DNA from: Acidobacteriota bacterium
Lineage (GTDB): Bacteria; Acidobacteriota; Terriglobia; Versatilivoradales; Versatilivoraceae
Reading direction: 5' to 3'
NCBI GenBank assembly: GCA_028875575.1
Contig: JAPPDF010000098.1
Coordinates: 1 to 44,304 of the forward strand
DNA: 44,304 nt
Shown: positions 1 through 44,304 of the stretch, piece after piece
Position numbering within the stretch: position 1 is the stretch's first letter
How the letters are laid out: each line of letters opens with the position of its first letter
Program-made: the position numbers and the translations under genes
The notes under the pieces: model-generated
What the model was told of the DNA's origin: nothing
The model's database searches: none
Seen by the model: only the letters and a program-made list of their open reading frames with translations

Positions 1-161
1 CGAGAAAAGGGCAATCCAAGAAGAGATACGAAGGACGACGAAGGGCCACCAAGCGTGACGGCTCTGCCGCATGGGCAGGGCCGCGGCCCGGCAAGCCGGC
101 GCCTACCCCCTCGAGGAGCAAGAGTGACGGGGGCCATCCGGCTGGCCTTTCAAGATTCCGA

Positions 162-189
162 CCGGTGCGCTCCCCTTGCTGCGCACCGG
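162..189. repeat. Perfect 9-bp inverted repeat (hairpin)
   Basis: CCGGTGCGC at 162-170 and GCGCACCGG at 181-189 are perfect inverted copies around a 10-nt loop. The stem is GC-rich and no T-run follows, so it is not a standard intrinsic terminator. It lies about 95 nt upstream of the thioredoxin-like gene. It may be a remnant of a dispersed palindromic repeat or an RNA hairpin. The rest of 1-282 holds no gene that I can support. Confidence 0.5.
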
Positions 190-282
190 CCTCTCGTCCT
201 GTTCATGGAGTCCTATGGGTCCGTTGTTTCACTCTGGCATGATCCGCCCGCCAGGGTGTGGGGGAAGCCCAGGAGGTTTTTC

Positions 283-807
283 GTGATTACCAGGCCGATG
301 CGCTCGGCACTCTTCGTACTTCCGGCCATGCTCGCGCTTCTCCTGCCCGCCTTCGCCACCGAACAGGCCGCTCCCGCTTACCAGCCGGTCCTGCAGTACG
401 ACCCCGAACGCGATGCCGCCGCCGACATCGAGGCCGCCGTGGCCGAGGCCGGGCGCTCGAAACGGCACGTGCTGGTCGAGGTCGGTGGGGAGTGGTGCGT
501 CTGGTGCCACCGGCTGGACGACTACCTGAAGGAGAAAAAGAAGCTGAACGCGCTGCTGGAGCGGAACTTCGTGGTGGTCAAGGTGAACTACAGTCCGGAG
601 AACGAGAACGAAGAGGTGCTCTCGCGCTACCCCGAGGTGGCCGGCTATCCCCACTTCTTCGTGCTTGACGGCCGGGGCAAGCTGCTGCACTCGCAGGACA
701 CCGCCAGGCTGGAAAAGGGGAAGTCCTACCACGCCCGCAGGTTCAAGCGCTTCCTGACCCGCTGGGGACCGAAGAGGTTGGTTCCGTCCCGCCACCGGCG
801 CTATTGA
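283..807 (+). CDS. Secreted thioredoxin-fold protein (Thioredoxin_7-like)
   Basis: A 174-residue protein. The start is taken as GTG 283 because AGGAGG at 271-276 sits 6 nt upstream; an in-frame ATG at 298 is the alternative. Residues 1-25 form a signal peptide with a hydrophobic LFVLPAMLALLLPA core and a likely cleavage after AFA. The mature protein has a CVWC active site (Cys72 and Cys75) in the context EWCVWCH, and a YPHFF segment that fits the cis-proline loop of thioredoxin folds. Family knowledge suggests a periplasmic thiol-disulfide role such as reducing or isomerising secreted proteins. The partner is unknown. The next gene lies on the opposite strand, so it is probably monocistronic. 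The fold call is strong, the substrate is not. Confidence 0.8.
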   Translation: MITRPMRSALFVLPAMLALLLPAFATEQAAPAYQPVLQYDPERDAAADIEAAVAEAGRSKRHVLVEVGGEWCVWCHRLDDYLKEKKKLNALLERNFVVVKVNYSPENENEEVLSRYPEVAGYPHFFVLDGRGKLLHSQDTARLEKGKSYHARRFKRFLTRWGPKRLVPSRHRRY

Positions 808-813
808 GGGTCC

Positions 814-1938
814 TCAACAGGACAGGCGCGCCCACTCCACGTCCATCCGTTCAGCCAGCCCCGCATAGTAGACGATCAGCACCTCCCCGTTGGGCAAGAC
901 CGTGGCGAAGGGCAGTCCGTAGCTCCAGTCGCTCATGACCGCCAAGGTGTCGGCCATGTTCTCTCCGGAAGAGGGGCGGTTCCTCATGGCGGCGGCGTGG
1001 TCGTAGATCACCACCTCGGTCTCGGGCGAGAAGGCCCCGTCAATGGAGGGCGCCAGCCGTGCCCGGATGGATTGGGTGCCGAACCGGTCCACCCAGGCCA
1101 GCACCGTTCTGCCGTCGGGCAGAATGGCGGGCCTGGCCGCCTGGTCCGTAAAGCCCAGGTCCTCGGGTTCGGACCAGCTCCGGCCCTCGTCCCGGCTGAT
1201 GCGGCGCCGGATGTTCAGGTAGGTTCCCGTCTGGCTGTCGAAATACCAGGTGAAGGTGACGATGCGCCCGTCGGGGGCCACTCCCGCCCGCTGGTCCCAG
1301 TTGAACATCCTGCCGGTCGGGTCCTGGCTCACCGTGTGGGGGGCGCTCCAGGATCTCCCCCCGTCCTCCGAATAGAGATAGACCACCCGCTGGTACCACC
1401 TGGAGGCGTCCAGGTAGGGCTTGTTGGTCTCCACGCTCAATGCCAGCCTGCCGCCGGCCAGCTCCATCAGGGGGCTGGTCACGCTGGGCGGCCCCAGCTC
1501 CTCCGGAGTGGGAATGACCCGCCAGGGGCTCCAGCTCCGGCCGCCGTCGTCCGACTCCGACCAGAGCACGGTCATGGGCAGGCAGCCCTCGGTTTCGGCA
1601 TGAAAGATCTTGGAGCCGGGGAAGGATTCTCGGTCCACCCACATGGAAATCAGCACCAGGCGCCCGGACGAGAGCTGGGTGGGATAGGTGCTCCACAGTA
1701 TCCCTCTCTTCCCCCCGATTCTGGGGGACTCCAGGGTCGTCGGTTCCGTCCAGCTCTGCCCCAGGTCTTCCGACCAGCGGATCTCGGAGGTGGCCCGGTC
1801 CGAGTCCTTGTTGGGGCCCACCTTGTAGGTGGCCAGCACTCTTCCGTCCTTCAGTCCCAGCAGCTTGGGAAAGGTCCCGACGGCCCGGTCGGTTCCTACC
1901 TCCCCCCGGTTCAGCGTCCCCCTGGCAACGATCTTCAT
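814..1938 (-). CDS. BNR/Asp-box repeat protein, sialidase-like beta-propeller
   Basis: A 374-residue protein with four clear Asp boxes: SEDLGQSW (56-63), SDDGGRSW (129-136), SEDGGRSW (190-197) and SRDEGRSW (248-255). These mark a six-bladed sialidase-type propeller. The ATG start has GGAGG a few bases upstream on the minus strand. There is no signal peptide or membrane segment, so the protein should be cytoplasmic, unlike most secreted sialidases. Catalytic arginines cannot be assigned by eye, so the activity (exo-sialidase or another glycosidase or lyase) is open. It is divergent from the T4SS operon and shares the 1,939-2,125 upstream region with it. Its stop lies only a few bases from the convergent thioredoxin-like gene. 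Confidence 0.8.
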   Translation of the reverse strand: MKIVARGTLNRGEVGTDRAVGTFPKLLGLKDGRVLATYKVGPNKDSDRATSEIRWSEDLGQSWTEPTTLESPRIGGKRGILWSTYPTQLSSGRLVLISMWVDRESFPGSKIFHAETEGCLPMTVLWSESDDGGRSWSPWRVIPTPEELGPPSVTSPLMELAGGRLALSVETNKPYLDASRWYQRVVYLYSEDGGRSWSAPHTVSQDPTGRMFNWDQRAGVAPDGRIVTFTWYFDSQTGTYLNIRRRISRDEGRSWSEPEDLGFTDQAARPAILPDGRTVLAWVDRFGTQSIRARLAPSIDGAFSPETEVVIYDHAAAMRNRPSSGENMADTLAVMSDWSYGLPFATVLPNGEVLIVYYAGLAERMDVEWARLSC

Positions 1939-2034
1939 GGCGTTCCTCCGGTGGTCACCGGCACAGTCTCACGGTGCTCTTCGTTCCTCTCGAAGCAGAA
2001 TAGCCGGCCCGAAAATTATTGTTGCAATCCCGCA

Positions 2035-2063
2035 GGGAGTCATTGTAAGTTTTACCCACTCCC
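2035..2063. promoter_or_regulatory. Dyad upstream of the T4SS operon
   Basis: GGGAGT (2035-2040) and ACTCCC (2058-2063) are perfect inverted 6-mers. A smaller offset pair, GTAA (2045-2048) and TTAC (2052-2055), lies inside. The site is in the relatively AT-rich divergent region between the BNR gene and virB2, about 60 nt before virB2. This is a plausible operator or 5' UTR hairpin; no regulator is identified. I could not pick out a convincing -35/-10 pair. Confidence 0.3.
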
Positions 2064-2125
2064 TCCGAGCAACATTCTACAGTTTCCAAACTAAATCTTG
2101 CCGAAAGAGAACGGCGGAGGATGTT

Positions 2126-2452
2126 ATGCCGACTGTCTCCGGTGTGTGCCGAATTGCGTCCAAGTTTGCCCCTTTTCGCAGGGGTATTCCAACTTTGCTT
2201 CTGCTGCTTCAAGAGAGTGCCCTGCTGGCTCAAGGGACCGGAACAAGCCCTTGGGTCATGGCCGTCGACGAATTGTCGAAAACGTTTACAGGCCCATTGG
2301 CGAAAGGGCTGTCACTCATCGCCATTGTGGTCGGAGGTTTGATGTTTGCTTACGGTGAAGGTGGATCCAAGCGAGCCATGGCCGGCACCATTTTCGGGCT
2401 GGGCATGGCTCTGGGGGCTGCCAATTTCATGAAGTGGCTATTTGGGGTGTGA
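2126..2452 (+). CDS. virB2: VirB2/TrbC-like type IV secretion pilin
   Basis: A 108-residue protein. ATG 2126 is chosen because CGGAGG at 2114-2119 is well placed; the open frame upstream overlaps the promoter region and the BNR gene. The N-terminal leader ends in a hydrophobic stretch (TLLLLLQ). Two further hydrophobic segments follow, around residues 60-75 (LSLIAIVVGGLMFAYG) and 84-105 (AMAGTIFGLGMALGAANF), which is the classic VirB2/TrbC prepilin layout. The family forms the T4SS pilus subunit after leader removal and insertion in the inner membrane. It is the first gene of the operon, 7 nt before virB3. The family assignment rests on topology and position, as expected for this divergent family. 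Confidence 0.75.
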   Translation: MPTVSGVCRIASKFAPFRRGIPTLLLLLQESALLAQGTGTSPWVMAVDELSKTFTGPLAKGLSLIAIVVGGLMFAYGEGGSKRAMAGTIFGLGMALGAANFMKWLFGV

Positions 2453-2459
2453 CCGCGAA

Positions 2460-2753
2460 ATGACAGGAAAACGCCGATGGAACGGCTATCCCGTCCTCAG
2501 CCGACCGCTGATGATTCTGGGCGTGGAACGGCGCTGGTTTCTCTTGAGCGCGACACTGGCAGTGTCGCTTTGGAATGCCGGTGACTCACTTCTGGCAGCA
2601 ATACTTGTTCTGGCATTGCTGCTTGCTACCGGCCGGCTGGCTTGGAAGCAGGATCCCAATATGCTGAGCCTGTTGCGGGAAGCCGCCCGATCCAAAGTGC
2701 GGTACGACCCCGGCAAATGGGCGGAAACGCCCTGGTACCTGGATCTCCGGTAG
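2460..2753 (+). CDS. virB3: VirB3-like inner-membrane T4SS protein
   Basis: A 97-residue protein starting at ATG 2460, 7 nt after the virB2 stop; an upstream ATG at 2442 would overlap virB2. It has the VirB3/TrbD layout: a short basic N-terminus with a YPVLSRPLMILGVERRW segment, then a hydrophobic hairpin at about 25-60, then a polar tail with a KQDPNML segment. VirB3 proteins associate with the VirB4 ATPase in the inner membrane and help assemble the pilus. The virB4 gene follows after 10 nt, which supports the call. Confidence 0.8.
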   Translation: MTGKRRWNGYPVLSRPLMILGVERRWFLLSATLAVSLWNAGDSLLAAILVLALLLATGRLAWKQDPNMLSLLREAARSKVRYDPGKWAETPWYLDLR

Positions 2754-2763
2754 GTGAGGTCAC

Positions 2764-5184
2764 ATGAACATGAATTCTGAAGCCCGGGACTACGGTAGAT
2801 CGGGAGCCCTTGCCGAAGAGATCCCCTATTGGGGGTGGCTGCCGGACGGAACAACCTGTCTCACTCGAGCGGGCGAACTCCTGGCCGCCGGCCGGTTGGC
2901 GCCTATGGGGATCGATGGACGGCGGCCCGAACACTTGGATCGAGTGCTGGATCGCTGGCAGCGGTTGCTGTCCGACATCGGTCCTCGCACGCGGCTTTAC
3001 TTCTATCTCCTTCGCCGGCCCAGTCGGTGGAATGAGATCCCGCAGCATGGTGGCGACGTCAGCAAGCTTTCCCAGCATCAAAGGCGCCTGTTCCTGGCAG
3101 GTCGGATTCGGGAGATGCAGACCTTTCTGGTGTGGTGCCATGACCCACAGTTGAGGTCTGCGGTCAATCGGGAGTCCGGCTGGACGTCCTTCGCACGCAG
3201 TTGGCTGGCTCGACAGGGCGGAATTCCCGAAACGGCGTACCTTTATGCAGCCATTCAAACCGCAGCGGATGGTTTTCGCCAGCTTGTGCAAGCCCATCGG
3301 GCCCTGGTGGAGGATCTCACTCCCATTGAATTGCTGACTCCCAAGTCTGGATCGTGCCTGTTGAGCGAGTTGATCAACCGTCCCGGCACTTCCTGGGATG
3401 GAGCCACCGGAAGCGGGCTCAACTGGCGCCTGGCCCTTTCCGAGCTGGAGGCGGAACGCCGCCATCTTCGCCTGGATGGCGAGCCGGTCATTCTCTACTC
3501 CCTTCTGTCCCCACCTGGCCAAGCCTCTGCGAATCTGCTCAACGATCTCTATTGCCTGGATGCCACTCTGACGGTTTCCCTGGAATGGAGGCCTCTGGAG
3601 CTGGACCAGGCTCGGAAGAGAATTCGATCGGCTCGCCGACACTATTTCGCCAAGCGCTACTCCCTTGCAGCTCACATGCAGGAGAAGGAAGGAACGGATA
3701 CGGCAATGGTGGACTCGGCTGCCGAGGTCGAGTCCGAGCGGCTCGGGGAAGCGCTGGTGGAACTCGAAGCCGACGGGATTGCTTATGGTGAAATGGCGCT
3801 CTGTATTGCATTGCACGGAGAACTGGGAGAGATCGAACGCCTGGACGGCGATGTGCGACGTATCTTTTCCTCTCACGACGCCAAAGTCATCCGGGAGGGA
3901 TACGGACAGTTGCCCGCCTGGTTCTGCCGCTGGCCGGCCCAGCCCAGGAAGCGTCAGGTTCGCACCCTGTTCGGTTCCGCCGGCCTGGCCGCCTGCCTGG
4001 CTCCCATCTTCGGTCCTCCGGTCGGATACTCGACCAGCAGGCACTTGCGGCGTCCCGCATTGGCGGTCCTGGAAACCCGCTGGCAAACCCCCTTTCACTA
4101 CGACCTCTTTGACGGCGACGTGGGACACACGCTGGTGCTCGGGGCGACCGGAAGCGGCAAGTCGTTCCTGCTGAATTTCCTGCTTGTCTCAGCCCTTCAG
4201 TACCAACCCAGGGTTCTGATACTCGACCTGGGTGGATCCTACCGTTGGCTCACGGCCTTTCTGGGGGGAAGCTACCTGGAGATGGCTCCCTCCGGAGCAC
4301 TCAATCCTGCCTTTCAATTAAGGCCGTTCTCCCTACCTCGCACCGAGCGATCCTTTCAATTCCTCACCGGTTGGGTGGTTCGCCTGTTGCGACTGGGCGG
4401 GTGGACGGTGGAAGGCGACGACACCAATGAAATTCGCAGCCGCGTTCAAGACCTCTATCTCTTCTCTCCCGATCGGCGCACATTGAGCGCCCTGGTGCGA
4501 GCCCTTCCCAGCAAGATGTGGCCGGCAATGTCGCGCTGGCATGGCGATGGAGCCTGGGCAAGCTATTTCGACCACTCCGCCGCTGGGGCGGATCTCGATC
4601 TGAAAGACTGGCAGGTTATCGATCTGGCTGGAGCGGCTGAACATGAGGACCTCTGCGAAGCAGCCCTGTTTTACCTGCTCGAACGCCTGCGCCTGCAGTT
4701 GGAAGACCCTGCCGACATCGCCCGGGTGAAGCTCATGGTAGTGGACGAGGCTTGGCGCTATCTGCGCGATCCTGCCGTCGTGGCTTACCTGGCCGAATCT
4801 GCGAAGACCTGGCGCAAACGCAACGCTGCCCTGGTCATGGCCACCCAGTCAGCAGCGGATATCACCGGAACCGCTGGTGCCGAACCGCTCCTGGAGTCGA
4901 TGCCGACCAAGATATTTCTGGCCAACCCGGATTTGCCGACTCAGGCCGGCCGGATGTTTCAGCTCAATGAAGGGGAATTTGAACTTGTCAGAGAATTGGT
5001 TCCCAAGCGGGAGCTCTACCTGCGGCGTCCGAGTTTGACCGGAGTACTGCGGCTGAACGTGGATCCAAAGAGCTACTGGCTATATACCTCCTCGCCGCCT
5101 GATGCGGAAAGGCGGAGCGATTTCATCCAGCGATACGGGTTGAAACAGGGCATTGAACGGTTGTCCAAGGGAGTGGCGGGATGA
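2764..5184 (+). CDS. virB4: VirB4-family T4SS ATPase
   Basis: An 806-residue protein, about the usual VirB4 length. The C-terminal ATPase half carries Walker A GATGSGKS (460-467) and Walker B LMVVDEAW (about 657-664), followed by a helicase-like MATQSAAD segment typical of VirB4/TraC. The N-terminal half has the CagE/TrbE-type region. VirB4 is the hexameric inner-membrane ATPase that powers pilus biogenesis and substrate transfer. GGTGAGGT just upstream serves as the ribosome binding site; ATG 2770 is an alternative start. The stop overlaps the virB9 start by 4 nt, so the two are translationally coupled. Confidence 0.95.
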   Translation: MNMNSEARDYGRSGALAEEIPYWGWLPDGTTCLTRAGELLAAGRLAPMGIDGRRPEHLDRVLDRWQRLLSDIGPRTRLYFYLLRRPSRWNEIPQHGGDVSKLSQHQRRLFLAGRIREMQTFLVWCHDPQLRSAVNRESGWTSFARSWLARQGGIPETAYLYAAIQTAADGFRQLVQAHRALVEDLTPIELLTPKSGSCLLSELINRPGTSWDGATGSGLNWRLALSELEAERRHLRLDGEPVILYSLLSPPGQASANLLNDLYCLDATLTVSLEWRPLELDQARKRIRSARRHYFAKRYSLAAHMQEKEGTDTAMVDSAAEVESERLGEALVELEADGIAYGEMALCIALHGELGEIERLDGDVRRIFSSHDAKVIREGYGQLPAWFCRWPAQPRKRQVRTLFGSAGLAACLAPIFGPPVGYSTSRHLRRPALAVLETRWQTPFHYDLFDGDVGHTLVLGATGSGKSFLLNFLLVSALQYQPRVLILDLGGSYRWLTAFLGGSYLEMAPSGALNPAFQLRPFSLPRTERSFQFLTGWVVRLLRLGGWTVEGDDTNEIRSRVQDLYLFSPDRRTLSALVRALPSKMWPAMSRWHGDGAWASYFDHSAAGADLDLKDWQVIDLAGAAEHEDLCEAALFYLLERLRLQLEDPADIARVKLMVVDEAWRYLRDPAVVAYLAESAKTWRKRNAALVMATQSAADITGTAGAEPLLESMPTKIFLANPDLPTQAGRMFQLNEGEFELVRELVPKRELYLRRPSLTGVLRLNVDPKSYWLYTSSPPDAERRSDFIQRYGLKQGIERLSKGVAG

Positions 5185-6038
5185 ACGCAGCACTACCCAC
5201 GGGAATTCCGTTTCCCACCATCGCGTTCCTGGTGGTCTGCTGGACTGTGCTGTCAGGAGTCGCGACCGGAAGTGGCGTGCTTCGAGTCAATGAGAGGCAG
5301 GATCAGATTATCGAGATCCGGGCCAAGGTTCGACATACGACTGTGCTGGTTCTCCCGAAGACTGAAAATATCCTGGACTTCGTGGTTGGCGACTCCGACT
5401 ACTGGCACCTTAGCGGGGCAGCCAACCTGGCATACCTCAAACCCATCGCCACGGGTGTGCGCACCAACGTGACGCTGGTATGCGCCAGCGGTCGGATCTA
5501 CACCTTTCTGGCGAGTGAAGGCGCCGAGTCCCCTCACCTCGTGGTTCGAATCGAACGGACCGGAGGTGGGTACGGCCATGCCGCCGAGTCGCCGCACAAG
5601 CCGGCATTCGTCTCGCGAAGCATGGTGGAGGGATACCAATACGCGGCACGGCAAGCAAACGAGGCCGCGCTGGCCGCCAAGAGCGATGCGGAGGCCCGGG
5701 TCAACGAGGCAAAGCAGGAGGCCGCCAAGACCATCGATCAGTTTCGCTCCAGCTATCCGGCTCGCTTGAAGTGGCCGTACCGTCTCGAAAAAAGGGCATT
5801 TGAGCGACCGTTTCTGGTCGAAGCCCTTTGGCACGACGGTCAGTTTACCTATCTGCGCTGTCAGGCGCAGGAATCCCCGGCGCTCTACGAGTTGAAGGAT
5901 GGATCGCCCAACCTGGTGTCCTATGACCTCAGCCAGGATGGACTCTATGTGGTACGGCATGTCTTGGGCGACGGCTGGCTTGCCATTGGGAACAATAAGG
6001 CCAAGTGGCGGTTTGTGGATGCAGGACTACAACCCTAG
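5181..6038 (+). CDS. virB9: VirB9/TrbG-like outer-membrane complex protein
   Basis: A 285-residue protein with a hydrophobic N-terminal export signal (FLVVCWTVLSGVA). The N-terminal VirB9 domain has a KTENILDFVVGDSDYW core. A charged, alanine-rich helix lies at about 150-185. The C-terminal domain has FTYLRCQ and GLYVVRHV, typical of VirB9/CagX. In the family, VirB9 with VirB7 and VirB10 builds the periplasm-spanning core complex at the outer membrane. No VirB7 lipoprotein gene was recognised nearby. The start overlaps the virB4 stop (ATGA) and virB10 begins 4 nt after the stop. Confidence 0.9.
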   Translation: MNAALPTGIPFPTIAFLVVCWTVLSGVATGSGVLRVNERQDQIIEIRAKVRHTTVLVLPKTENILDFVVGDSDYWHLSGAANLAYLKPIATGVRTNVTLVCASGRIYTFLASEGAESPHLVVRIERTGGGYGHAAESPHKPAFVSRSMVEGYQYAARQANEAALAAKSDAEARVNEAKQEAAKTIDQFRSSYPARLKWPYRLEKRAFERPFLVEALWHDGQFTYLRCQAQESPALYELKDGSPNLVSYDLSQDGLYVVRHVLGDGWLAIGNNKAKWRFVDAGLQP

Positions 6039-6042
6039 CCCC

Positions 6043-7374
6043 ATGATTCATTGGAAACAAATGCACTCCAAACCGGCCGGAGCACTCCCCGGCAACCTGA
6101 TGACCCGCATCGGCGTTGGAGCCATCGCCGTGCTTTGCGGGGCGCTGATGCTCACCCATTCCTTCACCAAGACGAACAGGGCTCCCGCTGCAAGTTCCGA
6201 TGCGATCCCACAACCCGCAAATCAGGGCGTTCAACGACACCTCAGTGCTCTCATCGACAGAGAAACCGAACGGCAGGAGCAGCGGCTTGCCGCCCGGGCC
6301 TTGGACAGACTGCCTTGGCCAACGCCGGCGTCAGCACCCTCCGATGAACTGAATCAGTCCGCAATGGTCCCGGTTGTCCGGGAAGCTGGGGGGGTGCTTG
6401 TGAACTCGGATCCGGGACCGAGCGAGGACGAGATCAAGCTGCGTGAGAGTCTGCGTCTGGAGGATATCGAGAGGCGAGCCAGGTCTCTTCGTTCCCGACC
6501 GTTGGTCCAAACCTACCGATCCGATCGGGGTACGGAGGAGATATCCCTCAAGCCGGAGCCTGGTTCGGCTGCATTCCAGCCGGAGGAGGCTTCAAGGGTG
6601 CCCTCTACTGCGGAATCGGAACTGCGGGATGTCGTGGCCAACCTCAGTGCCGCGCTGAACTCCTCCAGCTCCGATACGAATGGGCTGTCCGGCGCCCTGA
6701 AGAGACCTGCCCCTTCACGTCCTTCCGTGGAGGTTTCCAAACAGTCCTCCGCGGACCCGGCACGCCCTTCCAAACTGGTCCAGTCCTCGGACCCGCCGGG
6801 TTGGGAGCGGATTTATCAGGGGGCCTTTCTGGAGGGCGTCCTTTTGACGCAACTTTCAGGAGACTTCCCCGGACCGGTACTGGCCATGGTATCGGTGCCG
6901 TTTTACTCTCAAGATCGCCAGCGGGTCCTGGTGCCGCGGGGAGCGCGGGCGGTCGGCACGGCGCGGGAGGTCACTCACAGCGACCAGCAACGGCTGGCCG
7001 TGACCTTCGACCGATTGTTTCTCCCCGACGGGCGATGGATATCCCTTGAATTCCGGGGACTCAGCCAAGTGGGGGAGTCGGCGCTCAAGGACCAGGTCGA
7101 CCGTCACTATGTTTCGACGTTTGCGGCCGCCGGAGCCGTCGGCGTGCTGTCGGGACTCACCCTGCAGGGAAGCACTCCCTACGGCGGGGGGATCCAGGGA
7201 CCTCGAGCCGGGTCGGGCCAGGGGTTTGGCTTGGCCGCAACCCAGATCCTGCAGCGCTTTCTCAATCGTCTACCCACCATAACCATCCGGGCCGGTCATC
7301 GGTTGCGAATCTGGTTCACGTCCGATGTGCTTGTGCCTAAATCAAGACCCAAGAAAGGAAGAGACCAGCCATGA
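6043..7374 (+). CDS. virB10: VirB10/TrbI-like core complex protein
   Basis: A protein of about 443 residues from ATG 6043; in-frame ATGs at 6019 and 6061 are alternatives and none has a strong Shine-Dalgarno. One transmembrane helix near the N-terminus (GVGAIAVLCGALMLTH) is followed by a long proline- and serine-rich periplasmic region. The conserved C-terminal TrbI domain includes GAFLEGVLLTQLSGDFPGPV, VLVPRGARAVGTA and FDRLFLPDGRW. VirB10 spans both membranes, senses ATPase activity and gates the outer-membrane pore. The stop overlaps the virB5 start by 4 nt. Confidence 0.93.
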   Translation: MIHWKQMHSKPAGALPGNLMTRIGVGAIAVLCGALMLTHSFTKTNRAPAASSDAIPQPANQGVQRHLSALIDRETERQEQRLAARALDRLPWPTPASAPSDELNQSAMVPVVREAGGVLVNSDPGPSEDEIKLRESLRLEDIERRARSLRSRPLVQTYRSDRGTEEISLKPEPGSAAFQPEEASRVPSTAESELRDVVANLSAALNSSSSDTNGLSGALKRPAPSRPSVEVSKQSSADPARPSKLVQSSDPPGWERIYQGAFLEGVLLTQLSGDFPGPVLAMVSVPFYSQDRQRVLVPRGARAVGTAREVTHSDQQRLAVTFDRLFLPDGRWISLEFRGLSQVGESALKDQVDRHYVSTFAAAGAVGVLSGLTLQGSTPYGGGIQGPRAGSGQGFGLAATQILQRFLNRLPTITIRAGHRLRIWFTSDVLVPKSRPKKGRDQP

Positions 7375-8279
7375 AGAAGAGAATCGTTTCCCTCGTGCTG
7401 CTCGTCAGCCTCTGCGCCGCTCCCCTCTACGGCATCGACCCCGTTGCGGCCGCCCAAAGAGCCCAGATGATCGTGAACCAGCTTCTACAAAGGCTGAACG
7501 AGAAAATGCAGATCGCCAACCAAGTCACTCAAATCAGGCAATTTACCGAACAGCTTACCAAGACCAGGGAACAGATCCTCCACATGAAGGAGGCTGCCTT
7601 GGGGCAAATCGGAGCGCTTGAGGAGTCTTTCGCGGAGTTGGTCGCGGGACCCACCAACCTGGTAGTCGATACTATGCAGTGGCAGACGGAATTTACAGGG
7701 TCAGCCAGAGAGTTGGTTGGCGCTGCCAAACGGCTGGCCTCCGGCCAACCGCTGCGGGAAAGCTGGAGAAAAATCCTGAATCAAATTCAAACCAACCAGG
7801 CAGACATCGTTGAACTGTTGAGCCATCTGGATCCCCAGGTGGCGGCCCGGGTATCGGATCACTACCTTCAGGACCGGGAAGAAGCCGACAATCGACGTGT
7901 GACCACCTACCTGGTTGACGACTCGGCGACGGCATTGATCGAAACTGCAGCGAGCGCGCGAGAGTCTCTCCAGAAACTCCGTTCCAACAGCAATGTCTCG
8001 GACACCGCCTTGGCTCAAGCTCAGGTGACGGGTCTGGCCACCCAGGGAGAACTCCTATCCGCCATGGCGCAACTGATGGCTTTCGAGGCAGCACGGGGAA
8101 CCGCTCGAGACTACCAGGATGAACTCAAGCGGCGGCAGCAATGGAAGCAGTGGGAGCGGCGTCAAGAGGCAGGGAAGGTGCTGTTCGAAAAGCAACAGGC
8201 GGACATTGCCGCGAGCGCCGATGGACTACGGGAAGGCTTGGTCTACCGGATTCCGTCCGCCTTTGGTGATTCACATTAA
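7371..8279 (+). CDS. virB5: VirB5/TrbJ-like periplasmic T4SS protein
   Basis: A 302-residue protein with a clean signal peptide (MKKRIVSLVLLVSLCAAPLYG). The mature part is almost entirely helical: amphipathic coiled-coil at about 40-80 rich in Q, N and K (QIANQVTQIRQFTEQLTKTR), and a charged C-terminal helix around 250-275. This fits TrbJ/VirB5, the minor pilus or adhesin component. Sequence conservation in this family is low, so the call leans on position and fold type. The TAA stop (8277-8279) lies inside the TTAA that borders an inserted repeat element, so the stop is probably the original one retained at the insertion site. Confidence 0.78.
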   Translation: MKKRIVSLVLLVSLCAAPLYGIDPVAAAQRAQMIVNQLLQRLNEKMQIANQVTQIRQFTEQLTKTREQILHMKEAALGQIGALEESFAELVAGPTNLVVDTMQWQTEFTGSARELVGAAKRLASGQPLRESWRKILNQIQTNQADIVELLSHLDPQVAARVSDHYLQDREEADNRRVTTYLVDDSATALIETAASARESLQKLRSNSNVSDTALAQAQVTGLATQGELLSAMAQLMAFEAARGTARDYQDELKRRQQWKQWERRQEAGKVLFEKQQADIAASADGLREGLVYRIPSAFGDSH

Positions 8280-8524
8280 CCCGCATTTCTCACCAGGGGG
8301 CGTGATCATGGCGCAGGCATTTTCCCCTCAGCGCGTGCTCGGGAGCGAAGAGCGTAGCGGTCACTACGGTCGAGCGAGCATGGATGCGCTGAGGGGAAAA
8401 GGACAAGCCAGGGCGCGCCCAGCACCGTGTGTAGGCTGAAGACTCCATACAAAGCGCCACAAGATGTTAAACACGAATACGTTACTACCGTAGGCTCAGC
8501 GGCCTGGTGAGATATGCGGGTTAA
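8276..8524. mobile_element. MITE-like element between TTAA copies
   Basis: An element of 241 bp (8280-8520) is flanked by TTAA at 8276-8279 and 8521-8524. Its ends are 18-bp inverted repeats with one mismatch: CCCGCATTTCTCACCAGG (8280-8297) and CCTGGTGAGATATGCGGG (8503-8520). An inner inverted pair, TTTTCCCCTCAGCGC near 8320 and GCGCTGAGGGGAAAA near 8387-8401, gives a second hairpin. No transposase is encoded. Deleting the element with one TTAA leaves virB5 stop, 12 nt, virB6 start, like the other tight junctions of this operon. That is direct evidence of insertion. TTAA followed by CCC resembles the end layout of piggyBac-type elements; the transposase family is inference. Confidence 0.85.
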
Positions 8525-8536
8525 GCCCCCGGTCCC

Positions 8537-9529
8537 ATGCAACTCCGTCCGCCACAATCGATAGATCCGAATGTTCCGGCGATAATCCCCGAGGAACAGC
8601 AGCAGAATTTCAAGGCGTTCCTCGACAGGGTGCTGGATGACGTTGTGGGTGCGGCTTCACCCGGCATTATCCAGGCGGGTGACGAACTGTGGCTGGCAAT
8701 AGCCACCATTGCAGTGACCTGGGCAGGATTGCAGGTTGCCTTCAGCGGGTCCTTCAATTCCTGGGAGATCGTGAAGCTCATCTTCGTTCTAAGTGTTCCC
8801 AAAACCATGCTGCACTACTACAGCCAGGCTCTTCCTCACACCAACTCTACCTTTCCGCAGATCGTGGTGGAACAGGGGATCTGGCTGCAAAACATGTTTG
8901 TTTCCGACATCGTCTCCGGCATGCACACGGAACTCAACACCCTGTTTACCGCGCAGGGCAACGCTATACTGGCGGCCTGGCAGCGGATCGACTTCGAAGA
9001 CCTGTCACCCTCTACGGCATATGCCGCAGTCACACAGACAGTCCCGTCGATAGCGTTCGTATTTTTCGGCCTGCTCCTGCTGGCCCTGTTCTTCATCACC
9101 TATGCCCAGGTTCTCTGGGGGCACCTGGCCGTATCCATCTCTATCCTGCTCGGCCCCATCTTCATCCCCTGGCTGGTATTCGAGCCAATGGCCTTTCTGT
9201 TCTGGGGTTGGTTTCGGACGGTGCTTGTCTATTCTCTCTACGCTGCAATCGCCGGAGCCATCCTCCGCATATGGGGCGGCGTGGGATTGGGTTACGTCAC
9301 CACGTTGAGTCATTCGCCGCCCCTGGACAACTTTGCCGCGGTCGTTTACTGGTCGCTGATTCTCCTTCCTCTCTGCGCGGCGGGAATCCTGGCGGCCTGC
9401 AAAGTGGGAGAGATGGCTTCGCTACTGATTTCAGGAGCCGGCTTGGCTGGATCCGGCGGTGTTTCCTTGGCTGTCCATACGGCTGGTAAAGCTGCCATGA
9501 GTATATCGAGAGCTGTTTCCAGGCGATGA
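8537..9529 (+). CDS. virB6: VirB6/TrbL-like polytopic T4SS channel protein
   Basis: A 330-residue protein with multiple membrane segments: about 50-70 (LWLAIATIAVTWAGLQVAF), 170-215 (FGLLLLALFFITYAQ, then ISILLGPIFIPWLVF), 218-250 and 265-295. There is a long periplasmic loop in the middle. This is the TrbL/VirB6 layout, the inner-membrane channel component. ATG 8537 is only 12 nt downstream of the repeat element, and no convincing Shine-Dalgarno is visible there. Translation was probably coupled to virB5 before the insertion and may now be weaker. The stop overlaps the virB8 start by 4 nt. Confidence 0.88.
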   Translation: MQLRPPQSIDPNVPAIIPEEQQQNFKAFLDRVLDDVVGAASPGIIQAGDELWLAIATIAVTWAGLQVAFSGSFNSWEIVKLIFVLSVPKTMLHYYSQALPHTNSTFPQIVVEQGIWLQNMFVSDIVSGMHTELNTLFTAQGNAILAAWQRIDFEDLSPSTAYAAVTQTVPSIAFVFFGLLLLALFFITYAQVLWGHLAVSISILLGPIFIPWLVFEPMAFLFWGWFRTVLVYSLYAAIAGAILRIWGGVGLGYVTTLSHSPPLDNFAAVVYWSLILLPLCAAGILAACKVGEMASLLISGAGLAGSGGVSLAVHTAGKAAMSISRAVSRR

Positions 9530-10185
9530 TGTCCACAAAAGACACAGACCGTGAATACGCCGAAATCTGGGGTGAAACCCTCAACTCCAATCGTCACCTC
9601 CGCCTTCTCTCCATGGGGCTTGGCGGACTTACCCTCTTGTTGGCAGTCGTAGTAGTGCGCCTCGGTTTTCAGGAGATGCCCCGCCCGATCGTGGTACGTG
9701 TGGACGAGGTGGGTCGGGCCGAAGCCCTACAATACAAGGCCGTCGAAGCCAAATCCGACCCCCTCGATCCCACCACCAAGTACTTTTTGAATCGCTTCAT
9801 CCACGACCATTACTCTCGTCGGGCCGCCACGGTACAAGAACGCTGGACCCGCAGTCTGCGCTTTCTCACCACCGACTTGGCCAATGCCGCATTCCAGGAC
9901 GAAAACAGGAAAATTGCCCTGGTGGCGGCTCGAGTGGCTCGGGAGGAGACCAAAGTCGAGAACATCGTGTTGCGTATCCATGCCAATCGGTCGCCGCCCC
10001 ATGGAGCGACCGCCGACTTTGAAATGGTGCGCATCCGGCAGGAGAAAGAAGTAGGGCGGGATAAGTGGTCTCTTTCCCTGCAGTTTTCCTATATCACCCG
10101 AATCCCTCCTGATTTGATGGTTCACAATCCGATGGGTATCGTCATCACCTACCTGCAGACGGATCGGGCTCTGGTATCGGAATAA
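9526..10185 (+). CDS. virB8: VirB8/TrbF-like T4SS assembly factor
   Basis: A 219-residue bitopic protein with a short cytoplasmic N-terminus, one membrane helix at about 27-47 (LLSMGLGGLTLLLAVVVVRL) and a periplasmic NTF2-like domain. The C-terminal segment NPMGIVITYLQTDRALV matches the conserved end of VirB8/TrbF domains. VirB8 dimers nucleate T4SS assembly in the inner membrane. ATG 9526 overlaps the virB6 TGA; ATG 9529 is an adjacent alternative. The virB11 gene begins 28 nt downstream. Confidence 0.9.
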   Translation: MMSTKDTDREYAEIWGETLNSNRHLRLLSMGLGGLTLLLAVVVVRLGFQEMPRPIVVRVDEVGRAEALQYKAVEAKSDPLDPTTKYFLNRFIHDHYSRRAATVQERWTRSLRFLTTDLANAAFQDENRKIALVAARVAREETKVENIVLRIHANRSPPHGATADFEMVRIRQEKEVGRDKWSLSLQFSYITRIPPDLMVHNPMGIVITYLQTDRALVSE

Positions 10186-10213
10186 CAACGGATCAACCTG
10201 GGGATGCACCACC

Positions 10214-11188
10214 ATGAGTGCCAGTGGAATCGAGATGCTCAAGCCCTTGTTGCCGGGACTGGAGAGGGTGCTTGAAGATCAACAAGTGAGCGAAATCATG
10301 ATTAACGGGCCGGACAACGTCTGGATCGAGAAGAACGGGAAACTGGATCCCTTGTCAGCGCCGGATCTCGACTCCAAGGCTTTGGGGCGTGCCGCCATCC
10401 ATATTGCTCGCCCCCTGGGCCTGGATCCTGTGCACTCGCCCCTGGTGGATGCCCGTCTGGACGACGGCTCCCGTGTGGCAATCTGCATGCCGCCGGCCAG
10501 TCCGATGGTGGCGATCACGGTAAGACGCTTCGGGGGCCGGTCTTTCTCGACGGACGACTTGGTGCGCCAAGGTGTATTGGCGAAAGAGATCCTGAATGCA
10601 GCCGCAGACACGCTGCGGAAAGGCCAGAACATCCTTGTTTCAGGAGGAACCGGGAGCGGAAAAACGACCCTGCTCAATGCACTGATCGAATTGTTGCCCG
10701 AGACGGAACGCATTATTACCATCGAAGATGTGCTGGAATTGAACATTAAACGCGGCAACTGCCTCCGATTCGAGGCTCGTGGACTCAAGGACACGGTGAC
10801 CATTCGAAACCTGGTGCGACATGCGTTGCGCCACCGTCCGGATCATATCGTCATGGGTGAGGTTCGCGGTGGCGAAGCCGCGGACCTGCTGCAAGCCCTC
10901 AATACCGGCCACGGTGGCTCGTTGACAACTATCCATGCCAATAGCGCTCAAACGGCCTTGGCGAGGCTTGCCAGTTGCGCCGCCCAGGCAAGCAGTCGGC
11001 TTCCCTGGAGCGTGACCTGTCGTAGCATCGTTGACGGCGTGCGCATGGTGGTGCAAATGACGCGGCGGCGCGGCTTGCGGTTTGCGGAAGAGGCACTCTT
11101 TGTAGAGGGTTACGATGCTGCTACCGACTGCTGGGACGTGGAGACCATTTGGAGAGGACAGTCGCTGGCAGTCAGAAATGCGGGCTAG
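10214..11188 (+). CDS. virB11: VirB11-family traffic ATPase
   Basis: A 324-residue protein. Walker A GGTGSGKT is at 144-151, the Walker B/Asp-box region [13 protein letters not shown] at about 214-226, and a His box [12 protein letters not shown] at about 231-242. These are diagnostic for VirB11/TrbB/PulE secretion ATPases. The N-terminal domain contains [15 protein letters not shown], typical of the TrbB subgroup. It is a cytosolic hexamer that switches the T4SS between pilus assembly and transfer. It is the last gene of the operon; no virD4 or relaxase gene follows. Confidence 0.95.
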
Positions 11189-11594
11189 AGCCATTTCCCT
11201 CGGCGCCAAGCTCTGTGGGTGAGCTGTACAGATTGTTGAGATTTCCATGGTGGAACATCTTCCGGCAACAGGTGCACCCTGACGCAGTAGTAAAGCGGGT
11301 TTCCAGTGAAGGCTGACCGAAACCCGATCGAAGTAAACCTCCCTCGCAACCAAGCTCCCTCAACAACACCAACGGACGGTTGAGTTTCCGCTGAACCGTC
11401 GAAATCAGCGCTTGGCCTGTTTCGGTCCGAGCAACGGCCTGTCGGGTTCCGATTTCATTCTCTGGTGTCCAGACTTTCGATGAAGCCGACCTCCCTCTCA
11501 CGGAATTTCTTCGCACAAGAATTTGGATGGAAACGGAAGGGTTCCTTTTGATTAAAGGAATTGCCACTGCCGAAGGCCCCCATCGGAGGCACGG
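11189..11594. other. Intergenic region between virB11 and the Calx-beta gene
   Basis: No gene supported on either strand. A 7-bp perfect inverted repeat, TTCCTTT (11542-11548) and AAAGGAA (11554-11560) with loop TGATT, lies about 35 nt before the Calx-beta gene start and could be an operator or a leader hairpin. An open frame on the minus strand at about 11,172-11,567 has no recognisable domain and overlaps the virB11 end, so I do not call it. No T-tailed terminator was seen after virB11. Confidence 0.35.
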
Positions 11595-14500
11595 ATGTCG
11601 GCATATTCCCCACTCTTCTCCTCTTTCCTATGGTTACGATTTTTGTTGGCGCTGTTTCTCGTGACCGTTCTCTTCCCAGCAGACAGTAACGCTCAGACCC
11701 CCTCGATATCTCTCACCTGTTCCCCCACCATAATTGTTGCAGGCCAAGACGTAACTATCACTGCAACCATTTCCCCCAGCACCGCAACTCCCGACTCGGA
11801 CCTGACCGTAGCGGTTACCAACATCGGGTACGGCATAACTCACACGAACCCTGTTATCGCAGCCGGCGAGTACCAGGGTACGGGAACCGCCACCGACACA
11901 GGGGGGGCTCGGGGGCGAAACATATCTGTTGGCTTCCACGCTCCCGCCGGTTACAGCCACGGAGGGGGGTGCAGTTTTACCGTGGCCGGCGGCGGACCTC
12001 CTCCCCCTCCGCCTCCGGCAACGTCGGTCACCCTGTCGGTTGCCCCGGCCAGCTTTGCCGAGGACGACTCAGCAACCGCCGTTACCGTCACGGCGACCGC
12101 AAGTGGCACACTCGCGTCCGCGACGATTGCTCTTTCTCTGGGAGGCACGGCCAGCTGGGCCGATTACACCGTGACCGGCACGCAGTTGATCCAAATCACC
12201 AACTCCAGGACCGGCTCGACGGTGCTGATCTTCACACCAATCCAAGACGTAGTCTACGAGGGGGATGAGACCGTTACCATCTCCGGAACTGCGTCCGGAT
12301 TGTCGGTGACCCGGGCCGTGCTGAACCTGGTCGATGACGAGGCGGTGCCGACGGTCACGCTGTCGGTGAATCCGCGGAGCTTCGCCGAGGACGATTCGGC
12401 GACCGCGGTCACGGTGACGGCCACCTTGAGCGGGACGATGAGCGCAGAGGCGAGGGTGGCGTTGGCGCTGGCAGGCACAGCCACGTCGGCGGATTACGGG
12501 GTGACGGGGTCGCAGTCGATCACAGTAGCGGCCCTGGTCAGCTCGAACACCACAACCTTGACTTTCGCGCCGGTCCAGGATGTGGTCTATGAGGGCGACG
12601 AGACGATCGAGGTGAGCGGCGCGGCCACAGGCCTGGTCGTGATCTCGGCCACCCTCACGCTGACCGACGACGAGGCGGTGCCCACCGTCGCGTTGTCCGT
12701 CAACCCGGCGAACTTTGCCGAAGACGACCCGGCAACCCCGGTTACGGTGACGGCGACCTTGAGCGGGGCGATAAGCACGCAGACGACGGTTGGGCTGACC
12801 CTTGCAGGCACTGCCACGTCGGCCGATTACGCCGTAGCCGGAACGCCGGCGATTACGGTCGCGGCGCTTGCGATGAGCAACACGACGGTGCTGACCCTCA
12901 CGCCCGTTCAGGACCTGGTCTACGAAGGAGACGAGACGATCACGGTGAGCGGCACCGTTGCGGGGCTCGTGGTGACCGGAACCACCCTCACGCTGACCGA
13001 CAATGAGCCGGTGCCCACCGTCACCCTGTCGGTTGCCCCGGCCAGCTTCGCCGAGGACGACTCAGCAACCGCCGTTTCCGTCACGGCGAGCGCAAGTGGC
13101 ACACTCGCGTCCGCGACGATTGCTCTTTCTCTGGGAGGCACGGCCAGCTGGGCCGATTACACCGTGACCGGCACGCAGTTGATCCAAATCACCAACTCCA
13201 GGACCGGCTCGACGGTGCTGATCTTCACACCAATCCAAGACGTAGTCTACGAGGGGGATGAGACCGTTACCATCTCCGGAACTGCGTCCGGATTGTCGGT
13301 GACCCGGGCCGTGCTGAACCTGGTCGATGACGAGGCGGTGCCGACGGTCACGCTGTCGGTGAATCCGCGGAGCTTCGCCGAGGACGATTCGGCGACCGCG
13401 GTCACGGTGACGGCCACCTTGAGCGGGACGATGAGCGCAGAGGCGAGGGTGGCGTTGGCGCTGGCAGGCACAGCCACGTCGGCGGATTACGGGGTGGCGG
13501 GGTCGCAGTCGATCACGGTCGCGGCGCTTGCGAAAGCGGGCGCCACCATACTGACTTTCACGGCCCGAGACGACCCGGTCGATGAGACCGACGAGACGAT
13601 CGAGATTACCGGCACCTCGGGCGGCTTGTCGGTCACCGGTACGGTGCTGACCCTCCTCGACAACGACGAAGTGGGACTGATTCTGTCCGAGATGTCATTG
13701 ACGGTCGATGAGGCCGGGGCCACGGCCACCTATACGGTGCAGCTTGCGACATTGCCCGCCGACCCCGTTACCGTCAATCTCACCAGCCAGGACAGCGCCA
13801 TTGCGACCGTTTCCCCGGAGACGCTTCTCTTCAATCCCTCCCAGTGGAACCGGGCCCGCACGATAACGGTGAGCGGCGTCAACGACGACGTGGACAACCT
13901 TGAGGACAAGCGCGAGGTGACCATTGACCACCAAGCCTCGGGGGGGGACTACCTGGCGGTCACAGCCACCCTTGCGGTCGTCGTGCGGGACGACGACCGC
14001 GCCGGTGTCCGCCTCATGCCCGAGGAGCTTCAGATCGATGAGGGCGATACAGGTTCCTACACCCTCGAGCTGACTTCCGAGCCTCTCGCGGTCGTGGTCC
14101 TGAACCTCACACGCCTCGGTGACGGCGTTGACGAGTTGGACTGGGATCCGAAGCGGCTGACCTTTGCGCCTGAGAATTGGAATCAGCCGCAAACGGTCAC
14201 CGTGACCGTCGCCGAGGACATCGACACCGCCGATGAGGTGGCGCTGCTGCGCCACACCTCCACCAGCCAAGACCCCAGATACGACCCTATCGGGATCGAT
14301 GACCTTGAGATCCTCATCGATGACGACGACACTCCGGTCACCTCCGCCACCCTGACTCTCAGCGACCAGGAAATCGCCGAATACGAGCCTGCGGCCGCGG
14401 TAGCGGTCATCGCCAGGCTGGATGCCGTTACCACCACTCCCCGCATCATCAGCCTGTCGCTGGCAGGCACGGCCTCAGCAAGAGACTATGAGGTCGGCGG

Positions 14501-17500
14501 CGAGCTCGCCATCACCGTCGATCCCGGCGACGACACCGGCCAGACCCTGCTCACTTTCGTTCCCATCGATGACCCCCTGGTCGAGGGGGAGGAGACCATC
14601 GTCGTCAACGGCGCTTCCCCCGGATTGACCGTTACTCCGACCGTCCTCACTCTCGTTGACGACGATACCGGTGGCGGCGAGCCGATCGGCAACCTATCGG
14701 TCGATATCGATCGCCTCACTGAATCCGCCCGCGACACTCTCATCACCGTCACCCTCACCCTGCGCGAGGGTCTTGCCTTCGACGAGTTGCGCACCTTTAA
14801 TGTCGCCGTGCGCGAAAGCGGCCAACCGGATGCCGTCGATTTTCAGCCTGTACTGCCTCTCTCCATAACCCTCTTATCCAACAGCTCACTCGGCCATTCC
14901 ACCTTCCTTCTTCGCCCCGACAACGACCTCGTCGATGAGATCGACGAGACCATCGCTATCGCTGTTGTCGACAGTTCTCTCCCCGTCAACCCTGCCGAGA
15001 TCATCCTCGTGGACGACGATGCGCCGCCTACCGGGATTTCGCTTTCCGTGGATGATTCTGACATCACGGAGGGAGACCCCCCTACAGACATCACTCTCAC
15101 CGCCACAGTCGACGGCGGCACTGCCTATGCCCGTACGATCGCCCTCTCCCTCTCCCTGGGCGGAACAGCCATAGAGGGAGAGGAGGGAGACTATACCGTC
15201 TCCGGAATCCTCGGCGTCACCATCCCGGCCGGCCAGCATTTCGCAACCACCGTCCTCACCTTCATGCCCGTGGACGACAGCCGGGACGAGCTTCATGAAA
15301 CGATCGACGTTACCGGGAGCACTCCGGGAGGACTTCCCGTCACTCCGGCCTCATTGACGTTGCTGGATAACGACGAGTCCCTGCTCAGCCTGCGGGCTGA
15401 GCCGCGGAGCATCCAGGAAGGCTCTGGGCCGGTGGCGGTCACTCTTACCGCTGCCATACGTAGCGGCACGCCGTACAGCCAGCCTCTTTGGGTTTCACTG
15501 CAGTTGGGCGGAACGGCTCTCAGAGCCGCTGACTACACCGTGTCCGGCTCCTTGACCGTTTCCATCCCCGCCGGCGAGCTGGAAGCCTCTACTTCTCTAT
15601 CCCTGGCTCCGATCGACGACACCTTGGACGAACCTGAGGAAACCATCGAGATCGTCGGAAGCGCCAGCGTCGGCTTCTCCAACACCGCCACTGTCCTCCT
15701 GATCGACAATGATATTCCCCCGACTCGGATCTACCTGACGGCTTCCCCGGCCAGTCTCAGCGAAGCTGCTCCCCCCACACGTGTGTTTCTGGAAGCCCGC
15801 CTTGAAGGCGATACCGCTTTTTCTCGCGACACTAGAATTGCTCTTGAGCTTGCCGGGTCCGCCGTTGCTACGGTCGACTACGAGCTCGACGGCCTCGCCG
15901 ATCCTTTCGTGATCCCTGCCGGCCGGTTAAGCGCCACCCGCGAGCTCACCCTCACTCCCATTGACAACCCTCATCCTGAGGGGGCTGAGCAGATCCTCAT
16001 CGGTGGAACCGCCCTCGTGCCAGTGGTTTCGGCTGAGATAACCCTTTTGGATGACGACGGCGAGGACCTCGACATAAGCTTCAGCCATTCCCACTACACC
16101 GCCAACGAGTACGGATCCCCAGCCGAGGTTACTATTACGGTGACCCCGGCCGCCGATCGTTCCGAGCTGATTTCCCTGTCCGTTGTCCACCTGGGCGGAG
16201 CTACGATCGACGATTACCAGGGATTACCCCTGGAAATTGCCATTGACGTCGGCGACCAACTTCTCACTTTTACTATTGAGGCCTTACCGGACCAGGTCTA
16301 CGAATCCGGAGAAAAGATCCAGCTTCGCCTGGATTCACCCTCTACCAGGCTTACCTTCAACCCTATACCTTCAGCCACCGTCGCCTTTGTCGAACAGCGT
16401 TCCATCGACGAGTTTTCCAGCGAAGCCCAAACCGTCCTGGCGCTTTCGGCCCGTGCCTGGTCCGACAGCATCCAGTCCACTCTCGAGGAACGATTCAGCC
16501 GCGCCCGCCAGACCGAGCAGTGGGGCGGCTGGCAGGCCGACTACCAGGAGGCTTCCCCGGCCGTTTCACCCATACCCTCAACTACCCGCTTGAACTCGCC
16601 TTCTTCCATTGCCGATCGCATCATTCCCGGGGACTGGCTCGCCACCTGGAGACAACGCAACGAGCGGCGCAACATGGGCGTGATCCAACCCAGGCTGTCG
16701 CTCAGCAAGCTCCTCGCCAGGATCAAGGGCTGGAGGCCCGTCCTCTGGGCCGAAGGCAACACCCATCATTTCTCCGGCAATCTTCGCACCCTCGACTACC
16801 AAGGAGGCTTCCAGGCTGCCCATGTCGGCCTCGATCTGCGCTCCGGCAAGAAGACCCTCCTCGGTGCTTCCCTCATGCGCGGCCGATCCCTGATCGATTA
16901 CTCCGATGGAGCGGTCCTCGACGGCGAAACCCAGGCCACCCTCTACTCCGTCCATCCCTACTTGCACGTCCAGGCCACCGATCGCATCGCCCTTTGGGCG
17001 CTCGGCGGCTTCGCCACCGGCCCCGTCGCTTTCCGCGAACTCGACCGCGACCACGATATCCGCGCCTTCGGCCGTCTCGCCGGGGGAGGCGCTCGTTTTC
17101 TCGCCAATAGCTGGGAACGCCGCGAACTCGCCGTTCGCACCGATGGCGACGTCGCCTGGATCGGCGCAGACCTCCAGGAGGCCTCCGCTACCATCGGCGG
17201 CCTCGCAGGCCGTCTCCGCCTCCTGGCTGAAATCACCCAGACCCTGCGTCCTTTCGGTCAGACCGTTGTTGTTACGGGTGAAGCCGGCGGCCGCCTCGAC
17301 CGCGGCGCGGCCCACCGCGGCGCCGCGCTTGAAGCTGCAGGCCGCATCAGCTGGCGCAATCCCGAAAAGGGCCTCGACCTGTCAGCCCACGGCCAATCCC
17401 TTCTCTGGCATCAATCTTCCTTCCGCATTGGGGGTGCCGGCATCCAGGCCGGCTGGGACCCCGGAGCCGAAAAACGGGGCCTAGCCGTCCACTTCGCTTC

Positions 17501-17690
17501 CGGCCGAGGTTCCCGCGCGGGTAGAACACGCCTGTTCCATGATCCCATCGACCGCCTCCTCCAACCAGGAGCCGCTCTTGACACCGAGATCGAGCTCGGC
17601 TACGGAACAGGCGTTCGCAATCGTCTGCTGACGCTGACGTTTCGGCTCCGGGGTCTTTCCGGTTGGACCGCCGCCGTCGACCTGCGCTGA
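11595..17690 (+). CDS. Giant Calx-beta repeat surface protein with C-terminal beta-barrel-like domain
   Basis: A 2,031-residue protein starting at ATG 11595 with GGAGG at about 11586. It has a signal peptide (LLALFLVTVLFPADSNA, cut near residue 33), an N-terminal Ig-like domain to about 130, and a short polyproline linker. About 13 Calx-beta repeats follow (roughly 145-1605), recognisable by recurring LSVxPxSFAEDD starts and VYEGDET calcium-loop segments. The last 320-420 residues contain alternating hydrophobic strands like an autotransporter or outer-membrane barrel (LWALGGFATGPVAF, LLTLTFRLRGLSG). The end lacks the usual terminal aromatic residue, so the barrel is an inference. There is no RTX GGxGxDxxx repeat. 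It is probably a calcium-binding adhesin. It lies directly downstream of the T4SS operon on the same strand. Confidence 0.85.
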   Translation: MSAYSPLFSSFLWLRFLLALFLVTVLFPADSNAQTPSISLTCSPTIIVAGQDVTITATISPSTATPDSDLTVAVTNIGYGITHTNPVIAAGEYQGTGTATDTGGARGRNISVGFHAPAGYSHGGGCSFTVAGGGPPPPPPPATSVTLSVAPASFAEDDSATAVTVTATASGTLASATIALSLGGTASWADYTVTGTQLIQITNSRTGSTVLIFTPIQDVVYEGDETVTISGTASGLSVTRAVLNLVDDEAVPTVTLSVNPRSFAEDDSATAVTVTATLSGTMSAEARVALALAGTATSADYGVTGSQSITVAALVSSNTTTLTFAPVQDVVYEGDETIEVSGAATGLVVISATLTLTDDEAVPTVALSVNPANFAEDDPATPVTVTATLSGAISTQTTVGLTLAGTATSADYAVAGTPAITVAALAMSNTTVLTLTPVQDLVYEGDETITVSGTVAGLVVTGTTLTLTDNEPVPTVTLSVAPASFAEDDSATAVSVTASASGTLASATIALSLGGTASWADYTVTGTQLIQITNSRTGSTVLIFTPIQDVVYEGDETVTISGTASGLSVTRAVLNLVDDEAVPTVTLSVNPRSFAEDDSATAVTVTATLSGTMSAEARVALALAGTATSADYGVAGSQSITVAALAKAGATILTFTARDDPVDETDETIEITGTSGGLSVTGTVLTLLDNDEVGLILSEMSLTVDEAGATATYTVQLATLPADPVTVNLTSQDSAIATVSPETLLFNPSQWNRARTITVSGVNDDVDNLEDKREVTIDHQASGGDYLAVTATLAVVVRDDDRAGVRLMPEELQIDEGDTGSYTLELTSEPLAVVVLNLTRLGDGVDELDWDPKRLTFAPENWNQPQTVTVTVAEDIDTADEVALLRHTSTSQDPRYDPIGIDDLEILIDDDDTPVTSATLTLSDQEIAEYEPAAAVAVIARLDAVTTTPRIISLSLAGTASARDYEVGGELAITVDPGDDTGQTLLTFVPIDDPLVEGEETIVVNGASPGLTVTPTVLTLVDDDTGGGEPIGNLSVDIDRLTESARDTLITVTLTLREGLAFDELRTFNVAVRESGQPDAVDFQPVLPLSITLLSNSSLGHSTFLLRPDNDLVDEIDETIAIAVVDSSLPVNPAEIILVDDDAPPTGISLSVDDSDITEGDPPTDITLTATVDGGTAYARTIALSLSLGGTAIEGEEGDYTVSGILGVTIPAGQHFATTVLTFMPVDDSRDELHETIDVTGSTPGGLPVTPASLTLLDNDESLLSLRAEPRSIQEGSGPVAVTLTAAIRSGTPYSQPLWVSLQLGGTALRAADYTVSGSLTVSIPAGELEASTSLSLAPIDDTLDEPEETIEIVGSASVGFSNTATVLLIDNDIPPTRIYLTASPASLSEAAPPTRVFLEARLEGDTAFSRDTRIALELAGSAVATVDYELDGLADPFVIPAGRLSATRELTLTPIDNPHPEGAEQILIGGTALVPVVSAEITLLDDDGEDLDISFSHSHYTANEYGSPAEVTITVTPAADRSELISLSVVHLGGATIDDYQGLPLEIAIDVGDQLLTFTIEALPDQVYESGEKIQLRLDSPSTRLTFNPIPSATVAFVEQRSIDEFSSEAQTVLALSARAWSDSIQSTLEERFSRARQTEQWGGWQADYQEASPAVSPIPSTTRLNSPSSIADRIIPGDWLATWRQRNERRNMGVIQPRLSLSKLLARIKGWRPVLWAEGNTHHFSGNLRTLDYQGGFQAAHVGLDLRSGKKTLLGASLMRGRSLIDYSDGAVLDGETQATLYSVHPYLHVQATDRIALWALGGFATGPVAFRELDRDHDIRAFGRLAGGGARFLANSWERRELAVRTDGDVAWIGADLQEASATIGGLAGRLRLLAEITQTLRPFGQTVVVTGEAGGRLDRGAAHRGAALEAAGRISWRNPEKGLDLSAHGQSLLWHQSSFRIGGAGIQAGWDPGAEKRGLAVHFASGRGSRAGRTRLFHDPIDRLLQPGAALDTEIELGYGTGVRNRLLTLTFRLRGLSGWTAAVDLR
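12027..12522 (+). repeat. Internal Calx-beta duplication, copy A
   Basis: About 495 bp (Calx-beta repeats 1 and 2) recur 993 bp downstream at 13020-13515. Only about three substitutions occur in the first 80 bp and then more than 350 bp appear identical, including silent positions. That implies a recent duplication or gene conversion inside the gene. Confidence 0.85.
13020..13515 (+). repeat. Internal Calx-beta duplication, copy B
   Basis: Second copy of 12027-12522, offset 993 bp (331 codons), encoding Calx-beta repeats 4 and 5. At its 3' end the sequence switches to match repeat 3 (ATTACGGTCGCGGCGCTTGC near 12851) rather than copy A. This mosaic boundary points to recombination among repeats. 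Confidence 0.85.
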
Positions 17691-17728
17691 CGGCGGCACT
17701 TTCCCGCAGAGGGGGAGCGGAGAATAGA

Positions 17729-17863
17729 ATGCCTAAAACTCAACAGACACTGACAGAGATCGATCGACAGCTTCGCCGCGACGTGTCGCCGCCTCCCGGC
17801 GTGCCAGCCTGGCGCGAATGCGGATGTTGGCAGGAGGACGCCTTCTGGGAAGAGGAGTGGTGA
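17729..17863 (+). CDS. Possible 44-residue small protein
   Basis: ATG 17729 is preceded by a purine-rich GGGGGAGCGGAG stretch that could act as a ribosome binding site, 39 nt after the Calx-beta stop. The product is hydrophilic with a Pro-rich centre (VSPPPGVPAW), two cysteines in ECGC and an acidic aromatic end (FWEEEW). There is no signal peptide or known domain. It could be a small protein co-transcribed with the Calx-beta gene or a chance frame. The region from here to 18,084 shows nothing else that I can support. Confidence 0.3.
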   Translation: MPKTQQTLTEIDRQLRRDVSPPPGVPAWRECGCWQEDAFWEEEW

Positions 17864-18084
17864 CCCCCGTCAGGCGCCTCCGCAGGACTCGCCACGGGAA
17901 GCAATTGAGTGTCGGGAGCGAGTTCGACCTTCAACCCACCAGTCCCGACACCAACCCTTTGAACCTGGAACTTGAAGGGTTCGAGGGAAAGGAAGCCGGG
18001 GCGCGGACATGGGGCCTGCGCATCCGCATGTCCATTCCGATCTGAGCCCAGCGCCAGCCGGCGAAGAAGCCCGATCCATCCTCC

Positions 18085-19320
18085 TCAACCCACTCTGAAC
18101 CTTACCGGCAGCGACTTCGGAGTGCGCAGCGAGACGCCCTCCTGCCACTCCGGGACCTGGTTTTCCATTTGCAGTTCCGGCAGCCGCAGCAGGGCCTGGA
18201 AGGCGATTTGTCCCTCGATGCGCGCCAGGGGCGCCCCCAGGCAGTGGTGGACGCCGTAGCCGAAGGCCACGTGGCTGTTGTTGCGGCGGAGGATGTCGAA
18301 GCGGTCGGGTTGGGGGAACTGCCGCGGGTCGCGGTTGGCGGCTCCCTGCATGGCCCAGATGCGCTGGCCCCGGCGCAGCCTTTGGCCTCGCAGTTCGAAG
18401 TCGGTTGTCACCACCCGGGAAATGCGTTGTATGGGGCCGTCGTAGCGCAGGCATTCCTCCACGGCGGGGGCGATCGAGGCCGGGTTCTGTTGCAGCTTGC
18501 GCAGTTGGTCGGGGTGCCGCAGCAGGGCCAGCAGGCCATTGCCGACCAGGCCGGTGGTGGTCTCGTGGCCCGCCTCCAGCAGGAAGGAGCAGATGCCGAA
18601 CAGCTCGGCCTGGCTGAGCCGGTCCCCCTCGGCCTCGACCGCGATCAGGTCGCTGATCAGGTCGGCGCGCGGCTGTCGCCGGCGTTGTTCGAACAGCCCG
18701 CCCAGGTAATCGGTCAGCTCCAGGACGCTTCGGTTGGTGCGGCGGGCTATGGCGGGGTAGTCGGCGCTCACCCCTTCCATGAAGACGGTCAGGTCGTCGG
18801 CCCAACGCTTGAACCGGTCCCGGTCCTCGGGGGGCACGCCCAGCAGCTCGGCAATCACGATGGCCGGAAGCGGGTAGGCGAATTCGGAGATCACCTCCAG
18901 GCGTCCCCTGGCTCGCGCCGGCTGGAGCAGCTCCTCGGCAATGGCCTCGATCCGGGGCCGGAGGCGCTCTATGGTTCCCGGCGTGAAGGCCCGGTTCACC
19001 AGGGAGCGCAGTCGGGTGTGGTCGGGGGGATCGTAGTACTGCATCCAGGTGGAGAGGAGCCGCCGCAGGGGCTCCACTTCCGCCTGAACTTCCCGGGGGA
19101 GCTGGGCCAGCAGCAGGCTGAGCCGCTCCGCCGTGAGGCGCGGGTCGTGCTGCAGGGCGAAGCGCACGTCGTCGTAGCGGGTCAGGATCCAACTGTTGGC
19201 CTGCTCGCTCCAGTGGACCGGGTCTTCCGCGCGCAGTTGGTGGTAGAGGGGGTAGGGGTCGGCCAGCCTGCCCCGGCAGAAGAGCCTGTATTCGTTCAGT
19301 GACTGCCAGTCCCTTGCCAT
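18085..19320 (-). CDS. Cytochrome P450
   Basis: A 411-residue soluble bacterial P450 of normal length. The I-helix oxygen-activation motif is AGHET (250-254), the K-helix ExxR is E289-R292, and the heme-thiolate loop is FGYGVHHCLG with Cys360 as the axial ligand. There is no membrane anchor. Such class I enzymes take electrons from a ferredoxin and reductase, neither of which is in the window. The substrate cannot be told. It is the third gene of a minus-strand run after an SSS symporter and an Nramp-like permease; the gap to the permease is 81 nt. Confidence 0.95.
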   Translation of the reverse strand: MARDWQSLNEYRLFCRGRLADPYPLYHQLRAEDPVHWSEQANSWILTRYDDVRFALQHDPRLTAERLSLLLAQLPREVQAEVEPLRRLLSTWMQYYDPPDHTRLRSLVNRAFTPGTIERLRPRIEAIAEELLQPARARGRLEVISEFAYPLPAIVIAELLGVPPEDRDRFKRWADDLTVFMEGVSADYPAIARRTNRSVLELTDYLGGLFEQRRRQPRADLISDLIAVEAEGDRLSQAELFGICSFLLEAGHETTTGLVGNGLLALLRHPDQLRKLQQNPASIAPAVEECLRYDGPIQRISRVVTTDFELRGQRLRRGQRIWAMQGAANRDPRQFPQPDRFDILRRNNSHVAFGYGVHHCLGAPLARIEGQIAFQALLRLPELQMENQVPEWQEGVSLRTPKSLPVRFRVG

Positions 19321-19401
19321 GGTTCAAGCTCCGCGCCTGAGCCTCTGGTTCCTGCAGCCCCGGCCGCACGCCGCGCCCGGTCTTCCCTTGACCGCGCCCC
19401 T

Positions 19402-20970
19402 TCAAGCCGGGCTCTCCTCATACAGAAACCGCATTCTCCAGGCCGCCAGCATGCAGCCGGACAGCAGGAGGATGAGGAACCCGTAGCCCCACACCCCCTG
19501 GTAGCTTGCCATGGCCCTGATGGCGGTGAAGAGGAAGGCGCTGCCGGCCGCCAGGTTGATGGCCTGGAGGAAAGCAGGTGCACGCAGGGGTCGGGACAGA
19601 AACCTGCGGTCGGCCCAGATGTTGGCGAAGCAGAAGAAGCTGGCCGCGAAGCTGGTGAAGATACCTGCCGGGGTGACGATGTCCAGCAGGTCGAAACCCG
19701 GCTCCACCGCCCCGGTCTGCTGCAGCCAGCGGAGGGTCCAGAGAATGATCAGGGCCGGTAGGAGCGTCCAGCCGTAGGCGGCCGCCCGCAGCAGCCGGTG
19801 GTTGATCCGCCGGCGCAGGGCGGGCAGGCTGTCCAGGTAGGAGGACCAGAGCCGGTAGGCCATCTCCGGTCCGCCCAGCAGAATGCCGAAGAAGGCCAGG
19901 AAGATGGCCAGGTCGTAGAGAGGCTTGAGCCAGCCGGCCAGGCCGGTCAGGAAGGCCGCCTGGTAGCTGACAAGCTCCAGTCCGTCCGGGACCAATCGCT
20001 GCGGCTGCAGGATAAGCGCTCCCATCAGCGTGAAGGCCACCGCGATCAGGACCACGCAGACGAAGCTGGTGACCGTGTCGATCAGTGCCGCCCGGATCCA
20101 GATCCGGCCCGGGTGGTTTCCGCGGGCGGCCACCTCGCGAAGCTGGTCTCCCGCCACGGCCGGCAGGTGGCTGCGCCCCCAGCGTTTTTCCCGCAGGAAG
20201 GCCACGTAGGCGAGGTAGTCCTCGGTGCCCCCGCCGATGACGGCCACGTAGACCAGGACTTCCACCCATTCGGAGCGCTGGCTCAGCTTGGGAACCACCT
20301 GGAAGGCCCACTCGGGGTACTGCAGCGCATGGGGTATCAGGAATCCCTTGAGGGCGGCCAGCCAGTCGGGACGGATGTAGAATACGGCCACGAAGACCGC
20401 CAGCAGCATGATGGCCAGGATGAGGAGCTGGGCCCTTTCCAGAAAGTGGTAGCCGCCCCGCCAGAGGAGGGCGAGGGCCACCAGCACCCAGAGGGTGGCC
20501 CAGAAGCAGTGGTCGGCATACCCCGAGACCTGGGCGCTGTGGGTTCCCAGAATCCCCGACAGCCAGGAGTACCAGAGCGGCAGGCAGAGGACGGCCACCG
20601 CCACGATGGACAGGGGGAGCCAGCCGCGCGGGCCGGGCAGGTGGGTCCAGCGCTGAAAGGGATGGGCGCCGCTGAGGATCATGTGGCGCATGCTGGCATA
20701 GGCCATGCCCCACTTCAGCAGGGCTACCGCCGGGTAGATCCACAGCAGTTGGTAGCCGAAGAGGGCGCCCCCCCGGGAGGGGAAGACGATCTCTCCGCTG
20801 CCCACCGTCACCGAGGCCACGATGGCGCCCGGGCCGAAGAAACGAAACCAGGCCAGGGGGTTGCGCGACCACAGCGCCTCCGGAGGATCGGTGATGCGCG
20901 GCTCTTCCGGGGCTGCTTGACCCGGGGGCGGGCTGGCGCCGGTGGGTGCTTCAGATTCCGGATGAGGCAT
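19402..20970 (-). CDS. Divergent Nramp-like transporter without the DPGN metal motif
   Basis: A 522-residue polytopic protein with roughly 11-12 hydrophobic helices. The first helix region reads FGPGAIVASVTVGSGEIVFPS, matching the Nramp GPG start. The canonical DPGN metal-ligand motif of helix 1 is replaced by TVGSGE, and no MPH motif is seen in the helix-6 region (VAVIGGGTEDYLAYVAF). It therefore belongs to an Nramp-related branch whose substrate may not be Mn or Fe. It starts 40 nt after the SSS symporter stop and probably shares its transcript. The proline-rich N-terminal 30 residues are cytoplasmic-looking. Confidence 0.75.
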   Translation of the reverse strand: MPHPESEAPTGASPPPGQAAPEEPRITDPPEALWSRNPLAWFRFFGPGAIVASVTVGSGEIVFPSRGGALFGYQLLWIYPAVALLKWGMAYASMRHMILSGAHPFQRWTHLPGPRGWLPLSIVAVAVLCLPLWYSWLSGILGTHSAQVSGYADHCFWATLWVLVALALLWRGGYHFLERAQLLILAIMLLAVFVAVFYIRPDWLAALKGFLIPHALQYPEWAFQVVPKLSQRSEWVEVLVYVAVIGGGTEDYLAYVAFLREKRWGRSHLPAVAGDQLREVAARGNHPGRIWIRAALIDTVTSFVCVVLIAVAFTLMGALILQPQRLVPDGLELVSYQAAFLTGLAGWLKPLYDLAIFLAFFGILLGGPEMAYRLWSSYLDSLPALRRRINHRLLRAAAYGWTLLPALIILWTLRWLQQTGAVEPGFDLLDIVTPAGIFTSFAASFFCFANIWADRRFLSRPLRAPAFLQAINLAAGSAFLFTAIRAMASYQGVWGYGFLILLLSGCMLAAWRMRFLYEESPA

Positions 20971-21010
20971 GTTGACTCTGTATTGGCTGGGTGCCTGGCC
21001 AGGGCTCGGC

Positions 21011-22576
21011 TCAAGCCTCTCCCTTCCGGTCCCACAGGGTCAGGCCCCGCAGTGAGGCCCTGGAGGAGGGAGGGGAAGCCAGGCTGATCAGGTAGCCGGG
21101 AATGACCGTGCCCGCGAAGCTGATGAAGGTCAGCCAGAACTTGGAGACCTGCTCGACGGTGGCAGCGGTGTAGATATCCGGCCCACCCGGCAGCAGGAGC
21201 CACTGCCCGTCGATCTTGAACAGCCAGTACTTGGTCACCAGCACCAGTCCGTAGCCCACCAGCGCCCCCAATGAAGCCCCCCAGCCCGTGGCCCGCCGGG
21301 TCGAGGTTCCCAGGACGAACATGCCGACCGCACATCCGAAAAACGGGGCCGCCACCGAAGCCATGGTGCCTACGATGGTGTCCTGGCCGGTCAGGAACTG
21401 CGCCACCACCGCGATCACGACGGCCCAGATCAGCGTCAGGCCACGGGCCAGCCGCAGGCATTGTCTGTCGGGAGCATCGGGCCGAATCAGCCGCTTGTAG
21501 TAGTCTTCCACGCAGACGGTGCTGATGGTGTGGGTTCCCGAATCGATGCTGGACATGGCGGCCGCGAATATGGCCGCCAGGATGAGGCCGGCCAGGCCGC
21601 CGTGCATTTCGTTCAGGACGAAGTGGGGAAAGGCGCGGTCGGCGCTCCCAACCCCCACGGCCAGTTCCGGGTTCAACTGGTGGTGGGCGTAGAGAGCCAG
21701 GCCCAGGCCGTAAATCAGCACGGTGACCGGTATCGACAGGAAGGGCTTGAACCACACCGCCCGCCGGGCGTCTCGCAGCGATCCGCAGGAGAGGTAGCGC
21801 TGCATGCTGACCTGGTCGGTCAGGTTGGCCACGCCGTTGACGGCGCCGGCGGTCACGGCCATCCAGACGGTGATGCGGGTCGCGGGGTCCAGGCTGAAGT
21901 TGAACATCCTCAGCTTGTCGTCGCGGACCATCACGGCCAGCAGTTCAGAGGCCGGATCCTTCCAGAAGATCAGGGCGACGGCTGCGGCCAGGCCCAGGGT
22001 GAAGAGGAAAAACTGCAGGACGTCGGTCCAGATGATGGCCTTCATGCCGCCCACCAGGGTATAGGCGGTGGCCACCGCCGTGGTCAGGACGATGGAGACG
22101 GCGGGCTCGATTCCGGTGAGTTCCTCGATGGCCAGGGAGACGGCCACCACGATGGTGGCCATCCAGGCCAGGCGCGAGATGATGAAGACCGCGCTGGCCA
22201 GGAGCCGGGTGGGAAAGTTGAACCTCCGTTCCAGGTATTCGTAGATGGAGGTCACCTTCAGTCGATAGAAGAAGTCCAGGAACAGATAGACCGCCAGGGG
22301 CACGCACAGAAAGCCGCAGATGCTGAAGAGGAGATACTGCAGGTCATACCCGTAGGCTTCGCCCGGCGTACCCAGGTAGCTGATGGCCGACAGCAGGCTG
22401 GCCAGTTGGGAGATGCCGACCGACACCCAGCCCATGGATCGGCCCGCCAGCAGGAAGTTGGTCGAGCTGGCCTGCTGGCGCGAAAATCCGAAACCGATCG
22501 CCAGCACCAGCAGGGCGTAGGCCACGATCAGCCCGTAGTCCATCCACTGCAGTTGAATCTGGCAGAGCAAAGCCAA
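21011..22576 (-). CDS. SSS-family sodium:solute symporter
   Basis: A 521-residue protein with about 13-14 membrane helices. It starts with TTG at 22576, chosen because GGGAGGT (22584-22590) sits 7 nt upstream on the minus strand. Family features include FLLAGRSMGWVSVGISQLAS near the N-terminus, YTLVGGMKAIIWTDVLQ and MSSIDSGTHTIST. SSS proteins import sugars, organic acids, amino acids or vitamins with sodium. The substrate is not readable. It is the first gene of the minus-strand run with the Nramp-like permease and the P450, and divergent from the dehydrogenase gene. Confidence 0.93.
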   Translation of the reverse strand: MALLCQIQLQWMDYGLIVAYALLVLAIGFGFSRQQASSTNFLLAGRSMGWVSVGISQLASLLSAISYLGTPGEAYGYDLQYLLFSICGFLCVPLAVYLFLDFFYRLKVTSIYEYLERRFNFPTRLLASAVFIISRLAWMATIVVAVSLAIEELTGIEPAVSIVLTTAVATAYTLVGGMKAIIWTDVLQFFLFTLGLAAAVALIFWKDPASELLAVMVRDDKLRMFNFSLDPATRITVWMAVTAGAVNGVANLTDQVSMQRYLSCGSLRDARRAVWFKPFLSIPVTVLIYGLGLALYAHHQLNPELAVGVGSADRAFPHFVLNEMHGGLAGLILAAIFAAAMSSIDSGTHTISTVCVEDYYKRLIRPDAPDRQCLRLARGLTLIWAVVIAVVAQFLTGQDTIVGTMASVAAPFFGCAVGMFVLGTSTRRATGWGASLGALVGYGLVLVTKYWLFKIDGQWLLLPGGPDIYTAATVEQVSKFWLTFISFAGTVIPGYLISLASPPSSRASLRGLTLWDRKGEA

Positions 22577-22649
22577 CGGTGTGACCTCCCGGGGTGGTCG
22601 TCACCCGACCGTCGTTCGGGGAAGGCAGGAACGGCATTGTACACCCTGG

Positions 22650-22677
22650 CTCGAAGGTTCGCTCACCGAACCTCGAG
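22650..22677. promoter_or_regulatory. Inverted repeat in the divergent promoter region
   Basis: CTCGAAGGTTCG (22650-22661) and CGAACCTCGAG (22667-22677) form an 11-bp inverted repeat with one bulged base. It is placed between the divergent SSS symporter and D-2-hydroxyacid dehydrogenase genes. A shared operator is plausible; no adjacent regulator gene is present. Confidence 0.35.
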
Positions 22678-22798
22678 GCAGGGCGATTGGCCGGGTCGCC
22701 GGCAGGTGACCGTTGCCGGGCTTGACGGTCGCCCAGCGGTGCGGTAACTTCGGTCGAATTTTCTTGCAAACCGAGTGACCATTGGGGGGCTTAAATCC

Positions 22799-23755
22799 AT
22801 GAAAGTTGTCCTAGACAGCGAAGCCGACCGCGAGTTCGTCGCGGATCTCAGGAACTCTTTTCCATCAATAGACTTCTGTGAAGCTCCTACCCAGGCCGAT
22901 CAGATCCGGGAGATCCCCGACGCCGAGGTCCTGTTCGGGGCCATCACCCCGGCCGTCTTCGAGGCGGCCGGGAAGTTGCGCTGGTGCCACTTCGTGGGAG
23001 CCGGGTTCGACCCGCTGGTGCGCGGCAATCCCGCCTTCGTGGCCAGCGACGTGGTGCTGACCAACGCGCCCGCCACCCATGCCATCGCCATGGCCGACCA
23101 CGTCATGGCCATGGTTCTGATGCTCGCCCACCGGATGGTGGACATGCTGGACGATCAGCGGGCCCGCCGCTGGGACGTCGACAAGTACCGGGCCCAGATT
23201 ACGGAGCTCGACGGCACCACCATGGGGATTCTGGCCCTGGGCGCCATCGGCCGGGCCGTGGCCGTACGGGCCCGGGCCTTCGGCATGCGGGTCTACGGCG
23301 TGGACGTGAAGCCCATGGAGCCGCCGCCGGGAGTGACCGAGGCCTGGACTCTGGAGGGCCTGGACCGGTTGCTCGAGATCTCCGACTGGTTCGTGGTGAC
23401 GGCCCCCCTCACCGACGGCACGGCAGGACTGCTGGGCCGGGAGCGAATCGGCCGACTCAAGCAGGGCGGCCGCCTGATCGTCATCTCGCGGGGCGGCATC
23501 GTGGACGAGGCGGCGGTGGCGGACGGGCTGAGGTCGGGGAGCATCGCCGGGGCCGGCTTCGACGCCACCAAGCCCGAACCCCCAGCGGACGACAGCCCGC
23601 TCTGGGACATGCCCAACGTGCTGATCTCCCCCCACGTCTCCGGCGACTCCCCCCAGACCTGGGAACGCCGCTACCGGATCTTCAAGGACAACCTGGAGCG
23701 CTACCTCAAGGGGGAGCCCCTGCTGAATATCTGCGACAAGCGGGCCGGGTTCTGA
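22799..23755 (+). CDS. D-isomer-specific 2-hydroxyacid dehydrogenase
   Basis: A 318-residue NAD(P)-dependent oxidoreductase. ATG 22799 is preferred over 22775 because a GGGGGG purine run lies about 9 nt upstream and the usual first strand (MKVVLDSEAD) begins here. The nucleotide-binding loop is GILALGAIG (143-151), with the first glycine of GxGxxG replaced by alanine. The catalytic triad is present: Arg231 (SRGGIVDE), Glu260 (KPEPP) and His279 (SPHVSG). It likely interconverts 2-keto and D-2-hydroxy acids such as glyoxylate or hydroxypyruvate. It lies 88 nt upstream of the second Nramp-like gene. Confidence 0.92.
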   Translation: MKVVLDSEADREFVADLRNSFPSIDFCEAPTQADQIREIPDAEVLFGAITPAVFEAAGKLRWCHFVGAGFDPLVRGNPAFVASDVVLTNAPATHAIAMADHVMAMVLMLAHRMVDMLDDQRARRWDVDKYRAQITELDGTTMGILALGAIGRAVAVRARAFGMRVYGVDVKPMEPPPGVTEAWTLEGLDRLLEISDWFVVTAPLTDGTAGLLGRERIGRLKQGGRLIVISRGGIVDEAAVADGLRSGSIAGAGFDATKPEPPADDSPLWDMPNVLISPHVSGDSPQTWERRYRIFKDNLERYLKGEPLLNICDKRAGF

Positions 23756-23843
23756 CGGGGTGTGGGACAGGCAGGTTCGTGGCCGGGGTTCGGCGGGGAA
23801 ATCGGTCCTTGCCCCGGGTCCCTACTTGTCCCATGATGTCACC

Positions 23844-25727
23844 ATGACCAACGACAGCAACCAGAGACGGGACAACCCTCCGGCCCCGGATAACCCCGGC
23901 GAAGGGGCTGCCTCGGATCCGACCGGATTCGTTCCTCCCCATCCCGGTTCCCGGAAGATGCCGCGCTGGAACCCGGGCGAGCTGATCGACGCTCCCAGGT
24001 TCGTCCGGAAGCACTGGTATGCCTTTCTGGGACCCGGCCTGGTGGCGGGGGCGGGGGCAATCGGCGGCGGCGAGTGGCTGCTGGGTCCGCTGGTGACGGC
24101 CCGCTACGGGGGGGCGCTGCTGTGGCTGGCCACGCTAAGCATCCTGGCCCAGGGGCTCTACAACATCGAGATCAGCCGCTACACCCTCTACACCGGCGAA
24201 CCCATCTTCACCGGCAAATTCCGGACCGCTCCGGGCCCGCGATTCTGGCTGGCCGTATACCTGATTCTGGATTTCGGCTCGGTCTTTCCCTATCTGGCCG
24301 CCACCGCGGCCACCCCGGTCATGATCCTGCTGCTTGGCGGCCAGATGCCCGACCCGGACGCGGTGCCGCTGCACTGGTGGATGCACAAGCTCACCGCCAC
24401 CGGCATCTTCGCTGCCTCGGTGATTCCGCTGATTTTCGGAGGCAAGGTCTACAACTCGCTGAAGGCGGTGATGTCCTTCAAGCTGGTCACGGTGTTCGGC
24501 TTCCTGCTGATTGTGGCGCTGCTCTATTCCAGCCCCTCGACCTGGGTCGACATCGGGAGCGGCTTCTTCAAGTTCGGGACCGTTCCCGTTATGAGCGGCG
24601 AGGACCGCAACGGCAACGGAAGGCTCGACCCCGGCGAGGACTGGGACGGGGACGGCCATCTGGACGTGGTCGAACGACGGCTGGAACCTAGTGTCGACTC
24701 CGACGGCGACGGCCGGCCCGACACCTGGGAACGGGGCCCCCAGGGGCAACTGGTGAAGCACGAGGACCTGGACGGGGATGGATTCCTGGACGGCCCCAAC
24801 GTGGAGAACGTGTTCGTTTCCTGGTTCGGCAAGGGGGTTCTGCCCACCATCGATTTCACCCTGATCGCCTTCATTGCCGCCATGGCCGCCATCGCCGGCA
24901 ACGGCGGGCTGAGCAATACGCCCATCAGCAACTTCACCCGCGACCAGGGATGGGGCATGGGACATCATGTGGGCGCCATTCCCAGCATGGTGGGAGGGCA
25001 AGGAATAACCCTGTCCCACGTGGGGTCCGTCTTCGAGGTGAACCGGCAATCGCTGCCGCGCTGGCAGCGCTGGTACCGGCACGTGGTGCGCGACCAGTGC
25101 GCCATCTGGATTCCCGCCTGCTTCATCGGCCTGGCCCTGCCCAGCATGTTGTCGGTGGAGTTCCTGCGGCGCGGCACCGAGGCCGACCGCTGGAATGCGG
25201 CGGCGCTGACGGCCGAAGGGGTGGGCAGGCAGGCCGCCAACCCTCCCGAAGGCGTGCTGGCATCCATGACGGGGCTCTCGGAGATCCTGGGAGGCACTGC
25301 CTGGGGGAACCTCTTCTGGGCTTCGACCCTCTTTTGCGGGTTTATGGTGCTGGCCCCCACCATGGTGGGACACATCGACGGGGTGGTCCGCCGCTGGCTG
25401 GATACGATCTGGACATCCAGCTCCAGGCTCCGGCAGGTGGATCCGGCCAGGATCGGCAGGATCTACTTCGGGCTGATCATGGGCTACTCCGCTTTGGGCC
25501 TGGCCATGCTCTGGCTGAACGCGCCCACGGCGCTGATCAAGTTCGCCACCATCAGCTACAATTTCGCGCTGGGCATCAGTTGCTGCCATACCCTGATCCT
25601 CAACACGGTCCTGCTTCCACGGGAACTGAGGCCGGGCTGGTTCGTTCGCATCGCCATGGCTCTGGGCGGCCTCTTCTTTTTCCTTCTGGGACTGGCGGCG
25701 ACCTTGCGGGAGCTGGGGCAGATTTGA
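23844..25727 (+). CDS. Nramp-like transporter with inserted EF-hand-like calcium loops
   Basis: A 627-residue protein from ATG 23844; in-frame starts back to 23760 would add a poorly structured tail, and no strong Shine-Dalgarno decides. Membrane helices begin with FLGPGLVAGAGAIGGGEWLLGPL, an Nramp-like helix 1 lacking DPGN. Between two helices, at about residues 253-317, is a hydrophilic block with three calcium-loop motifs: DRNGNGRLDPGE, DSDGDGRPDTWE and DLDGDGFLDG, plus DWDGDGHLD. These resemble thrombospondin-3 or dockerin-type loops and are foreign to Nramp folds. The length exceeds normal Nramp (about 400-450). Transport substrate unknown. Confidence 0.78.
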   Translation: MTNDSNQRRDNPPAPDNPGEGAASDPTGFVPPHPGSRKMPRWNPGELIDAPRFVRKHWYAFLGPGLVAGAGAIGGGEWLLGPLVTARYGGALLWLATLSILAQGLYNIEISRYTLYTGEPIFTGKFRTAPGPRFWLAVYLILDFGSVFPYLAATAATPVMILLLGGQMPDPDAVPLHWWMHKLTATGIFAASVIPLIFGGKVYNSLKAVMSFKLVTVFGFLLIVALLYSSPSTWVDIGSGFFKFGTVPVMSGEDRNGNGRLDPGEDWDGDGHLDVVERRLEPSVDSDGDGRPDTWERGPQGQLVKHEDLDGDGFLDGPNVENVFVSWFGKGVLPTIDFTLIAFIAAMAAIAGNGGLSNTPISNFTRDQGWGMGHHVGAIPSMVGGQGITLSHVGSVFEVNRQSLPRWQRWYRHVVRDQCAIWIPACFIGLALPSMLSVEFLRRGTEADRWNAAALTAEGVGRQAANPPEGVLASMTGLSEILGGTAWGNLFWASTLFCGFMVLAPTMVGHIDGVVRRWLDTIWTSSSRLRQVDPARIGRIYFGLIMGYSALGLAMLWLNAPTALIKFATISYNFALGISCCHTLILNTVLLPRELRPGWFVRIAMALGGLFFFLLGLAATLRELGQI

Positions 25728-25750
25728 GCCGTCACTGCACGGGGAGCGAC

Positions 25751-25771
25751 TCGGTGAGATATGCGGGTTGA
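25751..25771. repeat. Solo end of the TTAA-type repeat
   Basis: GGTGAGATATGCGGGTT (25753-25769) is a 17-base perfect match to the right end of the element at 8503-8523. It is followed by GAG rather than AAG, so the TTAA is degraded to TTGA. It lies about 25 nt after the Nramp-like stop. No partner end lies within 300 bp. Confidence 0.7.
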
Positions 25772-25801
25772 GTGGACCTGCAGGAAAGGAGGGTGTTTTC
25801 G

Positions 25802-26809
25802 ATGACATTCAAGGGACGCGGCCGCAGGCGGTTGCTGGGAGCCGGTTTGGGAAGCTTGGCGGGATCGGCCCTGGCGGGTCTGGCCGGCTGCGCCAAACCG
25901 CGGGAGAAAGGAAATCCCTGGAAGTCCGCCCTCCATCTGGATGCCTCCAGACAGCGGGTCTCGGGAAGCGAGGAGGCGCTGGCGGCGGCCATCCGCCGTG
26001 GGGCGGACTTGCGCATCTTGACCGAGTTCAAGAACAACGAGCACATCGACACCAGTTCGGACAGCGCCGAGCTGATCGAGGAAGTGGCGGAGTTCGCCGG
26101 CACCTATCTGATGGAGGACCGGTGGGTGGCCGGAATCATGACCCTGCGCCAGCCCATCAGCTTGCCGGACGGCTTCGGGTCCCGGCCCTCCATGTCCTTT
26201 TTCCTCTACAACCAGGACGGCCGGCAAGCCATCGCCCGCCCCTATCTCGACGGGGGAGAGGTCACGGCCGAACCGGGCCCGTCGGAGCTGGCTGACCACA
26301 GCAGCATGCCCAAGTACCACCAGATGGACAGTTGGGACCAGGGGACCAATGCCCCCAGCAGCAACTTCGTCTACGATTTCGATCTCTTCAAGTACCTGGT
26401 GAGGGACGATTGGGAAGAGGTGCTGTCCCACAATGCCGAGGGGAAGGTGCTTTCGGGATCAGCCAAAGAGCTGGGCCGGCAGGTGGCGGACGGAAAGGAA
26501 GTCAAGGTTGCCATCAGGGGCCTCTGCGCCGACCTGGCAGGGAAGGACGAGCAGAGCGTCGATCACGAGGTCTTCGTCAAGACCGGGTCCTGCTACTACT
26601 ACACGGAGCAGCGGCTGTTCATGGCCGGGACCCATCCCCTGGTGCGGGTCAAGCCGGGGGTGCCGCTAACGTACGAGAGTCGGGGGTGGGACTTCGGATG
26701 GCTGATGCCGCGCACCGACGGCTTTGTGGCCCGCCTGCTGCTCAATCCCTACACCCTGAAGTTCGAAAGAAGCCAGGGCCACTTCCCGATCCGCTGGTTC
26801 GTGCGCTGA
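25802..26809 (+). CDS. Tat-type lipoprotein of unknown function
   Basis: A 335-residue protein. ATG 25802 is chosen because AGGAAAGGAGGG lies just upstream. The N-terminus has GRRRLLGAGLG followed by a hydrophobic stretch and the lipobox LAGC with Cys30, so it is probably exported by Tat and lipid-anchored. The mature domain is rich in aromatic residues, with NNEHID near residue 70, DHSSMPKYHQMDSWDQG in the middle and WDFGWLMPRTDG near the end. I recognise no family. The stop codon lies inside sequence resembling the TTAA-type repeat, so the last few codons may be repeat-derived. It is convergent with the ABC-F gene. Confidence 0.7.
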   Translation: MTFKGRGRRRLLGAGLGSLAGSALAGLAGCAKPREKGNPWKSALHLDASRQRVSGSEEALAAAIRRGADLRILTEFKNNEHIDTSSDSAELIEEVAEFAGTYLMEDRWVAGIMTLRQPISLPDGFGSRPSMSFFLYNQDGRQAIARPYLDGGEVTAEPGPSELADHSSMPKYHQMDSWDQGTNAPSSNFVYDFDLFKYLVRDDWEEVLSHNAEGKVLSGSAKELGRQVADGKEVKVAIRGLCADLAGKDEQSVDHEVFVKTGSCYYYTEQRLFMAGTHPLVRVKPGVPLTYESRGWDFGWLMPRTDGFVARLLLNPYTLKFERSQGHFPIRWFVR

Positions 26810-26860
26810 GGGAGAAATGCCTGTGCCATGATCACACCCCTGGTGAGAAATGCGGGTTAA
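26800..26860. repeat. Half copy of the TTAA-type repeat between convergent genes
   Basis: On the minus strand, TTAA (26857-26860) is followed by CCCGCATTTCTCACCAGG, identical to the left end at 8280-8297. The similarity continues through a GTGATCATGGC-type segment to CCTCAGCGC, roughly 55 of 61 positions by eye. It spans the whole 47-nt spacer between the lipoprotein and ABC-F genes. Both stops (TGA 26807-26809 and TAA 26857-26859) lie in it. The other half of the element is absent. Confidence 0.75.
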
Positions 26861-28812
26861 CTCGGTGGTACGGAAGGCTTCCTGTCCGTTTCTTCCAGAG
26901 TTCTGGAAAGTTCCTCCCACTCTTGGATCATTTCATCCAACCGCTTGCGGTTGCGCTCCACCAGTTTGACGAGGCGGATTGATTCCTTTGCACTCTTGAA
27001 AGTTCCCAGATCCAGCTCCTGAGTCGCAATTTCCACTTCACACCGGGTGATTTCTTCCTCCAACCCCTGGTGCCGCTCCTTCATTTTCCGGACAAGAACG
27101 GGATTTATCTTCTTCCGTGGCAAAGGTGTTTGACTCCGGTCTCCGGGTCCCCCTGAATTCTCTGCGCGCGGCGGCTCCTCTCGATGGTCCCGTTGGAGCG
27201 CGACCTGGTTCTTTCGCCGCAAGTAGTCTTCATAGTTTCCGAGATAGTCCTGGAATTTGCCGCCGTCGATTTCAAAGATTCGCGTTGCCAGCTTGTCGAT
27301 GAAATAACGATCGTGGGAAACAAAGACTACGGTTCCGCTGAACTCTTGCAGCGCTTCCAGCAGTACGTCCTTGGCTCGCAGGTCGAGGTGGTTGGTGGGC
27401 TCGTCGAGTAGCAGAAAATTGCGAGGCCGCAGCAACATGCGGAGGAGCGCATAGCGGTTGCGCTCGCCACCCGAGAGAACGCGAATCTGCTTGTAGACCT
27501 CGTCACTCGAAAACAGGAAGCAGCCGAGCAGAGTGCGCAGCTGCGTCTGGCCGCTCAGGGCACTGGGTGCGATGCTCGAGACGTCGTCGATCAGGCGGGC
27601 GTCTGGGTCGAGCTCCTTGTACTGGTCCTGTGCAAAATGGTCGACTTCCACGTTGTGTCCCAGCCGAAATTCACCTGCCGTTGCCGGCTCGCTTCCAGCC
27701 AGTATCTTGATCAGTGTGGATTTCCCCGCTCCATTCACCCCCACCAGGCCTATGCGATCCCCGCGGTTGATGACGAAGCTCATGCCCTGGAATACTGGAT
27801 TGCCGTCATAACTCTTGGCGACCTCGCGAAACTCGGCCACCATGCTTCCGCTCCTGGGTGGCTGAGGAAACGCGAATTGGATAGTCTTTTCCTGGGCGGG
27901 TAATTCGATCCGTTCAATCTTCTCGAGTTCCTTGATCCGGCTCTGTACCTGCTTCGCCCTGGTGGCCTGGTAGCGGAAGCGATTGATGAAGAGTTCAAGG
28001 CGCTCGATCTTTTCCCGCTGGTTGCGATAGGCCGCCTGAAGTTGAGCTTGGCGCGCGGATTTCTGTGCCAGGTAGCGTTCGTAGTTCCCGATGTAAAAGT
28101 AGGCGCGACGATTCCACAGCTCGAGAATCTTGTTCACCGTGGCATCCAGCATGTAACGGTCGTGGGAGACCAGGACGAAGGCATACGGGTACTCATTCAG
28201 ATACTGTTGCAACCAGTTGCGGGCCTCGAGATCGAGGTGATTGGTCGGCTCGTCCAGCAATAGGAGCCTGGGCTTGATCAGCAAGAGCTTGGCCAGCGCC
28301 AGGCGCATTTGCCAGCCTCCGGAGAGATCTTCCGTCGGACGGTTTGAATCTGCGGGCGCAAAGCCCAGGCCATTCAGCACCGTGCTGGCCTGCGCCTCCA
28401 GCGAGTAGCCTTCCCGACCCTGAAATTCGGTCTCGATCCGGTGATAACGAACCGTGATCCGGTGGTACTCGTCGCTGCGCGGATCAACTTCGGCCATCCG
28501 GTGAGTCAGGGCTTCCATTTCTTCTTCGAGTTCGAGCAGATGGCCAAAAACCGAGAGGCATTCTTCCAGAACCGTGCGCCCTGACAGTGACAGGCCATCC
28601 TGAGGAAGGTATCCGGCAGTCATATCCTTCGGCGCAGAAAACAGACCGCCATCGAGCGGCTCCATCCCCCCCAGGATCTTCAGCAGCGTTGTCTTGCCTG
28701 TCCCGTTCCCGCCCACCAGTCCAATGCGATCCGTCGACGTGATAAGCCAGTCGAGGTCTTCGAACAAGCTCTGGGAGCCGAAATGTTTTCTGGCTGCGGA
28801 AAGTCGAATCAT
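26857..28812 (-). CDS. ABC-F family ATPase (Uup/YheS-like)
   Basis: A 651-residue soluble protein with two ABC domains and no membrane segments. Domain 1 has Walker A GGNGTGKT (34-41) and signature LSGGWQMRL; domain 2 has Walker A GVNGAGKST (near 360) and signature LSGGERNR (near 448). Both have LLLDEPTNHLDL. A charged linker joins the domains and the C-terminus (about 575-640) is a coiled coil, as in Uup-type ABC-F proteins. The family acts on stalled or specialised ribosomes in translation, and some members give antibiotic resistance. Its TAA stop falls in the TTAA of a repeat end. No second gene appears to share its transcript. Confidence 0.95.
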   Translation of the reverse strand: MIRLSAARKHFGSQSLFEDLDWLITSTDRIGLVGGNGTGKTTLLKILGGMEPLDGGLFSAPKDMTAGYLPQDGLSLSGRTVLEECLSVFGHLLELEEEMEALTHRMAEVDPRSDEYHRITVRYHRIETEFQGREGYSLEAQASTVLNGLGFAPADSNRPTEDLSGGWQMRLALAKLLLIKPRLLLLDEPTNHLDLEARNWLQQYLNEYPYAFVLVSHDRYMLDATVNKILELWNRRAYFYIGNYERYLAQKSARQAQLQAAYRNQREKIERLELFINRFRYQATRAKQVQSRIKELEKIERIELPAQEKTIQFAFPQPPRSGSMVAEFREVAKSYDGNPVFQGMSFVINRGDRIGLVGVNGAGKSTLIKILAGSEPATAGEFRLGHNVEVDHFAQDQYKELDPDARLIDDVSSIAPSALSGQTQLRTLLGCFLFSSDEVYKQIRVLSGGERNRYALLRMLLRPRNFLLLDEPTNHLDLRAKDVLLEALQEFSGTVVFVSHDRYFIDKLATRIFEIDGGKFQDYLGNYEDYLRRKNQVALQRDHREEPPRAENSGGPGDRSQTPLPRKKINPVLVRKMKERHQGLEEEITRCEVEIATQELDLGTFKSAKESIRLVKLVERNRKRLDEMIQEWEELSRTLEETDRKPSVPPS

Positions 28813-28964
28813 CCGTGCTCACACCGATTGCTGGAAGAGGTCAGTTGGGAATCGGAGGTGGATCCCCACCTGGCAAACCACGCCGACACCCCCATCGCTT
28901 AGGGATTACAGAACCGCCAATACCATGTATTCCAACAATTCAACAGCCTCCCCTGGGCACCTCT

Positions 28965-29726
28965 TTACCCCCGCACGCCGCTCAGGAACTCCCCTATCGA
29001 TTGCTTCAATAGCGACTCCAGGTTGATGCTGATGTAGCGTGCCCCTCGGGCGCGCCACTGGCGGGCCGCCTCGGGGTTGGCGGCCATGATGCCCAGGGAC
29101 ACCGGCGAGTTGCGCAGGCCGGCCAGGATTTCCTGGAGGCACTGCCGCATGCGGGGATGCTCGGGCTGTCCGGCCACCCCCAGCGAATGGGAGAGATCGG
29201 TGCGGCCCACGTTGACCACGTCGACGCCTTCCACCGCCAGAATCCTCGGCAGTTGCCGCACGGCTTCCGCCGTCTCCACGTAGAGGACCACCAGGGTTTC
29301 CCGGTTGGACTGGAGGACGTGATCCCCGAAGGAGAGCCCCTCGCCGTAATCGGCGGCCCTGGACGCAGACAGCCCTCGATTGCCCCTAGGCTGGAACTTG
29401 ACGGCCGCCACCGCCCGTTCGGCTTCTTCGGCCGAGTTGACCTGAGGAACGATGATGCCCTGGGCGCCGGTGTCCAGAAATCTCAGGATGATCGAGGGGG
29501 AATTGGTGGTCACTCGCACGATGGGGGTGATGCCGTTCGACTCGGCGGCCCTCACCATCTCTTCGCAGGTGCGCGGGTCCAGCCGGCCGTGCTCGCTTTC
29601 GAACACCATGAAATCCCACTCGAATCGGGCCAGCATCTCCACCAGGGCGGGGTCGGGGTAGCGCACGAAGCAGCCGTATACGGACTCTCCTCTCTTGAGC
29701 TTGGCTTTGGTATTGTTGGCCCGCAC
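28965..29726 (-). CDS. HpcH/HpaI-family aldolase
   Basis: A 253-residue protein from GTG 29726, chosen because AAGAAGGA lies 7 nt upstream and the frame further up overlaps the SMP-30 gene with no aldolase sequence. Family features: FMVFESEHGRLDP near the N-terminus, RVTTNSPSIILRFLDTGAQGIIVPQVNSAEEAE in the middle, and LYVETAEAV with an acidic metal ligand. Class II pyruvate aldolases of this type cleave 2-keto-4-hydroxy acids, often from sugar-acid or aromatic breakdown. The gene starts 14 nt after the SMP-30 stop, so the two are probably one operon for sugar-lactone or sugar-acid catabolism. Confidence 0.85.
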   Translation of the reverse strand: MRANNTKAKLKRGESVYGCFVRYPDPALVEMLARFEWDFMVFESEHGRLDPRTCEEMVRAAESNGITPIVRVTTNSPSIILRFLDTGAQGIIVPQVNSAEEAERAVAAVKFQPRGNRGLSASRAADYGEGLSFGDHVLQSNRETLVVLYVETAEAVRQLPRILAVEGVDVVNVGRTDLSHSLGVAGQPEHPRMRQCLQEILAGLRNSPVSLGIMAANPEAARQWRARGARYISINLESLLKQSIGEFLSGVRG

Positions 29727-29740
29727 GTCGAGATCCTTCT

Positions 29741-30631
29741 TCAGGGATAGAGCAGCCAGCCTTTGCGCCCGGTTTCGATTCGGTACAGCCGGCCGCAGAC
29801 GGAGGTGAGGTAGAGCGTGCGCAGATCCTGGTCGCCCCAACTGCAGTTGGTGGGCCGCTCGCAGGGGGTCGGATGGCGTTCCAGGACGCGTCCTCGAGCG
29901 TCGAGGACGTAGATCATGCCGCCGGGGCCGCTCCTCTCCCAGCCGGCGGCGGCCACCAGGTTGCCCTCGGCATCCAGACACATGCCGTCGATGCCGCGGT
30001 GGGGGGCAAAATCGCGCAGGACCTCGCAGGGGCCCAGGGCGCCGTCTTCCAGAATGGGATAGGCTCGCAGTTGGCGGTCTCCCTGGAAGTCGCTCTCGGC
30101 CACGTAGAGCCTCCGGAGGTCCGGCGTGACCAGCAGGCCGTTGGGACGGGCGGTGTCATGGGTCATCCGTTGAATGGACCAGCTTCCGTCGCTTCGGGGG
30201 TCCAGTCGGTAGATGGATTTGTGTTCCAGCTCCGGCGGACCGATGGCCTGGGCCCAGTGGCTGCTGTAGTCGGGATCGGAGAACCAGATGCGGCCCTTGA
30301 GGTCGATGGCCAGGTCGTTGGGGCTGTTGAGCCTCCTGCCCTGGAAAGTGTCGGCGACGACCGTCCGGGTCCCGTCCCGGTGGTAACAGGCGATGCACCT
30401 CCCGGCGGCTTCGCAGGCGTAGAGCCGGCCGCGCCTGTCCAGCATCAGGCCGTTGGCCATGCGGGTGTCCCGGCGGTAGATTTCCGTCTTTTGTGTTTGG
30501 TGGGCATAACGCAGGATGCGGTTGTTGGGGAAGTTGCTGAACAGCAGGGCCTCGCCATCCCAGGCGGGTCCCTCCGTTAGCCCGAAGGGTCCCGCAACCT
30601 GCTGGAACTGCCATCTGGAGGGAGATGTCAC
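29741..30631 (-). CDS. SMP-30/gluconolactonase-family protein
   Basis: A 296-residue six-bladed propeller enzyme. GTG 30631 is preferred because GGAGGA (30639-30644) lies 7 nt upstream; ATG 30670 has no visible Shine-Dalgarno. Likely metal ligands of the family are present: Glu20 in LTEGPAW, Asn164 in RPNGLL and Asp215 in GIDGM, with the substrate loop LNSPNDL near 101-107. The family hydrolyses sugar lactones such as gluconolactone with Ca or Zn. There is no signal peptide. It is followed by the aldolase gene, 14 nt away, and preceded by the AGCS symporter gene across a 184-nt hairpin-containing spacer. Confidence 0.9.
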   Translation of the reverse strand: MTSPSRWQFQQVAGPFGLTEGPAWDGEALLFSNFPNNRILRYAHQTQKTEIYRRDTRMANGLMLDRRGRLYACEAAGRCIACYHRDGTRTVVADTFQGRRLNSPNDLAIDLKGRIWFSDPDYSSHWAQAIGPPELEHKSIYRLDPRSDGSWSIQRMTHDTARPNGLLVTPDLRRLYVAESDFQGDRQLRAYPILEDGALGPCEVLRDFAPHRGIDGMCLDAEGNLVAAAGWERSGPGGMIYVLDARGRVLERHPTPCERPTNCSWGDQDLRTLYLTSVCGRLYRIETGRKGWLLYP

Positions 30632-30692
30632 CGGGGTTTCCTCCGAATTGCCACCTTGCACACTGGCCATGGGGAATCGATGTTCATTTCAT

Positions 30693-30792
30693 CATTAACA
30701 TCGATGCACAGGATGCACAGGATGAACAGGACGAAATGCTCATGCAAGAGAAGCTGGCTCGGGCGATGATCCTGTGCATCGATGTCAATGAA
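30693..30792. repeat. Long hairpin with direct CACAGGAT repeats
   Basis: ACATCGATGCACAGGAT (30698-30714) and its exact inverse ATCCTGTGCATCGATGT (30769-30785) form a 17-bp perfect stem. Direct GCACAGGAT/GAACAGG repeats follow the left arm. The hairpin fills the spacer between the AGCS gene and the SMP-30 gene. It looks like a dispersed palindromic repeat and may act as a transcript processing or attenuation site. Confidence 0.7.
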
Positions 30793-30815
30793 TGGATTGC
30801 ACAGGGGACCTGGGT

Positions 30816-32159
30816 TTACCGCCGCGCCGCAAAATAGCCTCGGGTCTCGGCTACGACGATCCCGCTCAAGCCCAGCAGGCCGATCAGATTGGGCAGGACC
30901 ATGCTGCCGAGGCACACGTCCAGAAACGTCCACACGGTCTCCAGGGAGAGCATGGGGCCCAGAAAGGTCAGACAGACCCAGATCACGCGGTACCAGGGCA
31001 CGAAGCGACCGTGGCCGAACAGGTATTCCAGTGCCTTCTCCGAGTAGTAGTTGTTGCCCAGGATGGTGGAAAAGGCGAAGAGGGGCAGCGTAATGGCGAC
31101 GATCACATCCCCGTGCAGCCACAAGGGAAGGCCTTCCCGGAAGGCGGCCGTTGTCAGGGCGGCGCCGCTGGCTCCGCCCTTCCAGGCTCCGGTTCCCAGG
31201 ATGATGAAGCCGGTGACGGAGCACACCACCAGCGTATCGATAAAGGTCTGAGTCATGGAAACCAGGGCCTGCGTCACCGGATGACGGGTCTGGGCGGCAG
31301 CGGCGGCGATTCCGGCCGTGCCCATGCCGCTCTCGTTGCTGTTGACGCCGCGGGCCACCCCGTAGCGGATGGCTTTCAGGACGGCGGCGCCGGCAAATCC
31401 TCCCACGGCCGCGGCCGGCGTGAAGGCTCCCCTGAAGACCTCTGCCAGCACCGACGGTATCGCCTGCCAATGAAGCGCCAGGGCCAGCAGGCCGGCCAGG
31501 CAATAGATGACGATCATGGTGGGCACCAGGGCGCTGGCGACCCGGGCGATGCTGCGGATGCCGCCCAGGATGACCACCGCGGTGACGGCGGCCGTGATGG
31601 CGCCGGTCCAGAGGGTGGGTACTCCCAGCCCGGCCCGCATGGCCTCGGCGATGGAGTGGGACTGCGTCATGTTGCCGCCCACGGTGAGGGTGAAAGCTGC
31701 CAGAAAGGCATAGAGGGCGGCCAGCGCCGGCTGGTTGAATCCCCGGCTCAAATAGTGCATGGGCCCGCCCGACATCTCGCCGCGCGGACCCAGGATGCGG
31801 TACTTGACTCCCAGCAGGGCTTCGGCGAACTTGGTGGCCATGCCCACCAGTCCTGTTACCCACATCCAGAACAGGGCCCCAGGGCCTCCCGAGACGATGG
31901 CGGTGGCCACCCCGGCGATGTTTCCGGTGCCGACCGTGGCCGACAGGGCGGTCATCAGGGCCTGGAAGTGGGTGACGTCGCCCTGGGCTCCGCTCTCTCT
32001 GCGCGTCACCAGGGCCAGGTAGAGGGAGGACCAGAGCCTTTGGAACTGCAGTCCCCGCAACCGGACGGTCAGGAACAGGCCAGTGCCCACGGTCAAGGCC
32101 AGCATCGGGGGGCCCCAGACCAGGTTGGCCAACGTTTCCAGGAACTCTTGCAGGTTCAC
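30816..32159 (-). CDS. AGCS-family sodium:amino-acid symporter
   Basis: A 447-residue polytopic protein. GTG 32159 is chosen because AAGGAGA sits 6-7 nt upstream on the minus strand; an upstream frame adds only a basic tail. AGCS signatures are present: [25 protein letters not shown] near the N-terminus, [39 protein letters not shown] and [19 protein letters not shown]. The family imports alanine, glycine or related amino acids with sodium. The gene is divergent from the PPC gene and upstream of the SMP-30/aldolase pair on the same strand, but the spacer hairpin makes co-transcription uncertain. Confidence 0.95.
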
Positions 32160-32318
32160 GGGCAGTCTCCTTGACCCCCGGCGGAGCCTCAAGGTAAATT
32201 ATAGGCTGTGTTTCCCGCCTAATCCGCTGACTGGGAGCTGCCGGTGCTTGTACTCCCCCGCCGTCCATCCTTCGCCAATCGCACGTCCAATCGTTCCTGG
32301 AACGCCCGAGAGGGGGTG

Positions 32319-34133
32319 ATGGGTCTGGCGGCGTGGATGCTCTGTTCCACTTTCGCACTCGAGCGGGGCATGCAGGCGGCTGAGGCGCCACCCGCGGAGC
32401 CTCGGGCACCGGAGTTGCGCTCCCTGTTTCCGGTCAGTGTACAGCGGGGAAGGGTACTCGAGTTGGCAGTCCGGGGCAAGGACCTCGAAAGATGCTACGG
32501 AGTGTGGTTCGGGACCGGGGGGCTGAGCGGCGAGGTCGCCCGGATCGAGGGAATGCAGTTCCAGGAGAAGAAAAACCTGCGCGCCGAGAAGCTTTGGGTT
32601 CAGGGGCAGCGGGTGTCATTGCGGGTACAGGTGGACTCGGGGGTGCCGCTGGGGAAGCACGAACTGCGGTTGGTCACGCCGGCCGGCGTTTCCAACGCCC
32701 TGGGGTTGGTCGTGGTCGACGAGCCGGTCAGCCTGGAGGCTCCCGGGACTCGCAGTCAACCGGCCCAGGCCCAGTCCGTTGAGATCCCGACCCTGCTCAA
32801 CGGCAAGTTGAGCCGGAACGGCGAGATCGACTTCTACTCGTTCAGGGCTTCACGCGGCGACAGGCTGCACATCCAGGCTCTCTCCAACACCACCGTCACC
32901 AAGTTCGACGGGGTTCGCCTGACCCTCTACAAGGAAGGCGGCACTTGGTTCGACCCGGAGCGGCCCGAGCGGCTGCTGTTTTCTCCGCAGTCGCGAATCA
33001 CCCACCTGTGCCGGGAATCCGGTCGTTACCTGGTTGAGGTCAGTTCCAACCTGGGCGTAGGCGGACCCGATTTCTTCTACCAGCTTCGGGTGACCACTTC
33101 CGAGGCGGCAGGCCCCGGGGCGCCGGAGGTTGTGCTCATCCCTCCATCGGCCCTGGCGGAAATCGAGCAGCCGTTTCGTCGAAAGCTGGGCCCGTCCCGG
33201 CTGGACTGGCTGGAATCACGAACCGTACCGGCCGATAAGGCCCGGGAGAATGGAAGCCCGCAAGAAACACCCGGCGCGGGCTCGAACGGCATTGCCTCAG
33301 GCTCGGGCGTTTCACCCGAGAGATCGGTGCCTGCCGAAGCCGCCGGGAACGGTTTCCTGAGCGAAGTGGAGCCCAACGACTTGCCGGAACAGGCCGTCCC
33401 GATTCTTCCGCCTCAACTGTTGGAAGGAGCCATCCAGAGGCCTGGAGACGTAGACTGGTTCCGGTTCGAAGTGGCGGCCGGAACCTCTCTGGCCCTGGAG
33501 CTGGAGACGCCCGAGGCCGCCCCGCCCCGATTCAATCCCAGGGTGGCCGTGCTGGATGCGGACGGCCAGGAAGTGTTGACCAACTATTTCAGGAAGATCG
33601 CGGGTGACGGCGATGACTGGGTGCGGATCATCCAGGCCAAGACCCTCTATACCTTCGACAGGGCCGGCCTCTACAGGCTGCAGGTGCGCGACATCACCCC
33701 CCGATCGGGAGTGCCGGCTTTCCGCTATCGCCTGCTGCTGCGGCCCCAGGTGCCCCACGTGGGCCGGATCGAGGCCACGCCGGAGGTGGTGAACCTGCGG
33801 CCGGGGCAGGCCAAAAAAGTCACCATTCTTTCCGATCAGGAGGAGGGCTTCGGCGGTGACATCCTCTTCAGCGCCGACGGCCTGCCCGGCCAGGTACAAT
33901 TTTTGCCCGGTGCCGAGGTCGAGCCCCACAAGGAGCCTCCCCTTCCCGAAATTCACAAGGAGCGGTTCGTGCCCAAGAACCAGACGACCACCGTGCTGCT
34001 GGCGGCGGCGCCCGGGGCGCCCTCCACCCGGATGCCCACGCGGGTCCGCCTCAGCGCCCGTCCCGTGGTCGGAGGCAAGGTGGGTGAGGCGATCGCAGCC
34101 GGAGAACTGTTGGTGATGGTGTTGGGAGAGTGA
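32319..34133 (+). CDS. Secreted PPC-domain protein
   Basis: A 604-residue protein from ATG 32319 with GAGGGGG just upstream; an in-frame GTG at 32244 would place the signal peptide too far inside. The N-terminal hydrophobic signal is followed by Ig-like strands. Two pre-peptidase C-terminal (PPC) domains follow, recognised by NGEIDFYSFRASRGDRL and the later SEVEPNDLPEQA...GDVDWFRFEVAAG pattern. A C-terminal region of unknown type ends near residue 604. PPC domains sit in secreted proteins of soil and marine bacteria. It is 7 nt from the DUF1549/1553 gene, the standard partner of such proteins. No catalytic residues are visible. Confidence 0.82.
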   Translation: MGLAAWMLCSTFALERGMQAAEAPPAEPRAPELRSLFPVSVQRGRVLELAVRGKDLERCYGVWFGTGGLSGEVARIEGMQFQEKKNLRAEKLWVQGQRVSLRVQVDSGVPLGKHELRLVTPAGVSNALGLVVVDEPVSLEAPGTRSQPAQAQSVEIPTLLNGKLSRNGEIDFYSFRASRGDRLHIQALSNTTVTKFDGVRLTLYKEGGTWFDPERPERLLFSPQSRITHLCRESGRYLVEVSSNLGVGGPDFFYQLRVTTSEAAGPGAPEVVLIPPSALAEIEQPFRRKLGPSRLDWLESRTVPADKARENGSPQETPGAGSNGIASGSGVSPERSVPAEAAGNGFLSEVEPNDLPEQAVPILPPQLLEGAIQRPGDVDWFRFEVAAGTSLALELETPEAAPPRFNPRVAVLDADGQEVLTNYFRKIAGDGDDWVRIIQAKTLYTFDRAGLYRLQVRDITPRSGVPAFRYRLLLRPQVPHVGRIEATPEVVNLRPGQAKKVTILSDQEEGFGGDILFSADGLPGQVQFLPGAEVEPHKEPPLPEIHKERFVPKNQTTTVLLAAAPGAPSTRMPTRVRLSARPVVGGKVGEAIAAGELLVMVLGE

Positions 34134-34140
34134 CCTTCAA

Positions 34141-36684
34141 GTGAAGCCAAATCGCAGTCCCATCCTGTTGTTGGGGATCCTGGTCGCAGCCGGATCCATC
34201 GCGCTCAGGGCCGAAACTTCCGAGCCGGAGTTGCTGTCGGTCCGGATCGTGCCCGAGGCGGTGGAGCTGGAGGGGGCGGGGGCTACCCGCCAGCTCTTGG
34301 TGATGGGCAGCTATAGCGACAGGTTGGAGCGCGACGTGACCTCGCTCAGCCGATGGGAATTCTCCGATGCCGGCGTGGCGACGGTCTCTCCCGGTGGCGA
34401 GGCCGAGGCCCTGGCCGAGGGAACTACCGATTTGACGGCTCGCCTGGGTGCTCTGTCGGTCACGGCGCGGCTGCAGGTCAAGGGCGGGGCCGGGCGGCCG
34501 CCGCTGAGCTTTGCCTGGGATGTCGAAAGGGTATTGACCCGGCGGGGTTGCAACGACAGCCATTGCCATGGAGGAGTGAAGGGAAGGGGAGGATTCAAGC
34601 TGTCTCTCTACGGCATCTACCCGGAGGAGGACTACCGCTGGATCGTCAGGGGAGGGACCTACCAGGTCCTGTCGCCCGATCCGGGAACCGAGATTCCGCG
34701 AATCGATCGGGAAGAACCCGAAAAGAGCCTGCTGCTGAGGAAGCCCTCCCTGGCCGAGCCCCATCAGGGTGGACTGCAGTTGCCGTTGGAATCGGATGAT
34801 TACAAGACGCTGCTGCGGTGGGTGAAGGAGGGAGCGCCTTTTCAGCCGGCGGCAGCCTCGAGACCCGGGGTCAGGGCCATCGAGGTCTACCCGGCCGAGG
34901 CCGTGCTGGAGGTGGGAGGCGGGCAGCAGTTGCTGGTCAGCGCGCTGCTCGAGAACGGGACCCGCAAGGACCTCACCGGCCAGGTGCGCTACCTGTCCGA
35001 CAACAGCGACGTGGCGGAGGTCGAGCCGGACGGCCGACTGCGGGGATTGCGCCCCGGGGAGACCTTCGTGACCGTACGGACGGCCGGCCATTCCACTACC
35101 GCCAGGGTCAGCGTCATCGAGGCGACCCTGGCCCGATATCCCGGCGTTCCCGCCAATAACTTCATCGACCGCCTGGTATTCGACAAGCTGAGCCGGCTGC
35201 ATCGGATCCCCTCCGAGCTTTCCGGCGACGCGGAATTCCTGCGCCGAGTGTGTCTGGATTTGACCGGCACGCTGCCCCCGCCCCGAAGGACCCGTGAGTT
35301 TCTGACGAGCAGCGACCCGGCCAAGCGGGAGAAGCTGGTCGATACGATCCTGCAGACCCCCGAGTTCGTGGACTATTGGACCTATCGGTTGTCGCAGCTC
35401 TTCCGGGTAGCTCTCTTCGAGAACGGCATCAACCTGCAGTGGACCGAGGCTTACTGGGAGTGGATTCGCGGCCACGTCGCCGCCAACACCCCCTACGACC
35501 GGATGGCCCGCGAGCGCATTGCCGCCATCGGCTACAGCGCGCCTTCCAGGCACTTCCTGCCCAATGGGGAGGTGCGCTACCCGCAAAACAAGATGGCCGA
35601 AGAGGTCAGGGTCTTCATGGGGCGCCGGCTGGACTGCGCCGAGTGCCACAACCACCCCTTCGAGGCCTGGAGCCAGGACCAGTTCTGGGGGCTGGCCGCA
35701 TTCTTCGGGCGCATGAACCTGGTGGGAGGCCGGGGGGAGGAGGTCGGCACGGTCATCTTCGAAGACCCGACCGGTCAGGAAGTGGACCTGTTCGTCAAGG
35801 GCAGGAGCCGGAAAGTGCTCCATCCACGCACACGGGAGGAGGTGTTTCCGGCCTTCCTGAACGGATCCCTCCTGCCGGAGACGGACTGGGCCGACCCGCG
35901 GGTCAAGCTGGCCCAGTGGATCACCGCCCACCCCTATTTCGCCGAGGCGGCGGTCAATCGGATATGGAGCTACTTTTTCGGGCGAGGCATCGTGGAGCCG
36001 GTCGACGATTTCCGCGCGGCCAATCCACCGACCCATCCCAGGCTGCTGGCGGCTCTGGCGAAGGACTTCCGGGAACACGACCATGACCTTCGCCGCATGA
36101 TCAGGACCATCGTCGGCTCCAGGACCTACCAGCTCAGCAGTCGGCCCAACCGAACCAATCGGGAGGACCGCACCCACTACTCTCACGCGCTGCCGCGGGC
36201 CCTGGATGCCGAGGTGCTGTTCGACGCCATCGCCACGGTGACGGGGGTTCCCCTCATCCTGGAGCAGGAGAGCTACGGCGACGGCGAGGGCAGGCTGCCG
36301 CCCGGCACGCGGGCCATCAACGTCAAGCTGCCCGATGTCTTCCGCTCCCGTATTCTGGACAACTATGGCAAGGCTCCCCGGTCCATGCTTCCGGAGAAGC
36401 GGCCGCGTCCCAACCTGAGCAGGGCCCTGCACAGCTTGGCCGGGACGACCTTTACCGAGCATCTGGCCCGTGAGGGGGGCATCATCGACCGATTGATGGA
36501 TGGGGGCGGCTCGGACCGGGAGATCATCGAGGAACTCTACCTGAGAGCCTTGGTGCGCTTGCCCGGGGAGGAAGAACGGGAGCAGCTGGAAGCCATGGTC
36601 GGCCGGCACCCCTCACGGCGCCGGGCCTTGGAGGATCTGTTGTGGGGGTTGTTGAATTCCCCGGAGTTTTACCATAACCATTGA
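34141..36684 (+). CDS. Secreted DUF1549/DUF1553 protein with Ig-like domains and heme-like CxxCH motifs
   Basis: An 847-residue protein starting at GTG 34141, 7 nt after the PPC stop. It has a signal peptide to about residue 24. Two bacterial Ig-like (BIG2-type) domains lie at about 30-113 and 285-330. Between them is the cysteine motif GCNDSHCHG (Cys137, Cys142, His143). The DUF1549 half (about 340-545) contains CAECH (Cys499, Cys502, His503) followed by NHPF. The DUF1553 half follows with VNRIWSYFFGRGIVEPVDDFR. The cysteine motifs suggest c-type heme or metal binding. The function is unknown, although these proteins are abundant in polymer degraders. It overlaps the open region of the DUF1501 gene. 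Confidence 0.9.
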   Translation: MKPNRSPILLLGILVAAGSIALRAETSEPELLSVRIVPEAVELEGAGATRQLLVMGSYSDRLERDVTSLSRWEFSDAGVATVSPGGEAEALAEGTTDLTARLGALSVTARLQVKGGAGRPPLSFAWDVERVLTRRGCNDSHCHGGVKGRGGFKLSLYGIYPEEDYRWIVRGGTYQVLSPDPGTEIPRIDREEPEKSLLLRKPSLAEPHQGGLQLPLESDDYKTLLRWVKEGAPFQPAAASRPGVRAIEVYPAEAVLEVGGGQQLLVSALLENGTRKDLTGQVRYLSDNSDVAEVEPDGRLRGLRPGETFVTVRTAGHSTTARVSVIEATLARYPGVPANNFIDRLVFDKLSRLHRIPSELSGDAEFLRRVCLDLTGTLPPPRRTREFLTSSDPAKREKLVDTILQTPEFVDYWTYRLSQLFRVALFENGINLQWTEAYWEWIRGHVAANTPYDRMARERIAAIGYSAPSRHFLPNGEVRYPQNKMAEEVRVFMGRRLDCAECHNHPFEAWSQDQFWGLAAFFGRMNLVGGRGEEVGTVIFEDPTGQEVDLFVKGRSRKVLHPRTREEVFPAFLNGSLLPETDWADPRVKLAQWITAHPYFAEAAVNRIWSYFFGRGIVEPVDDFRAANPPTHPRLLAALAKDFREHDHDLRRMIRTIVGSRTYQLSSRPNRTNREDRTHYSHALPRALDAEVLFDAIATVTGVPLILEQESYGDGEGRLPPGTRAINVKLPDVFRSRILDNYGKAPRSMLPEKRPRPNLSRALHSLAGTTFTEHLAREGGIIDRLMDGGGSDREIIEELYLRALVRLPGEEEREQLEAMVGRHPSRRRALEDLLWGLLNSPEFYHNH

Positions 36685-36767
36685 GCGTTTCCGGCAGACT
36701 TGCCTTGGTGGCTGTTCCGGCGCGGGACCCGGGACCAAGAAGCCGGAAACCGGAGGAGGTTGCACCC

Positions 36768-38105
36768 ATGCGAAACCTAGGGTGTTTGGCGAGTGACGAC
36801 CCCATTCTGCGGCGGCGGGACTTCCTGCGAGTGGGGTCCCTAAGCCTGCTGGGTGTGAGCCTGAGCCAGTTCCTGAGGCTTCAGCAGGCCTTGGGGGGCA
36901 CGCCGGCAACGGCCGGGGGCAAGGCCCAGGCCTGCATCCTGTTGTGGCTGGAGGGAGGACCCAGCCAGATCGACATGTGGGACCCCAAGCCCAACAGCTC
37001 ATTCAGGCCCATCGCCACCAACGTGGCCGGCGTACAGGTTTCCGAGCTGCTGCCCAAGACCGCCAGGCACATGGACAAGCTGGCGATTATCCGTTCCCTC
37101 CACACCCTGGAAAACAACCACCCCCAGGCCACCCATTACGCGGCCACCGGGCACCTGCCCAACCCGGCCATGCGCTTTCCCAGCCTGGGCTCGATCGTGG
37201 CCAAGGAGTTGGGTCCAAGGAACAACCTGCCGCCCTACGTGCTGCAGCCGGACACCGGCAACGATACCTTTTTCATCGACCATTTCGGTGCCGCCTTTAT
37301 CGGCAACCAGTATGACCCCATGGTGCTTCCCGACCCCAGTCAACCCGACTTCGAGGTTCCCGACCTGAGGCTGCCCAAATCGATTACGGCCGAGCGCCTC
37401 CAGGATCGGCTCTCCTTTCGGAAAGTGGTGGAGCGGATCTACCGGGACAAGGTGCAGAAGGCCGAATCGGGGCGGATGGACACCTTCACCCAGGAGGCCC
37501 TCAAAATGGTGTTGAACCCCGAGGTCAAGGATGCCTTCGATCTCTCCAGGGAGTCCACCAAGACCAGGGAGACCTACGGGCTGCACGGGTTCGGCCAAAG
37601 CGTTTTGCTGGCCCGGCGGCTGGTGGAGGCGGGGAGCCGGTTCGTGACGGCTGCCGGATACAAGTACAACGAGTGGGACACTCACGGGGACAACGACCGG
37701 CGGCACCGCGACATCCTGGTTCCACCCTTCGATCAGACTTTCTCGGCCCTGCTGGAGGACCTGGACCAGCGCGGGCTGCTCCCGACCACCCTGGTGATCG
37801 CCATGGGAGAGTTCGGCCGGGGCCCCCAGGTGAACCCCGGGAACGGGCGCGATCACTGGCCCCAGTGCTGGTCGGTGGTGCTGGGCGGCGGCGGCATCGC
37901 CGGTGGCCAGGTGGTGGGCGCCAGCGACGAGCAGGGAGGCTATGTCGCCGATCGCCAGGTCACCATCGGAGACCTGTTCGCCACCCTCTACAAGGCCCTG
38001 GGGATCGACTGGGAAAAGACCTACATGACCCCCATCGGCCGGCCGATCAAGATCGCCAACTCCATCGGCGACGCCACCGGCGTTCCCATCAAAGAGCTGA
38101 TTTGA
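36768..38105 (+). CDS. DUF1501 family Tat-exported protein
   Basis: A 445-residue protein from ATG 36768, fixed by GGAGGAGG at 36752-36759. The N-terminus has RRRDFLRVGSLSLLG, a twin-arginine signal. DUF1501 features include LWLEGGPSQIDMWDPKP, NNHPQATHYAATGH, WDTHGDN and VIAMGEFGRGPQVN, within an alkaline-phosphatase-like or sulfatase-like fold. It is the usual third member of the PPC/DUF1549/DUF1501 triad. The activity is unknown. The end at 38105 is followed directly by a decayed GH32 fragment. Confidence 0.92.
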   Translation: MRNLGCLASDDPILRRRDFLRVGSLSLLGVSLSQFLRLQQALGGTPATAGGKAQACILLWLEGGPSQIDMWDPKPNSSFRPIATNVAGVQVSELLPKTARHMDKLAIIRSLHTLENNHPQATHYAATGHLPNPAMRFPSLGSIVAKELGPRNNLPPYVLQPDTGNDTFFIDHFGAAFIGNQYDPMVLPDPSQPDFEVPDLRLPKSITAERLQDRLSFRKVVERIYRDKVQKAESGRMDTFTQEALKMVLNPEVKDAFDLSRESTKTRETYGLHGFGQSVLLARRLVEAGSRFVTAAGYKYNEWDTHGDNDRRHRDILVPPFDQTFSALLEDLDQRGLLPTTLVIAMGEFGRGPQVNPGNGRDHWPQCWSVVLGGGGIAGGQVVGASDEQGGYVADRQVTIGDLFATLYKALGIDWEKTYMTPIGRPIKIANSIGDATGVPIKELI

Positions 38106-38149
38106 ATCCCGATGTTCACCGGCACGCCTACCGTGCGCAGCCGACTCCC

Positions 38150-38449
38150 ATGGTACACTCGGGACCCTTGGAGTTCGAGCGGGGCGAGCTCATTCGCCTG
38201 CATGTATTTATCGAGCGCTCCATTCTGGAAGTGCTTGCCAACGGCCGGCTGTGCATGACCTCCAGGATCTGTCCGACGCGCCCCGACAGCACCGGAATCG
38301 GACTCTTCGCTGCCGGAGGGCCTGCGGCGCTGCGCTCCATGGAGGTCTGGTCCGTGCAGCCCATCCGGCCCACGCCAAGGCCGGACCGGGCAAGGCAGGG
38401 AACGGGAGCGGAGCCGGCCACCCTGGACACGTCAATCCCCGGAGGCTGA
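38150..38449 (+). pseudogene. Remnant of a glycoside hydrolase family 32 C-terminal domain
   Basis: The frame from 38150 to the TGA at 38447-38449 encodes about 99 residues. The segment GELIRLHVFIERSILEVLAN, then NGR, then ICPTRPDSTGIGLFAAGG, then SMEVWSV, matches the beta-sandwich end of GH32 enzymes (levanase, invertase, fructosidase). The catalytic five-bladed propeller is missing: the DUF1501 gene ends 44 nt upstream. It is probably the 3' end left after a deletion or rearrangement. The alternative is an intact tiny lectin-like protein, but no signal peptide or good ribosome binding site is seen. The BCAT gene starts 4 nt after this fragment's stop. Confidence 0.65.
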
Positions 38450-38453
38450 AACG

Positions 38454-39374
38454 ATGGATGAATCTTCCACTCCCAAGGTGCTGCTGAACGACCGCCTGGT
38501 GGAGAACAGCGAGGCAGTGATTCCTCTGGATACCGTGGCCTTCAAATATGGGGCCATGGTTTTTGAAGGACTCCGGGCCTACTGGAACGAGCAGACCCGG
38601 CAACTGAATGTCTTCCGGCTGGATGACCACTCCAGGCGCCTGCAGCAATCGGTCCGGGTCATGCGTATGGATACGCCCTTGACCGCCGGCGACTACAGCG
38701 CCGCCGTGGTGCGTGCGCTGCAGTCCAACCGGGTGCAGGCCACCTCGCACATTCGACAGATGGTCTACGTGGACGGACCGGGCGAAGCCTTTGTGACCGG
38801 TCCGGTCAGCCACGCCGTCATCGTGACCCCCAAGGGGGGATGGTTCGAGGGAAAGGAGTTGGGAATCCACGCCTGCATCAGCTCCTGGCAGCGGATCTCC
38901 GACAGCTCCATCCCCCCGCGAGTCAAGTGTGCGGCCAACTACCAGAACGCCCGCCTCTCGTTGCTGCAGGCCCGCCTGGACGGCTATGACAGCGCCCTGC
39001 TGCTCAACGCGGCCGGCAAGGTCGCCGAGGAGCCCAGGGGCTGCGTCTTTCTCTGCAGGGGTGGGCAGGTGGTGACGCCGACCGTCAGCAGCGACATCCT
39101 GGAGAGCATCACCCGAGCCACCCTGATGCAGCTCTTTCGGGAGGTGCACGGGGTGGAGGTGATCGAGCGGGAGGTCGACCGCACCGAGTTCTACGTGGCC
39201 GACGAGGCCTTCGTCTGCGGCAGCGGCCTGGAGGTCGCCCCCATCCTGTCGATCGACCGCTTTCCACTGGGGAACGGGAAGGCCGGCGAGTTGACCCTGG
39301 CCATACGCAACACCTACCTGCAAGTCACCCGGGGAGAGTTGCCCGAGTACCGCCACTGGTTGACAGCCTGCTAA
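38454..39374 (+). CDS. ilvE: Branched-chain aminotransferase (class IV, IlvE-like)
   Basis: A 306-residue PLP enzyme of normal BCAT length. Motifs: FKYGAMVFEGLRAY at 30-43, the substrate loop RQMVYVDGPGE, the PLP lysine Lys158 in VKCAANYQNARLS, and EEPRGCVF near the cofactor phosphate. The family transfers the amino group between leucine, isoleucine or valine and 2-ketoglutarate. The start has GGAGG about 9 nt upstream, inside the end of the GH32 remnant. A class IV relative such as D-amino-acid aminotransferase is possible, but the FEGLRAY motif favours BCAT. Confidence 0.87.
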   Translation: MDESSTPKVLLNDRLVENSEAVIPLDTVAFKYGAMVFEGLRAYWNEQTRQLNVFRLDDHSRRLQQSVRVMRMDTPLTAGDYSAAVVRALQSNRVQATSHIRQMVYVDGPGEAFVTGPVSHAVIVTPKGGWFEGKELGIHACISSWQRISDSSIPPRVKCAANYQNARLSLLQARLDGYDSALLLNAAGKVAEEPRGCVFLCRGGQVVTPTVSSDILESITRATLMQLFREVHGVEVIEREVDRTEFYVADEAFVCGSGLEVAPILSIDRFPLGNGKAGELTLAIRNTYLQVTRGELPEYRHWLTAC

Positions 39375-39683
39375 GCGCTATCAGGGCTGCCGGTTCCGCA
39401 AGTTCCGCCGCCTTCGGCAAGCCGGTTCTCGACTCCCTCCGGCATCGCAAGGTTCGAGGCCGGACCTCGAGCTTCTCATTTCCCGATTCCAAGTGCAGGT
39501 ATCCGCCCAATTGCACCCTTTGCACGGGACCGATCCGTGAATGGAGTTCGAAAAGTTTAGATATGAACTAGAAATGAAATAAATCTGAATCTATATTTGT
39601 AGGATATAATATGCTGTAAATACAATGACATAGAGAACACTGAAATTGAAATAAACTGAAAATGAGAATAAAATGAGCTCCGG
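39375..39683. other. Intergenic region ahead of the Fic gene, AT-rich half
   Basis: The first 165 bases resemble the surrounding GC-rich DNA. From about 39,548 to 39,680 the composition becomes strongly AT-rich, with repeated TGAAAT-like tracts, unlike anything else in the window. No small gene or tRNA is seen. The change of composition suggests an acquired upstream segment or an exposed regulatory region. Confidence 0.5.
39605..39610 (+). promoter_or_regulatory. Candidate -10 element for the Fic gene
   Basis: A perfect TATAAT at 39605-39610 in the AT-rich stretch, about 74 nt before the Fic start codon. No clear TTGACA-like -35 lies 16-18 nt upstream, so the assignment rests on the -10 match alone in AT-rich DNA. 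Confidence 0.35.
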
Positions 39684-40931
39684 ATGGCCTCTGAAAGTGT
39701 CAGTCGCTATGTCGTTCCCCGGCAGTGGATTCGCTACGATGCCGCGGCGCTATTGGACCTGCTGATCCAGGCCAAAACCGCCGCCGGCGTTCTGAATCGG
39801 ATGCCTTACCTGCCTCAATGGATCGAGCAGGTCCACGAGGAGCAGTTGCGGTTGGAAGCAGCCGGCACCTCGCGCATCGAAGGCGCCGAGTTCACCCAAC
39901 GGGAACAGGAAGAAGCTCTGGCTCCCGATGCTTTCACCCGTTCCGATTTCACCCGCTCCCAGAGACAGTTGCGGTCCGCTAACGCCACCTACCGCCGGCT
40001 GTGCTCGCAATCGCGTGAGCAGCCGGTGACCCCTGAGTTCATCCTGGACATTCACCGGCGCATCGTGACCGGCTGCGATGATGACCACTGTCAGCCCGGT
40101 GGACTGCGTCCCGACGGATGGAACGTTATCTTTGGGACTCCGCGCTGTCGTGGGGTTGAAGGCGGTCGTAGTTGCCGCGCTGCTTTCGACGCTCTCGGCA
40201 GCGCAATCGCCAGGGAGTTCCAAGGGCACGACCGCATTATCCAGGCCATGGCTGCCCACTACCATATCGGTGCCATGCACCCCTTCGGAGACGGCAATGG
40301 GCGTACCGCCCGGGCGCTGGAGGCGTTCATGCTGCGCCGGGCCGGAGTCAACAATGTGGTGATGGTCAGCCTGTCCAATTACTACTATGACCGCAAGGAG
40401 GAGTACCTGAAGGCACTGTCCGAGTCCCGGCGCGAAGGACACGACCTCACCCCCTTCCTCCGGTTCGCGCTGCAGGGGGTGGCCGAGAGGTGCAACGCGG
40501 TGGCGGCGGCCATCGTCGCCCACCATCGGCGGACGCTGTTCCGGGAGTTCGCCAGGTCGTTGTTCGGGCAACTGCGCAGCCCCCGCCGCCGGGTTCTGGC
40601 GGAACGGCAACTCCAGATTCTCGGTATCTTGCTGGACGGCGGTTCAATTGCCGTGCTTGACTTCCTGAATCAATCCCTTGTCCATTACCAGGGCCTCAAG
40701 TTTCCCGCGAACGCGATGGGTCGGGATCTGGGTTATCTGTTTGGGCTTGGAGCCATCGACATGGATGATGGACGCATCCGGGTCAACCTGGACTGGCCGC
40801 AGCAATTTTCGGAGTCGGAATTGCTGGAACGGTTTGAGAGTATGCCTTCCGCCGCATCCACCCGGCATCCGGCCATGGCGGAGTTGTCCCGACTGTTGGC
40901 CCGCCGCCGGGGACGAACGACTCTTGGATGA
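39684..40931 (+). CDS. Fic-domain protein (AMPylator-like) with N-terminal inhibitory motif
   Basis: A 415-residue protein. The inhibitory motif TSRIEG (62-67) fits the (S/T)xxxE(G/N) pattern of self-inhibited class II Fic proteins. The catalytic loop is HPFGDGNGRTAR (199-210), with His199 and Arg210 intact. A Fic flap region around 138-150 has GGLRPDGWNVIFG. Four cysteines (131, 136, 155, 164) cluster in this flap segment, which is unusual and could bind a metal. The C-terminal part (about 305-400) looks winged-helix-like. The family adds AMP to a target hydroxyl. There is no BID or secretion signal, so it is not an evident T4SS effector. Confidence 0.93.
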   Translation: MASESVSRYVVPRQWIRYDAAALLDLLIQAKTAAGVLNRMPYLPQWIEQVHEEQLRLEAAGTSRIEGAEFTQREQEEALAPDAFTRSDFTRSQRQLRSANATYRRLCSQSREQPVTPEFILDIHRRIVTGCDDDHCQPGGLRPDGWNVIFGTPRCRGVEGGRSCRAAFDALGSAIAREFQGHDRIIQAMAAHYHIGAMHPFGDGNGRTARALEAFMLRRAGVNNVVMVSLSNYYYDRKEEYLKALSESRREGHDLTPFLRFALQGVAERCNAVAAAIVAHHRRTLFREFARSLFGQLRSPRRRVLAERQLQILGILLDGGSIAVLDFLNQSLVHYQGLKFPANAMGRDLGYLFGLGAIDMDDGRIRVNLDWPQQFSESELLERFESMPSAASTRHPAMAELSRLLARRRGRTTLG

Positions 40932-41024
40932 GTTGTAGTCTAATCCCGCACGACAGCCGGCGCCCCTTACGGGCCTTAAAGCGATCGCAGGGCTTGGTAG
41001 GGTGGCCGTCAACAGGTAACATGA

Positions 41025-41038
41025 CGGTAAACTTACCG
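41025..41038. promoter_or_regulatory. Palindromic operator-like site upstream of the TonB receptor
   Basis: CGGTAA-AC-TTACCG is a 14-bp perfect palindrome with a further GGTAA half-site at 41015-41019. It lies 34 nt before the Shine-Dalgarno of the receptor gene. It is plausibly a binding site of a dimeric regulator; none is encoded nearby. Confidence 0.4.
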
Positions 41039-41085
41039 CTAGGTGGTAGGGGCGACGGGATACTTGTTCAATGGAGAAAGTGCGG

Positions 41086-43968
41086 ATGAAGCGGGGCGTA
41101 CAGTGGGTTGCCTTGTTGCTGATGACACTCACGGGTGGATCGTTGGGGGCGCAGACGGCGGGGGAAATCGGGGGCTCGGTGACCGACGAGCAGGGTCTGG
41201 CAGTGCCGGGTGTGGCGGTGACGCTTGAAGGCGATGCGCTGATAGCGCCCCGGCTGGCAGTGACCTTGGCCGATGGTTCCTACCGCTTCCGGGCCCTCGG
41301 GCGCGGGTCCTACGAACTGACGTTCGAGCGCGCCGGCTTCCGGACGCTGATTCGAAAAGGGGTGATGGTGGAAGGGAGCCGGGCCATCCGGATCGACGCG
41401 GCGCTGGAGGTGGCTGCCGTAGCCGAGGCGATCACGGTGACGGGGGATGCGCCGGTGCTGGACTTGAAGAAGACCGCGCTGGTGAATGACTTCGGCGTGG
41501 CCGAGCTGCAGGAGGTGCCTTCCGCCACCGATGTGTGGGCGGTCCTCGGTCAAACGGCCGGCGTCCGGATGCGCGGCTTCGATGTCGGCGGCTCCCACAA
41601 GAGCCAGCAAACCGGCTATGAGAGCTTCGGCATCCGCGGCCAGAACCGGATCCTGGCCGACGGCGTCGACACCACCGAGAGTGATGAAGGCACCGGATTC
41701 TACTTCGATTACTATTCGGTCGAAGAGTTCACCACCACGGCGGCCGGCGCCGACGTGGAGATGACCGCGCCCGGGTCTCTGGTCATGATGACCATGAAAA
41801 GCGGAGGCGACGACTTCAGCGGGATGCTGCACGCCGATTACGAGCACGAGAAATTTGCCGGCGACAACGCCGATGCCGACCTGGAGGCGCGTGGCTACAC
41901 GGGCAACCCGAACCTGCTCTTCTTCGAGACCCACGCCGACATCGGCGGGCCAATCGTGCGCGACCGCGCCTGGTTCTATGCCTTCTACAACCACTTCCGC
42001 ATCGACAAGGCGGTGTCGGGCGTGGATCGCACCGTTGCCACCGACCTGGGTGATTTCGATCAGCTCGGGGGCAAGGTGACGGTTCGGCTGACCGACCGGG
42101 ATCGGCTGATCGGGTACACCAACTGGGGCCTTAAGGAAAAGCCCAAGCGGGGGCTGTCCACCGACGTCGGTCCCGACTCGGTGCTGGCCCAGGCCAGTTG
42201 GAGCTGGGCGCACAAGGCGGAGTGGCAGCGGGTATGGAACGACCGCACCTTCATGATGGTGGCTGCCAAGCATTTCGGGTTCGGATGGCCCATGGTCCCG
42301 CAGGTCGATCCGGGACAGCAGCCACCACGCCTCGACACCGCCACCAGCCGGCTGAGCGGCGCCGGCTGGTTTCCCGGCCTCAACGGCCCTCCGCCCTTCA
42401 CGTTCGTTCGCTGGAAGCCGCAGGCCTCCGTTGCCGCCCACCACTACGTGCCGGACTTCGGGGGCAGCCACGATTTCAAGGCGGGGTACGAATTCCAGAT
42501 CGACAGCAGTCGCTTCGGCTCGAATGCCAATTCCGGTCACATCCGCTACCTCGACGACAGCGCCAACGACCGGCCGTTCCACGTGGACCGGGTCATGCTC
42601 TTCAACATGCCGGCCGCGGGGGAGATCGCCTCCGACAACCGGAACCGGCACCACGCGCTGTTTGTCCAGGATACCTGGCGACCGGTGAACTGGTTGTCGC
42701 TGAACCTGGGTGTCCGCTATGAGCAGCAGCGCACCTATTTCCTGGACGCGGTCTCCGCACCCTTCCTGGCTGATTTCTTCCCCAGCGGAACCGTCAGAGG
42801 TCGGACGAACACCATCTGGAACACCTGGGCGCCACGGCTGGGCGTGGCGTTCTCGCTGGCTTCGCGCACGGTGCTGAGGGGACACTACGGCCGCTACTAC
42901 CTGAACCTGGCCGACGCGCACGAAGACGCCAATCCGGCCAGCACCGCCTGGATCCGCTACGCGTTCCTGGACCCGAACGGCAACGGGGTCTACGACGGTC
43001 CGGACGAGCTGGGAGCCAAGCTGGACGAGCAGGGGGCCACCGGTGCGGATCTCGCCGCCGAGGGGACGCCGGTGGACCCGCATCTGGCGCCGGAATACGT
43101 CGACGAAATCAATGTCTCCCTGGAGCACGAACTGGTGGCGGAAACAGCCGTCCGGGTTTCCTACGTGCGCAAGGACCTGAGCGGCGACAGCGGCATCTGG
43201 AACGTGGCCCAGCAGGCTGCGCTCCTGGCGGGGCGTGGAATCGCCTGCAGCGCCGACCCCCTCTGGGATTGTCCCTTGAACGTCCTCACCGGCGCCCCGC
43301 TGAACCTCCAGCGCGTTCCGCACGAGGCGGCGGGTTCGGTAGACAACCGGATTGGCGCGTTTCCCGGATTGGACGCCGCTTATGACACGGTTCAGGCGGC
43401 GGTGAACCGGCGCTTCACCGGCGGATTCCTGCTGCAGGCCAGCTTCGACTACCAGTGGCGGGACGAGTTCCGCTCGGCGTCCGGCGAGAACCGCAGCCCG
43501 CTCTTTGCCGACCCGTTGGTCGTCGGTTCCGGCGGGCATGGGCGCATCTGGCAGAACCACAGCCTCGACGTGAGCGCCCGGCAGGCTACCACCAACTGGG
43601 GCGGCCGCCTGCTGGCCCGTTATACGTTGCCGCGAGAGTTCGGCCTGTCCGCCAACCTCCGGCACCAGAGCGGCTGGCCCTACGCCCTGATCCAGCGCGT
43701 GGACATCCCGGGCACCGGCACCAACCAGCCGATCTTTCTCGGCGATCTGTCCGAGAACCGTTCCGAAAACGTGACGATCCTGGACTTCCGCCTGGACAAG
43801 GCGTTCTCGGTCGGGAACGGGCGCCGGCTCACGCTCTTGCTGGACATCTACAACCTTTTCAACTCCAACGCCATAACCAACTTCTCGCTGCGGACCGGCG
43901 ACCATGAGCGCATCATTGCCGCGCTCGATCCCATCGTGATGAAGCTGGGCGTCCGGTTCCAGTTTTGA
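41086..43968 (+). CDS. Oar-like TonB-dependent receptor with carboxypeptidase-regulatory-like domain
   Basis: A 960-residue outer-membrane protein. ATG 41086 is chosen because GGAGAAAG (41073-41080) precedes it at the right spacing; the ATG at 41071 overlaps that ribosome binding site. The signal peptide (VALLLMTLTGGSLGAQ) ends near 22. A carboxypeptidase-regulatory-like domain lies at about 25-105 (GEIGGSVTDEQGLAVPGVAV). A plug follows to about 220, with SFGIRGQNRILADGVD. The barrel then ends in VRFQF with the terminal aromatic residue typical of outer-membrane proteins. Oar-like receptors of this form are expanded in Acidobacteriota. The ligand (oligosaccharide, peptide or siderophore) is unknown. 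Confidence 0.93.
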   Translation: MKRGVQWVALLLMTLTGGSLGAQTAGEIGGSVTDEQGLAVPGVAVTLEGDALIAPRLAVTLADGSYRFRALGRGSYELTFERAGFRTLIRKGVMVEGSRAIRIDAALEVAAVAEAITVTGDAPVLDLKKTALVNDFGVAELQEVPSATDVWAVLGQTAGVRMRGFDVGGSHKSQQTGYESFGIRGQNRILADGVDTTESDEGTGFYFDYYSVEEFTTTAAGADVEMTAPGSLVMMTMKSGGDDFSGMLHADYEHEKFAGDNADADLEARGYTGNPNLLFFETHADIGGPIVRDRAWFYAFYNHFRIDKAVSGVDRTVATDLGDFDQLGGKVTVRLTDRDRLIGYTNWGLKEKPKRGLSTDVGPDSVLAQASWSWAHKAEWQRVWNDRTFMMVAAKHFGFGWPMVPQVDPGQQPPRLDTATSRLSGAGWFPGLNGPPPFTFVRWKPQASVAAHHYVPDFGGSHDFKAGYEFQIDSSRFGSNANSGHIRYLDDSANDRPFHVDRVMLFNMPAAGEIASDNRNRHHALFVQDTWRPVNWLSLNLGVRYEQQRTYFLDAVSAPFLADFFPSGTVRGRTNTIWNTWAPRLGVAFSLASRTVLRGHYGRYYLNLADAHEDANPASTAWIRYAFLDPNGNGVYDGPDELGAKLDEQGATGADLAAEGTPVDPHLAPEYVDEINVSLEHELVAETAVRVSYVRKDLSGDSGIWNVAQQAALLAGRGIACSADPLWDCPLNVLTGAPLNLQRVPHEAAGSVDNRIGAFPGLDAAYDTVQAAVNRRFTGGFLLQASFDYQWRDEFRSASGENRSPLFADPLVVGSGGHGRIWQNHSLDVSARQATTNWGGRLLARYTLPREFGLSANLRHQSGWPYALIQRVDIPGTGTNQPIFLGDLSENRSENVTILDFRLDKAFSVGNGRRLTLLLDIYNLFNSNAITNFSLRTGDHERIIAALDPIVMKLGVRFQF

Positions 43969-44064
43969 GAGTCGGCGCGCTGTGGGGTCGAGGGTTCGCA
44001 CGCACGGTAACGTGCCCGCCTGCATTTCTCGGCACAAGAATTCAAGAACCTGCCGTAGGAGGAG

Positions 44065-44170
44065 GTGCCACCCGGGAGCGCGGGCGTCCCGCCCGCATGC
44101 ACGCCCGTTCGGTGCCGCTCAGTTTCCCTGCGATGCGGCACCCGGCCACCCTGCAGGCCACGGGTGGCAC
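44065..44170. repeat. Short inverted-repeat unit with inner hairpin
   Basis: GTGCCACCCG (44065-44074) and CGGGTGGCAC (44161-44170) are perfect inverted 10-mers bordering a 106-bp unit. Inside is a strong hairpin, GCGGGCGTCCCGCCCGC, near 44080-44096. The layout resembles a small non-coding dispersed repeat; no target duplication is evident. Confidence 0.5.
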
Positions 44171-44270
44171 TTACCTGAAACACCGTCGTTTCGCCTTGTA
44201 TCAGCCGCGTCGTTGCACGGTCTGGAGCCGAGCCTTACCCCCCCACCGCATCAGCCTTCGCCTGCGGCTC

Positions 44271-44302
44271 GGCTTCTGCGACTCCCCCTCAAGGGGGGAG
44301 TG
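44271..44302. repeat. Hairpin at the window edge
   Basis: ACTCCCC (44281-44287) and a GGGGAGT segment near 44295-44301 pair around a CTCAAGG loop. The upstream GC-rich text (CGCCTGCGGCTCGGCTTC) belongs to the same unit, which is cut by the window end. It could be a terminator stem or part of a longer repeat. Confidence 0.4.
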
Positions 44303-44304
44303 AT

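Follow-up and report, generated by a model that had tools for sequence, protein, structure and literature searches.

A MITE with IS1380-type ends and a conserved covarying hairpin core in a type IV secretion operon of Candidatus Versatilivorator

The window analyzed here is a 44,304-nucleotide stretch of DNA from an Acidobacteriota bacterium of the genus Candidatus Versatilivorator (GenBank assembly GCA_028875575.1, contig JAPPDF010000098.1). A preliminary description, made from the letters of the window, had placed a 241-bp insert between virB5 and virB6 of a type IV secretion system (T4SS) operon, and the insert was indeed located between the virB5 stop codon (TAA, 8277-8279) and the virB6 start codon (ATG, 8537). 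Neighboring genes encode a TraG/VirB4-like ATPase, CagX, TrbI, VirB8, a VirB11-type ATPase, and TrbC, and the type IV secretion context therefore holds. The insert occupies what had been called the only large gap of a tightly packed operon; this gap is 257 nt, compared to -140 to +28 nt for the other gaps in the run from 2442 to 11188. Downstream of the virB11-type gene, a frame of 2,031 amino acids (11595-17690) with a Calx-beta domain codes for a large surface-like protein adjoining the T4SS.

Positions 8276 to 8524 consist of TTAA, 241 bp, and TTAA, as claimed, so that the element proper is 8280-8520. The inverted arms (8276-8297 and 8503-8524) are 22 nt long and 95% complementary when TTAA is counted in, and the 18-bp ends with 17 matching positions that had been described are recovered once TTAA is excluded. 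There was no standout reading frame inside the 241 bp. The features of the window that are considered here are as follows.

7371-8279, + strand: gene in the virB5 position, 302 amino acids, without a Pfam match
8276-8279: left copy of the target site (TTAA), in which TAA serves as stop codon of virB5; the empty site of genome G006 has a single TTAA
8280-8297, + strand: left terminal inverted repeat CCCGCATTTCTCACCAGG, an IS1380-type end
8295-8423, + strand: conserved folded core (covariance model R1, 39 pairs)
8320-8334, + strand: 5' arm of the long stem, TTTTCCCCTCAGCGC
8335-8385, + strand: apical core segment, paired in part, sequence strongly conserved
8386-8400, + strand: 3' arm of the long stem, GCGCTGAGGGGAAAA
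8431-8495, + strand: hypervariable segment, mostly unpaired (54% mean pairwise identity versus 83-90% elsewhere)
8503-8520, - strand: right terminal inverted repeat CCCGCATATCTCACCAGG
8521-8524: right target-site copy TTAA
8537-9529, + strand: virB6 (TrbL/VirB6, PF04610)
25753-25771, - strand: isolated end-like sequence TCAACCCGCATATCTCACC with 1 mismatch, perhaps a remnant
26810-26860, - strand: truncated remnant at TTAA, the left ~50 bp of the element (from end matches and comparison by eye with 8276-8330)

One of the two truncated remnants in the window, ending at TTAA, sits directly after the stop codon of a gene.

Orthologous T4SS operons without the insert, which the preliminary description had proposed to look for, were found in four genomes (G001, G003, G004, and G006), each with a contiguous virB5-virB6 junction. 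The empty site that had been reconstructed from the single sequence has a natural counterpart, in that the G006 junction (...TTCACATTAAGCCTCCGGTCCCATG, with exactly one TTAA) aligned ungapped to the window minus the insert and one TTAA, and the junction in one insert-free species of the genus (CACATTAAGCC) was identical to the reconstruction; such empty sites are compatible with excision as well as with the element never having been inserted. In G005, which is 99% identical, the virB5-virB6 site is occupied and contig ends fall within the element; contig C234 of this genome (7,782 bp) corresponds to JAPVWS010000309.1 of Ca. V. vitaminiformans (100% over the query). The T4SS insertion is one recent copy, common to two close species. 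A regulatory RNA or attenuator native to the operon, with no insertion involved, would account for the position between two operon genes along the direction of transcription and for strong folding (z = -7.5), but it is refuted by the empty sites with their clean 4-bp-target junctions in the four orthologous operons and is difficult to reconcile with about 100 copies at unrelated sites. We consider that reading to have practically no chance of being correct.

Sequences matching the ends occurred 115 times in the genome of the window, compared to none for a reversed control; BLAST within the same genome (G000) yielded at least 40 scored copies, and the core had 94 matches there (about 100 copies in the genome), numbers that are far beyond chance. 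Copies were 239 to 244 bp long and were present in all six other members of the genus that were searched, and there was no DNA match to the element in 54 genomes outside the genus. Across 90 copies, identity was 83 to 90% in the ends and core. Internally deleted forms of about 126 to 162 bp with the same ends, in which most of the folded core is missing, were also observed (G001:C1:3799955-3800088, 4115245-4115412, and 892783-892914; G000:C51:340-474). The sequences flanking copy L005 (G000:C50, about 13813-14283; CACGAAGGGGCACGAAGGACGACGAAGGG..., AGCCTATTGCAAGATTCGGCAGC...) are themselves an abundant dispersed repeat of the genus with more than 100 matches.

The preliminary description had treated TTAA as the defining target, a claim that did not survive comparison of the copies. 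Identical 4-bp flanks were present at 35 of 101 end pairs spaced 100 to 300 bp apart, and these exact duplications were CTAG in 23 cases, TTAA in 11, and CTGG in 1. Flanking TTAA does recur elsewhere, at 10 further exactly flanked copies. Rather than strict TTAA, the element targets YTAR, in most cases CTAG, and these 4 bp become duplicated. The base beside the left end was a purine in all 89 full-length copies. The flanks of most older copies no longer match exactly. Among 55 full-length copies with decayed duplications, losses of T at -3 and A at +3 far outnumbered those of the inner bases (A at -2, T at +2). Ungapped empty sites exactly 4 bp shorter were recovered at L004, L007, L010, and L011, and likewise, with 4 bp fewer, at copies with diverged flanks (L022, L025, L027, and others); in most aligned relatives of other insertion sites the element plus exactly 4 bp was absent. 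A duplication-free mode of insertion for copies with unlike flanks was rejected, because the empty sites of relatives are still 4 bp shorter, and decay of the flanks is the preferred explanation.

Similarity to elements with an identified transposase was found in the IS1380 family. Full-length IS1380 elements of 1.63 to 1.86 kb, gathered by scanning named genomes with a piece of transposase from the genus, came from Pseudomonadota, Planctomycetota, Acidobacteriota, Verrucomicrobiota, and others, and have the same ends as the window element (CCCGCATTTCTCAC(C)) and YTAR flanks. Most of their ends are CCCGCATTTCTCAC or CCCGGATTTCTCAC, and their duplicated flanks are CTAG, TTAG, CTAA, or TTAA, rarely CTAC or ATAG. 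Reading frames in the five elements that were checked were 423 to 474 amino acids long, and the four scanned against the IS1380 model NF033539 scored 370 to 407 bits (cutoff, 180). Broken IS1380 copies, several of them bounded by ends of the same type, were present in G000, G004, and G005. An intact IS1380 transposase gene was not found in the element-bearing genomes searched, a set without G002 and G003. Draft assemblies often lose repeated elements.

A piggyBac-type element, which would target TTAA strictly and excise seamlessly, had been the first suggestion. The ends begin with CCC, TTAA stands on both sides of the window copy and of 10 other exactly flanked copies, and IS1380 has been taken as prokaryotic outgroup to the piggyBac transposases (PMC10813416). 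Nevertheless, strict use of TTAA does not describe a family in which CTAG accounts for 23 of the 35 exact duplications, twice as many as TTAA, and the transposases encoded by full-length elements that have these ends are of the IS1380 family, so that the piggyBac label is very improbable. The IS1380-like relationship, which had been half guessed, is borne out by the same ends and the same 4-bp duplications as in full-length IS1380. The element was assigned to IS1380 because ends and target agree; the insert is very probably a MITE that owes its movement to a transposase of the IS1380 family acting in trans, with a YTAR target and a 4-bp duplication. In the mechanism that we propose from these sequence comparisons, the IS1380-family DDE transposase, which we infer to be the mover, would recognize CCCGCATTTCTCACC ends, act in trans on the gene-less MITE, and insert it at YTAR (CTAG, TTAA, and variants), duplicating those 4 bp.

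The other part of the earlier suggestion, that the element is a nonautonomous derivative, was half right. The transposon is nonautonomous, but its core is unlike IS1380: no similarity of the core to IS1380 was detected, with only the ~20-bp ends matching IS remnants, and the core model scored no better than chance at 62 IS1380 loci. Origin of the core from an internally deleted IS1380 was rejected, similarity being limited to the ends.

No copy lay inside a gene (0 of 95), with genes called by a simple codon-usage caller, and orientation to neighboring genes was even (29 sense and 24 antisense in tandem settings). Among 100 genes ending toward a copy within 300 nt, 39 had the stop codon exactly within the duplication. 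Since TAA or TAG is part of YTAR, many of the surviving insertions lie exactly on stop codons, the window copy among them, with the upstream gene left intact. CTAG is rare in the window, where base composition predicts 149 sites and 10 are present. At least two of these 10 (6035 and 11185) serve as stop codons, which thus offer the CTAG target a natural refuge.

The element is strongly folded. Compared with shuffled sequences, the fold of the window copy is far more stable (z = -7.5 as RNA and -7.7 as DNA), and in 42 copies the core pairing was retained in 97.9% of cells versus 39 to 56% when the pairing was slid. In an alignment of 26 copies from three families, which was fitted to the covariance model, paired cells amounted to 96.7% versus at most 57% when slid, and 20 of the 39 pairs had changes on both sides compared to 8.7 ± 1.7 in shuffles.

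The covariance model located the core in 7 of 396 genomes, that of the window included. No relative was found with it elsewhere in the same family, and the others belong to more distant Acidobacteriota: G082, G106, G349, and G373 (family f28), G205 (f55), and, weakly, G290 (f79). Copies in f28 have the same ends as the window MITE, are mostly 237 to 241 bp long, and in several cases are flanked by CTAG or TTAA. Those in f55 (240 to 241 bp; one with CTAG flanks) have CCTGAATATTGCACCAG ends and stem arms of differing sequence in which pairing is kept, whereas the apical sequence is much the same; the apical motif GTGCTCG.GA..GA is retained in other families. The weak relative L394 (G290:C9:135368-135495; 41 bits), with a different inverted repeat (GGCTGGAGCCGTCAA ... 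TTGACGGCTCCAGCC), is possibly the core with other ends. One Rfam match in L394, to cspA, falls outside the part that matches the core and was set aside. Two copies of ~270 bp in G106, L399 (C87:19952-20079) and L404 (C97:26934-27061), have extra bases (GGAGCGGCGGCTTTTAGCCGCCGACTC...) in the 5' part of the core and intact ends.

Covariation of this kind might be functionless. The MITE is a long near-palindrome, and hairpin-directed template switching at replication could re-perfect imperfect palindromes regardless of any role for the fold; copies lie either way round to genes, and host transcripts are thus unlikely to be the selective agent. Parsimony counts in copies from the genus, made with a corrected register since one RNAalifold stem (columns 46-50) was one base off, gave 68 changes from Watson-Crick to G.U versus 21 to A.C on the + strand, whereas changes in unpaired columns were symmetric. 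Repair of palindromes should be strand-blind and would not explain such a bias, and we regard template switching as a rather doubtful account of the core. Selection on readthrough transcripts was rejected as the source of the bias: copies show no preferred orientation to genes, and antisense copies have an excess of G.U as well (20 to 8), which makes readthrough transcripts unlikely. Part of the G.U bias may come from the structure having been picked on the + strand; for pairs common to the folds of both strands, the ratio of G.U to A.C was 16 to 6 (P = 0.05).

Alternatively, selection may act on the core as a structured module, either RNA or single-stranded DNA, which would work as a small RNA or promote mobility through, for instance, the binding of a protein. 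Two-sided changes in 20 of 39 pairs, a consensus fold of -75 kcal/mol on the + strand versus -32 kcal/mol on the - strand, and an apical sequence that is retained where stems and ends differ would all fit such a module. It is harder to square with the finding of no promoter-like site in the region of the element that was scanned and no Rfam family matching the element, and the covariation alignment had been fitted to the model. This explanation has a somewhat better claim than template switching, at less than even odds. The + strand fold, as RNA or single-stranded DNA, could then matter for spread or tolerance of the element. A broader proposal, which is tentative and rather unlikely as a whole, is that the core is a strand-specific selected fold that has spread across Acidobacteriota families in ends of the IS1380 type and later acquired diverged ones; the core would then be a mobile structured element itself, rather than a decayed IS.

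The original observation is real and mostly ordinary, and the covarying hairpin of the core is its only surprising part. What is new is that the ~130-nt core is not derived from IS1380, that it forms a conserved hairpin with strong covariation, G.U-biased on one strand, and that it is also present in further families of Acidobacteriota, in one case between ends of another sequence. Through these results a family of bacterial MITEs is firmly connected with IS1380, whose members are the relatives of piggyBac in prokaryotes, and the 4-bp target there is seen to be wider (YTAR, mainly CTAG), with insertions on stop codons being tolerated. The conserved covarying core raises the question of whether some MITEs spread because the folded strand does something.

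As in MITEs as they have been defined (PMC4133298), the element is short (about 30 to 300 bp for the class), multicopy, and without coding capacity; there are target duplications (35 exact) and natural empty sites 4 bp shorter, and the terminal inverted repeats equal those of full-length IS1380 elements. A limited literature search found no published IS1380 MITE. Members of the IS1380 family (NF033539, PF13701) share the terminal repeats CCCGCATTTCTCAC(C) and 4-bp YTAR duplications with the MITE. In contrast to autonomous members, which encode a DDE transposase, the MITE has no transposase gene and is 241 bp rather than 1.63 to 1.86 kb long, with a core unlike that of the sampled IS1380 elements. 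IS1247, of the same family, makes a 5-bp duplication (PMC3281130). Correia/NEMIS, ERIC, and TIMEs (PMC4133298) are, like this MITE, short, multicopy, gene-less, intergenic, and foldable, with IS-like inverted ends and target duplication; IS1380-type ends, the YTAR target, and conservation of the core across several families within a single phylum set it apart from other bacterial MITEs. REPINs, which are associated with RAYT transposases, are likewise extragenic mobile hairpins with compensatory changes (PMC3116915). REPINs have a linked RAYT Y1 HUH transposase and no target duplication, whereas this element has 4-bp duplications, DDE-type ends, a length of about 240 bp, and a two-part core plus a hypervariable segment. 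With the piggyBac superfamily it shares a 4-bp target with a central TA, and the piggyBac transposase is distantly related to that of IS1380; however, piggyBac targets TTAA strictly (PMC7351741), whereas CTAG prevails here.

Follow-up and report, generated by a model that had tools for sequence, protein, structure and literature searches.

The window analysed here, a stretch of 44,304 nucleotides from an Acidobacteriota bacterium, carries on the + strand a gene for a 627-residue transporter of the NRAMP fold (23844..25727), an assignment drawn from the open reading frame, the score against NCBIfam NF037982, a structural model and structure comparison. The frame opens with ATG at 23844, and its stop codon ends at 25727. 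Against NF037982 (Nramp_1), a family that bears the name divalent metal transporter at NCBIfam, the protein scores 122.6 bits, above the cut-off of 50; Pfam PF01566 gave no match, so that the protein falls below Pfam detection. A PDB search with the whole-protein sequence returned no useful match; its output was chiefly noise from ribosomal L4, apart from one weak match in TM1 (10ky, divalent metal cation transporter). PADLOC gave no match. A literature search for Versatilivorator was without result.

Directly upstream lies a gene that Pfam and NCBIfam assign to the D-2-hydroxyacid dehydrogenases (22793..23755, + strand), a possible operon partner of the transporter gene. Elsewhere in the window, a second Nramp-like gene (19402-20970, − strand; PF01566, 45 bits) is flanked by genes for a cytochrome P450 (18088-19320) and a sodium/solute symporter (21011-22576), and its TM1 reads VGSGE, likewise without the Asp of SLC11. 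Further organic-acid genes are found at 28965-30670 (− strand), where those for an HpcH/HpaI aldolase and an SMP-30/gluconolactonase adjoin. At 8537-11188 (+ strand), genes of the TrbL/VirB6-like and the type II/IV secretion ATPase kinds may belong to a type IV secretion cluster.

Fold and topology of the transporter

An AlphaFold2 model of the transporter, built from an alignment of 56 rows (56 of about 79 proteins), has a mean pLDDT of 83. In structure comparison, it reaches a Z of about 27 to 28 with Nramp structures vs about 22 with other APC families, and its first match in Foldseek is YcsG of Bacillus subtilis, with which it shares about 12% identity when the structures are aligned. The description of a 627-residue Nramp-like protein in the first-pass annotation, made from the letters of the DNA, is thus borne out by the NF037982 score and by the Nramp fold of the model.

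The same annotation had noticed a block of calcium loops between the membrane helices and proposed a structure prediction to place it. In the model, the block lies between the equivalents of TM5 and TM6, that is, in the third extracellular loop, and not inside any helix. It is a coil with a pLDDT of about 80, entered by a predicted strand at residues 246-250 (24579..24593, + strand) and left by another at residues 318-322 (24795..24809, + strand), which is followed by a short helix (residues 323-330) before TM6; the full model has no helix inside the block. Since the Z of 28 places the protein in the Nramp fold, and the TM5-TM6 loop of Nramps is on the outer side, the block is expected to be periplasmic. 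The distribution of Lys and Arg agrees with this placing, with 23 among 174 residues in the inner loops and four among 72 in the outer loops minus the insert, the loop limits being set by hand from the model. By this analysis the block should therefore lie in the periplasm, a location that had been offered as a mere possibility and is now supported by homology to Nramp. Folded alone, the block gave a pTM of 0.47, with one of five models above a pLDDT of 54, and a Foldseek search with this block-alone model found no structural match (best E 6.7). This model is poor, and the missing match gives no sign of a new fold.

The calcium loops and their conservation

Four 12-residue loops of calcium-binding type, identified by their sequence and their conservation in relatives, follow one another on the + strand within 24603-24800. 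Loop 1, DRNGNGRLDPGE (residues 254-265, 24603..24638), is abutted by loop 2, DWDGDGHLDVVE (residues 266-277, 24639..24674); loop 3, DSDGDGRPDTWE (residues 285-296, 24696..24731), is variable or missing in relatives, and loop 4, DLDGDGFLDGPN (residues 308-319, 24765..24800), closes the block. Three of them carry an exact DxDxDG (DWDGDG, DSDGDG and DLDGDG) and one a DxNxNG (DRNGNG), and positions 1, 3, 5, 9 and 12 are occupied by Asp, Asn or Glu in every loop. The three to four DxDxDG-type loops that had been read at 24590-24800 are accordingly four. The block as a whole is acidic, with 21 acidic vs seven basic residues among 71, and a search with it in the window's own genome at E 0.1 found no copy outside the 23844-25727 gene.

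Pfam returned only sub-threshold matches of the block to EF-hand, FG-GAP and DUF families. A true EF-hand was considered and rejected, because the EF-hand scores of 18.0 and 17.5 bits are below the gathering values of 25 and 25.4, and because the helix-loop-helix is missing, no helix being seen inside the block either in the full model or when it was folded alone. Pfam dockerin likewise gave no match to the block, and the bacterial TSP3 repeat (PF18884, TSP3_bac) gave none anywhere in the genome at E 0.001. When the profile of the block was compared with solved structures, the Bap surface protein (E 0.0039) and then calbindin (E 0.074) came up, both weak. The loops are nevertheless of a known kind, resembling thrombospondin type 3 (TSP3) repeats. 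With TSP3 and EF-hand-like loops, such as those of Bap (7c7u), they have in common the tandem arrangement, the length of 12 residues, acidic ligands at positions 1, 3, 5, 9 and 12 and the absence of flanking helices; sequence similarity is weak, and whereas the TSP3 and Bap loops are found in secreted proteins, the block sits inside a membrane carrier. In the available text of a study of Planctomycetes from fresh water, TSP3 repeats are mentioned solely for a secreted anchoring protein (PMC6461901).

To place the block among its relatives, a first set was assembled from 60 loci in named public genomes plus matches from the own genome, genus, family and class, giving an alignment of 78 distinct proteins, the window's included and near-copies among them. 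With the strict pattern D.[DN].[DN]G..[DN]..[EDNQ], at least one loop was found in the insert of 55 of the 78 proteins. The inserts hold 164 strict motifs in all, vs 0.395 expected from composition-preserving shuffles of each insert, and the 78 rows have none outside the insert; the loop block is more than chance. One of the six search peptides for this set was taken from the block, so the share of loop-bearing relatives may be inflated. For a second sample, the whole protein was searched against 118 genomes, all from the class to which a Planctomycetota genome (L030) belongs. Nine of them gave close members, two of these being loci already present in the first set; seven of the nine carry loops of the same pattern, and two carry none.

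Column conservation was assessed where the inserts are short (three to five loops), in 31 of the 55 loop-bearing rows; long inserts were examined by pattern. For loops 1, 2 and 4, 12 of 15 ligand columns are invariant vs four of 76 other columns (31 inserts; Fisher p = 2.3e-9), and the three remaining ligand columns are 83 to 96% kept. Shifting the ligand register by 1 to 3 residues changes p to values from 0.004 to 0.79, and thinning to 23 rows under 85% identity leaves the invariant-column count the same. The median entropy is 0 at ligand positions vs 1.3 bits at other loop positions. The conserved oxygen ligands at 1, 3, 5, 9 and 12 are thus present in loops 1, 2 and 4, with loop 3 weaker and less well kept. 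In the pattern check, which includes the long inserts, ligands 1, 3, 9 and 12 of loop 1 are kept in 55/55 loop-bearing rows, and loops 1 and 2 form an exact 12+12 tandem in 52/55, with small spacers in the other three. A rough pattern, DxD...DG, finds the last loop in 53/55, and the two rows that it missed (L054 and L059) show the loop by eye. The number of loops per block ranges from two to eight. From the invariance of the ligands, calcium binding is very probable, and each of the four 12-residue loops is predicted to bind one Ca2+.

The comparison of homologues with and without the insert, which the first-pass annotation had proposed as a check, reveals both kinds; the block is widespread, but its ligands are invariant. 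Neither of the refuting conditions named by that annotation, a common linker with no conserved calcium ligands or a block inside a helix, was thus borne out. A quick tree was built from 75 cores with the insert columns removed (midpoint root, 23 open branches), leaving out four of 79 rows, namely three that are incomplete and one duplicate of the window. On this tree, the presence of the loops changes at least six times, five of these changes being forced by well-supported branches. Six loop-free rows are nested in the loop-bearing clade, in addition to seven rows of no-insert paralogues; the existence of such block-free relatives means that the block is dispensable for the fold. In a related paralogue set (L012, L013 and L088), the same TM5-TM6 site holds an unrelated insert of about 160 aa, to which Pfam gave no match. 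The window's clade consists of seven Acidobacteriota rows nested among Planctomycetes, and this nesting in the quick tree suggests that the transporter gene moved from Planctomycetes to this clade. In two members, L037 and L045, the cores share 97.5% identity (488 columns), yet the blocks measure 90 and 138 residues, and each resembles the blocks of other branches more than the other's; the block has therefore probably been swapped or quickly rebuilt. A 2955-aa open frame in one Planctomycete genome contains the motif GEDRNGNGxLDPGED as well. Judged from these sequences, the block is a widespread, changeable module of a transporter subfamily in Planctomycetes and Acidobacteria and not peculiar to the window gene.

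Ion-site residues and probable cargo

In the transport core, the alignment places the TM1 motif IGGGEW at residues 73-78 (24060..24077, + strand) and the TM6 motif AAIAGNGGLSN at residues 348-358 (24885..24917, + strand). The TM6 signature of SLC11 is AxxM, with a soft-ligand Met. No conserved Met is seen in the TM6 region of the family, where the alignment holds no canonical Nramp, and Met347 is replaced by Leu, Phe or other residues in relatives; we infer the TM6 register, because hhalign of the family against two own-genome paralogues aligned the TM1 region alone. In TM1, Gly74 stands in place of the ion-binding Asp of SLC11 and Glu77 in place of its Asn, both in 56/56 aligned sequences, in a register that rests on alignment with distant paralogues. 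The TM1 signature of SLC11 is DxxN, the signatures of NRMTs are DxxG and TxxA/T, and the Asp is called universal in the available text of PMC8806188. The own-genome paralogues in the alignment are likewise without DPGN in TM1.

Compared with the SLC11/NRAMP and NRMT proteins (PF01566; DraNramp, human NRAMP1 and EleNRMT), the window protein has in common the fold, the places of the TM1 and TM6 motifs and the outer TM5-TM6 loop; it differs in falling below Pfam detection, in having Gly/Glu for Asp/Asn and, as far as the inferred register goes, in having no conserved TM6 Met. The epithet Nramp-like consequently stands as far as the fold and NF037982 are concerned, but the SLC11 metal-binding signature of TM1 is missing, and the term therefore should not be read as metal transporter. 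Judged by its sequence, the core falls outside the canonical metal transporters.

The gene neighbourhood points to another kind of cargo. A 2-hydroxyacid dehydrogenase is encoded near the transporter gene in the window and in seven of 60 loci; of these seven, three are near relatives of the window, and the other four have about 33% identity. In 11 of 60 loci a short-chain dehydrogenase (SDR) gene is near, sometimes directly adjacent. In L037, the order on one strand is transporter, SMP-30/gluconolactonase, 2-hydroxyacid dehydrogenase. About ten or more Nramp-like genes (L109-L119) are present in the own genome, several beside organic-acid or sugar enzymes, as though a family of non-metal carriers had expanded there. 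Among selected neighbours, one to three per paralogue, genes for lactate racemase, malate/L-lactate dehydrogenase, RraA-like protein and HpcH/HpaI aldolase were found, along with unrelated sugar, PQQ and PhyH proteins; no metal genes were evident among those scanned. In Planctomycetes, a large neighbour set recurs, including a MotA/ExbB protein and two proteins without a useful Pfam match; we read it as lineage synteny and not as a functional link. No partner gene is common to all loci.

PxpT of Corynebacterium glutamicum, a proposed organic-acid importer, offers a precedent: its closest relatives in the databases are of the NRAMP family, and, according to the available text, growth on 5-oxoproline requires it (PMC13274462). 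YcsG, the best Foldseek match of the model, is a relative of PxpT and likewise linked to the use of 5-oxoproline. One group, however, reports it to import Mn2+ (available text of PMC10448178). No insert of the present kind is described for either protein in the available text of these two papers. Because the SLC11 ligands are replaced, the neighbours include organic-acid genes and PxpT sets the precedent, the cargo is probably an organic acid, such as a small 2-hydroxy or sugar acid, rather than a transition metal.

Role of the block

We lean towards the view that the block, in the TM5-TM6 loop of an NRAMP-fold secondary transporter, forms a periplasmic cap that binds calcium, with a mainly structural role and an organic acid as the likelier cargo. 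Each 12-residue loop would hold one Ca2+ through the side chains at positions 1, 3, 5, 9 and 12, to which analogy adds the backbone of position 7; like thrombospondin type 3 repeats, the loops would not need the helices that flank a true EF-hand. The bound ions, up to four in the window protein, would neutralise and rigidify an acidic coil that is pinned at its base by the two predicted strands next to TM6, and the stiff, loaded block beside the outer vestibule may stabilise or shield it.

A calcium-controlled gate, by which Ca2+ on the cap would move TM6a and turn transport on or off so that the protein senses external calcium, strikes us as rather unlikely. TM6a is a gating element in LeuT-fold carriers, a short predicted helix joins the block directly to TM6 in the model, and the loop ligands are strictly kept; yet a loop number of two to eight and the loss of the block in nested relatives would be odd for a gate. 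Moreover, sea water is the probable habitat of many members, as marine sites appear in some record titles, and with about 10 mM Ca2+ in sea water, simple loops would remain filled. Because the loop number varies and nested relatives are without loops, a structural role is more probable than gating. Variable length and content, the different blocks on the near-identical cores of L037 and L045, as would be expected of exchangeable modules, and the recurrence of GEDRNGNGxLDPGED in the 2955-aa Planctomycete frame could also fit an adhesive or docking module that, like dockerin, binds a periplasmic or cell-wall partner, for example a binding protein or enzyme that hands over the substrate; with neither a partner gene common to all loci nor a Pfam dockerin match, such a module appears improbable.

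No more credit is due to the idea that the core is a divalent metal transporter at whose mouth the acidic loops concentrate divalent cations, which we hold to be just as improbable as docking. The NRAMP fold, the NCBIfam family name and YcsG as a Mn2+ importer (available text of PMC10448178) speak for it, but the Asp called universal in SLC11 (available text of PMC8806188) is Gly and the Asn is Glu throughout the aligned sequences, TM6 has no conserved Met in an alignment with no canonical Nramp there, and what the scan of neighbours turned up were organic-acid enzymes, among others, with no metal genes evident. That the block is an ordinary acidic spacer, a tolerated outer-loop linker under low constraint with no calcium function, is very improbable: some relatives have no insert at this site and others the unrelated one of about 160 aa, but invariance is concentrated at the ligand positions, as the Fisher test and the entropies given above indicate.

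Going beyond the structural cap, one may picture an NRAMP-fold clade that swapped metals for organic acids and gained an exchangeable, Ca-loaded cap making uptake dependent on external Ca2+; we regard this fuller scenario as unlikely. We know of no report of ligand-controlled gating by a calcium cap in the NRAMP fold. The first-pass annotation knew of no described Nramp with such an insert, and our search of the open-access literature for NRAMP proteins with an EF-hand, a calcium-binding domain, dockerin or a calcium-binding loop found no such protein either. The parts are of known kinds; joined as a conserved feature of a family, they seem to be undescribed.

Both an NRAMP-fold carrier and calcium loops in tandem are well-known parts; here a single protein family, conserved in Planctomycetes and Acidobacteria, joins them. 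Nature also supplies pairs that differ in having or lacking the block, as well as blocks of two to eight loops, and thereby ready controls for relating outer-loop calcium domains to transport. The family also carries a warning, in that the annotation 'Nramp family divalent metal transporter' need not mean a metal cargo, and the operon context offers a lead to what such carriers transport.
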